Source: Pseudomonadota bacterium (GTDB taxonomy: Bacteria > Chloroflexota > UBA5177). Taken from it: a stretch of DNA of 43,806 nucleotides. The stretch spans positions 1 through 43,806 of the forward strand of contig JAJPIP010000067.1 in assembly GCA_021324655.1 (NCBI GenBank), read 5' to 3'. This document shows, one piece after another, positions 1 to 43,806 of this stretch. The position numbers and the translations under genes were made by a program. Within the stretch, counting starts at the first letter, position 1; each line of letters opens with the position of its first letter. Under the pieces are notes generated by a model. The model was not told the origin of the DNA, ran no database searches, and worked only from the letters and a program-made list of their open reading frames with translations.

Positions 1-1683
1 CTCAGCCCGATCCGTGAGGGAGCGATCGCCCACATCCTCCATGCGCAACGGGAAGACGGCTCCTGGGCGTTGTACTGGGAAGGACCGGCGGACCTGAGCA
101 CCACGATCGAAGCCTACGTCGCGCTCAAGGTGCTGGGGCTCGATCCCGGGCGTCCCGAGATGGAAGGCGCGCTGCGCGTCATCCGCGGCAAGGGCGGCGT
201 CACGGCCGCCCGGGTCTTCACCAAGATCTGGCTCGCCCTTTTTGGGGCGTACCCCTGGCGCGGCGTTCCCAGTATGCCGCCCGAGCTGATCTACTTGCCG
301 TCCAGCGTCCCCTTCAATCTGTACGACTTCGCGTGTTGGGCCCGCGGTACCGTCGCTCCCCTCCTCATCGTTTTGACGGAGTGTCCGGTGCGTCCGCTGG
401 GCTGTACGGTGGACGAGCTTGTCCTTCCCGGCACGGAGGAGCAGTTGACGCGCGTCCCCGGATCCGGTCCCTTCTGGTGGCTCGACAAGCTACTCAAGCT
501 CTACGAGGCGCTCCCGGTCCAACCCCGCCGCCGTGCCGCGCGCCACCGCATCGCCGAGTGGATCGTGGAACACCAGGAGGCGGATGGGAGCTGGGGAGGC
601 ATACAGCCTCCCTGGGTGTATTCGCTGATCGCGCTCAACCTGCAAGGAATGAGCGTGGATCATCCCGTGATGCGGCGCGGCCTGGAAGGGATGGAAGGCT
701 TCGTCCTCTCCGATGAGGGCGGGTGGCGCTTCCAGGCGTGCATGTCACCGGTCTGGGACACGGCCTGGGCCCTGCTCGCCCTGCGCCGCGCCGACGTGCC
801 GCGCGATCATGACAGCGTGCGACGCGCCGTGCGATGGCTTCTCGACGAGCAGATCTCCTCCGGTGGCGATTGGCAGGTGCGCTGTGATGCACCGCCGGGC
901 GGCGGCTGGGCTTTTGAGTTTGAGAACGACCTCTACCCCGACATCGACGATACGGCGGTGGTCGTCCTGTCACTGCTGGAAGCCGGTGGACCGGAGATCG
1001 ACGGCGCGGTATCGGACGCGGTGCGCTGGGTGACCGCGATGCGGTCGTCGAACGGCGCGTGGGCTGCCTTCGACCGTGACAATACGCGCGAGTTGCTCTA
1101 CAGCATCCCCTTCGCGGACTTCGGCGCCCTGATTGACCCGCCTAGCGAGGACGTCACCGCGCACGTTCTCGAAATGCTGGCCCACACGTCCTGTCATAAC
1201 CGCGACCGTCTCATCGCCGACGGCCTCGCCTACCTGCGCCGTCTGCAGCGCCGCGACGGCGCCTGGTTCGGGCGCTGGGGCGTCAACTATATCTATGGGA
1301 CATGGTGTGTCGTATCGGCCCTCACGGCACTGCGCCAGGGTCTCGACATGGTGCCGTCAGCCCTGCGCTGGCTCCGTGCCAGGCAGAACGAGGACGGTGG
1401 CTGGGGTGAATCCTGTTACTCCTACAACGATCCCTCGCTGGCCGGCGTGGGGAGAAGCACGCCCTCACAGACCGCGTGGGCCGTTCTCTCGTTCCAGGCG
1501 GCCGGACAGGGTGACGATCCCGCCTGCCGGCGCGGGATCGGCTATCTCAAAGAAACCCAGTTCGGAGGCACCTGGGAGGAGCGGGAGTTTACAGGGACCG
1601 GCTTCCCGCGAGATTTCTACATCAACTATCACCTGTACCGGCACATCTTCCCGACGATGGCCCTGGCCGGGGACACGAGCTAA
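1..1683 (+). CDS. shc: Squalene-hopene cyclase, 5' end cut by window
   Basis: Cyclises squalene to hopene/hopanol, the committed step of hopanoid synthesis, on the membrane. The reading frame is open from base 1, and the residues before the first internal start (REDGSWALYWE) already look like SHC, so the true start lies upstream; about 560 residues are visible of the usual 620-650. The acid motif DxDD is present as DIDD at 940-951. QW-type repeats are visible (ADGSWGG, NGAWAAFD, RDGAWFGRWG, EDGGWGE). The TAA stop shares bases with the stop of the convergent membrane-protein gene. The HpnJ gene nearby supports a hopanoid role. The family assignment is firm; whether the product is hopene or a tetrahymanol-like variant cannot be read here. 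Confidence 0.93.
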   Translation, partial: LSPIREGAIAHILHAQREDGSWALYWEGPADLSTTIEAYVALKVLGLDPGRPEMEGALRVIRGKGGVTAARVFTKIWLALFGAYPWRGVPSMPPELIYLPSSVPFNLYDFACWARGTVAPLLIVLTECPVRPLGCTVDELVLPGTEEQLTRVPGSGPFWWLDKLLKLYEALPVQPRRRAARHRIAEWIVEHQEADGSWGGIQPPWVYSLIALNLQGMSVDHPVMRRGLEGMEGFVLSDEGGWRFQACMSPVWDTAWALLALRRADVPRDHDSVRRAVRWLLDEQISSGGDWQVRCDAPPGGGWAFEFENDLYPDIDDTAVVVLSLLEAGGPEIDGAVSDAVRWVTAMRSSNGAWAAFDRDNTRELLYSIPFADFGALIDPPSEDVTAHVLEMLAHTSCHNRDRLIADGLAYLRRLQRRDGAWFGRWGVNYIYGTWCVVSALTALRQGLDMVPSALRWLRARQNEDGGWGESCYSYNDPSLAGVGRSTPSQTAWAVLSFQAAGQGDDPACRRGIGYLKETQFGGTWEEREFTGTGFPRDFYINYHLYRHIFPTMALAGDTS

Positions 1684-2690
1684 CCGGCCGCGGCTGCTTC
1701 GTCGGATTGCTCGGTCTGGAGTTGTCTCGCGGCCACGGCCAGGGCAATGAGCGCGATCAGCACAGTTGATCCGGTGCCGAGAAGGCGAAGGCTCAGCACG
1801 GCCAGGGCAGCCGCCGGGCGCGGAATACCGAGCGCCATCAGGGCACCGAGACCGGTGATCTCGGTGATGCCGATTTCCGTGGGGATCGGCACCAGAATGA
1901 CCGCCAACACCATCACGGCATACACGCTCATCACACGAAGGAAGCTGAGGTGGATTCCGTCGGCGTTCATGATGGCGTCCAGCCAGATCACATAGATGAG
2001 CATGTAGACCGCCGTGGGCGCCAGATTCCAGAGGGTGCGTAGCCGCAACAACTCTTCCACTGCCATGAAGAACTGGTCGCTGGCACCAATGAGCTTCTGG
2101 CGCCAGGGCGCGAGACGCGGGGTCATGTGCTCGACGCGCCAGTTGATGAGAGCCCAGAGAAGGATCAACACGACGACCCAGGCGCCGACGATGCCGAGAA
2201 CCACCCACCGCAACCACGGCACGCCGGGCAGTCCCAGGACGAGAGCAACGACCACGGCCAGCAGACTCTCGAGGCCGAGCATCGCCGTGGTGGCGGTGGT
2301 CGAACGAATGGTGGCGCGCAGGCTGAGATGCTGCATGCGCTCCAGCAGATAGTTCTGAACGTAGACACCGGCCGGGAGACTCTTTGTCACCTCTCCTCCG
2401 GCGAACGCCACGATCAACTGACGCGGTGTGACATGGATACCCAATTGCTCGAGCAGGTCGCGCCAGACCAGAATGCGTGCCCCCAGGTAGGGGAAGGTGA
2501 GAAGAAGCACGAGCCACCAGGTCTCACCGACAATCGTCGCGAACTCGGCGCTGCTGTGACGGGATACACCGAGGTAGGCGACGTATGCCAGGGTTCCCAG
2601 CCCGACCAGCAGCGGGATCACGATGCTGAGGTCGATTCGCTCGCGGAACCGTCGCCATCGGGTCCGGTTCTGTCCGCCCGCGTCGCTCAC
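1680..2690 (-). CDS. Flippase-like integral membrane protein (LPG synthase TM / UPF0104 family)
   Basis: 336 residues with about eight hydrophobic segments, starting after a basic N-terminus (RTRWRRFRERIDLS). It resembles the LPG_synthase_TM/UPF0104 family (PF03706), which includes the transmembrane half of MprF and the hopanoid-associated protein HpnL. It lacks the soluble aminoacyl-transferase domain of MprF, so a lipid transport or flipping role is more likely than lysinylation. The GTG start overlaps the TGA of the upstream glycosyltransferase by 4 bp, indicating translational coupling. Its TAG overlaps the shc stop tail to tail. A role in moving a lipid-linked glycan or hopanoid is inference from context. 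Confidence 0.72.
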   Translation of the reverse strand: MSDAGGQNRTRWRRFRERIDLSIVIPLLVGLGTLAYVAYLGVSRHSSAEFATIVGETWWLVLLLTFPYLGARILVWRDLLEQLGIHVTPRQLIVAFAGGEVTKSLPAGVYVQNYLLERMQHLSLRATIRSTTATTAMLGLESLLAVVVALVLGLPGVPWLRWVVLGIVGAWVVVLILLWALINWRVEHMTPRLAPWRQKLIGASDQFFMAVEELLRLRTLWNLAPTAVYMLIYVIWLDAIMNADGIHLSFLRVMSVYAVMVLAVILVPIPTEIGITEITGLGALMALGIPRPAAALAVLSLRLLGTGSTVLIALIALAVAARQLQTEQSDEAAAAG

Positions 2691-3556
2691 GGCACCAACT
2701 CCCGGATGGCAGCCAGGACGGAATCGACCGTCGCCTCACGGCGGTGGACGAGGCGATAGGGAACGTTCATCGGCGCCGGCCAGTCGATAGAGCGGGGCAA
2801 CCACCAGGGAACGATGACAAACGGCCTCGCCCGCGCCGCGGCAATGAACCACAGTCCACTCTCGCCGCTGATAAGACCGGCCGCGCGGTCGATAATCCCC
2901 GCCACCTGACGGATTGGCAATCCCAGCATGGGCTGGGTCTCCGGGATAGCGGCTTGACCGTGAGCCCCCAGTGTCACTGTCTGGTAGCCGGCACGGTGAA
3001 GGGCCGCGGTCAACGCCGTCCAATGGTTGAGTGGCCACCCCTTGACGGCGCTCCACGCCCGAGTAAGAGCACGCGATCGGTACTGTCCGATATGTGGCGC
3101 CAGAACAACATACGGCCGGTCAAGGGTATCGGCGATGGCGAAGTCCTCCTCTCCAAGCTCGAGGACGGGGCGGCAGCGCTGCAACCGGCCGAGTCTCAAG
3201 TAGGTCGCCAGCCATTGGCCGCGCGGTTGACACCAGAGGTCACGGTAATAGAGCCAGGGTAACCGATAGCGCCAGTCGCGAACCATAGAGACACCGATCG
3301 GAATCGGCCGCAGATCGTGTACCACTGCGTGCGAGTGGGTGGGTGCCGCCGTCAGGAGATCATCGACATCCGGATTCCGCTCCAGAATGGCCAGCAGCGC
3401 CTGACGGGGATGCACCACAGTGAGGCGCTGCGGTTTCGCCATGCAACGGTATTGATGGAGCACGGCAGTCAACCAGAGAAGATCCCCGAGATGGTAGTCG
3501 GCTCCCAGGATGAAGGTGTGAGAACCGCGGCTTTGGGGATGCCGCGTCGCGTCCAC
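2687..3556 (-). CDS. Glycosyltransferase family 9 (heptosyltransferase-like)
   Basis: 289 residues with the GT9 pattern: an N-terminal GDLLWLTAVL segment (equivalent to GDxLLTxP of heptosyltransferases, about residue 25) and a C-terminal ESGLWFIAAA segment matching the family's SGxxHLAAA nucleotide-sugar region, followed by a hydrophobic strand. Starts at a GTG. It probably transfers a sugar to a lipid or polysaccharide acceptor at the cytoplasmic face. It is coupled to the downstream flippase-like gene by a 4-bp overlap and is divergent from hpnJ across 62 bp. GT9 in an organism probably without LPS suggests another envelope glycan or glycolipid acceptor; the acceptor is unknown. Confidence 0.7.
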   Translation of the reverse strand: MDATRHPQSRGSHTFILGADYHLGDLLWLTAVLHQYRCMAKPQRLTVVHPRQALLAILERNPDVDDLLTAAPTHSHAVVHDLRPIPIGVSMVRDWRYRLPWLYYRDLWCQPRGQWLATYLRLGRLQRCRPVLELGEEDFAIADTLDRPYVVLAPHIGQYRSRALTRAWSAVKGWPLNHWTALTAALHRAGYQTVTLGAHGQAAIPETQPMLGLPIRQVAGIIDRAAGLISGESGLWFIAAARARPFVIVPWWLPRSIDWPAPMNVPYRLVHRREATVDSVLAAIRELVP

Positions 3557-3606
3557 GCTACACTCTAGCTGACGGACGCCGTCGTTTCGGCCAGACGTAG
3601 CATGCC

Positions 3607-3611
3607 GGAGG
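3607..3611 (+). promoter_or_regulatory. Shine-Dalgarno site of hpnJ
   Basis: GGAGG ends 7 bases before the ATG at 3619 and fixes that start. Confidence 0.7.
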
Positions 3612-3618
3612 ACGCCTT

Positions 3619-5043
3619 ATGAGGACGCTATTCCTGAACCCTCCGTCATTTGACGGATTCGACGGAGGAGCCGGGTCGCGCTACCAGGCACGACGAGAGG
3701 TCAAGTCGTTCTGGTACCCAACCTGGCTCGCGCAGCCGGCCGCGCTCATCCCGGGCAGCAAGCTCATCGATGCGCCGCCCCATGGCATCACCGCTGAGCA
3801 GGCTCTGGCCACGGCGGAACATTTCGACCTGGTCGTCATCCACACCAGCACCCCCTCACTGCGCAACGACATCCGCTTTGTGGCGGCGCTCAAGGCACGC
3901 CGGCCGGAGACCATGGTGGGGTTCATCGGGGCGCATGCCGCCGTCTTGCCGGAGGAAACGCTGCGCGCCTGCCCGTCACTCGACTTCGTCGCCCGCAAAG
4001 AATTCGACTTTACGATCAAAGAGATCGCCGAAGGCCGGGCGGTGAGCGAGACGCCGGGCGTCAGCTATTGGGACCGTGACAAGAACGAGATCGCGCACAC
4101 CCCGGAGCGGGAACTCCTGATGGATATGGACCAGCTCCCCTTCGTGACCCCGGTGTACAAGCGGGACCTCGATATCGAGAAATATTACATCGGCTATCTC
4201 AAACACCCGTATGTCTCGCTCTACACGGGCCGCGGCTGCTTCTCACGCTGCATCTTTTGCCTGTGGCCGCAGACCATCGGCGGGCATCGCTACCGGGTGC
4301 GCAGCCCGGAGCATGTGGTCGAGGAGATGAAACTGGCCGCGTCGCTCTTCCCCAACGTCAGAGAGTTCTTCTTCGACGACGACACGTTTACCGACAACCG
4401 CCCGCGCGCCGAGGAAATCGCCCGCCGCCTCAAACCACTCGGGCTCACCTGGTCCTGCAATGCCAAGGCCAACGTGCCGTACGAGACGCTCAAAGTGATG
4501 CGCGAGTGCGGTTTGCGGCTCCTCCTCGTGGGCTTTGAGTCCGGCAGCCAGGAGATCCTGAACAATATCCGGAAGGGAATTCGCGTCGATCGGGCGCGCG
4601 AGTTCGTGCGCAATTGCAAGCAGCTGGGAATCAAGATCCACGGCACGTTCATCCTCGGCCTGCCCGGAGAAACGCGGGAGACGATGCAACAGACGATGGA
4701 CTACGCCCGCGAGCTGGATGTCGACACGATTCAGGTCTCCCTGGCCGCACCGTATCCCGGCACCGAGCTCTATGCCCGTGCCCTCGCCAACGGGTGGCTG
4801 AAGCAGGAGGGGCTGGTCGACGAGCACGGTCTACAGGAAGCGAGCCTCGAGTACCCCGACCTCAGCAAGGATGAGATCTTCCGCGCGGTGGGAACCTTCT
4901 ACCGCAGCTTCTATATGCGGCCGCGTCCCATTCTCCGCATCGTGAGCGAGATGGCCCGGGATCGCGAGGAAGCCCAACGGCGCCTACGGGAGGGAGCCGA
5001 ATTCCTCCGGTTCTTCTCCGAGCGCCGGCACGCTGTGTCCTGA
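3619..5043 (+). CDS. hpnJ: Hopanoid-associated radical SAM / B12-binding protein, HpnJ-like
   Basis: 474 residues. An N-terminal B12-binding-like domain (about 1-180) precedes a radical SAM core with CxxxCxxC cysteines C207, C211 and C214 (RGCFSRCIFC), then the segments LVGFESGSQEILNNIRKGI and HGTFILGLPGET. The N-terminus PPSFDGFDGGAGSRYQ matches the HpnJ family as I know it. HpnJ proteins are needed for the cyclitol ether head group of bacteriohopanepolyols, probably by ring contraction of a sugar-linked intermediate. The length matches the family. Its neighbour shc fits this role. The last 60 bp overlap the convergent YkoP-like gene. Function in this organism is inferred from the family. 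Confidence 0.82.
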   Translation: MRTLFLNPPSFDGFDGGAGSRYQARREVKSFWYPTWLAQPAALIPGSKLIDAPPHGITAEQALATAEHFDLVVIHTSTPSLRNDIRFVAALKARRPETMVGFIGAHAAVLPEETLRACPSLDFVARKEFDFTIKEIAEGRAVSETPGVSYWDRDKNEIAHTPERELLMDMDQLPFVTPVYKRDLDIEKYYIGYLKHPYVSLYTGRGCFSRCIFCLWPQTIGGHRYRVRSPEHVVEEMKLAASLFPNVREFFFDDDTFTDNRPRAEEIARRLKPLGLTWSCNAKANVPYETLKVMRECGLRLLLVGFESGSQEILNNIRKGIRVDRAREFVRNCKQLGIKIHGTFILGLPGETRETMQQTMDYARELDVDTIQVSLAAPYPGTELYARALANGWLKQEGLVDEHGLQEASLEYPDLSKDEIFRAVGTFYRSFYMRPRPILRIVSEMARDREEAQRRLREGAEFLRFFSERRHAVS

Positions 5044-5661
5044 GGCCGGCTCGCCATTGCGCGGCCGGCTCCCGTAGCGGCGTCGGAGCTCATCCACCGA
5101 CATCCAGATCTCTTGCGGATACTTCTCTGCGGTACGGCCCCGAGCGAGTCGGTTCGTGCCGGCCGGCGTGTAGACGGCGAGCAAGCCGGTAAAGTAGAAG
5201 CGCTCGAGGCGGTTCAGCCAGGTGACGGGCCGCTGGCGTCCCCAGAAGCCGACCAGCCTCCCGGCCGATACCAGAAGGGTCTGAGCCGTCAGCGCCTTGA
5301 ACGGCGGCAGCTCGCCACGCTCGAGGGCACGCGCGACGGCCCCGAGATCCGACTTGAAAGCAGGGGCCAGCTTCCAGTACGAGTCCCGGGTGATCGCGGC
5401 AACCCGCGCATTATTGAGGTGGACCTCGACCAGGGCGTCGCCCGCTGAGATAGGCGTGCGGTCCGGAAGCTCAAAGGGACGGCCGTGGTACCGCGTGAAC
5501 CGAATCGATACGACATTGGCGGTGGCGCCGGGTACAGGCGTGAGCGGCTGTACGATATGAACGAGTCGCTCCCAGAGCAACCAGATCCGGAGGAGACCGT
5601 GGGCTGCGCCGGCCCCCGACCTTCCCGCCGTGCGGCGAAAGAAGGTGAACTGGCGCCCCAT
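4984..5661 (-). CDS. YkoP-like domain protein
   Basis: 225 residues from the ATG at 5661; an upstream in-frame start at 5709 would run 44 bp into the dedA gene, so it was not chosen. The pattern (RFTRYHGRPFELPDRTPISAGD followed by ALVEVHLNNARVA) resembles Bacillus YkoP and the YkoP-type domain sometimes attached to polysaccharide deacetylases in related bacteria; this match is from memory. No catalytic motif is visible. It lies 4 bp after the DedA gene, so it is probably last in that operon. The C-terminal 20 codons are antisense to the end of hpnJ. Function unknown, possibly in cell-envelope polysaccharide metabolism. Confidence 0.6.
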   Translation of the reverse strand: MGRQFTFFRRTAGRSGAGAAHGLLRIWLLWERLVHIVQPLTPVPGATANVVSIRFTRYHGRPFELPDRTPISAGDALVEVHLNNARVAAITRDSYWKLAPAFKSDLGAVARALERGELPPFKALTAQTLLVSAGRLVGFWGRQRPVTWLNRLERFYFTGLLAVYTPAGTNRLARGRTAEKYPQEIWMSVDELRRRYGSRPRNGEPASGHSVPALGEEPEEFGSLP

Positions 5662-5665
5662 GGCA

Positions 5666-6610
5666 CTAGAGGATGGGAAGCGCCGGTACCTGGGCGTTGA
5701 TGCCGGCATTCACGCCGGCCATGGCGATGACGAGGGCAATCCACGCCACGGAGCCAAGTGCCGTGATGCGCACCACGGCGGTGTGGTGCTGTCGCAGGGC
5801 ACGGAGATCGTGCACGACCGTCCACAGCAGCGCCATGGCGACAACACTGCCCAGCCCCACCGCACAGGTAAAGACGGGCACCGACGGAGCCAGGATGCCG
5901 TGTCCGATGAAACGCTTACCGAGGAAGACGAGCCAGAGAAGCCGCGCATCCGACAGCAGGATGACGCCGAGGCTGATGAGGACACGCAAGCGGCGAACGC
6001 CAGCATGACGATGGCCGGCGGAGCGTACCCAGTGCATGGCAAGTCCCACCACGACGATCGCAACGGAGCTCATAATTACGATCTGGACCAGGCTGGAGTA
6101 TTGACCCGTCAGACTGCCGATGCGTGCACGGAAGATGTAGCCGATAGTGAGTGGAGTGCCGGCCCAGAGCATGGAGGCCGGTCCGGCCCCCATGACGAAG
6201 GAGCGGTAGCGGATCCGGATAAGTCCTGAGGTCATGGAAGCGTACAGGCGGTACATGGGAATGAGGCGCGTGACAAAGACGGCGATCCAGTCCCGTCCGC
6301 CGAGCCGGAGACGCCAGGACTCGAGCTTTCGCTCACAGCAGGCGGCATCCTGGTTGATCAGGGCCAGGATGCGGCGGAGCACCGTGTTCCCGCCGACGCG
6401 AGCGACCGTGTAGATCGTGCTGGTGCTGATTATGTCGATAATGCCGAAGATGATCGCGGCCGCAATAAGCGCCCACGTCGAATGGATGAACTGGCTGCCC
6501 GCGATGAGCAGCGCAATCTCGCCGGGAACCAGCGTCGGCAGCCCGATCTCGCCCGCAAAAATGATGAGGGCGACGACGATCAGCCCGTATTGCTCTATGA
6601 GAGCGGGCAT
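5666..6610 (-). CDS. DedA family membrane protein with C-terminal membrane extension
   Basis: 314 residues. The N-terminal 200 residues carry the DedA/SNARE-associated pattern: FAGEIGLPTLVPGEIAL near residue 20, and FVTRLIPMYRLYASMTSGL with the conserved arginine and proline of the reentrant loop. DedA proteins are undecaprenyl-phosphate or phospholipid translocases. The remaining about 115 residues add roughly three hydrophobic segments not found in ordinary DedA proteins (about 200-220 aa), so this is an extended form. ATG start. Followed after 4 bp by the YkoP-like gene and preceded after 100 bp by the polyprenyl diphosphate synthase, a plausible isoprenoid-lipid context. Confidence 0.8.
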   Translation of the reverse strand: MPALIEQYGLIVVALIIFAGEIGLPTLVPGEIALLIAGSQFIHSTWALIAAAIIFGIIDIISTSTIYTVARVGGNTVLRRILALINQDAACCERKLESWRLRLGGRDWIAVFVTRLIPMYRLYASMTSGLIRIRYRSFVMGAGPASMLWAGTPLTIGYIFRARIGSLTGQYSSLVQIVIMSSVAIVVVGLAMHWVRSAGHRHAGVRRLRVLISLGVILLSDARLLWLVFLGKRFIGHGILAPSVPVFTCAVGLGSVVAMALLWTVVHDLRALRQHHTAVVRITALGSVAWIALVIAMAGVNAGINAQVPALPIL

Positions 6611-6710
6611 TCTTCGTGACGCGACAGAAGGATGGAGGTGAGGTGGTCGATGCAGCCCTGTCCCATGCGGCTAAGGATACCGGCCCCGACACGCAGTTGG
6701 CAAGGGGACT

Positions 6711-7793
6711 TCAGCCCCCCGTGAGCTCCGGAACAAGTCCTGCCAGCGCCGGATCCGGACCGACCCCCGTACGCAGCGCCGCCAGAGCCGCCTCGCGATG
6801 TCCCTCGACGGCGGCAGTGGCCAGGCCGCGGGCATCGGTATCTGCCAGTACCCGGAGGACCGCCTCGATATCGTCGTTGTCACGGCGATAGAAGGACGTC
6901 AGAGTGCGGCGTCCGTCCGGGCCGGCGCGGGAGAGTGCCAGGAGCACGGGAAGCGTTTTCTTTCGGTTGTGAAGATCGCCGGCTTCCTGCTTGCCGGTGG
7001 CAGCTGCCGTCCCCCAGATTCCCTGAATGTCGTCGTGGATTTGAAAGGCGAGTCCAAGCTCGGCACCGTACCGGCTCGTGGCCGTGCAGACGGCGTCGGA
7101 CGCCCCGGCGATGAAGGCACCGGACCAGGCGCTGAAGTTGATGAGCGCCCCGGTCTTGAGCGAGATCATCGCCATGTATTCCTCCGGGGTCACATCCTGC
7201 CGTCCCTCAAAGCTCATGTCCAGGTACTGCCCCTCGGTCAACTCGAGTGTGGTATCCGCAAAGCGGCGAGCGACGTCGACGGCAATCTGAGGCTCCTGAG
7301 GTGTCGAGGCCACGACGCGGTTTGCCAGTGCCAGCATCCCGTCGCCGGCATTGATCGCCTGCGGCTCTCCCCAGACCTTCCAGACCGTCGCGCGATGGTG
7401 ACGCGTCGGGTCTCGATCCTCGATATCGTCGTGAATCAGCGAGAAGTTGTGCAGCAGCTCGATCCCGGCGGCGATAGAGAGAGCATCGCGCCAGTTGCCG
7501 CCGGCTGCCGCGCAGGCGGCGAAACACAGCAGCGGCCGAAACCGTTTGCCCCCGGTTGGCGCGACGGGTTCAAAGTGCTGGTCGACCTCGCCGAGCTGGT
7601 ACCGCATCATGCCGGAGAACGGTTGATACTCGAGGCGCGCTACCCAATCGGCGATTTCCTGTCGCAAGGAGGGTCCGTAACGCTCTTGCAGGGAGCGGAG
7701 AACTGATCGGGTCACGACGGATGATAGATGGTCGGCGCGGGGGCGATGGAAGGAAGACGCGACAGCGTTACGACGGACGTCCCCGTGACACAT
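6711..7793 (-). CDS. Polyprenyl diphosphate synthase (FPP/GGPP synthase family)
   Basis: Condenses isopentenyl diphosphate with allylic diphosphates; product length is not readable. Features: the GGKRFRP substrate-binding motif, first aspartate-rich motif LIHDDIEDRD, LALANR, and second aspartate-rich motif FQIHDDIQGIWG with nearby KKTLPVL. Up to 360 residues from the ATG at 7793, which overlaps the mag gene by 26 bp. The first about 26 residues look unlike the family and a GTG at 7715 would give a normal 334-residue enzyme; neither start has a clear ribosome site, so the start is uncertain. It could feed squalene/hopanoid, quinone or carotenoid synthesis. Confidence 0.9.
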   Translation of the reverse strand: MCHGDVRRNAVASSFHRPRADHLSSVVTRSVLRSLQERYGPSLRQEIADWVARLEYQPFSGMMRYQLGEVDQHFEPVAPTGGKRFRPLLCFAACAAAGGNWRDALSIAAGIELLHNFSLIHDDIEDRDPTRHHRATVWKVWGEPQAINAGDGMLALANRVVASTPQEPQIAVDVARRFADTTLELTEGQYLDMSFEGRQDVTPEEYMAMISLKTGALINFSAWSGAFIAGASDAVCTATSRYGAELGLAFQIHDDIQGIWGTAAATGKQEAGDLHNRKKTLPVLLALSRAGPDGRRTLTSFYRRDNDDIEAVLRVLADTDARGLATAAVEGHREAALAALRTGVGPDPALAGLVPELTGG

Positions 7794-8343
7794 GCGGGTT
7801 GCCGAGGACGAAGAACCGCAGCGGGAGCTCGCGTCCCCTGGTCAGCCCCACACGCGTGGTCTGCCCTATCGCGTCCGGCCGCTCGCCCCCTTCAATCCAG
7901 ATCCGGCTCCCCGTCAGATCGAGCCCATTGTCCTTCAGCGTGATCCCCAGTGCCGCACACAACCGACCGGGACCATTCGCTATGTCCTCCCGTCCCTCCC
8001 GGTGACGTCGCATGATGTCGCGCCCCGTCAACGGCTCGAGTCCGCGCAGGAGAACCGCGCCCGCCGTCCCATCGGCATCACAGACGACATTGGCGCAGGT
8101 GTGGATGCCGTAGCTGCGATAGACGTAGAGCCGGCCGGGCTCTCCGAACATCACGGCATTCCGCGTTGTCGGCCCACGAAAGGCGTGCGAGCCTGGGTCG
8201 ACTTCCCCGAGATACGCTTCCACCTCGACGATGCGCCCGCTCAGCAACCCGTCCGGCGTGGCATGCACCAGGATCGCGCCGAGCAGCGCGCGCGCGACCT
8301 CCGCCGGCGGGCGGCCGTAAAAGGAGCGCGGGAGGGCCGCCAC
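7768..8343 (-). CDS. mag: DNA-3-methyladenine glycosylase (AAG/MPG family)
   Basis: 191 residues, the normal size of bacterial AAG-type glycosylases, which excise alkylated purines such as 3-methyladenine. Diagnostic segments are IVEVEAYLGEVDPGSHAFRG (with the conserved catalytic glutamate), TTRNAVMFGEPGRLYVYRSYG and NGPGRLCAALGI. Starts with GTG at 8343, the base next to the uvrB TAG, so the two are almost certainly co-transcribed. This makes a two-gene DNA repair unit combining base excision and nucleotide excision, probably under the damage-responsive site upstream of uvrB (inference). Confidence 0.92.
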   Translation of the reverse strand: MAALPRSFYGRPPAEVARALLGAILVHATPDGLLSGRIVEVEAYLGEVDPGSHAFRGPTTRNAVMFGEPGRLYVYRSYGIHTCANVVCDADGTAGAVLLRGLEPLTGRDIMRRHREGREDIANGPGRLCAALGITLKDNGLDLTGSRIWIEGGERPDAIGQTTRVGLTRGRELPLRFFVLGNPHVSRGRPS

Positions 8344-10329
8344 CTAGGTGAGGGCCGGCTGGCCTTCCATGCGGCGCCGCATCTCCACGATCTGATCCCG
8401 CAACGCCGCCGCCCGCTCGAACTCCAGATTCTTGGCTGCCTGCTTCATCTGGCCCTCCAGGTCCTTGACCAGCCGGGCCAGTTCGTCTTTGGGAATCTCC
8501 GCCGCGTCGTAGTCGACCTTCTCCTCCGCGACCTGACGTACCTGATCACTCAGATCGTGGATGGCCTTGCGTATCGCCACCGGCGTGATGCCATGCCTCT
8601 CGTTGTACGCCATCTGGATATCGCGGCGGCGGTACGTCTCTTCAATCGCGCGCCGCATGGAGTCCGTCACCCGGTCCGCATACATGACAACATGACCGTC
8701 GGTGTGACGAGCAGCACGCCCGATGGTCTGAATGAGGGAGCGCTCGGAGCGGAGGTATCCCTCCTTATCGGCATCCAGAATCGCCACCAGGCTGACTTCC
8801 GGCAGGTCCAGTCCCTCACGCAGCAGGTTGATGCCGACCACGACGTCATACACGCCCAGGCGGAGATCACGCAGCACATCCACTCGCTCCAGCACGTCCA
8901 TATCGCTGTGCAGGTAGTGGACCTTGATGCCCAGCTCGCGCATGTAGTCGGCCAGGTCCTCCGCCATCTTCTTGGTGAGGGTGGTGACCAGCACGCGCTG
9001 CTCCCGCGAGACCCGCGCTTGAATCTGCGCCAGGAGGTCGTCGATCTGGTTCTCCGGGGGCTTGACCTCGATCGTCGGATCGAGCACCCCGGTAGGGCGA
9101 ATGATCTGCTCCGCGACCCGGCTGCTCTTCTCATACTCGTAGGGCCCGGGAGTGGCCGAGACGAACACGACCTGGTTGAGCCGCCGCTCGAACTCCTGGA
9201 AGGTCAACGGCCGGTTGTCGAGCGCCGAGGGGAGCCGGAAGCCGTACTCGACCAGCGTCTGCTTCCGCGATCGATCCCCGTGATACATGCCCTGGACCTG
9301 AGGAACGGCGACATGCGATTCGTCGACGAACAGAAGGAAGTCATCGGGGAAGTAGTCGAGGAGCGTCCACGGACGCGACCCTGGCTCGCGACCCGACAGG
9401 TGACGGGCATAGTTCTCGATGCCGGAACAAAAACCCGCTTCGCGCATCATCTCAATGTCGTACATCGTGCGCTGTTCCAGCCGCTGCGCCTCAAGTAGTT
9501 TCCCCTGGGATCGCAGCCACTCGAGACTCTCGCGAAGCTCCGCCTGGATGCCGTCGATCGCCCGGTCCAGCTTTTCCGTGTCGGTCACGAAGTGCCGCGC
9601 CGGGTAAATATCGATGCTCAGCCGGTCGGCCAGGATCTCGCCGGTCAGGGGATCGAGCTCGACGATCCTCTCGATGTCGTCGCCGAAAAACTCGATACGG
9701 ACCGCCAGCTGCTCGTACGCCGGATAGATCTCGACAACATCCCCGCGGACACGGAACGTGCCGCGCGTGAAGTTCATGTCGTTCCGCTCATACAGCATGT
9801 GTGTCAACTGGCGCAGCAGCTTGTCGCGCTTCCGCATTTCGCCGCGTTTCACTGTGACGACGACATCGCCGTACGATTCGGGGTCACCCAGACCGTAGAT
9901 ACATGAGACGCTGGCGACCACCAGCACATCGGGGCGTGTAAAGAGCGAGCGCGTCGCCGAGAGCCGGAGGCGGTCGATCTCGTCGTTGCGCGAGGAGTCC
10001 TTCTCGATATACGTGTCGCTGCGCGGGATATATGCTTCCGGCTGATAGTAGTCGTAGTAGCTGACGAAGTACTCGACTGCGTTCTCCGGGAAGAACTCCT
10101 TGAACTCGGCAAACAACTGCGCGGCCAATGTCTTATTCGGAGCCAGCACCAGCGTCGGCTTCTGGACCTGCTCCACGACGTTGGCCATGGTGAAGGTCTT
10201 TCCTGAACCGGTGACGCCGAGCAGCGTCTGGAACCTCTCGCCGGTCCGGACCCCGTCGCTCAGCGCGGCGATCGCCTCCGGCTGATCACCGGTTGGCCGG
10301 AACTCGCTGACAACCCGAAACTCTGGCAC
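8344..10329 (-). CDS. uvrB: Excinuclease ABC subunit B
   Basis: The damage-verifying helicase-like subunit of nucleotide excision repair. 661 residues from the GTG at 10329. Seen in order: Walker [11 protein letters not shown], the beta-hairpin [14 protein letters not shown] that clamps damaged DNA, helicase motifs including [21 protein letters not shown] and QTIGRAARH, and the C-terminal UVR domain ([23 protein letters not shown]) that binds UvrC. An upstream in-frame TTG at 10350 is also possible, but AGGAG five bases before the GTG favours 10329. Immediately followed by mag. A candidate LexA box overlaps the promoter. Confidence 0.97.
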
Positions 10330-10334
10330 GATCT

Positions 10335-10339
10335 CTCCT
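10335..10339 (-). promoter_or_regulatory. Shine-Dalgarno site deciding the uvrB start
   Basis: AGGAG on the minus strand, 5 bases before the GTG at 10329. The longer TTG start at 10350 has no such site. Confidence 0.55.
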
Positions 10340-10343
10340 CGTA

Positions 10344-10358
10344 CGAACAAACATTCTA
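10344..10358 (-). promoter_or_regulatory. Candidate LexA (SOS) box and -10 of uvrB
   Basis: Plus-strand CGAACAAACATTCT (10344-10357) matches 12 of 14 positions of the Gram-positive SOS box CGAACRNRYGTTYC. On the minus strand it overlaps TAGAAT (10353-10358), a -10-like hexamer with 5 of 6 matches to TATAAT, about 15-29 bases before the chosen start. Position over the promoter and just upstream of a canonical SOS gene is what a LexA operator would show. No lexA gene is in the window. No good -35 is visible. Confidence 0.5.
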
Positions 10359-10516
10359 GTTTAGCGCCTGGGAGCCGCGCCAGTCCATGCTTTTTGCCCG
10401 TAGTCCGACCCGTTATTTTCGGCAGTAATCACGTCCTGCTACACGCTTCCCGTGCCACCGGCAGTTGGTGACGACACCGTATCCGGAACAGGTTCGGCCC
10501 GTTCACGGACAGGGCG

Positions 10517-11269
10517 TTACTTCCCGAGCAATCGACTGACGATAATGCTCGCTTCGAACAGCACGTACAGAATGGCGCCCAGGATGAGGGGGGAGATCCA
10601 GTCGGCGCCGGGGGTGACGATCATGGCGAAGGCGAAGATCGCAAAGAAGGCGTAGATACGCTTCGACGCCAGCCAGCCGGATGACGTCACCCCGACCGCG
10701 CTCAGAGAGACCAGGACGAGGGGCAACTCAAAGGAGAGGCCAAAGACCACCAGAATCAGCGTGATAAAGCCGATGTACTGATTGGCAAAGGGAAGCACCT
10801 GAACCGGCAGGGAACCCTGGAAACCTCCGAAGAAGTGCAGCGCCAGTGGGAAGACGAAGTACCCGGTGACGGCGCCTCCCGCGAAGAGGGCAAGCGCCGA
10901 AAACATCCAGATGGGTGCCCAGCGATTGGCGCCGGGGCCGAACGCCGGTGCAACAAATGCCCAGACCTGGTACACGGTGATCGGCAGCGCGATCATGAAC
11001 CCCAAAATGATCGCGACCTTCAACTGCAGAGTGAAGGCACCGTACACAGTGTCCACATAGAGTTTCTGGTGGAAAATCTGCTCCACCGGATGCACCAGGA
11101 TGCGCAAAACCCTTGGTGCCAGAAACCAGCCGACGACAGAGCCGGCGGCGACACCAATGATCGAAATGATCAGGCGCCGGCGCAACTCCTCGAGGTGCTC
11201 GACGACCGTCATGTTCTTCGGGTCGACGGGCGAATACGGCTGAGGACTGGGAGGAGTCTGGACGGTCAT
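10517..11269 (-). CDS. tatC: Sec-independent translocase TatC
   Basis: 250 residues, six hydrophobic segments. The N-terminal HLEELRRRL with the conserved signal-binding glutamate and arginines, the FVAPAF segment and GLSFELPL with the conserved glutamate are typical of TatC, the twin-arginine receptor of the folded-protein export pathway in the cytoplasmic membrane. ATG at 11269 has GAAGG seven bases upstream. This ribosome site lies in the tail of the hairpin terminator between tatA and tatC, so tatC expression depends on read-through or another promoter. Downstream (10351-10516) I see only the uvrB promoter. Confidence 0.95.
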   Translation of the reverse strand: MTVQTPPSPQPYSPVDPKNMTVVEHLEELRRRLIISIIGVAAGSVVGWFLAPRVLRILVHPVEQIFHQKLYVDTVYGAFTLQLKVAIILGFMIALPITVYQVWAFVAPAFGPGANRWAPIWMFSALALFAGGAVTGYFVFPLALHFFGGFQGSLPVQVLPFANQYIGFITLILVVFGLSFELPLVLVSLSAVGVTSSGWLASKRIYAFFAIFAFAMIVTPGADWISPLILGAILYVLFEASIIVSRLLGK

Positions 11270-11281
11270 GCACGTGCCTTC

Positions 11282-11316
11282 AAAAAAGCAAACCTCGACG
11301 CCGCGGCGTCGAGGTT
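11282..11316 (-). terminator. Hairpin terminator between tatA and tatC
   Basis: A perfect 26-bp palindrome at 11291-11316 (arms AACCTCGACGCCG and its complement) is followed on the minus strand by TGCTTTTTTG. This is the shape of a Rho-independent terminator, 30 bp after the tatA stop and about 13 bp before the tatC start codon. Confidence 0.8.
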
Positions 11317-11345
11317 ACGATTCACCATGAAAAAGGGGGTACGGC

Positions 11346-11549
11346 TCAGCGTGGCTCGTCGGCCGGCCTCGTCGATACGGGCTCGTCGGGGATGGACTTG
11401 GGCGTGGGCTCTTCCGACTCTGTCGTGGCCTTCTTGAACTCCTTGATGCCTCTGCCCATGGAACTGCCGATCTCCGGCAGCCGCTTGGGTCCAAAGACGA
11501 CAAGAGCCAGAAGCAGGATCAGAGCCAGCTCCCACCAATGTGCAAACAC
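11346..11549 (-). CDS. tatA: Sec-independent translocase TatA/TatE
   Basis: 67 residues: one N-terminal membrane helix (WWELALILLLALVVFGPKRLPEIGSSMGRGIKEFKK) with the FGPKRLPE hinge and an amphipathic helix, then a charged, proline-rich tail (ESEEPTPKS...). This is the pore-forming Tat component. Starts at GTG 11549; AGGAG lies 7 bases upstream, and the ATG 4 bases before it is in another frame. A TATAAT hexamer lies 30 bp upstream. A hairpin terminator follows the stop, separating it from tatC, which would give more TatA than TatC, as the pathway needs (inference). Confidence 0.92.
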   Translation of the reverse strand: MFAHWWELALILLLALVVFGPKRLPEIGSSMGRGIKEFKKATTESEEPTPKSIPDEPVSTRPADEPR

Positions 11550-11579
11550 CCATCAACTCCTAACTACGTTGGCGGGTTA

Positions 11580-11585
11580 ATTATA
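11580..11585 (-). promoter_or_regulatory. Candidate -10 box for tatA
   Basis: Exact TATAAT on the minus strand in a short AT-rich stretch after the acpP stop, placing a transcript start about 24 bases before tatA. No convincing -35 at 16-18 bp, so it is tentative. Confidence 0.35.
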
Positions 11586-11597
11586 GATCAGTCCGTC

Positions 11598-11843
11598 TCA
11601 GCCCTGATGCTCGCGGACGTATTCCAGCGCGTCGCCCACGGTGCGAATCTTTTCCGCCTGGTCCTCGGGGATCTCGATCTTGAAATGCTCCTCGAGCGCC
11701 ATGATCAACTCGACCAGGTCGAGGGAATCGGCGTTAAAGTCCTCTTCAAAGGACTTTTCCGGCGTCACTTCACTCTCGTCGACGCCCAGATTCTCCGAGA
11801 TGATGTGGCGCAGCTGGTCCTCGACGGTGCCTTCCTCAGTCAT
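11598..11843 (-). CDS. acpP: Acyl carrier protein
   Basis: 81 residues, highly acidic, with the phosphopantetheine attachment motif [10 protein letters not shown] around Ser40. It carries acyl intermediates as thioesters during type II fatty acid synthesis. ATG overlaps the nusB TGA by 4 bp (ATGA), so it is translated with nusB. FabG and AccC, which use or supply ACP-linked substrates, are encoded 7 kb away. Confidence 0.96.
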
Positions 11844-12310
11844 AGTTGGGCTTCCTCCTGCTTTTCTGTCGCGTGGGCGACGTATCCTTCAGTCTCTTCT
11901 GCTATCGTACCCAGAACGCCGTTCACGAACCGCCCCGAGTTCTCTCCACCGTAGGTTTTGGCCAGCTCAACCGCCTCGTTGATGGCGACGCCGACCGGCA
12001 CGTCGCGCGCAAGCATCTCATACGTCGCCAACTCCAGCGCGGCGCGATCGGTGGCGGCAATCTGATCGATCGGGAACGCGGGAGCGGCACGCTCGATGAT
12101 GCCGTCGATGCGAGGGCGGTCCTGGAGGGCGCCCTGGACCAGAGAGCGGGCGAACTCGACCTCGGCCGGCGGCAAGCGCTGCCCGGTATCCTCGCGCAGT
12201 GCTTCCCGGCGATCCTCGAGAGCGTCGTCCAGGGAGCGATCCGGACGTGAATCCAGCTCAAAGAGGGTCTGGAAAGCCAGGCTGCGCGCCAGCCGTCTAG
12301 ACTGCACCAC
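11840..12310 (-). CDS. nusB: Transcription antitermination factor NusB
   Basis: 156 residues, all alpha. The C-terminal block [26 protein letters not shown] is the NusB signature; the N-terminal [16 protein letters not shown] binds boxA RNA together with NusE in rRNA antitermination. Starts at the first of two adjacent GTG codons; GGAGG is 5 bases upstream of the first. Couples to acpP by a 4-bp overlap. The 204 bp before it hold the terminator of the VEGHS-repeat gene and nothing else recognisable. Confidence 0.95.
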
Positions 12311-12445
12311 GCGGTCCTCCCACCCCGTCGACTCTCAAAATCGCTCCCCGCGGCATCATAACACGGTCCACGCCGGACACCGACTGACGCTGCCCCTGCA
12401 GGATTGGAGCCAGGGAAAGAAGCGGGGATCCGGATAAAGACGAGA

Positions 12446-12471
12446 AGAGGGGTCGCTTACGCGACCCCTCT
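12446..12471 (-). terminator. Hairpin terminator of the VEGHS-repeat gene
   Basis: An 11-bp perfect inverted repeat (arm AGAGGGGTCGC, 4-base loop) 43 bp beyond the stop at 12515. On the minus strand it is followed by TCTCGTCTTT, a weak U-rich tail. It separates this gene from nusB. Confidence 0.6.
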
Positions 12472-12514
12472 ATCTGCTTGCGCCCGAGCCTGGCGGCTCT
12501 TGCAGTAGTGGTAC

Positions 12515-12901
12515 CTATTGGTTCTTGAGGGAATGTCCCTCGACGTCGTCGTCCTCATCCTCGGGATTGCGGCCGTGCTTCAGCTTGTTCTCCTGCAGCA
12601 CGTCCTTAATGGCGTTTTGGACCGTTCCTGACCTAATAGAGTGCCCCTCGACGTCGTCGTCCTCGTCGGGGCTGAACCCGCCGCCGTGGCGAACGCGACC
12701 CTCATTGTGGCGGATCTTGTTCTGGGTGTCCTGACTACGCAGGGAGTGTCCCTCGACGTCGTCCTCGTCGGAGCTATATCCGCCGCCGTGGCGGACACGG
12801 CCCTCGCCGTGCTTGATCTTGTTTTGCGCGTCCTGGTCGCGCAGGGAGTGGCCTTCGACTTCATCGTCCTCGATCGGCAACTGGGTGGTTTCGTCGCTCA
12901 T
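12515..12901 (-). CDS. Acidic, histidine-rich VEGHS-repeat protein, unknown function
   Basis: 128 residues from the ATG at 12901, which has GAGGAG six bases upstream; an in-frame ATG at 12928 lacks one. It contains four copies of an acidic run plus VEGHS(L/I) at residues 15, 49, 84 and 120 (spacing 34-36). The first two units continue as QDxQNKIxHxEGRVRHGGG, the third diverges, and the fourth ends the protein. Nine histidines, no cysteine, no membrane segment or signal peptide. Repeats are also visible in the DNA. I do not recognise a family; disorder, metal binding or a multi-core peptide precursor are possible, none proven. A CRP-like site lies about 85 bp upstream, and its own terminator follows. 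Confidence 0.75.
   Translation of the reverse strand: MSDETTQLPIEDDEVEGHSLRDQDAQNKIKHGEGRVRHGGGYSSDEDDVEGHSLRSQDTQNKIRHNEGRVRHGGGFSPDEDDDVEGHSIRSGTVQNAIKDVLQENKLKHGRNPEDEDDDVEGHSLKNQ
12551..12868 (-). repeat. Four tandem coding repeats (VEGHS units)
   Basis: In-frame degenerate tandem repeats of about 102-108 bp inside the VEGHS-repeat gene. The conserved core on the plus strand reads like GTCCCTCGACGTCGTC. Units 1 and 2 are most alike; units 3 and 4 are diverged or truncated. Confidence 0.75.
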
Positions 12902-12983
12902 CTCATACTCCTCAATTCGGTGAATCACTACTGCTTGGGCTTGCCTTACATCGCCACTCTACGTCCGTCCGCCCCTCCCTGAC

Positions 12984-12999
12984 TATGAACTGGTTCACA
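12984..12999 (-). promoter_or_regulatory. Candidate CRP-type operator
   Basis: Minus-strand TGTGA-ACCAGT-TCATA matches 9 of 10 half-site bases of the TGTGA-N6-TCACA CRP consensus. It sits just after the stop of the CRP-family gene and about 85 bp before the VEGHS-repeat start. The neighbouring regulator has R185, E186 and K190 in its recognition helix, like R180, E181 and R185 of E. coli CRP, which fits this half-site. Confidence 0.5.
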
Positions 13000-13001
13000 T
13001 T

Positions 13002-13676
13002 TCACACGGGATCAAGCACATATTCCGCAAGTCGATCGCGATCGAGGATTTGCACGCTGCCGCGGTCAAGCCGGATCACGCCATCGTCCACCAGGCTGTT
13101 GAGGTGCTTGTTGATGCTCTCGCGTGTCGCGCCGACCATCGATGCCAGATGGTGCTGCGTAATCTGGACCGTTTCCGAATGCCCCTGATCGGCCAGAAAC
13201 AGCAGGCGCCGAGTAAGCCGGCTCCGCACGTCGAGGAGCGCCAGCTCGTCGACCAGATCCGTACACCGCCGCAACATCCGCACCACCATCTGCAGGCATG
13301 CCATCACGGCGCCGGGATGCGCCCCCAGAAAGGCCTGGAACGTCGCGCGCGATAGGAACAGGAGGCGCGCCGGAGTCAGAGCAGTCGCCGTCGCGGAGCG
13401 TGGCTCGTCGTCAAAGAGCGACAACTCGCCGAAATACTCTCCGGACTGCTCCATCGTCAGCATGATCTCGCCGCCGTCCGGTCCTTCCCGGCTGATCCCG
13501 ACCTGCCCCTCGAGAATGATGTAGAGGCCGTCACCGATCACTCCGCGGGAAAAGATGACCTGGTTCCGGGCATAGAAGCGCGGCTGCATGGCATAGGCGA
13601 GTTCCATCCGCTCGCCGTCGTCCAGATCGCGGAAGAGGGCGACCTCGCGCAGCGCGTTCAGGACCGCCGCGTCCAT
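13002..13676 (-). CDS. CRP/FNR family transcriptional regulator
   Basis: 224 residues from the ATG at 13676. An N-terminal cyclic-nucleotide-binding domain (about 15-120) has YFGELSLFDDEPRSATA, which keeps the glutamate and RSA arginine/serine of a cAMP pocket. A long dimer helix follows, then a C-terminal winged helix with HHLASMVGATRESINKHLNSL. Its recognition helix (R185, E186, K190) is CRP-like. No cysteines for an Fe-S cluster, so a CRP type is likelier than FNR. No ribosome site is clear; a GTG at 13691 is an alternative. It is divergent from an MFS-cNMP fusion and a CRP-like site lies just downstream before the VEGHS-repeat gene. Confidence 0.88.
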   Translation of the reverse strand: MDAAVLNALREVALFRDLDDGERMELAYAMQPRFYARNQVIFSRGVIGDGLYIILEGQVGISREGPDGGEIMLTMEQSGEYFGELSLFDDEPRSATATALTPARLLFLSRATFQAFLGAHPGAVMACLQMVVRMLRRCTDLVDELALLDVRSRLTRRLLFLADQGHSETVQITQHHLASMVGATRESINKHLNSLVDDGVIRLDRGSVQILDRDRLAEYVLDPV

Positions 13677-13756
13677 GCCGAAAAGTAGCACAGCCGAATG
13701 ACAATGGAAGAGCGGCCCGTCGCGTGTACCATGACTGCAGCGTCCGGAGGGGAGAT

Positions 13757-15415
13757 ATGAGGGAGATCCTCGCCGTCTTGCGAAACCGCAATATGGCGTC
13801 GCTGCTGACTGGCCGTCTCATCTCGAACAGCGGCGACTGGATCTATTCCGTTGCCGTCTCGGTCGCGATCTACCAGTACAGCCGGCACCAGGCGTACTAT
13901 ATCGGGCTATTCTGGATCATCCGGCTGATCCCCAGCCTCACGTTCGGTCCTTTTGCCGGCGTCGTCGCGACGCGTCTCGGGTACCGGACGACGATGATCT
14001 CCACCGATGTCGGGCGAGCGCTACTCGTTGCGCTCCTGGCGGTTTTGCTGCGACCCGATACCTGGGCCGCGGTCTTCCCGATCGGTTTCCTGATCGTTGC
14101 CCTCGGCCGCTTCTTCGCTCCGTCGAGCGTTGGCCTGATCCCCTCGGTCGTCTCCTCGCCGGACGAGCGCATCGCGGCGAATGCGGCGGTCATGCAGGTC
14201 TCGTCGCTCGCCATCGTCCTCGGCAGCGCCTTCGGTGGTCTGGCCATCCCGCTGGGCTTCACCACCCTCCTCGTTCTGGACGCCGTTAGCTTCCTCATCT
14301 CCGCGGCTTCACTCGCCGTGATCAGGCCACGAGCCGCCGGCACGCCGTCGGGAAAGAGCGCGGCAGCGACGAAGGACGAGGAAGAAGAAATCGGCACCGG
14401 CGTGCTCGCCGGAGTGCGCCTCCTGCGCGGCCGCCCGCTCCTCCTGTTCGCGGTGGCCGTCATGATTCTGCCCGAATTTGCGTCCGGCGCCGCCGTCGTC
14501 TGGTTCATTCCGATGTCGGAGCAGGTTCTCCATCTCGGCGGGAACGGCGTTGGCTACCTCTACGGCGCCCTCGGCATCGGCGAGCTCATCGGGGGCTTCG
14601 CGGCCGCTCTGATCGGAACCACCGTCCGGCTCCCGTTGCTGCTCGCCTTGAGTGTCGGCGCACTCGGGGTGGTCTACGTGCTCTTCGGGCTCGCGACCAT
14701 ACCACTTCTCGCCCTCTTCTTCATCCTGCTGGCGGGTCTCTTCGAGGCGGTGGAGCTGACTGTGTATGAAACGCTCATTCAGCAGGCCGTCCCCGAACAG
14801 CTGATCGCCCACGCCTTCGGAACTCTCGACTCCTTCCTGACCACCATCATGCTGATCGGCAACCTGGTGAGTGGGTTCCTGCTGCTGGTCGTCGGCGTCG
14901 GTTATGCGCTTGCCGGGCTGGGCGCCTTAATTCTCGCCGGGGGCGCCGGCGGCTGGTGGTATCTCCGCGCCGAGAGCCGGGGTAAGCCGCGCGCGGCCAC
15001 CCTGGCCCAGGTCCCGGCCTTCTCTCACGTTCCCCCGGCGATGCGGGAGTGGGCCGTACGGCGCATGATCCGGGCGGAGTACCCAGCCGGAGCGACCGTG
15101 ATCCGGCAGGGAGCCGAGGGGGACATGTTCTATACCATCGCGGACGGCCAGGCGGAAGCGGAGGTGGACGGACACGTGGAGCGCACCCTCCAGCCCGGCG
15201 ATTTCTTCGGCGAGATTGCCCTCCTCCACCGTGTCCCGCGCACCGCGACCGTCCGCGCCGTTACCCCTCTCGTCGTCTGGGGCCTCAGCCGCGAGGACTT
15301 TGATCAGCTGCGCGAGCAGGAATCGACGTTCCGCGATTCGCTGCTGGAGATCGCCGCCTCACGCCTGGCATCGCAGGCGGGACGGACAACGATTCTGCAA
15401 CCGGGTGGCTCGTGA
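13757..15415 (+). CDS. MFS transporter fused to C-terminal cyclic-nucleotide-binding domain
   Basis: 552 residues. An MFS_3/EntS-type transporter of about 12 hydrophobic segments (residues about 1-410; TGRLISNSGDWIYSVAV at the start) is joined to a cNMP-binding domain (about 420-540) with the signature GDFFGEIALLHRVPRTATV. The domain suggests transport gated or tuned by a cyclic nucleotide; the substrate is unknown. ATG at 13757 has GGAGGGGAG just upstream, so the in-frame codon at 13724 was not used. It is divergent from the CRP-family gene across 80 bp with no clear shared operator. The 169 bp after the stop hold nothing recognised. Confidence 0.87.
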   Translation: MREILAVLRNRNMASLLTGRLISNSGDWIYSVAVSVAIYQYSRHQAYYIGLFWIIRLIPSLTFGPFAGVVATRLGYRTTMISTDVGRALLVALLAVLLRPDTWAAVFPIGFLIVALGRFFAPSSVGLIPSVVSSPDERIAANAAVMQVSSLAIVLGSAFGGLAIPLGFTTLLVLDAVSFLISAASLAVIRPRAAGTPSGKSAAATKDEEEEIGTGVLAGVRLLRGRPLLLFAVAVMILPEFASGAAVVWFIPMSEQVLHLGGNGVGYLYGALGIGELIGGFAAALIGTTVRLPLLLALSVGALGVVYVLFGLATIPLLALFFILLAGLFEAVELTVYETLIQQAVPEQLIAHAFGTLDSFLTTIMLIGNLVSGFLLLVVGVGYALAGLGALILAGGAGGWWYLRAESRGKPRAATLAQVPAFSHVPPAMREWAVRRMIRAEYPAGATVIRQGAEGDMFYTIADGQAEAEVDGHVERTLQPGDFFGEIALLHRVPRTATVRAVTPLVVWGLSREDFDQLREQESTFRDSLLEIAASRLASQAGRTTILQPGGS

Positions 15416-15584
15416 TGCCGTTGGTCAACGGATAGCGCACGGCGGTCGCGCCCGGCAGGTCGGGCGGCACCACGGAGCGCCGAGGCGTGGTGTGCCACCT
15501 CGCCCAGCGCGAGACCGTCAGGGCGGGCGCACGTAGGACCAGGCAGGCGGCCGGCCGGAGCCGTCACGACGAGGGCCGGGATCG

Positions 15585-16505
15585 TTACGACGCCCGCGTG
15601 CGGCGACGGGCCAGGACGCGGTTGATCTCGGCGCCGACGAGCACGATGTAGGACGACCAATACAGATAGATCAGAAGCACGATCAGGCCGGTGAACCAGC
15701 CGTAGAGCGGGCTTACCAGGAAACGCCCGAAGTGGTTCAGCACAAAGGCGAAGACCGCGGAAAAGATCAGCCAGGCGGCGGAGGCGATGGTCGCGCCGGG
15801 CGCAAGCGCGCGCGCTGGTTGCCGCCGCGCGGGCGCGTACTTGTAGGTCAGGGCAAATGCCAGCCACGTAAAGGTGAGCAAGACCAACCACTGGAGGATG
15901 GTGACTGCCGGACCGATCACGGCGCTGCGCCCGAAGGCGACGGCAACGACCGCGGCAATATCTGCCCCCGCCACGATCAAAATCAGCGCGCCCAGCCAGA
16001 GAAGCGCTGTGGCCAGCGACAGCATCATTGAGACGGCAACCTGGATCGGCAGCGAGCGCTCATCCTTTACCTCGTCCATCACCGACATCGCCTCCATCAC
16101 CGCCCGCGAGGCAGCAGACACCGCCCACAGCGATCCGCACGCCAGCAACACACTGAAGAAGACGTTGTGGGGAAGGAGAGCAATGACGACCTGCAGGATG
16201 CGGTGCACGGTGGCGGCGGCAGAGACCGGTAAGGCTCGCACCGCCGTCGAGACCAGGGCCGAGATCTGCGACGTCGAGCGCACCAGCCTGAGCAACGAGA
16301 GAAGAAAAAGCAGAAAGGGAAAGATGGAGAGGAACGCGTTGTACGTGATATTGCCGGCATACGCGTCGATATGGTCCTCGAAGGACTCACGGAAGACCTG
16401 CCTCGCCAGTTCGAACAGACTGAGGCGGGGGGCGACCTGGATGGCTCCCAGCCGGCGTGCGACGCCTGCCATCCGATCACTCACGCTCTCGCCGGCCGCA
16501 TTCAT
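15585..16505 (-). CDS. YihY/BrkB family inner membrane protein
   Basis: 306 residues from the ATG at 16505 (a TTG at 16526 is also open). Family markers are ITYNAFLSIFPFLLFLLSLL near residue 55, SLWAVSAASRAVMEAM, and the C-terminal SPLYGWFTGLIVLLIYLYWSSYIVLVGAEIN. Six membrane segments. Formerly called ribonuclease BN, these are membrane proteins of unknown transport role. It follows the GAF gene after 53 bp and could be last in that minus-strand run. No strong ribosome site is visible. Confidence 0.85.
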   Translation of the reverse strand: MNAAGESVSDRMAGVARRLGAIQVAPRLSLFELARQVFRESFEDHIDAYAGNITYNAFLSIFPFLLFLLSLLRLVRSTSQISALVSTAVRALPVSAAATVHRILQVVIALLPHNVFFSVLLACGSLWAVSAASRAVMEAMSVMDEVKDERSLPIQVAVSMMLSLATALLWLGALILIVAGADIAAVVAVAFGRSAVIGPAVTILQWLVLLTFTWLAFALTYKYAPARRQPARALAPGATIASAAWLIFSAVFAFVLNHFGRFLVSPLYGWFTGLIVLLIYLYWSSYIVLVGAEINRVLARRRTRAS

Positions 16506-16558
16506 ATGCCTAGCGGCGGGATGCAACGATCATGCCACAGCCGGGCCGCACTCCGGTG

Positions 16559-17377
16559 CTAGGTATTGCGCGCGACGCTCTCCAGAATATCGAGCGCGAG
16601 GCGACGTGCCCGCTCACCCCTCCGGCCGATCGTATGCACCAGCCGCGCCAGCGCCAGCGTCTGCTCGGACGGCTCGGCATCGCCGGCGAGAGCTCGTCCG
16701 ATCAGGCCCGCGAGTCCGGTGTCGCCGCGCCCCTCCGCGACCTCGGCCAGCGTGTCCAGCAGCATCCGCCCCACATTGGTCACCATCTGGGCCTGTCCGA
16801 CGGCAATCGCGATCGGATGAGCGAAGAGCCCGAGCATCTCCATGTCATCCAGGCCGAATGATGTGTTGTCGTTTTTGTCCAGCACCTCGATGACCCCCTC
16901 GACGTCGTCGCCAAGCAGCAGAGGGGCAGCCATGATCGACCGCGGCACGTAGCCGGTGGACTGGGCGAATCCCGAGGCGAAGCGGGGGTCACGCCGGACG
17001 TCGGAGACCGCGATCGGCTCGCCCGTCATCGCCACCCAACCGGCGATTCCCTGATGGGAGGGAAAGCGCAGGCCGAGCACCGACTTATCGGTCGCGGCGA
17101 CGAAGACAAGCTCGTTCGTTTCGTGATCGAGGATCAGCACCGAAGCGGCGGCGGCATCAAAGAGGCGACATGCGGCTTCGATAATACCGAGCAGGAGAGC
17201 CCGGTAGGACGAGCTTCCGATTGTTTCCCCCGCAACGGTCGAGAGCTGTAAGAGGTCACGCAACGGCGCCGCCCCGTTCGCCCCGGCGAGCTCCTCACGT
17301 AGCTGCCGGATCTCGACTGCCTGGTCGGCCACCGTCGCCCGCGCTGCCACCAATTCGCGCTGCAAATCTTCTGTCAC
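16559..17377 (-). CDS. GAF domain sensor protein
   Basis: 272 residues. An N-terminal coiled coil (about 1-35, LQRELVAARATVADQAVEIRQLREEL), a GAF domain (about 40-190; LVFVAATDKSVLGLRFPSHQGIAGWV, APLLLGDDVEGVIEVLDK) and an alpha-helical C-terminus. There is no kinase, phosphatase or cyclase domain, so it probably binds a ligand and passes the signal to a partner. The GTG start overlaps the S8 peptidase TGA by 4 bp, with GGAGG 7 bases upstream, so the two are coupled. The ligand is unknown. Confidence 0.83.
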   Translation of the reverse strand: MTEDLQRELVAARATVADQAVEIRQLREELAGANGAAPLRDLLQLSTVAGETIGSSSYRALLLGIIEAACRLFDAAAASVLILDHETNELVFVAATDKSVLGLRFPSHQGIAGWVAMTGEPIAVSDVRRDPRFASGFAQSTGYVPRSIMAAPLLLGDDVEGVIEVLDKNDNTSFGLDDMEMLGLFAHPIAIAVGQAQMVTNVGRMLLDTLAEVAEGRGDTGLAGLIGRALAGDAEPSEQTLALARLVHTIGRRGERARRLALDILESVARNT

Positions 17378-18204
17378 GGACGACCTCCCAACGCCTCGCG
17401 CACGTTCTTCGAGGTGTAATACAGAACCGTCTTGAGGTGAAATGGGGCAAGGCGGTGCTTGCCCTGGATCAGAGCCGCGATCCCGACGATGTGCGGCGTG
17501 GCGTAGCTATTGCCCGTTCCCACGGACGTCGTTTTGCCGGCCCAGGCCAGCTCGAGGTCGACGCCTGGAGCGGTGAACTCGACCGGCGGGTTGGGGTTGT
17601 AATAGAAGGTGTACGGATCGGGCTCGGCGTGACTCGCCACCGAGATGACCGAGGCGAAGAGCCACGGGTAGCTATTCACCGGCATATTGTTCGCCGCGGC
17701 GACAATCACCGTTCCCCGGAAATACGCCTCATCCGCGAGATCGTGCAGGGCGACGACATGTTCATACTTGCGCGTGCTGAGGCTCAGGTTGATGACATCC
17801 ATGCCGTTTTCCACCGCCCAGCGAACACCCGCGACGAGGGCATCCCCGCCGCCCTTCAGATTCTGACCGAGTACCCGGGCACTATAGATCTCCGCCTCGG
17901 GCGCCAGGGAATGTATGATGCCGGCGCAGGCGGTCCCGTGGCCAAAGAGATCCTCATGTGGCTCCTCTCTCACCACCACACCATCCGGCGACCGCTGGAC
18001 AACGACCCCGCCCTTGACGGCACCCTCCAGGGCCGGGTGATCCGCTTCCACCCCCGAATCCACGATGCAGACTTTGACCCCCTTCCCGGTGCTGCCGCCC
18101 CACGCCCACTCGGGCGTAATGTCCCGCCAGGCAACCGGAGAGATATCCGGCTGATCCTCGGGGCGGGTCGGCCAGCTGAAAGCGGGAAGTACCGGCTCTT
18201 CCAT
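17374..18204 (-). CDS. Subtilisin-like S8 serine peptidase, no signal peptide
   Basis: 276 residues with the catalytic triad D49 (VCIVDSGVEADHP), H89 (GHGTACAGI) and S233 (GNSYATPHIVG), and the oxyanion asparagine at about N172. No signal peptide, no propeptide and no anchor, so it resembles a cytoplasmic subtilisin; the short N-terminus leaves little room for a propeptide. It begins after accC (11 bp gap) and ends overlapping the GAF gene by 4 bp. The link with GAF suggests ligand-dependent proteolysis or a cyclisation-type role, but no RiPP partner genes are present. Substrate unknown. Confidence 0.86.
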   Translation of the reverse strand: MEEPVLPAFSWPTRPEDQPDISPVAWRDITPEWAWGGSTGKGVKVCIVDSGVEADHPALEGAVKGGVVVQRSPDGVVVREEPHEDLFGHGTACAGIIHSLAPEAEIYSARVLGQNLKGGGDALVAGVRWAVENGMDVINLSLSTRKYEHVVALHDLADEAYFRGTVIVAAANNMPVNSYPWLFASVISVASHAEPDPYTFYYNPNPPVEFTAPGVDLELAWAGKTTSVGTGNSYATPHIVGIAALIQGKHRLAPFHLKTVLYYTSKNVREALGGRP

Positions 18205-18215
18205 GGGCGGTCCCT

Positions 18216-19598
18216 CTATGTGGAGGCGGCGAGGGCGGCGGAGACCACCTCCTCGACGGCCGTCCGGCCGGCGCTTTCCACAAAGTCCGTGTGGACGTTT
18301 CCGGCACGGAAGACCTCATCCACCATGACCCCCCGCATGTAGGGAATCGTGGTCGGGACACCAGTGATAACCGTTTCCTCGAGGGCGCGATGCATGCGAT
18401 CGATCGCCTCGTCCCGGTCACGGCCGTAGACCATGATCTTGGCGAGAAGTGAGTCGTAGTGCGGGGGAAGGGTGTATCCCTGGTAGAGGTGCGTGTCGAC
18501 CCGCACGCCGGGGCCACCCGGCAACACCAACTCACCGACGGTTCCCGTTGCCGGCCGGAAGTCCGGCCCCGCCTCGGCGTTGATCCGGCACTCAATGGCG
18601 TGTCCGCGCACGACGACGTCCTCCTGGCGCACCGACAAGGGATGTCCGGAGGCAACCTGGATTTGCTCCTTGACGATGTCCACGCCCGTGACCAGCTCCG
18701 TGATGCCGTGCTCGACCTGAATGCGAGTGTTCATTTCCATGAAGTAGAAATTGCCGTCGTCGTCCGCCAGGAATTCGAGAGTGCCGGCGCTGGTGTAGCC
18801 GAGAGCCTTTGCCCCGCGCACGGCTGCTTCCCCCAGCCGCCGGCGCAGATCGGCGTCGATGGTTGAGCCAGGCGCCTCTTCGATCAACTTCTGATGGCGG
18901 CGCTGAATCGAGCACTCGCGCTCCGCCAGGTGAATGACATTCCCGAACGTGTCCCCGAGGACCTGCACCTCGATATGACGGCAGCGATCGAGATAACGCT
19001 CGATGTACACCTCGTCGCTGTCGAACGACGCCCGTGCCTCCGCCCGTGCCAGATGAAAGCCGCGCTGCAGATCGAGTTCGTCCCGGGCCACGTGCATGCC
19101 GCGTCCCCCACCGCCGGCGGCGGCCTTCAGAATTATGGGATAGCCGATGCGGCGCGCCGCCGCCTCCGCCTCTTCGAGGGAGGTGACCTGCGGCGTTCCA
19201 GGCAGCACCGGCAGACCGGCCTCTTCCATGAACCGTCGCGCATCCGCCTTGTTGGCGACCCGTGCGATCGCGTCGACCGACGGGCCGATAAAGGTGAGGT
19301 TGTACTCCCGACAAATCTCGGCGAAATAGCGATCTTCCGACAGAAAGCCGTAGCCGGGATGAACTGCGTCGCAGCCGGTGATGAGCGCCGCACTGATGAT
19401 GTTTGGGACGGACAGGTAGCTCTTACTGCTGGGGCCCGGCCCGATGCAGACGGCATCGTCCGCCAGCCGGACCGGCAGCGACGCGCGGTCGGCCTCGGAA
19501 TAGACGACCACGCTGGGGATGCCCATCTCCCGGGCAGCCCGCATCACGCGCAACGCAATTTCGCCGCGGTTCGCGATCAATATCTTCGAAACGGTCAT
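18216..19598 (-). CDS. accC: Biotin carboxylase subunit of acetyl-CoA carboxylase
   Basis: 460 residues. It carboxylates biotin on the carrier protein with ATP and bicarbonate, the first step of fatty acid synthesis. Markers: KILIANRGEIALRV at the N-terminus, HPGYGFLSE, the glycine-rich ATP loop AAAGGGGRGMHV, and EMNTRIQVEHGITELVTGVD (the usual HPVTE is HGITE here). ATG overlaps the fabG TGA by 4 bp. accB is not in this window. A homologous carboxylase of another biotin enzyme is possible, but fabG coupling supports fatty acid synthesis. Confidence 0.93.
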   Translation of the reverse strand: MTVSKILIANRGEIALRVMRAAREMGIPSVVVYSEADRASLPVRLADDAVCIGPGPSSKSYLSVPNIISAALITGCDAVHPGYGFLSEDRYFAEICREYNLTFIGPSVDAIARVANKADARRFMEEAGLPVLPGTPQVTSLEEAEAAARRIGYPIILKAAAGGGGRGMHVARDELDLQRGFHLARAEARASFDSDEVYIERYLDRCRHIEVQVLGDTFGNVIHLAERECSIQRRHQKLIEEAPGSTIDADLRRRLGEAAVRGAKALGYTSAGTLEFLADDDGNFYFMEMNTRIQVEHGITELVTGVDIVKEQIQVASGHPLSVRQEDVVVRGHAIECRINAEAGPDFRPATGTVGELVLPGGPGVRVDTHLYQGYTLPPHYDSLLAKIMVYGRDRDEAIDRMHRALEETVITGVPTTIPYMRGVMVDEVFRAGNVHTDFVESAGRTAVEEVVSAALAAST

Positions 19599-20344
19599 AC
19601 CATCACCATACCGCCATCGACTTTGAGCACGTGCCCGGTGATATATGACGCCTCCACACTCGCCAGGAATGCGACAGCTGCCGCCACATCTTCCACCGAG
19701 CCGGCCCGCTCCATCGGGACCTGATCCAGCATCCAGGTGCGAATCTCCTCGGAGAGCGACTCGGTCATGGCGGTGTCAATGAGACCCGGAGCCACCACAT
19801 TGGCCGTGATACCGCGCGTGGCGACTTCGCGTGCCACGCTCTTGGTCAGTCCAACGAGACCGGCCTTCGCCGCCGCGTAGCTGGACTGCCCGGCATTCCC
19901 GGTGAAGGCGACGACGGACGCAATATTGATGATGCGGCCGTAGCGCTGCCGCATCATCGGCCGCAGAGCCACCTTCGTGGTCAGAAAGGCGCCTTTGAGA
20001 TCGGTGTCGAGCACGCGGTCCCACTCCGCCTCGGACAGCCGCACTGTCAGCATGTCCGACGCCACTCCTGCATTGTTGACCAGGATGTGGAGCCCTCCGA
20101 GTTGTTTGGTTACGGTGTCCACGAGCCGCGAGACGTCCTCGGCCACGGCCACATCACCCTGGGCCGAGATGGCCGTGCCGCCCGCCTCCGTGATCTCGCG
20201 AACGACCAACTCGGCTCCCTCCTGATCGGAGCGGAAGTTGACGGCGACGGCGGCTCCCTCCAGAGCGAGCCGGCGGGCGATACCCCGTCCGATACCGCGC
20301 GAGGCACCGGTGACGAGGGCAATCCGCCCACCGAGTCGCTCCAT
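19595..20344 (-). CDS. fabG: 3-oxoacyl-ACP reductase FabG
   Basis: 249 residues, a short-chain dehydrogenase. NADPH motif TGASRGIGRGIA, NNAG at 90-93, catalytic S143, Y156 and K160 (INIASVVAFTGNAGQSSYAAAK), and the C-terminal HVLKVDGGMVM. It reduces 3-oxoacyl-ACP in fatty acid elongation. It lies 5 bp after rpmF and is coupled to accC by a 4-bp overlap, fitting the common rpmF-fatty acid gene arrangement. Other SDR substrates cannot be excluded from sequence alone. Confidence 0.93.
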   Translation of the reverse strand: MERLGGRIALVTGASRGIGRGIARRLALEGAAVAVNFRSDQEGAELVVREITEAGGTAISAQGDVAVAEDVSRLVDTVTKQLGGLHILVNNAGVASDMLTVRLSEAEWDRVLDTDLKGAFLTTKVALRPMMRQRYGRIINIASVVAFTGNAGQSSYAAAKAGLVGLTKSVAREVATRGITANVVAPGLIDTAMTESLSEEIRTWMLDQVPMERAGSVEDVAAAVAFLASVEASYITGHVLKVDGGMVMV

Positions 20345-20349
20345 CGGAG

Positions 20350-20544
20350 CTACGCCCTCGTGGCCGGCTCTTCAGGCAAGACCTCGCGTCCGGCATAGTA
20401 CCCGCAGTTGGGGCACACGTGGTGGCTGAGATGCGGCCGCCGGCAGTGCGCGCACAGGATGATCGACCCGACGGTCAACTTATCGTGCGCGCGGCGCGAG
20501 TTCTTTTTGGCGTGGCTGGTCTTCTTCTTCGGTAGGGCTCCCAT
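20350..20544 (-). CDS. rpmF: Ribosomal protein bL32
   Basis: 64 residues, strongly basic N-terminus MGALPKKKTSHAKKNSRRAH and a zinc-binding CAHC...CPNC pair, so the zinc-containing form of bL32. ATG start, 16 bp after the DUF177 gene, and 5 bp before fabG. Confidence 0.97.
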   Translation of the reverse strand: MGALPKKKTSHAKKNSRRAHDKLTVGSIILCAHCRRPHLSHHVCPNCGYYAGREVLPEEPATRA

Positions 20545-20560
20545 GATGTCCTCTTTCTAG

Positions 20561-21106
20561 TTAGCGTGTTTCCGAGCGATCTGTCTCCCCCAAGAGCCCC
20601 TGCAAAACAGCAAAGGGATTCGTCACCTCGGGGGGCGGGCACTGACAGGTTTCGTTATTGAGATTGACGCCACAGGTCGGACAGAGACCGCCGCAATCCT
20701 CGCGGCAGATAGGGATCAGCTCCATCGCGAGCAGGAAGTGCTGGCGAAGCGCTTCGGTTAGATCAACGATATGATTCTCGCTGATCTCGAACACCGTCTC
20801 CGAGTGCGCGTCGGCGGCCGAGGGCTGCCCCGTCAGGATATCAATAGTGGGCCGGTACTCTTCGGTGAAAGCGACGTGCTCGCCGCCTTGAAATTGTTCC
20901 AGACAGCGCGCGCACGTCAGGTCCATCTCTGCATCGGCCTCAACCTGAGCCATGATGCCGAAGTTGGTGTGCGTGAATTTGACATGCCCCCGGACGTCAC
21001 GGGCGACCGAGTCGTCGAGGTCGATCGCGTCCTCGGTCAGGTCATAGGAACGGGTGGCGCCGAAAGGATCCTGGAGAAGCTGTGAGACGTTGAATTGCAC
21101 GGGCAT
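20561..21106 (-). CDS. yceD: DUF177/YceD family protein
   Basis: 181 residues from the ATG at 21106 (an in-frame codon at 21196 would run into the coiled-coil gene). DUF177 proteins are encoded beside rpmF and are tied to 23S rRNA or ribosome metabolism, with no known enzymatic activity. Visible: CARCLEQF and the paired CGGLCPTCGVNLNNETCQC cysteines, likely a metal site. GAGGTG lies upstream of the start. Confidence 0.88.
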   Translation of the reverse strand: MPVQFNVSQLLQDPFGATRSYDLTEDAIDLDDSVARDVRGHVKFTHTNFGIMAQVEADAEMDLTCARCLEQFQGGEHVAFTEEYRPTIDILTGQPSAADAHSETVFEISENHIVDLTEALRQHFLLAMELIPICREDCGGLCPTCGVNLNNETCQCPPPEVTNPFAVLQGLLGETDRSETR

Positions 21107-21137
21107 AGACGGGGCACCTCGGGGCCGCGGGGAAGGG

Positions 21138-21611
21138 CTAGGCTTGATCGCGCTGGGCGGGCTCCGGCGCGGGCTGTGACAGCGCGCTGATGGCATTGCG
21201 GACGCTGCCGGTCATGTGACGGAGTTCGTCGTCGAGCCGGGACAGAACCTCGATGGCATATTGATCGGCGCCTTCCCGGACCTCCGTGCCGTCACGGCGC
21301 GCCTGCTCGAGAATCTCGCGCGCGCGGACTTCCGCTTCCTGCCGGATACTATCCTGCGCCAGGAGCCGCTCGGCCCGTTCTTGCGCCTGCGCGATGACGC
21401 GGTTCGCCTCCGTCTGTGCCTGGGCCATGATCTTCTGCTGATCCTGGTTCACCCGTCGTGCCTGCTTGATCTCTTCGGGGATCGTGGTGCGCATCAGATC
21501 CAGGACGTCGAGCGCCTCCCGCTCGTCGATCAAGACCCGGTCCGTCATCGGAACGCGTGTGCCGCCGTTGATGACGGCCTCCAGCCGATCCACGAGCATC
21601 AGAATATCCAT
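21138..21611 (-). CDS. Conserved coiled-coil protein (ATP synthase b/DivIVA-like)
   Basis: 157 residues. After a short N-terminus (MDILMLVDRLEAVINGG) most of the chain is a charged alanine/glutamine-rich coiled coil (IMAQAQTEANRVIAQAQERAERLLAQ ... AREILEQARR), like the stalk of ATP synthase subunit b. No membrane segment. ATG has GGAGG eight bases upstream and follows coaD by 4 bp. The gene occurs with coaD and rpmF in some Firmicutes and Chloroflexota as far as I recall; its function is not established. The C-terminal tail is proline-rich. Confidence 0.8.
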   Translation of the reverse strand: MDILMLVDRLEAVINGGTRVPMTDRVLIDEREALDVLDLMRTTIPEEIKQARRVNQDQQKIMAQAQTEANRVIAQAQERAERLLAQDSIRQEAEVRAREILEQARRDGTEVREGADQYAIEVLSRLDDELRHMTGSVRNAISALSQPAPEPAQRDQA

Positions 21612-21615
21612 AGGG

Positions 21616-22116
21616 TCATCCTCCTACCGCCGGTTGGACGCTGCCGAACCGCTCTCTGAGCCGGCGCGCGACCGGCTCCGGCACCATAGATGACACGTCT
21701 CCGCCGTTCTCGGCGATCTCTTTGACGATGCTTGAGCTCAAGAAGGCGTATTGCGTGCTGGGAAACAGCGAGACGACCTCGAGCCCCGGCAGCATCTGCC
21801 GGTTGGCCGCCGCGTGCTGGTACTCGTACTCAAAGTCGGAGACTGCCCGCAGGCCGCGAACTTCAACCGACGCGCCGATCCGGCGCGCGAAATCGACGAA
21901 CAGTCCGTCGAAGGGCATAACGTCGATGTGAGGCAGACCCGCCAGTGACTCGCGTACCATGGTCAGGCGCTCATCCAGCGAGAAGAGGACGTTCTTCTTC
22001 GGCATGGCGTACACGGCGACGACCAGGCGGGGAAAGACACGTGAAGCGCGAGTCGCGATGTCGACGTGGCCGCAGGTGATCGGGTCAAAGCTGGCCGGCA
22101 ACACCGCTACCGTCAT
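21616..22116 (-). CDS. coaD: Phosphopantetheine adenylyltransferase
   Basis: 166 residues, the usual size. It makes dephospho-CoA from 4'-phosphopantetheine and ATP. The ATP motif appears as ASFDPITCGHVDI (usually GSFDPxTxGH), with RGLRAVSDFEYE and the SSSIVKEIA near the C-terminus. ATG overlaps the rsmD TGA by 4 bp, the common rsmD-coaD pairing. Confidence 0.96.
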   Translation of the reverse strand: MTVAVLPASFDPITCGHVDIATRASRVFPRLVVAVYAMPKKNVLFSLDERLTMVRESLAGLPHIDVMPFDGLFVDFARRIGASVEVRGLRAVSDFEYEYQHAAANRQMLPGLEVVSLFPSTQYAFLSSSIVKEIAENGGDVSSMVPEPVARRLRERFGSVQPAVGG

Positions 22117-22670
22117 CCCTGCTCCTCTCCCTCCACGTCGTACATCGCCACGGCGGTATCGCCATATATTTTTTGCCGGCTGAGGATCAGCCGGCCGTAC
22201 CGCTCGCCCACAACAAAACGGGGGCTGTGCTCGAAGACAACAGTGGTGTCGTCGCCGACGGCGCGCGCCCCGCTAAGCATCTTCAGTATACCGTCCAAAC
22301 CGGCGTACGCGTACGGCGGGTCAAGAAAGACGAGATCGAAAGGTTCGTTCAGGGTGGGAAGGACGCGCTCAACCGGCGCACAGAGAACCCGGGCATCGGA
22401 CGCCAGCTTGGTGTGCGCGAGATTGGCGCGAATGGCACGGCACGCCGGCTCGCGCCGTTCGATGAAGACGCACGACGACGCGCCGCGGCTCAGCGCCTCG
22501 ATCCCGAGGGCTCCGGTGCCTGCAAACAGATCCAGGACTGTCTCTCCGCCCAGCGTCGTCCCAAGCATGGAAAAGATCGCCTCCCGCACCTTGTCCGTGG
22601 TGGGACGCGTCTCCATGCCCTTGGGGGCGAGCAGACGGTGCCCCTTGGCCCGCCCGGCGATTACCCGCAC
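22113..22670 (-). CDS. rsmD: 16S rRNA (guanine966-N2)-methyltransferase
   Basis: 185 residues. SAM motif VLDLFAGTGALGIEALSRGA and the catalytic DPPY (VFLDPPYAYAG) identify RsmD, with the N-terminal RVIAGRAKGHRL and RPTTDKVREAIFSML blocks. GTG start at 22670, AAGGA 10 bases upstream. It follows the wHTH gene by 18 bp. A GC hairpin inside the gene (22175-22195) has its T-run on the wrong side to be a terminator. Confidence 0.95.
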   Translation of the reverse strand: MRVIAGRAKGHRLLAPKGMETRPTTDKVREAIFSMLGTTLGGETVLDLFAGTGALGIEALSRGASSCVFIERREPACRAIRANLAHTKLASDARVLCAPVERVLPTLNEPFDLVFLDPPYAYAGLDGILKMLSGARAVGDDTTVVFEHSPRFVVGERYGRLILSRQKIYGDTAVAMYDVEGEEQG

Positions 22671-22688
22671 GGGCGGTGATTCCTTGCG

Positions 22689-23090
22689 CTACGCGACCCC
22701 CGCGCCCTCCGAGGTCGATGGGTAGGCAGCGCGGAGGGCCGCACCTGGGTCCTCGCCGGCGGACGAGGCGAACTGCAGGGTGCGCAGGGCACCGTCCGAG
22801 AGAGTCTGGAGTGTCTCACGCAGTTCGGGCCGAAGCAGTATGACCCGCATCCATGGCACGTACGGCCACGCCTTGCCCCAATTGATGGAGTATTCAAACG
22901 GCTTCTTGGTGCGATCGACCGAAATATAGTCTTCCGCCTCCAGTTCCGTCAGGTGACGTTGCGCCGTGCGCATCGTCACGTCAAGCCGGCGCGCGAGCAC
23001 TTCCTGCGAGATGCGCGGGTTCTCGATCAATTCGAGCAGCACTCGAGTGTACAGAGTCACCAACTGCACGCGTTCGCCCCCATGTGCCAT
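22689..23090 (-). CDS. Winged-helix transcriptional regulator
   Basis: 133 residues from the ATG at 23090, chosen because AGGAGG lies just upstream (GGTGCCGCC between). The helix-turn-helix is RISQEVLARRLDVTMRTAQRHLTELEAEDYI (about residues 30-60), of a MarR/ArsR-like winged-helix type; the C-terminal half has no known domain. It is divergent from the PLP decarboxylase across 126 bp containing an inverted repeat, so it may control that gene or itself. Effector unknown. Confidence 0.75.
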   Translation of the reverse strand: MAHGGERVQLVTLYTRVLLELIENPRISQEVLARRLDVTMRTAQRHLTELEAEDYISVDRTKKPFEYSINWGKAWPYVPWMRVILLRPELRETLQTLSDGALRTLQFASSAGEDPGAALRAAYPSTSEGAGVA

Positions 23091-23175
23091 GGCGGCACCT
23101 CCTTCATCGCCGTCGTCCCGGCCGCAGCGAGAATATATCGCTATTTTGAGATCAACTATGCGGCATGATGGCGCG

Positions 23176-23187
23176 AATGTCAACATT
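23176..23187. promoter_or_regulatory. Inverted repeat, possible operator
   Basis: AATGT-CA-ACATT, a perfect short inverted repeat 30 bp before the decarboxylase start and in the region divergent from the wHTH gene. A possible binding site for that regulator, but short and unproven. Confidence 0.25.
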
Positions 23188-23216
23188 TTCCCTGCTAGCA
23201 TCATCTGAGGGAAACC

Positions 23217-24683
23217 GTGAGAAATGAGATCGAGACCTGGCAGACCGGTCACGGTGACATGCCGCCCGAGGCCTTCGAGCACTGGGGAGAGGACGTTGTC
23301 CGCTGGATTGCCGAGTACCTATCCCAACCCGAGGGCTTTCCGGTCCTGAGCCGCGCCCGTCCCGGCGCGTTGATCGACACCCTGCCCGGCGAAGCACCGG
23401 ACGATCCGGAGCCGATGGGAACGATCCTCGACGACTTCCGTCAGTCCATCCTGCCGGGCATCACGCACTGGAACCATCCGCGATTCTTCGCGTACTTCGC
23501 CATCAGTGGATCGGCGCCCGGCATCCTGGGCGAGATGCTCGCCGCCGCCCTGAACGTCAACGCCATGCTGTGGCGCACGTCTCCCGCGGCGACCGAGCTG
23601 GAGACCGTCACTCTGGGATGGCTGCGGCGCCTCCTGGGGCTGCCGGATGAGTTCGTCGGCGTCATTTACGACACGGCCTCCATCTCAACTCTTGTCGGCG
23701 TCGCCGCCGCGCGCCAGGCCGCTCTGCCGGAGGTTCGGATCACCGGACTGTCCGGCCTCCCGCCCCTATGCCTGTACTGCTCGGAGCAAGCGCATTCGTC
23801 GGTGGAGAAGGCGGCAATCACGCTGGGCATCGGCCAGACCGGCGTCCGCAAGATCCCGGCCGACGAGCGATATCGGATGGACGCGGCTGCTCTCCGCGAT
23901 GCCATCACGGCGGACAATGCGGCGGGCTTTCGTCCCTTCTGCGTGGTGGCGACGGTGGGAACGACATCGACCACCAGCGTCGATCCGGTCGCGCCGATCG
24001 CCGACATCTGCGCCGATCATGACCTGTGGCTCCATGTCGATGCCGCCTACGGCGGCATTCCTGCCATGCTCCCGGAGAAACGTTGGGCCCTCGCCGGCGT
24101 CGAGCGCGCCGATTCACTCGTCGTGAATCCGCACAAGTGGCTGTTCACACCGATCGACTTGAGCGCTTTCTATACGCGCCGCGCCGACATCGTTCGGGAG
24201 GCGTTCAGCCTGGTTCCCGCCTATCTCACCAGCCGGGAAGAGGACGTCATTAATTACATGGACTACGGTCCCCAGCTGGGGCGGCGCTTTCGCGCGCTGA
24301 AGCTGTGGTTCATCCTGCGCGCCTATGGCCGGACCGGCATCGAGCGACGACTCCGCGAGCATCTGCGCCTCGCCCATGAGTTCGCCTCCTGGGTCGAGGG
24401 AACGGATGACTGGGAGCTGCTCGCCCCGGTGCCGTTCGCGACCGTCTGTTTCCGCTACGCCCCACGGGATCTCGACGGTGATGCCTTGAATCGTCTCAAC
24501 GAGGAGATTCTCGCCGACGTCAATGCGGCCGGCGACGTCTTTCTCTCCCACACCGTGCTGCAGGGCGTGTATACGCTCCGCCTCTCGGTGGGCAACATCC
24601 GGACGACAGAGCAGGACGTGCTGCGTGCCTGGGAGGGAGTGCGCCGGGCCGCGGAACGGGTCAGCCAATCCGCTCCACGATAA
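23217..24683 (+). CDS. Pyridoxal-phosphate-dependent group II decarboxylase
   Basis: 488 residues, aromatic-L-amino-acid decarboxylase family. PLP lysine K307 is in VVNPHKWLFTP; the histidine and aspartate that hold PLP appear in HSSVEKAAITLG and HVDAAYGGI. HPRFFAYFAISGSAPGILGEML is typical of the family N-terminus. GTG start, AGGG 6 bases upstream. The substrate (aromatic amino acid, or another amino acid) is not readable. It is divergent from a wHTH regulator and its last 23 bp overlap the convergent YvlD-like gene. Confidence 0.9.
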   Translation: MRNEIETWQTGHGDMPPEAFEHWGEDVVRWIAEYLSQPEGFPVLSRARPGALIDTLPGEAPDDPEPMGTILDDFRQSILPGITHWNHPRFFAYFAISGSAPGILGEMLAAALNVNAMLWRTSPAATELETVTLGWLRRLLGLPDEFVGVIYDTASISTLVGVAAARQAALPEVRITGLSGLPPLCLYCSEQAHSSVEKAAITLGIGQTGVRKIPADERYRMDAAALRDAITADNAAGFRPFCVVATVGTTSTTSVDPVAPIADICADHDLWLHVDAAYGGIPAMLPEKRWALAGVERADSLVVNPHKWLFTPIDLSAFYTRRADIVREAFSLVPAYLTSREEDVINYMDYGPQLGRRFRALKLWFILRAYGRTGIERRLREHLRLAHEFASWVEGTDDWELLAPVPFATVCFRYAPRDLDGDALNRLNEEILADVNAAGDVFLSHTVLQGVYTLRLSVGNIRTTEQDVLRAWEGVRRAAERVSQSAPR

Positions 24684-25002
24684 ACGTCACGGCCCAGCCC
24701 AGCAGTCCATAGACGATCGACCCAATAAGGGCAGCCAGGAAGCCGTGAACGCTGAAGTGCGGCACGATGACCGCGGCCAGCCAGAAGAGCAGCGCGTTGA
24801 TGACGAAGACAAACAGGCCAAAGGTGATCAAGGTGAGGGGTAGAGTCAGGATCGTCACGATGGGCCGCAGAATCGCATTGATGATCCCAATGACGATGGC
24901 GGCGATCAGAGCGGCAATGATCGTGACATGAATGCCGGGAACCAGCTTGGCGACGATGATCAGAGCCACGGCGCTGAGAAGCCACTTCAGGACGAGTCGC
25001 AC
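24661..25002 (-). CDS. YvlD-like membrane protein (phage holin 4 superfamily)
   Basis: 113 residues, about four hydrophobic segments. Diagnostic pattern: AALIAAIVIGIINAILRPIVTILTLPLTLITFGLFVFVINALLFWL. This family (PF04020) is mostly non-phage, of unknown function, often stress-linked. GTG start with AGGAGG 6 bases upstream. It is 42 bp after recG, so possibly last in that operon. Overlaps the decarboxylase 3' end. Confidence 0.86.
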   Translation of the reverse strand: MRLVLKWLLSAVALIIVAKLVPGIHVTIIAALIAAIVIGIINAILRPIVTILTLPLTLITFGLFVFVINALLFWLAAVIVPHFSVHGFLAALIGSIVYGLLGWAVTFIVERIG

Positions 25003-25044
25003 GGCGCACCTCCTATCGCATCTGACGGATTGTTGCAGACCGGG

Positions 25045-27453
<2,409 letters not shown>

Positions 27454-27458
27454 AGACC

Positions 27459-28511
27459 TCAGACGCCGACGCTGAGCGGTGTGACGGTCCGGCTGATCAC
27501 TCCCAGGGCATAGTCAATATCGGCAGCATCGACCTCGTAGCTGGTCACGGCCCGGAAAACGATCGAGTGTCCGGCCAGATGGACGCCCTCCGCCCACAGA
27601 CGTGAGACAAAGTCCGCCGGCTCCATTCCGGTGCCGCTGATGTCGAAATACAGCAGGTTGGACTCAACCCGCTCGACGTCGATCGCGATGCCGGGAATCG
27701 CCGCCAGTCCCTCGGCGAGACGGTGCGCGTTGGCATGATCCACCTCGAGCCGATCGATATTCTGCAGTGCTACCAGCCCGGCAGCGGCCAGCACGCCGAC
27801 CTGCCGCATGCCACCTCCCAGCATCTTGCGGAAATGCGCGGCACGGGAGATGAACTCCCGCGTGCCGCACAAGAGGGATCCAACAGGGGCGCCCAGACCC
27901 TTGGACAGGCAGAACGTCACGGAGTCCACCGTCTCCGCGACCTCGGCGGCCGGTACCCGCAGGGCCACGGCAGCATTGAAGAGACGAGCACCGTCGAGAT
28001 GGACAGAAATCCCCGCCCGATGTGCAACGTCCGCTACCCCCGCGATGTCGGCCGGAGCCAGGACGGCCCCGCCGCACGCGCCGTGGGTGTTCTCCAGGGC
28101 CAGCGCCCCGGTCGGGGCATAGTGATCGTCACTGCCGTCATGAATTGCCGATTGCACTGCCTTCGGTTCAAGCCGGCCACGCGCGTCGTTGGGCAACGTC
28201 CGCACCTGGAGCCCCCCGACCATCGCCGCTCCTCCCGCTTCCGCGTTGAAGATGTGAGACTGGTCGCCCAGGATGACTTCCTGTCCGGGCCGGGTGTGTC
28301 CGAGCAGGCCGAGCAAGTTGCCCTGCGTTCCGCTCGTGACGAACAGCGCCGCCTCTTTGCCCGTGAGCTCAGCGGCATGCTGTTGCAAGCGCGCGACCGT
28401 GGGATCTTCGCCCCACACGTCATCGCCGACTTCCGCGTCGTACATGGCGCGGCGCATCTCTTCCGTGGGGCGGGTGAAGGTGTCGCTGCGCAGCTCGACG
28501 ACGCGGGTCAT
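27459..28511 (-). CDS. ltaE: Threonine aldolase family PLP enzyme
   Basis: 350 residues. Cleaves threonine or allo-threonine to glycine and acetaldehyde. PLP lysine K204 in FCLSKGLGAPVGS; also ELRSDTFTRPTEEMR at the N-terminus, HIFNAEAGG and HLDGARLFNA, all family markers. ATG overlaps the upstream phosphoesterase TGA by 4 bp. Beta-hydroxy amino acid lyases of other specificity cannot be excluded. Confidence 0.92.
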   Translation of the reverse strand: MTRVVELRSDTFTRPTEEMRRAMYDAEVGDDVWGEDPTVARLQQHAAELTGKEAALFVTSGTQGNLLGLLGHTRPGQEVILGDQSHIFNAEAGGAAMVGGLQVRTLPNDARGRLEPKAVQSAIHDGSDDHYAPTGALALENTHGACGGAVLAPADIAGVADVAHRAGISVHLDGARLFNAAVALRVPAAEVAETVDSVTFCLSKGLGAPVGSLLCGTREFISRAAHFRKMLGGGMRQVGVLAAAGLVALQNIDRLEVDHANAHRLAEGLAAIPGIAIDVERVESNLLYFDISGTGMEPADFVSRLWAEGVHLAGHSIVFRAVTSYEVDAADIDYALGVISRTVTPLSVGV

Positions 28512-29002
28512 ACCTGGACGAAACTCACCGACTTGAGCCGTCCATTGATATCGAGAAGAGCGACGGTCCCCGGCGCTCCGGAATGATCGAGATCGGTCGG
28601 GCTACCCGGGTTGATAAAGGGCACCCCGTGGAGAATGTCGAAGAACGGGTGGTGGGTCTGTCCAAAGATGACGCAGTCCACCTTTTCCCCAAAAATGTCT
28701 TCCGGCTTGCTGACGTGATTGGCGTAGCGATTGAGAGGACCTATATCGTGCGCGATACCGACACGAAAGCCCTCCAGATTCTCGACCCGGCATTCCGGCA
28801 AGGCCGCCAGATCGTGCTCAAAGTTGTTACCACGAATAGCGAGAACCGTCTTATTTCCCTTGCCGAGATCATCCAGCACGTGCTCACACTTCAGATCACC
28901 GGCATGGATAACGACATCCACATCGTCGATCAGATCCAGCACCTGCTGCGGAACGGAATCCTCTCCCTTCCAGTGCGTGTCGGCAAGGACTGCAACTCGC
29001 AT
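28508..29002 (-). CDS. YfcE/MJ0936-type metallophosphodiesterase
   Basis: 164 residues from the ATG at 29002, chosen for GAGGAG 7 bases upstream (the ATG at 29023 lacks one). Metal ligands: ADTHW, HAGDLK, IRGNNFEHD (GNN in place of the usual GNCD), GIAHD and FGQTHHPF. It acts on phosphodiesters; the substrate is unknown. First gene of yfcE-ltaE-recG. A TATAAT on the minus strand lies 49 bp upstream. Confidence 0.9.
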   Translation of the reverse strand: MRVAVLADTHWKGEDSVPQQVLDLIDDVDVVIHAGDLKCEHVLDDLGKGNKTVLAIRGNNFEHDLAALPECRVENLEGFRVGIAHDIGPLNRYANHVSKPEDIFGEKVDCVIFGQTHHPFFDILHGVPFINPGSPTDLDHSGAPGTVALLDINGRLKSVSFVQV

Positions 29003-29050
29003 GGCGATACTCCTCTCCTTCATCCGGAAACCCTATGCGGATGGTTGATG

Positions 29051-29056
29051 ATTATA
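29051..29056 (-). promoter_or_regulatory. Candidate -10 box for the phosphoesterase-ltaE-recG operon
   Basis: Exact TATAAT on the minus strand in the divergent region with pyrD; the -35 at 16-18 bp is poor, so tentative. Confidence 0.3.
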
Positions 29057-29082
29057 CCCCTGTCCTGTGACAAAATAACCGG

Positions 29083-30000
29083 ATGATTGCCGTCCGCTCC
29101 CTGTGTCTCCCCGGACCGGTTATGACCGCATCGGGCGTCTTCGGGTACGGGACGGAGTTCGCGGAGCGCATGTCTCTGGCGGGCCTGGGCGCGGTCATCT
29201 GCAAGGGCACGACGCGCGAGCCGCGCATCGGAAATGAGCCGCTGCGACTGGCGGAAACCCCGGCCGGCATGCTCAACGCGATCGGCCTCGCCAACATCGG
29301 GATCGAGGCCGTGATAGCGGAAAAGGCCCCCATCTGGGCCTCCTGGGATGTCCCTGTCATCGTCAACGTCAGTGGCAGCGACGTCGCCGAGTACACCCAC
29401 ATTGCGGCGCGTCTCGCCGGCTGTCCGGGCGTTGCCGGGATAGAACTCAATGTCTCGTGTCCGAATGTGAAAGCCGGCGGGATCGCCTTCGGCATCGATG
29501 CGGCGGCGGCGGCGGAGGTGACACGCGCCGTCCGGGATGTCACTCAGCTTCCCCTCATCGTCAAGCTCTCGCCGAATGTCACCGACATTCGCACCATTGC
29601 CCGGGCCGTGGAAACCGCGGGCGCCGACGCCGTCAGCCTCATCAATACGGTGTACGGCACCGCCATCGATCAGCAATCTCGCCGCCCGCTTCTCGCCCCG
29701 GGCCGGGGTGGTTTGTCCGGCCCTGCCGTCAAACCGCTGGCACTGGCGCTCGTGGCGGAAGTTGCGGCAACGGTCCGAATCCCTGTCATCGGTATCGGCG
29801 GCATTCTCACCTGGCAGGACGCCGCGGAGTACATTCTGGCCGGCGCGTGCGCCGTGCAGATGGGCACGGCACTTCTCCTGGATCCCACCGCCTGGCGCCA
29901 CGTGACATCCGGCCTACGCCGCTGGCTCGACAAGGAAGGCGGACTCGAGGCCGTGGTAGGGGCGGCCAATCCCCGCTTTAAAGGGAAAACCGGCGGATAA
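29083..30000 (+). CDS. pyrD: Dihydroorotate dehydrogenase, catalytic subunit, class 1
   Basis: 305 residues. Oxidises dihydroorotate to orotate in pyrimidine synthesis using FMN. The active base is a cysteine, C126 in ELNVSCPNVK, which marks class 1 (class 2 uses serine). VKLSPNV, SLINTVYG and GIGGILTWQDAAEYILAGACAVQMGTA bind FMN. Class 1B needs the partner PyrK, which is not in this window. No clear ribosome site precedes the ATG. The stop codon lies in the loop of its own terminator hairpin. Confidence 0.93.
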   Translation: MIAVRSLCLPGPVMTASGVFGYGTEFAERMSLAGLGAVICKGTTREPRIGNEPLRLAETPAGMLNAIGLANIGIEAVIAEKAPIWASWDVPVIVNVSGSDVAEYTHIAARLAGCPGVAGIELNVSCPNVKAGGIAFGIDAAAAAEVTRAVRDVTQLPLIVKLSPNVTDIRTIARAVETAGADAVSLINTVYGTAIDQQSRRPLLAPGRGGLSGPAVKPLALALVAEVAATVRIPVIGIGGILTWQDAAEYILAGACAVQMGTALLLDPTAWRHVTSGLRRWLDKEGGLEAVVGAANPRFKGKTGG

Positions 30001-30013
30001 ACCGCCGGTTTGT
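29987..30013 (+). terminator. Terminator hairpin of pyrD
   Basis: Perfect 10-bp inverted repeat (AAACCGGCGG and its complement) with a 5-base loop overlapping the TAA stop, then TTTGTCTC. The tail is short. It is also just beyond the 3' end of the convergent tmRNA gene and could terminate both. Confidence 0.6.
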
Positions 30014-30016
30014 CTC

Positions 30017-30374
30017 TGGTGGAGATGGGGGCGAATCGAACGCCCCGTCCAGAAGGCTAAACACGATCACGTCTACGGGCATAGTCGGTGCTTTGATCTC
30101 ACCGCGGGAGCCCTCACCAACAAGGTCTCGCTCGCGGCCAGCTCATTGATCTTAGGGTCGCCCTATGAGCGCTCGGACGATCCGCACATCCGGCTTAATG
30201 GCACCTACTCCGATCCGCCGGCGAGAGACCGGAGAGGCGTCGTCACCTAATTAGGCGGCGATTGCGTAGTTGTTGTCGGCAGTTATTGCCATTGCCAGTT
30301 GTTTTACGAGACATCCACTGGCACCTCGGCTCGCAATGATCGCTCAAGACCCCCTGTCGAAACCTGACATCCCC
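30017..30374 (-). ncRNA. ssrA: Transfer-messenger RNA (tmRNA)
   Basis: 358 nt on the minus strand. The 5' end GGGGATG pairs with the 3' CATCTCC before ACCA to form a 7-bp tRNA-like acceptor stem (one G-U). The 5' element TCAGGTTTCGACAGGGGG and the T-arm GGCGTTCGATTCGCC are typical. An internal reading frame at 30251-30295 encodes a tag AMAITADNNYAIAA ending in a TAA, likely starting at the first GCA, 6 bases after the conserved GTAAAA. The tRNA-like domain has CCA encoded. It rescues stalled ribosomes with SmpB, tagging proteins for degradation. The tag ends in YAIAA rather than the common YALAA. Confidence 0.93.
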
Positions 30375-30383
30375 AAGCTCCTA

Positions 30384-30412
30384 AGTGTACTAACACGTGC
30401 CCGATCGGTCAA
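30384..30412 (-). promoter_or_regulatory. Promoter of ssrA
   Basis: On the minus strand TTGACC (30407-30412), a 17-bp spacer, then TACACT (30384-30389), followed 9 bases later by the tmRNA 5' G at 30374. Spacing and position fit a sigma-70-type promoter. The -35 box overlaps the stop of the preceding small membrane gene. Confidence 0.65.
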
Positions 30413-30675
30413 CAGTCGGGGGTCGCCGCCTCATGCGCCACGAGAGCCAGTTCGACAGCGGTCACCGCGGCGCTGAGCAGCAGGGCAACAGCACCCGCTG
30501 TGTACGTCAAGGATCCGACGTAGACGGCACACACGTCGGTGCAGACACTCCCATGTGGTGAGGCGGCGACCACGCCTCCCGCCAACCCCCAGATGACGAG
30601 GTACGGCGCCAGAACCCACGCTGCTCTTCGCAGCGGGCCGCGCCTAGTTGGACCGGTGTTCAGTTGCACCCTCAT
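30409..30675 (-). CDS. Small membrane protein, unknown
   Basis: 88 residues with two clear hydrophobic segments (WVLAPYLVIWGLAGGVVAA and AVALLLSAAVTAVELALVA) and a short loop with two cysteines (SVCTDVC). Arginine-rich N-terminus. ATG overlaps the TGA of the other small membrane gene (ATGA), indicating coupling. No family recognised. Two-helix hairpin topology suggests a regulatory or accessory membrane protein. It ends directly before the ssrA transcript, inside its promoter. Confidence 0.6.
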   Translation of the reverse strand: MRVQLNTGPTRRGPLRRAAWVLAPYLVIWGLAGGVVAASPHGSVCTDVCAVYVGSLTYTAGAVALLLSAAVTAVELALVAHEAATPDC

Positions 30676-30797
30676 CCCTCCGCGGAATCATCTTCACCGC
30701 GGCCGGCTATGAAAGCGACGAGGATGGCCGCCAGGGCGATCACTGTCGGGATACTGAGAATCACCACAATCTGGACGGCCGTCGCCATCGCACTCAT
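30672..30797 (-). CDS. Tiny single-span membrane protein, unknown
   Basis: 41 residues from the ATG at 30797 (38 from the ATG at 30788): one hydrophobic helix TAVQIVVILSIPTVIALAAILVAFIAG and a short acidic tail GEDDSAEG. Longer starts at 30860-30863 would lie inside the candidate promoter -10. GGGGA lies directly upstream of 30797 and 9 bases upstream of 30788, favouring the latter by spacing. Coupled to the two-helix gene by ATGA. Function unknown. Confidence 0.55.
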   Translation of the reverse strand: MSAMATAVQIVVILSIPTVIALAAILVAFIAGRGEDDSAEG

Positions 30798-30859
30798 TCC
30801 CCGAGCCACAGGCTCACTATCCCGCCTGACGGGCGCATGTTCAAGACGCGTTACTGCCA

Positions 30860-30888
30860 TCATCCACTGGAAGTCTTCTTATGTCAAG
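30860..30888 (-). promoter_or_regulatory. Candidate promoter for the two small membrane genes
   Basis: Minus-strand TTGACA (30883-30888), 17-bp spacer, GATGAT (30860-30865, 4 of 6 matches). Transcription would start near 30853, 55 bases before the first small gene. The 220 bp between that gene and the phosphorylase hold nothing else recognised. Confidence 0.45.
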
Positions 30889-31017
30889 TCACATCCTGCC
30901 GCGCGCATGCCGTCCAGCGGAGGCATCACCGAAAAACTTCCGATCCTCCCCCGAAAGTCCCCGCTGATCCACGTCTTCATCCACGAAATGGTGCGCGCCG
31001 GGGCGCCGAGCCCGCCC

Positions 31018-31845
31018 TTACGCCGTATCAATGCCCCGGACGATTCCCTCGATCAGACTGGTAAAGTTGCCGCGCACGCGTGCGGCAGTCTCGACCACCT
31101 CTGCCTCGCTCAGGACGGCTTCGCCCAGACCGGCGGCCAGATTCGTGATCACGGAAAGACCGAGCAGACGAAGTCCGGCGTGGCGCGCCGCGATCGCCTC
31201 GATCACTGTCGACATGCCCACGGCATCCGCACCCAGTGTGCGTGCCATGCGAATCTCCGCCGGCGTCTCAAACGATGGCCCCCCTAATCCGAGGTAGACG
31301 CCCTCCACAAGAGTGACGCCCAGGACGCGCGCCACCTGCCGCGCAAGATCCCGCAATGCCCGGTCGTATACCTCTGTCATATCCGGGAAGCGAGGCCCCA
31401 GCCGATCGTCATTTGGCCCGACAAGCGGATTGTGGCCTGTCATGTTGATGTGATCGGCAATGAGCATCAGCGTGCCCGGCGTGAGGTGGGGATTGATCCC
31501 GCCGGCGGCGTTGGTCAGCACGAGATAGCGGATGCCGAGGGCGCGGAGGGCGCGAACCGGAAACGCCACGTGGTGCGCGGAGTATCCCTCGTAGAGGTGG
31601 ACGCGCCCGACCATCATGGCCACCGGCCGTCCGGCCATCCGCCCGATCGCCAGCATGCCGCGGTGGGTTGGAGCGGTGGACACCGGGAAGTGAGGGATGT
31701 CGTGATAGGGGATCGTGACGCCATCCTGCAGGTCGTCGGCGAGGGCACCCAAACCCGAGCCCAGCACCACGGCGATCTCCGGACGGAGACTGGTGGCTCG
31801 CTCGATCCGGGCAGCGGCAGCACGAGCCGCGTCCCAGTCAGACAC
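31018..31845 (-). CDS. Purine nucleoside phosphorylase (trimeric type)
   Basis: 275 residues. NP-I phosphorylase: VLGSGLGALAD, THRG, VHLYEGY, TNAAGGINPHLTPG, GGPSFETPAEIRMARTLGADAVGMSTV and VITNLAAG. The asparagine in VITN is the residue that selects 6-oxopurine nucleosides (inosine, guanosine, methylthioinosine); MTA phosphorylases have aspartate there. This fits a gene placed after a deaminase, overlapped by 8 bp. GTG start. The partner converts methylthioadenosine to methylthioinosine, so this enzyme may be the following step (inference). Confidence 0.92.
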   Translation of the reverse strand: MSDWDAARAAAARIERATSLRPEIAVVLGSGLGALADDLQDGVTIPYHDIPHFPVSTAPTHRGMLAIGRMAGRPVAMMVGRVHLYEGYSAHHVAFPVRALRALGIRYLVLTNAAGGINPHLTPGTLMLIADHINMTGHNPLVGPNDDRLGPRFPDMTEVYDRALRDLARQVARVLGVTLVEGVYLGLGGPSFETPAEIRMARTLGADAVGMSTVIEAIAARHAGLRLLGLSVITNLAAGLGEAVLSEAEVVETAARVRGNFTSLIEGIVRGIDTA

Positions 31846-33160
31846 CCACGCCCTCTATCCGGCGCGACACCGCCAGTGCCGCCCGCTGAGCGGCGGCGCG
31901 CACTGCCTCTTCGTCCACGGTGCGGACGTGTCCGCCATCCACCACGTGCCGGCCATTGACCCAGACAGAATCGACCAGGTGGCGGCCGCCGGAATACACG
32001 AGGTGATCGATGTACGTCGACGGCGTGAAGATCGGCACTATAGTTTCGTCCAGATTCAGCAGGATGACGTCCGCCTTCTTCCCCTCTTCGAGGGTGCCGA
32101 CGGCCGGTAGCCGGAGGGCGGCCGCGCCCTGCCGCGTTGCCATGGCCAGTGCCTGCCCGGCCGGCACCGGCTTGGGATCGAGCGCGGAGACTTTGGCCAG
32201 GAGAGGGGCGAGACGAATCTCTTCCCACAGGTCGAGATTGTTGTTGGTGGCCGCCCCGTCGGTGCCCAGTCCCACGACGACTTCGCGGGCCAGCAGACGG
32301 GCAAGGGGAGCGATGCCGGAGCCGAGTTTCGCGTTGCTCTGGGGGCAATGGGCAACAGCCACGCCGTGCCTGGCATAGATCAGCTCGTCGCCGTCGTCGA
32401 TCCAGACGCTGTGCGCGGCCAGCACCGGCCCGTCAAAGAAGCCGATCCCTTCGAGAATCTGTGCCGTGCTCCCCTGTCCCCGCGCGTTGAACTCCCGTTG
32501 CTCGCGCTGCGTCTCGACAAGGTGGATATGAACGAGCAGACCCCGGCGGTGTGCTTCCCCGGCGATCTCGCGGAGGGCCTCGAGCGGCAGGGTATAGGGA
32601 GCATGCGGGCCAACTCCGGTATGAATCAGTCCACCGCGGCCCTCCCAATCGCGGCAGAAGCTGAGGACGCGGTCAAGCCGCCGCTCCCAGGTCCCGAGAA
32701 TCGCCTCCCACGCCGGTGATTCGAGGATTCCCGGCGTCTGGAGCGACCGGATCCCGACGTCGAGCGCGGCCTGCGCCAGCTGTTCCTCCCAGAAGTACAT
32801 GTCGGCGTACGTCGTGACGCCCGATTTCAGCATCTCAACCGCGGCCAGCGCGGCCCCCGCATACACGTCCTCCGGTGTGAGCACGACCTCGCGGGGCCAC
32901 ACGCGCTCCTCGAGAAACACTTGGAGATCCACATCGTCCGCCAGGCTGCGGAAAAGGGTCATGGGGGAGTGCGTGTGGGCGTTGATCAAGCCCGGCATGA
33001 CGAGACATCCGCCCGCGTCGATGCGGCGATCATACGGACCGCTGTACGACGGACCGACGTACGCGATGCGATCGCCATCGATCAGCACATCGCCGGGAAT
33101 GTGAATCGTGTGCGAGGCATCGCAGGTCACCACTACCGCACCGGCCAGGAGCGTCCTCAT
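31838..33160 (-). CDS. mtaD: MTA/S-adenosylhomocysteine deaminase family amidohydrolase
   Basis: 440 residues. Metal ligands: NAHTHSPMTLFR (HxH), HIHLVE, and GTDGAATNN. The block DDVDLQVFLEERVWPREVVLTPEDVYAGAALAAVEMLKSGVTTYADMYF is typical of MtaD-type deaminases, which remove the amino group of adenine in MTA or SAH. The downstream gene is an inosine-type phosphorylase. ATG lies 6 bases after a TACAAT, so the mRNA may be leaderless. Triazine hydrolase relatives are possible but the neighbour favours MTA/SAH deamination. Confidence 0.85.
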   Translation of the reverse strand: MRTLLAGAVVVTCDASHTIHIPGDVLIDGDRIAYVGPSYSGPYDRRIDAGGCLVMPGLINAHTHSPMTLFRSLADDVDLQVFLEERVWPREVVLTPEDVYAGAALAAVEMLKSGVTTYADMYFWEEQLAQAALDVGIRSLQTPGILESPAWEAILGTWERRLDRVLSFCRDWEGRGGLIHTGVGPHAPYTLPLEALREIAGEAHRRGLLVHIHLVETQREQREFNARGQGSTAQILEGIGFFDGPVLAAHSVWIDDGDELIYARHGVAVAHCPQSNAKLGSGIAPLARLLAREVVVGLGTDGAATNNNLDLWEEIRLAPLLAKVSALDPKPVPAGQALAMATRQGAAALRLPAVGTLEEGKKADVILLNLDETIVPIFTPSTYIDHLVYSGGRHLVDSVWVNGRHVVDGGHVRTVDEEAVRAAAQRAALAVSRRIEGVGV

Positions 33161-33166
33161 GCGGCC

Positions 33167-33172
33167 ATTGTA
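33167..33172 (-). promoter_or_regulatory. Candidate -10 box, leaderless promoter of mtaD
   Basis: TACAAT on the minus strand ends 6 bases before the ATG at 33160, so transcription would start at or near the start codon. No SD is visible. The -35 (TTTAAT at 17 bp) is weak. Confidence 0.35.
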
Positions 33173-33200
33173 GGGGCGGAGCGGAGGCTATTAAACGCGT

Positions 33201-33224
33201 GAGGGGCGCCTTGCGGCGCCCCTC
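33201..33224 (-). terminator. Hairpin terminator after the Flp pilin gene
   Basis: Perfect 10-bp inverted repeat (GAGGGGCGCC and its complement) with a 4-base loop, 25 bp past the pilin stop, followed on the minus strand by ACGCGTTTAATAG. The tail is only weakly T-rich, so termination may be partial. Confidence 0.5.
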
Positions 33225-33248
33225 CCAGAGCCCTTCCCCAGGGTCTGG

Positions 33249-33464
33249 CTACGCGCTGGCCAATCCGTTGACCACGTCCTGGAAGATGTCCTTCAGATAC
33301 GGACCAATCAGGATGATGATGGCAATGGCCACGATCGAGATGAGCGCTGCCAGCAGCGCGTACTCAATCATGTCCTGCCCCTCTTCGCGGGCCAGCAGGG
33401 CCTGAACTAGCTCCTGCAGCTTCATGCGCTGCGCGATCGCGAACTCTATCATGCCGGTACTCAT
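33249..33464 (-). CDS. Flp/Fap type IVb pilin
   Basis: 71 residues. The prepilin cleavage site is a Gly followed by QDMIEYALLAAL: glutamate at +5 and tyrosine at +6 of the mature protein, the defining Flp signature, then one hydrophobic helix (ISIVAIAIIILIGPYL). Leader of about 29 residues. ATG has GGGGAGG close upstream. No TadABC, TadV or other pilus gene is in the window, so it is an orphan copy or its partners are elsewhere. A hairpin terminator follows directly. Confidence 0.85.
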   Translation of the reverse strand: MSTGMIEFAIAQRMKLQELVQALLAREEGQDMIEYALLAALISIVAIAIIILIGPYLKDIFQDVVNGLASA

Positions 33465-33511
33465 TGACCTCCCCTGGAGCGAACGTTGGTGTGCGGAAAA
33501 TTGATGTCCGG

Positions 33512-33520
33512 ATTACACCA
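33512..33520 (-). promoter_or_regulatory. Candidate extended -10 promoter for the Flp pilin
   Basis: Minus-strand TGG-TGTAAT is an extended -10 type site with a 5 of 6 match to TATAAT. It would start transcription about 41 bases before the ATG at 33464. No -35 needed for this class; no other site seen. Confidence 0.4.
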
Positions 33521-33581
33521 CGTGAGGAAGGTTCCCGCCCATGGACCAACGTCACCAAATCACGGGGCCGAAGGTCACCTG

Positions 33582-34361
33582 TCAGGCAGTGCGGCGGCTC
33601 TGCTCCGATTCCGGCTTGATAGCGACGTCAGGTGCCGACAGGGTCAGAATCCGGTACGGGCGCTCGGGCGTCAGCGTCTGGAGAAGGGGATAGGCGACGT
33701 TGTAGACCGGTACACCGTGCGCCGTCCGTCCCTCGGGCGCCCCATGGTGGGCATGTCCGTGCACGGCCACGGTCGCCTCAAAGCGGTCGATCGGCTCTTC
33801 AAGGCGTGATGAGCCGAGAAAGGGGAAGATCTCTTCCGGCTCGCCGACCACCGTCTCGCGAATCGGCGCGTAGTGCAGAACGGCAACGCGGTGAGCGGAA
33901 CGCAAGCGATGAAGGCCGCTCTCCAGCCGAAGTCCTTCGTCGATGGTTTCGTGCACGAACCGCTTGACGAGCGGCTCGCCGAATGGGGCAAGCACGTGGG
34001 AACCGAAGCCGCCGTAAAAGCCTTTGACGCCGGCAAATCCGACTCCGTGGATCTCGTGGGGCTCATCGTCAAGGAGATGCATTCCGGCATCGCACAGGAC
34101 GGTTTTCACTTGATCGACCTGATCCGACTCGTAATCGTGGTTTCCCAGCACGCCGACCACGGGTAAGCGCTGCGAGCGGATGATGTCGGCGAGAATCTCG
34201 GCCTCGGCCGCCTGGCCGCGCCCGGTCAGGTCTCCCGCCAGCACCAGAACGTCCGCCTCGGTACCGATCTGCCCGAAGAGGTCGCGTATCTCGCGCTCAT
34301 TTCCTTCCCGAGCGTGGATATCGGCGAGCGCCGCCACACGCACGGGGTCTGTGTCGGGCAC
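33582..34361 (-). CDS. Calcineurin-like metallophosphoesterase
   Basis: 259 residues from the GTG at 34361; the earlier GTG at 34370 sits directly on the GGAGG site, so the later one is preferred (8 bases away). Metal ligands: LADIHAREGN, LAGDLTGRG, LGNHDYES, VLHYAP and VHGHAHHG. A soluble phosphoesterase of unknown substrate. Divergent from the secreted caspase-like gene across about 45 bp. Confidence 0.85.
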   Translation of the reverse strand: MPDTDPVRVAALADIHAREGNEREIRDLFGQIGTEADVLVLAGDLTGRGQAAEAEILADIIRSQRLPVVGVLGNHDYESDQVDQVKTVLCDAGMHLLDDEPHEIHGVGFAGVKGFYGGFGSHVLAPFGEPLVKRFVHETIDEGLRLESGLHRLRSAHRVAVLHYAPIRETVVGEPEEIFPFLGSSRLEEPIDRFEATVAVHGHAHHGAPEGRTAHGVPVYNVAYPLLQTLTPERPYRILTLSAPDVAIKPESEQSRRTA

Positions 34362-34405
34362 GACCGGCACCTCCTCATCTCGGCGCCGCGCAAGATGAGG
34401 GCCAC

Positions 34406-35578
34406 GTGCGCTACTATGCGCATAACCCGATGGTTCGCGTCATTGTCTTCCTAATCCTGCTCCTGCCGCTGGCTCCGGCACATGGAAGCCCGGTGCCGTG
34501 GTTCACGTCCGCCGACGCGAGCGTGCTGCATCGTGCGGCGCTTCTCATGGCGCATCACAGTCCTCAGTCAGTCGCCCGGCTGCTGCGACGTGATCACGCG
34601 GTCACGTCCGCCGCGGTGGGCCGCGACGGCAAGACGCTGACCCTGGTGCTGCCGGACGGCGTGCCGGCGGCCATTCTCCCGCGATTATCACGGCGGGCGA
34701 CGCTCGTCCCGGCTCTTCGGACACTGGCGCGCTCTCACGCCGGCACCGGCGCGAAGGCAATCGTACTGGAGCCGTTTCACGCGGAACTCGCTCTCCCCGA
34801 CGCCGAGGGTCCGAACGAGGCAGCCGCCCTCCGTGCCGCCGGCTTCAGCGTGGAGACCCTGACCGATCAGCAGGTCACCGTCCAGACAATGCTGTCGCTC
34901 TCGCAGTACAACCTCGTCTATATGCTCACGCATTCCGGCGTCAATCAGTACGGTGAAGGGCTGATCGCCACCGGCGAGGTCGCTAATCCCGATCCGGCGG
35001 TCAAGCCCTACTACCAGGACAAGAGCGTTATCGTGACGGGTGTTGCCGGCAGCACGACGAACTACTTCGGTGTGGTCTCCGAATTCTTCGCCTGGCACTC
35101 GGCCCAGTTCCCCCCTGACTCCATGGTGTTCTTCGACGGCTGCAGCCTGCTGCACGCTCCTCTCCTCTGGAACGCACTGCAGTCGCACGGCGTGAGCACC
35201 ATGGTTTCATGGGACGCTGATGCCATGTCTCCGGATGAAGTCGCGGCCGGTGAGCGCTTCACGGCGGCCTTTACCTCTGGAAGTTCGGTGGCGGATTCCA
35301 TCGCGCACCTCGCCGCGAAGGGCTACGGCCAGAGCGGGGTCATGGGCATCACGGCTCATGTGGGGTATCTGGGCGACGGCACCCTGAGAGTGCAGGATGT
35401 TCTGTCGCCCCATCCGACCCCCACGCCTCTGCCGACGCTCGTCCCCACGGTGACCCCGGCAGTCTCACCGACACCGACGCCGGAGCCGGCGATCCCCTCG
35501 CCCACGGCCCGGACAGGTAGCGGGCCTGCGTGGCCGCGTCTTCCTCCCCTGTCCGGAGTTCATATCCCGCGCCACTAA
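34406..35578 (+). CDS. Secreted caspase/CHAT-like putative cysteine peptidase with PT-rich tail
   Basis: 390 residues from the GTG at 34406 (ATG at 34430 also possible). N-terminal signal peptide VIVFLILLLPLAPAHGSP. The core has a hydrophobic strand plus histidine, LVYMLTHSGVNQ (H176), then FFDGCSLLHAP (C246), the His-Cys arrangement of caspase, gingipain and CHAT folds. After residue 335 a PT-rich tail (PTPTPLPTLVPTVTP...) about 40 residues long ends without an anchor domain. I infer an exported cysteine peptidase or a dead relative; family and substrate are not recognised. Confidence 0.62.
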   Translation: MRYYAHNPMVRVIVFLILLLPLAPAHGSPVPWFTSADASVLHRAALLMAHHSPQSVARLLRRDHAVTSAAVGRDGKTLTLVLPDGVPAAILPRLSRRATLVPALRTLARSHAGTGAKAIVLEPFHAELALPDAEGPNEAAALRAAGFSVETLTDQQVTVQTMLSLSQYNLVYMLTHSGVNQYGEGLIATGEVANPDPAVKPYYQDKSVIVTGVAGSTTNYFGVVSEFFAWHSAQFPPDSMVFFDGCSLLHAPLLWNALQSHGVSTMVSWDADAMSPDEVAAGERFTAAFTSGSSVADSIAHLAAKGYGQSGVMGITAHVGYLGDGTLRVQDVLSPHPTPTPLPTLVPTVTPAVSPTPTPEPAIPSPTARTGSGPAWPRLPPLSGVHIPRH

Positions 35579-35638
35579 CGGGCCAATTGACCTGACGACT
35601 GCCTGTGCCGATCGAGCCAGCCGATGCCGGCATGAGAG

Positions 35639-35827
35639 TCAGCCGAGCCGGTGGGTCATGCTGGTGCTTAGGACGTCGAGCTCGATCGGGTGGCCGATGA
35701 CCTGCTCGGAGTCGTGCAGTAGACCGTGCACCCGACTCATGTCTCCCTCCCGGTTCACGGGGACGAGCGCCTGACGGCTCGTCGCGAGTTGGATGCGCCC
35801 TCTTGAAGACCAACCCGGCACTGTCAT
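35639..35827 (-). CDS. Small ORF coupled to MFS transporter gene, uncertain
   Basis: 62 residues; its ATG overlaps the MFS TGA (ATGA). Inside it, an ATG at 35740 has a strong GGAGGGAGAC site upstream and would give a 33-residue peptide MSRVHGLLHDSEQVIGHPIE.... No family recognised, no membrane segment. It could be a real small protein, the tail of a decayed gene, or chance. The 245 bp around it between two genes otherwise hold nothing recognised. Confidence 0.35.
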   Translation of the reverse strand: MTVPGWSSRGRIQLATSRQALVPVNREGDMSRVHGLLHDSEQVIGHPIELDVLSTSMTHRLG

Positions 35828-37077
35828 TCGGGCGGTCGCGCCGTGGGCAATCGAATTGACAGGATCGCCGGAAGAGCGGCGAGGACGGCGGCCACACCGG
35901 CGACGCAGAGGACACCGCCGGAGATGATGGAGACCCGCACGCTGAAGAGCGACGCGACGACACCGGACTCCAGATTGCCGAGCGCGGGCCCGCTGGCGTA
36001 GCTGATCAACTCAACACCGGCGACGCGCCCGCGTACGTCGTCCGGAATGGTGCGGTTCCACACGGCAGAGCGAAACAGCGCGCTGATCTCGTCGGCGCCT
36101 CCCGCCAGGGCAAGGCAGGCGAGTGCCGGCAGCAGCGACGGGCTGAAGCCGAGCCCCACCATGGCGAGCCCCCAGACGGAGGCCGCCACCGCGATGGCCG
36201 TGCCCTGCCGGCTGACGCGGCGCGTCCAGCCGCTGGTACCGGCGGCAAGCAGCGCTCCCGCGGCCGGTGCCGAGAAGAGGAAACCAAGACTGCGCGCTCC
36301 ACCCAGATGCACGGCCAGAGCCGGGAAAAGCGCCTCGGGCATGCCGAAGATCATCGCCGCCATGTCGACAAGATAGGTCCCGAGGAGATCGCGCCGCGAC
36401 AGTGCGTAGCGGAGTCCCGCTGTGAGGTGGGAGAGCGAGGCGGCCTCGACCCGGGCCGCCGGAACCGCGCGCATGAACCAGATCAGTCCCAGTGAGATGA
36501 GAAATGTGGCGACGTCGACGCCGTAGGTGACGGGAAGCCCGACGGTTGCGATCAGGATACCGCCCAGGGCGGGCGCGGCGACGACGCCGACGGTTTGCTG
36601 GAGGGAGGAGATCGCCGCCGCCGGCACGAGATCGGCAGGATCGACGAGGCGCGGAATCAGGGCATCGAGCGACGGGCGCTGCACCGTCTCCAGTCCGGCT
36701 CCGAGTGCAGCGGCGACATAGAGGATCCAGACCTGTGGTGCGGCGAAACCGGCATTCGCCAGCAAGAGGATTGACACGGCAGCAAGCGCAGCCTCCGTGA
36801 ACAGAACCACCCTTCGCCGGTCCAGGAGGTCGGCCAGCGATCCTCCGATCAGGGCGAGTAAGAGAATCGGCACCACTTGAACCAGGCCGACCAGGCCGAC
36901 GGCAAGCGGCGACCGCGTGATCTGGTAGATCTGGTACCAGAGCGCCACATACGTGATCTGTGAGCCGATGCCCGTCACCAGACGGGCCGTCCACAGCAGA
37001 CGAAAGTCACGGTAAATGAGTAGGGGCCGGGCGTCAATGACGACCAGACGCAGAGCGGCGCGGGCAAAGAGAACCAT
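35824..37077 (-). CDS. MFS transporter
   Basis: 417 residues, about 12 hydrophobic segments, MFS_3/EntS-like (LIYRDFRLLWTARLVTGIGSQITYVALWYQIYQ at the N-terminus, the loop ADLLDRRRVV between helices 2 and 3, RSAVWNRTIPDDVRGRVAG in the middle loop). Exports an unknown compound, possibly a siderophore, drug or peptide. ATG start, GGGACGG upstream. It is divergent from the NamZ-like gene. A small ORF may be coupled downstream. Confidence 0.9.
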   Translation of the reverse strand: MVLFARAALRLVVIDARPLLIYRDFRLLWTARLVTGIGSQITYVALWYQIYQITRSPLAVGLVGLVQVVPILLLALIGGSLADLLDRRRVVLFTEAALAAVSILLLANAGFAAPQVWILYVAAALGAGLETVQRPSLDALIPRLVDPADLVPAAAISSLQQTVGVVAAPALGGILIATVGLPVTYGVDVATFLISLGLIWFMRAVPAARVEAASLSHLTAGLRYALSRRDLLGTYLVDMAAMIFGMPEALFPALAVHLGGARSLGFLFSAPAAGALLAAGTSGWTRRVSRQGTAIAVAASVWGLAMVGLGFSPSLLPALACLALAGGADEISALFRSAVWNRTIPDDVRGRVAGVELISYASGPALGNLESGVVASLFSVRVSIISGGVLCVAGVAAVLAALPAILSIRLPTARPPE

Positions 37078-37155
37078 GATAATCCGTCCCTTGGCTGGAT
37101 GTGGGGCGCCGCATCGACCGAGTGCAGTGTATGGTATGGCCGGGGGTGGACATCA

Positions 37156-38298
37156 GTGCGTGCAGGACGGGACACGGCTCAGGTCAGGCTGGGCGTCGAT
37201 CGGGTGGTGAACGCCGAGGCCGGACTGGACCGCCAGGCCCGCATTGCGCTTCTCACCAACCACGCGGCGCGTACCTCGGCCGGTGATTGGACGGGTGTTG
37301 CGCTGCGCCGCGCCGGGTACGATGTCACCCTCTTTCTCTCTCCGGAGCACGGCCTGACTACAGCCGCGGCAGCAGGTGAAGCGGTCGAACATGGCGCGCT
37401 CGACGGCACGCCTGTCCTGAGCCTCTACGGTGCCGACACGGAACCGGTGGACACAGCCCTGGCGTCGATTGATCTCATCGTCGCCGACCTGCCGTGCGTC
37501 GGGGCCCGGTACTACACGTACCCATGGACGATCCGCGAGACGATGCGCCTGGCCGAGCAACACGATCTGCCTGTGGTCGTACTCGACCGGCCGAACCCCC
37601 TGAACGGCATCTCCATCGAGGGCGACTTGCCGGAGCTCGATTCCGCGGTCTGCAGCTCACCGGTGCCGGTTCGGCACGGCTTGACCATCGGGGAACTGGA
37701 GAGATGGAACCGGGAGGTGTTTGAGATTGACGTTGAGCTGGAGATCGTGGCGCTCGCCGGCTGGAATCGCCGCATGGCGTTCGCGGATACCGGTTTGCCC
37801 TTCGTGGCGCCGTCACCCGCGCTCCGCTCTCCGGCAGCGATCGCCCTCTATCCCGGTACCTGCTTGATCGAAGGCACCAATGTCGCGGAGGGACGTGGGA
37901 CGGACGATCCGTTTGCCCTGGTCGGTGCCCCCTTTGTCGACGGTGCTGCCGTCGCCGCGACCCTGCGCGGCCGGGAGGCCATGGCAGGGATCACCATCGC
38001 TCCGGTTGACTTCGTCCCCGAGTCCGGCAAATGGGCCGGTGAGCGCTGCAGCGGAGTCCATCTGGAGATGACTGACCCCGACGCGGCGCGCCCCGTCCTT
38101 GCTGGCCTGGCGCTGGTCGCCGCATTCCGAGCGTTCCCCGAGTTTCGATTCAATGCGCAGTTCGACGCGCTGGCCGGGACGTCACGGTGGCGAGAGGCGC
38201 TGGAAAGGGGGAAACCGGCCGAGGAGATCGCCGGCGAATGGCACGCCGATGAGGACCACTTTCGCCAGGCGCGAGAACCGGTGCTTCTGTACGCCTGA
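37156..38298 (+). CDS. namZ: NamZ-like exo-beta-N-acetylmuramidase (DUF1343, GH171)
   Basis: 380 residues from the GTG at 37156, preceded by GGTGGA. Family markers: LLTNHAARTS, LFLSPEHGL, DLPCVGARYYTYPWT, VVLDRPNPLNG, ALYPGTCLIEGTNVAEGRGTDDPF and EFRFNAQFDALAG. NamZ removes terminal MurNAc from peptidoglycan fragments. No signal peptide, so it appears cytoplasmic, unlike exported relatives. It lies divergently from an MFS transporter. The 127 bp to the next terminator form a structured leader. Confidence 0.85.
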   Translation: MRAGRDTAQVRLGVDRVVNAEAGLDRQARIALLTNHAARTSAGDWTGVALRRAGYDVTLFLSPEHGLTTAAAAGEAVEHGALDGTPVLSLYGADTEPVDTALASIDLIVADLPCVGARYYTYPWTIRETMRLAEQHDLPVVVLDRPNPLNGISIEGDLPELDSAVCSSPVPVRHGLTIGELERWNREVFEIDVELEIVALAGWNRRMAFADTGLPFVAPSPALRSPAAIALYPGTCLIEGTNVAEGRGTDDPFALVGAPFVDGAAVAATLRGREAMAGITIAPVDFVPESGKWAGERCSGVHLEMTDPDAARPVLAGLALVAAFRAFPEFRFNAQFDALAGTSRWREALERGKPAEEIAGEWHADEDHFRQAREPVLLYA

Positions 38299-38381
38299 AG
38301 CACGGCTCTGACCCCATGGCATACTGATCTGTGACAACGATGTCGGGCCCTGCCGCGTGTTGCTGTACTGCCGGCCGGTGC

Positions 38382-38420
38382 GGGCCGCTCCAATGTCCAT
38401 AGAATCGGACTAGCGGACCC
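38382..38420 (+). promoter_or_regulatory. Structured leader hairpin
   Basis: GGGCCGCT (38382-38389) pairs with AGCGG-A-CCC (38412-38420) with one bulged A, forming a stem of 8 pairs just before the terminator hairpin. A repeat of CCGGCCGG at 38371-38378 could pair with terminator arms, giving an alternative structure. Together they may make an attenuator, ligand unknown. Confidence 0.35.
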
Positions 38421-38424
38421 AGAG

Positions 38425-38449
38425 CCGGCCGTCAAACGGCCGGTTTTTT
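38425..38449 (+). terminator. Rho-independent terminator between namZ and the sulfurtransferase
   Basis: Perfect 7-bp GC stem (CCGGCCG, loop TCAAA, CGGCCGG) followed by six T residues, 20 bp before the sulfurtransferase ATG. Could simply end namZ transcripts, or act as the terminator of an attenuated leader. Confidence 0.85.
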
Positions 38450-38468
38450 GTTGCGGAAGGAGAGACCG

Positions 38469-39335
38469 ATGACCACGTTTGAAGAGCGCGTGCAGGGCTA
38501 CGCTCACCCGGAGGTATTGGTTGATACCCAGTGGGTGGCTGACCACCTGAATGATCCCAACGTGCGGATTGTGGAAGCCGACGAAGACGTGCTCCTGTAT
38601 GAGATCGGCCACATCCCGGGTGCCGTCAAACTCGACTGGCATACCGATTTGCAGGACCCCATCGAGCGTGACTTTGTCTCGCGCGAGGGTTTTGAACGCC
38701 TGATGAGCGAGAAAGGCATCGGCAACGACACGACGGTGGTGCTGTACGGCGACCGCAACAACTGGTACGCGACGTACACATTCTGGCTGTTCAAGATGTA
38801 CGGTCACCGCGATGTGCGTGTAATGGACGGCGGACGTGTGAAGTGGGAGCAGGAACAGCGCCCATGGTCACGCGATGTTCCGAGCTACCCGCGTGCCGAG
38901 TATCACGCGCCGGAACGCGATGAGTCCATCCGGGCTTTCCGAGATCAGGTGCGGCAGCAGATGGAAGCCAGGAAGCCGCTGATCGACGTGCGGAGTCCCG
39001 CCGAGTATAAGGGCGAGCTACTGCACATGGTGGATTACCCGCAGGAAGGAGCCCAGCGCGGCGGGCACATTCCGGGCGCGAAGAACATTCCCTGGGCAAC
39101 GGCCGCCAATCCGGACAACGGAACGTTCCGGTCCGCCGACGAGTTGAAGCAGATCTACGAGGCCCAGAATCAGATCTCCCCGCAGGAGGAAGTCATCTCC
39201 TACTGCCGGATCGGGGAGCGTTCGTCGCACACCTGGTTCGTCCTGAAGTACCTGCTCGGCTATCCCGAGGTGAAGAACTACGACGGTTCCTGGACAGAGT
39301 GGGGCAATCTGGTCGAGGCGCCCATCGAACGGTAA
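38469..39335 (+). CDS. Thiosulfate sulfurtransferase (two-domain rhodanese)
   Basis: 288 residues from the ATG at 38469, AGGAG 6-7 bases upstream. Two rhodanese domains, an N-terminal inactive one (about 15-135) and a C-terminal one with catalytic C246 in [14 protein letters not shown], the loop of actinobacterial CysA-type enzymes (3-mercaptopyruvate enzymes have CGTG). [13 protein letters not shown] at the end is typical. It moves sulfane sulfur from thiosulfate to a thiophilic acceptor. Terminator and structured leader directly upstream suggest regulation. The 3' end overlaps the convergent mannosidase by 58 bp. Confidence 0.93.
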
Positions 39336-41767
39336 GGAACGTCCGCATCCCATAGCGTCCGGACTCGCAGCGCGCTCCGCAGATCTGCCGGCTCAATACC
39401 GGACACCTGCACGGACTTTTCCTCGCCCGGGAGAAGATGGAAGGCGTTATCCGACCATGCCGGAGAACCCAGCCCGCGAGCCGTCAAATACAGGTACGGC
39501 GTGAAGGCGGCGGCACGCACCCGGATCACGCTTCCCACCGCCTGCGGCTCTACCTCGATCGACAGTGATCGCTCCTGGGGCGCGGCGAGGTCACATGGCT
39601 CTCCGTACAGGTGGATCGCCCGGGTGTCGCGCAGCTGCGCGACCAGGAACCGATTCGGTCCGCTCATGTCGGGAACCCCGGCCAGCCGCGCTGTGGACTC
39701 CCCGGAAACCCGCACCGCAATCTCCCTGCGGTCCACCAGATCTCCTGTAAACGTTCGTGTCTGGATGTCCAGCGTGCCGGCGACGTCGTCTGCCGTGTCA
39801 TTGGTGAAATGGACCGCCAGCCCCTCGGCTTCCGGTGCCACGGACAGCAATTGGGGACGGTAGAAGCGCTTCGCTGCGTAGTACGCTGCTTTCCGGTCGC
39901 CGGCCGCATCGATGAGCGACCAGGACTGGACCGGCCAGCAGTCATTCAATTGCCAGATCAGTGTGCCCCAGTTCCGGCCCCGCAGGCGCCGATAGTGCTC
40001 CACCGCGCAGCGTATCGCCTCCGCCTGGTTGAGTTGGCTGTAGTAGATCAGATCGTCCAGCGAGTGCACATCCGGGAAGTGGCGCTGGATGTAATTCAGG
40101 TACACGTCGTACGGCTTCAGCGTCTTGTCGTGCCAGCGTACTGCCGCCGAGTCCGCATTTCTATCCTCGGGCGCCAGACAGGTGTCCCAGGCGTCCCAGC
40201 CGCACGACGAGGCAAACCCGAACTCCGAGCAGAACCGGGCGGTATCCTCGCGGTAAGCCGGCCAGTCCCCGTCGGATCCGGCCTGAGCGTGCCAGACGCT
40301 CCAGTTGTGCCGGTCGCCTTCCGCCGGAGAGTTGGGATCGCTCCCACCCCATGGCGATCCCGGCCAGTACGGGGTTGTCGGGTCTTCCGCCGCCACCGCG
40401 GCTGGTAGCACCTCGTGGTAGAGGGCCTCGCCGAGAAAGTGATCCGGCTCGAGTCCTTCCCAACGGTCGTGCCAGACCTGATGATTTTCATTGTTCCCGC
40501 ACCAGAGGGCGATCGAGGGGTGATGCCGAATACGCCGAACGGCGCGAACTGCCTCGTCATACGCCTGTACTCGCGTCGCCGCATCGTCGGGATAGTAGGC
40601 ACAGGCATAGGGGAAGTCCTGCCACACGAGGATCCCCATCTCATCGCACAGCCGGTAGAAGTCCTCGCTCTCGTACAGGCCTCCGCCCCACACACGCAAC
40701 ATCGTCAGGCCGGCGTCTCTGGCGGCCTGGAGCACGGGCCGGAGCGTCGCCTCCGACACCGTCGAGGGAAAGGAATGAGCCGGGATCCAGTTCGCGCCCC
40801 GGACAAAATGGTCGCGCCCGTTGATCCGAAACGTGAAGGACGTGCCCCACTCGTCGGGTTCCTGTATCAACTCGACGCGGCGCAAGCCGACCTGCGCACC
40901 AACGCTGTCGAGAGTCCCGCCGGGACCAATCAACTCCAGTCGGAGGGGATGCAGGAACGGATCGTCCGGATGCCAGAGCCGGGCACCCGAGACGTCCAGA
41001 TCCGCCTCCACCTGCCCGGCACGAACCGGAACCTCGCTTCGATGGTCACCGAGGCCCACGACGATTCTGAGATCGGGGACGTCCACCGGCTCGACCGTCA
41101 CGGCGATCCGGGCACCGATGCGGGAAGAATCAATGTCTGCGGTCACACTCCAGTCCGTGATACGAGCAAACGGAACGTGGATCAGCTCGATCGGCTGCCA
41201 GATGCCGCAGGAGATAAGGACCGGGCCCCAATCCCACCCGAACATGTACTGCGCCTTGCGCACGAAGGAGCGGGCATGCCAGATGGACGCTTCCGGCGGC
41301 GGGGACGGATACTCCTCCATCCACGCCGCCTGTCGTTCCAGACCGGTGCGCAGTGCTGACCGAAAGGTGATCCGCAGTTGGTTCTCGCCGTCGCGCAGCT
41401 GATCGGTGACGTCGACCTCATGGGGAACGAACATGTTGTCGACATCCAGCAGTTGCTCATCGTTGAGAGAGACCGCCGCGACGGTATCGAGTCCGTTGAA
41501 CCGCAGGAGCCACCGGCCCGGTTCACGATGCCACTCGAAGGCCGTCTCGTATGTCCAGTCCAGGTCATCAACCCAGGCGACGTCACGTTCGTGGAGGCGG
41601 TAGAAGGGGTCGGGGATGACGCCGGCCCGCTGCAGATCCAGGTGGACGTGCCCCGGAACCGTGGCGGGGAGAACCGGCAGGGCCAGCGCGGGGTTCCATG
41701 GCGCCTCACCCTCCGGCCGAACCGTCCATCCGCCGGCAATCTCTCTACTGCTCGTGAGCGTCCCCAT
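39278..41767 (-). CDS. Beta-mannosidase, glycoside hydrolase family 2
   Basis: 829 residues from the ATG at 41767; the open frame continues upstream to 42601 but that part lies opposite the dehydrogenase gene and lacks family character. N-terminal sandwich (about 1-180), an Ig-like domain, then a TIM barrel with acid/base E427 ([11 protein letters not shown]) and nucleophile E515 ([10 protein letters not shown]), the GH2 beta-mannosidase pattern. Hydrolyses terminal beta-mannose, probably from oligosaccharides imported into the cytoplasm (no signal peptide). AAGGGG lies 7 bases before the ATG. Its 3' end is antisense to the sulfurtransferase gene. Confidence 0.9.
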
Positions 41768-41818
41768 ACCCGACCCCTTCGTGCGAGAATCGTCGGAGAC
41801 TAGCACGGGAGGACGGCT

Positions 41819-42661
41819 ATGCAAGTCGCGGTGCTGGGAACCGGGCGGATGGGCGGCGCCCTGGCCGAGCGGTTGCTGGGCAGTGGACACACGGTGACCG
41901 TATGGAACCGCACACCCGCCAGGATCGATCCCCTCGCCGCGCGGGGGGCTCGCGTCGCACGGACGCCGGCGGCCGCCGTCCAGGACAGCGCTGTGATCTT
42001 CATGGTGCTCAGCGCGGATTCGGCGGTGCGAGAGGTCGTGACCGATGCCGTCAATGCCATGGGCGGAGACAGGGTTTTGGTCGACTGCAGTACCGTATCT
42101 CCCGATACCACCGACATGGTGGCCGAGCAGGTAGACCGCTTCGTGGCGGCGCCGATTCTTGGTGGACCGCAGGCCATCCTCAACGCGACTACTACACTCC
42201 TCGTCGGAGGGCCGGCCTCGGCAGTCGAGGCTGTCCGCCCAATCCTGAACGCGATCAGTAGCCGGATCATCGAGTGCGGCGCGGCATCGAACGCCACCAC
42301 GATGAAGATCCTCTCGAATCTCATTCTCATCAGCAGCACGTCGGTGCTGGCGGAGGCGATCGCCATCGCCCAGCGCACCGGTGTCGACAATGACCTGCTG
42401 CGCACAGTTTTCGCGGAGAGCCCGGTCATCGGGGCGGGAGTTCGGACCCGCCTGGAGAACATCCTCGGGGGCGACCACAGCGGGTGGTTTACCGTGGATC
42501 TCGCCGAAAAGGATCTCGGGTTGGCGATCGGCCTGGGCCAGGAAGTGGGACTGATAACTCCGATCGCCGACGGCGCGCGAGCGGAACTGCGGGAAGCGCA
42601 AGAAGCAGGTCTGGGCGATCAGGATCTCGCGGCGGTCGTCGAGGTGATCCGCGGCGACTGA
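41819..42661 (+). CDS. NAD(P)-dependent beta-hydroxyacid dehydrogenase family
   Basis: 280 residues. Rossmann motif VAVLGTGRMGGALAERL, substrate loop FVAAPILGGPQA, and the catalytic lysine in ATTMKILSNLI; this is the 3-hydroxyisobutyrate/glyoxylate reductase family. Substrate not readable. GGAGG 6 bases before the ATG. Divergent from the mannosidase across 51 bp. It may share a promoter region with that gene. Confidence 0.9.
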   Translation: MQVAVLGTGRMGGALAERLLGSGHTVTVWNRTPARIDPLAARGARVARTPAAAVQDSAVIFMVLSADSAVREVVTDAVNAMGGDRVLVDCSTVSPDTTDMVAEQVDRFVAAPILGGPQAILNATTTLLVGGPASAVEAVRPILNAISSRIIECGAASNATTMKILSNLILISSTSVLAEAIAIAQRTGVDNDLLRTVFAESPVIGAGVRTRLENILGGDHSGWFTVDLAEKDLGLAIGLGQEVGLITPIADGARAELREAQEAGLGDQDLAAVVEVIRGD

Positions 42662-42676
42662 TCTCCCCGAGTCTCT

Positions 42677-43147
42677 CTACCCTTCCAGAGACAGCTTCAT
42701 CCCCACATGGCTGGGCACGAAGCCGAGTGACTCGTAGAAGCGGTGCGCGTCGGCGCGGCGGCGATCGGTGGTGAGTTGGACCAGGCGGCAGCCACGCCGG
42801 CGGGCTCTCTCGATTGCATCCCCGACCAGTACGTGCCCCAGTCCCTGCCCTCGCATCTCCTCGGCGATCCGAACGGCCTCGATCTGGGCGCGCTCTGCAC
42901 CACCGCGGCTGAGACCGGGAAGAAAGTTCAATTGAAGGGTTCCGACCAGCTGCCCGGCAACTTCCATGACGAGAAGCTGCGTCCGGGGATCGGCGTCGAT
43001 AGCGGCGAACGCCCGATAGTAGGCCGGGGCCGACGACTCGTCCATGCACTCCCGCGTGCGCCCCAATTGATCGGCGGCGAGCAGTTCGACCATCCGCGGT
43101 ACGTCGTGCCGGTGTGCCTCACGAATCACGGGCGTGACGTCACTCAT
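42677..43147 (-). CDS. GNAT family N-acetyltransferase
   Basis: 156 residues with the acetyl-CoA motif EEMRGQGLGHVLVGDAIERARRRGC and the C-terminal AHRFYESLGFVPSHVGM. Acceptor unknown. ATG at 43147 overlaps the stop of the upstream GNAT gene by 8 bp, so the two are translated together. The 15 bp after its stop lead to the dehydrogenase stop. Confidence 0.88.
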   Translation of the reverse strand: MSDVTPVIREAHRHDVPRMVELLAADQLGRTRECMDESSAPAYYRAFAAIDADPRTQLLVMEVAGQLVGTLQLNFLPGLSRGGAERAQIEAVRIAEEMRGQGLGHVLVGDAIERARRRGCRLVQLTTDRRRADAHRFYESLGFVPSHVGMKLSLEG

Positions 43148-43667
43148 CGATCAGCTCGTCGCGCAAGAGATCCATGAGGAGACCGTCGTGCCAGGCACCA
43201 TCAGCTCCTCTCTCGTATTGACGCATGATGCCGACCGGACGGAACCCAACCTTCTTATAAGAGGCGATGGCCCGCGCATTGTCAGCGGCAGGATCGATAG
43301 TCAGGCGATGGTGCCCGCGTTCCCAGAACAAGAAGCGCGCTACCAGCCGGACGGCCTCCGTCCCGTGCCCCTGCCCCTGCCACCGCTCCCCGAGGAAAAT
43401 ATCGATGCCGGCATGGAGGTAATCTTCTTCCGTTTCTTCATGCCACTGAATCCCGCCTGCTACCTCACCGGCAATCTCAATGACGAGGAGGATCTCATCG
43501 GACGCCCCGCGCAGGTCGTCGGCGATCAGATTGGGAGGATCGGGCTCCCGCCACCACCGCATCACGCCCGGCTCCGACAGGATTTTGTAGAGAAGCGAGG
43601 CATCGCCGGATCGGCCGACACGGACGGTGACACGTTCACCAACCAAGACGGGACGGTCGGCTGTCAT
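43140..43667 (-). CDS. GNAT acetyltransferase, AAC(6')-like
   Basis: 175 residues, GNAT fold of the RimJ/AAC(6') type: GIDIFLGERWQGQGHGTEAVRLVARFLF is the CoA motif and HRLTIDPAADNARAIASYKKVGFRPVGIMRQYERG is close to aminoglycoside 6'-acetyltransferases. Resistance activity is possible but distant family members modify proteins or polyamines, so the name is not proof. GAGGAT lies 3 bases before the ATG. Coupled to the second GNAT gene by an 8-bp overlap. Confidence 0.87.
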   Translation of the reverse strand: MTADRPVLVGERVTVRVGRSGDASLLYKILSEPGVMRWWREPDPPNLIADDLRGASDEILLVIEIAGEVAGGIQWHEETEEDYLHAGIDIFLGERWQGQGHGTEAVRLVARFLFWERGHHRLTIDPAADNARAIASYKKVGFRPVGIMRQYERGADGAWHDGLLMDLLRDELIDE

Positions 43668-43767
43668 ATCCTCAGCCTACTCGCCTTGCACGCATGGCGG
43701 ATGACAGACGTCTCTCTGGCCGATCTGTACGGGACGAACGTAACGTGAAATCTGCACAACAACACCA

Positions 43768-43796
43768 TTGACAATGCCTACCCGCGCTGCTAGCGT
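43768..43796 (+). promoter_or_regulatory. Candidate promoter reading out of the window
   Basis: TTGACA, 17-bp spacer, TAGCGT (3 of 6 matches to TATAAT). CATTG-A-CAATG, a perfect inverted repeat at 43766-43776, overlaps the -35 and could be an operator. The downstream gene is beyond the window. Confidence 0.3.
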
Positions 43797-43806
43797 TGCC
43801 CACGAC

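Follow-up and report, generated by a model that had tools for sequence, protein, structure and literature searches.

A VEGHS-repeat protein as a proposed multi-cassette peptide precursor within a conserved GAF-S8 subtilase gene set

The VEGHS-repeat gene of the window (the whole stretch of 43,806 nucleotides that was analyzed) stands in a conserved set with a protease, an exporter, and regulators, and therefore appears to be part of a little-known peptide-making system rather than an orphan; apparently this conserved peptide-processing set has so far gone undescribed. We consider it probable that the repeat protein is a disordered multi-cassette precursor that the S8 subtilase and its GAF partner cut at each [D/E]VEGH, that the MFS-cNMP protein exports the resulting peptides, and that the process is under small-molecule control. 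The original prediction had ranked a precursor as the weakest of the possible roles because no modifying enzyme was seen nearby; it is now the best supported, since genes for a dedicated subtilase, its GAF partner, an exporter, and a regulator lie no more than 6 kb away and have been kept together with the repeat protein in other genomes, and since RiPP-type leaders beside orthologous subtilases end in the same motif. The sequence and its repeats, the conserved gene set, the co-occurrence of motif and protease, and the motif at the ends of RiPP-type leaders come directly from the analysis.

The repeat gene and its neighbors are listed in Table 1. Coordinates and length had been given exactly in the original prediction, whereas the coding strand is the minus strand, the plus-strand frame being interrupted by a stop (ORF analysis). 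Translation bears out the four VEGHS(L/I) units at intervals of 34–36 residues (starting at residues 15, 49, 84, and 120; spacing 34, 35, and 36), the count of nine His and no Cys, and the occurrence of QNKI and of EGRVRHGGG in two units each; the third unit has QNAI as the counterpart of QNKI, and the net charge of the protein is −16. When the protein was shuffled 100,000 times, VEGH reached at most two copies, and that in a single shuffle, against four in the real protein. The gene does have its own ribosome site and terminator, with GAGGAG 5' of the ATG and a hairpin past the stop (folding z-score −5.5); the description “free-standing” applies to transcription at most, as the gene is one member of a conserved set of five.

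Table 1. Features of the VEGHS-repeat gene and of the associated genes in the window.
Feature	Position	Strand	Basis
VEGHS-repeat protein, 128 aa, proposed multi-cassette peptide precursor	12515..12901	-	ORF listing and relatives
Unit 1 motif EVEGH (aa 14-18)	12848..12862	-	Translation
Unit 2 motif DVEGH (aa 48-52)	12746..12760	-	Translation
Unit 3 motif DVEGH (aa 83-87)	12641..12655	-	Translation
Unit 4 motif DVEGH (aa 119-123), then 5-residue tail SLKNQ	12533..12547	-	Translation
Shine-Dalgarno-like GAGGAG	12908..12913	-	Just 5' of repeat-gene ATG
Terminator-like hairpin, 11 bp, TCTCGTCTTT tail	12446..12471	-	3' of repeat-gene stop
Crp/FNR-type regulator, cNMP_binding and HTH_Crp_2, upstream of repeat gene on same strand	13002..13691	-	Pfam
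MFS exporter with fused C-terminal cNMP-binding domain	13724..15415	+	Pfam; fusion recurs in relatives
GAF-domain protein, start/stop overlap with S8 gene	16559..17377	-	Pfam
S8 subtilase, 276 aa, proposed processing protease	17374..18204	-	Pfam, alignment, model

Searches of Pfam, NCBIfam (no family even at E up to 10), PDB, phage, and plasmid sequences gave no match for the repeat protein, and an Rfam search of the repeat-gene region gave no RNA family. Disorder prediction had been proposed for the protein, and its structure model is unstructured (pLDDT 50.7 and pTM 0.12, from a shallow 6-row alignment). The ORF is very probably translated, because a family of such ORFs is maintained across other genomes. 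Elsewhere in the window, a squalene-hopene cyclase-like gene (70-1683, plus strand) and a B12-binding radical SAM-like gene (3619-5043, plus strand), both judged from translation alone, probably belong to hopanoid biosynthesis and have no relation to the repeat protein.

Proteins with tandem DVEGH, DTEGH, DVAGH, or DVQGH are present in Chloroflexota and Actinomycetes. Two members of the family of the source genome (L002 and L003) encode similar repeat proteins with other spacers, and further repeat proteins were found in named Chloroflexi MAGs and in the actinobacterium Naasia. The spacers repeat inside each protein yet vary from genus to genus (RLKPESD in L002, HTHHGAPKH in L003, KLSATGDELSPEGA in L006/L008, and AARSGRIVE in Naasia), with no obvious core common to spacers across genera; what the relatives have in common is a run of acidic residues and [D/E]-[V/T]-x-G-H. 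Among 151 units, the frequencies within the motif are D 0.93, V/T 0.89, E 0.74, G 0.89, and H 0.89, the spacing is mostly 14–16 or 30–38 aa, and the arrays commonly stop 3–7 residues past the last His, the tails of some relatives being longer (12–42 residues). The array-end tails include SLKNQ, SSKLR, GAKRV, GYKRP, and VRFQP, and SLRDQ, SLRSQ, or SIRSG follow inner motifs.

In Naasia lichenicola YIM 131853, which has DVEGH arrays in L009 and L010, one 12-kb region of apparently identical gene content occurs on these two scaffolds, either as a true duplication or as an assembly artefact. A second type of small protein, encoded at L012, L011, L045, L048, L049, and L143, has one DVEGH or DTEGH and, after it, a basic helical tail that is conserved among these proteins (NPxL...ARxxDIxR...AKR..K). 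At L047 (6897-7562, plus strand), DVEGH occurs twice in a protein of ~200 aa that also has a hydrophobic segment; the S8 gene of that genome is on another contig, and the protein is a possible trans substrate.

The full set of repeat gene, Crp, MFS-cNMP, GAF, and S8 occupies positions 12515-18204 of the window. GAF and S8 overlap in the manner of coupled genes. Inspection of the neighbors of relatives, a check put forward with the original prediction, returned the same genes: the repeat gene is accompanied in nearly all cases by Crp, GAF, and S8, and usually by MFS-cNMP as well, some tandem loci being without Crp, MFS, or both. Crp, GAF, S8, and MFS are the only families common to 46 neighborhoods in an all-ORF comparison. 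Of 78 S8 loci, some of which were found via the DVEGH pattern itself, 75 have the GAF gene next to the S8 gene. Tandem ORFs (42 in all) were called at 35 of the 78, one of these 35 (L170) probably holding a chance ORF, whereas the same loci read in reverse (1.0 Mb) gave none. Of 34 S8 loci with tandem ORFs, 22 encode MFS-cNMP, a count lowered in part by contig ends that cut some loci, and Guanylate_cyc-domain (nucleotidyl cyclase) genes adjoin some loci. The open-access literature yielded no description of DVEGH and its variants, or of GAF/S8/RiPP combinations; GAF is unmentioned in an account of unclustered lanthipeptide proteases (PMC8960859). The conflict systems of PMC7159879 were also considered and are not the system seen here.

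The S8 protein of the window matches PF00082 (E 3.6e-27) with an intact Asp/His/Ser triad; D49, H89, and S233 of the triad, together with N172, are invariant in 18/18 aligned S8 sequences. Judged by eye, its N-terminus does not look like a signal peptide, and its model is a subtilisin fold of moderate quality (pLDDT 73). It scores below the NCBIfam cut-offs for the PatA/PatG family (TIGR03895; 20.4 bits, cut-off 421), for QhpE (NF049966; 107.6 bits, cut-off 165), and for mycosin. A profile that splits orthologues (mostly E < 1e-100) from other subtilases placed the family in 40 of 400 Chloroflexota genomes and, among 395 genomes from the class to which Naasia belongs, in 27. Among the 400 Chloroflexota genomes, this S8 family is encoded in 13 of the 16 with tandem DVEGH clusters versus 27 of the 384 others (Fisher p ~6e-12), a p-value that is optimistic because the genomes were treated as independent, which they are not; the three tandem-DVEGH genomes without S8 have contigs that are cut off or are incomplete. 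Matches to a single DVEGH pattern in the genome scan are mostly due to chance. Precursor type changes 3 times on the S8 tree, which partly mirrors host taxonomy, compared with a mean of 18.4 changes after shuffling (0/200 shuffles as low). A close relative of the source genome (G002:C44, L150) has a second GAF-S8 pair, which falls among the GY-type subtilases and near which no precursor was recognized.

In sister branches of the S8 family, the motif takes the form [DE]VxG[HY] or [DE]VxAH and stands where leader and core meet in RiPP-type peptides. In Chloroflexota f11, f18, f55, and f61, the GAF-S8 regions hold small peptides whose NHLP-like leaders (weak NHLP-related NCBIfam matches, under cut-off) end in EVSGY, DVAGY, DVQGY, or similar, with cores next that are often rich in Cys/Ser/Thr; RamC_N-kinase-LanC proteins at three such loci that were scanned have the layout of class III lanthionine synthetases. 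In Actinomycetes, the corresponding peptides match aroma_sacti_dom (NF045560) and end in EVQAH, DVMAH, or EVHAH. These were over cut-off in 11 of 395 genomes, every one of which also encodes this S8 (27/395 overall; p 1.6e-14, optimistic for the same reason), with peptide and S8 on a shared contig ~3–12 kb apart. Both V and H of [DE]VxxH are invariant in an alignment of nine leader peptides. Of 2,217 small ORFs in the vicinity of S8 genes, 110 contain the motif [DE][VT]x[GA][HY], against an average of 17 for permuted motifs, the top two of which (63 and 59 ORFs) overlap the real motif. A leader peptide with a single DVEGH was not found in the source genome; two members of its family have such peptides.

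Several individual loci hold further small peptides of these kinds. A 48-aa peptide (...DVVAHDAEEEEDPCLWFSGQCALYYADS) at L179:3172-3318 (minus strand) and L180:11203-11349 (plus strand) has DVVAH followed by a Cys-containing core; at L179 it is adjoined by genes for a radical SAM protein (1937-3130) and an MFS protein, and the locus is likely an unannotated sactipeptide-type cluster. Three paralogous leader peptides at L151:7855-8960 (minus strand) adjoin a GAF-S8 pair and have DVQGY or EVQGY before Tyr/Trp/Gly/Pro-rich cores. At L158:1672-2841 (plus strand), four tandem paralogous lanthipeptide-like precursors, with EVSGY before cores ending in CTITSL, precede, on the upstream side, a GAF-S8 pair and a gene of the RamC_N-kinase-LanC type. 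The 53-aa peptides at L190:504-665 and L191:739-900 (both minus strand; PEVEAHSVLDLQ) have a C-terminal PGNC(V/I)S core and adjoin aroma-sacti/S8 clusters, the L190 copy being without a family match.

Under the precursor reading, each [D/E]VEGH would be a processing tag that closes a cassette. Cuts after the tag His would be made by the cytosolic S8 subtilase, whose gene lies at a distance of 5 kb, together with its GAF partner: once in the RiPP-type peptides and four times in the VEGHS protein. From the latter, peptides of ~34–36 residues and a 5-residue tail would be released, for export by the MFS-cNMP protein. Through the Crp, GAF, and cNMP domains, a small molecule, perhaps a cyclic nucleotide, could control expression as well as cutting and export, and such cyclic-nucleotide control is suggested by these domains and by the Guanylate_cyc-domain genes beside some loci. 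Points that count against the precursor reading are the lack of a modifying enzyme conserved with the repeat type, spacers without an obvious core common to genera, and the tandem loci that miss Crp, MFS, or both. Cleavage, cut site, export, ligand, and product activity are what we infer for this system.

With respect to the RiPP class, the short ORF with its tandem [DE][VT]x[GA]H tags provides an encoded precursor with a recognition element, and a dedicated protease nearby is provided, by genetic linkage, in the predicted protease S8 (17374-18204). The original remark that no modifying enzyme is near holds beyond the window: none is common to the repeat-type loci (46 neighborhoods), which share Crp, GAF, S8, and MFS alone, and the source genome encodes no LanC-like and no SPASM protein. 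RiPP status is therefore unproven by the usual definition. A modifying enzyme of another kind could act from elsewhere, or the peptides produced may all be unmodified. As a tentative extension, which we think possible but doubtful, one GAF-controlled cytosolic subtilase would read [DE][VT]x[GA][HY] in tandem, lanthipeptide, and sactipeptide-like precursors alike, with the tandem peptides exported unmodified through a cyclic-nucleotide-gated MFS protein as a signal, under three layers of nucleotide sensing.

The same conserved gene set would also fit a docking or inhibitory array, in which the DVEGH repeats bind S8 or GAF and keep the protease off until a signal arrives, without any peptide product. 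An acidic and disordered protein would suit that role, and the single motif of other small and larger proteins, C-terminal or mid-protein, is placed as a docking tag would be. We nevertheless regard such an array as unlikely, in that the motif of the sister branches lies between leader and Cys/Ser/Thr-rich core, the usual place of a cut site, and agrees with published S8 cut-site patterns. That location also bears on the suggestion, made in the original prediction, that the protein is a histidine-rich metal binder or buffer: the conserved His sits in the tag and recurs in single copy at RiPP leader ends. Most relatives have no His in their spacers, so that the tag His alone is conserved, the exception being one relative (L003/L055) with spacers full of HTHHGAPKH; that relative, the nine His of the window protein, and the alternation of Asp/Glu with His are what speaks for metal binding, which is improbable in view also of the lack of any metal transporter or regulator among the conserved neighbors (46 neighborhoods).

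Finally, S8 might trim only the array tail, giving linear signal peptides of 5–6 residues (here SLKNQ) and leaving the remainder as a carrier. The many arrays that end shortly past the last His would agree with this, as would the SLRDQ, SLRSQ, or SIRSG after inner motifs; against it are the long tails of some arrays and the lack of a conserved receptor gene, and a short tail is perhaps just a partial last unit, all of which makes trimming of this kind very improbable.

On the precursor reading, an unannotated repeat protein becomes a testable precursor/protease pair. The GAF-S8 pair together with [DE][VT]x[GA][HY] also serves as a search key that finds precursors missed by profile libraries, many of them in Chloroflexota. 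If it is true that S8 cuts after the tag, the enzyme would be a portable leader/cassette peptidase for several RiPP classes. A peptide system in which cyclic nucleotides govern processing and export, as may be the case here, would be unusual.

Among known systems, ElxP is a cytoplasmic S8 protease with the tag (D/E-5)(L/V-4)X2(Q-1), PatA cleaves after G(L/V)E(A/P)S, and the tag of AmyP is (T/S/A)EVE (PMC10885120). The motif [D/E][V/T]x[G/A][H/Y] is a tag of this sort, its −1 residue being His or Tyr. The cyanobactin PatA/PatG system is similar in its repeated cassettes flanked by short tags and its S8 protease (here an activity that is predicted), and the PatA tag can be aligned with DVEGH over positions −4 to −2; however, the S8 of the window is far under the TIGR03895 cut-off, and its system has a GAF partner and cNMP domains instead, with no macrocyclase, cyclodehydratase, or AYDG-like second tag seen. 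To judge by tag pattern, ElxP is also close, as [DE][VT]x[GA]H is equal in length and in its first two positions and the S8 is cytoplasmic; the tag of this S8 family differs in having His or Tyr rather than Gln at −1, and the repeat type has a tandem array as precursor and no adjoining lanthipeptide synthetase. The aroma-sacti/StsA-related peptides (NF045560 and NF045559) have a leader domain that ends in [DE]VxAH or DVQGY, and all over-cut-off carriers in the Actinomycetes sample have the same S8 family; they consist of a single-copy helical leader and a short core, whereas the VEGHS protein is without such a leader and matches neither model. The NHLP-related lanthipeptide precursors, whose hosts we would guess from gene content to be Ktedonobacteria-like Chloroflexota, differ in adjoining class III synthetases (three loci), in having Tyr for His, and in carrying one core per peptide, and are similar in that [DE]VxGY marks their leader/core boundary and orthologous GAF-S8 pairs adjoin them.
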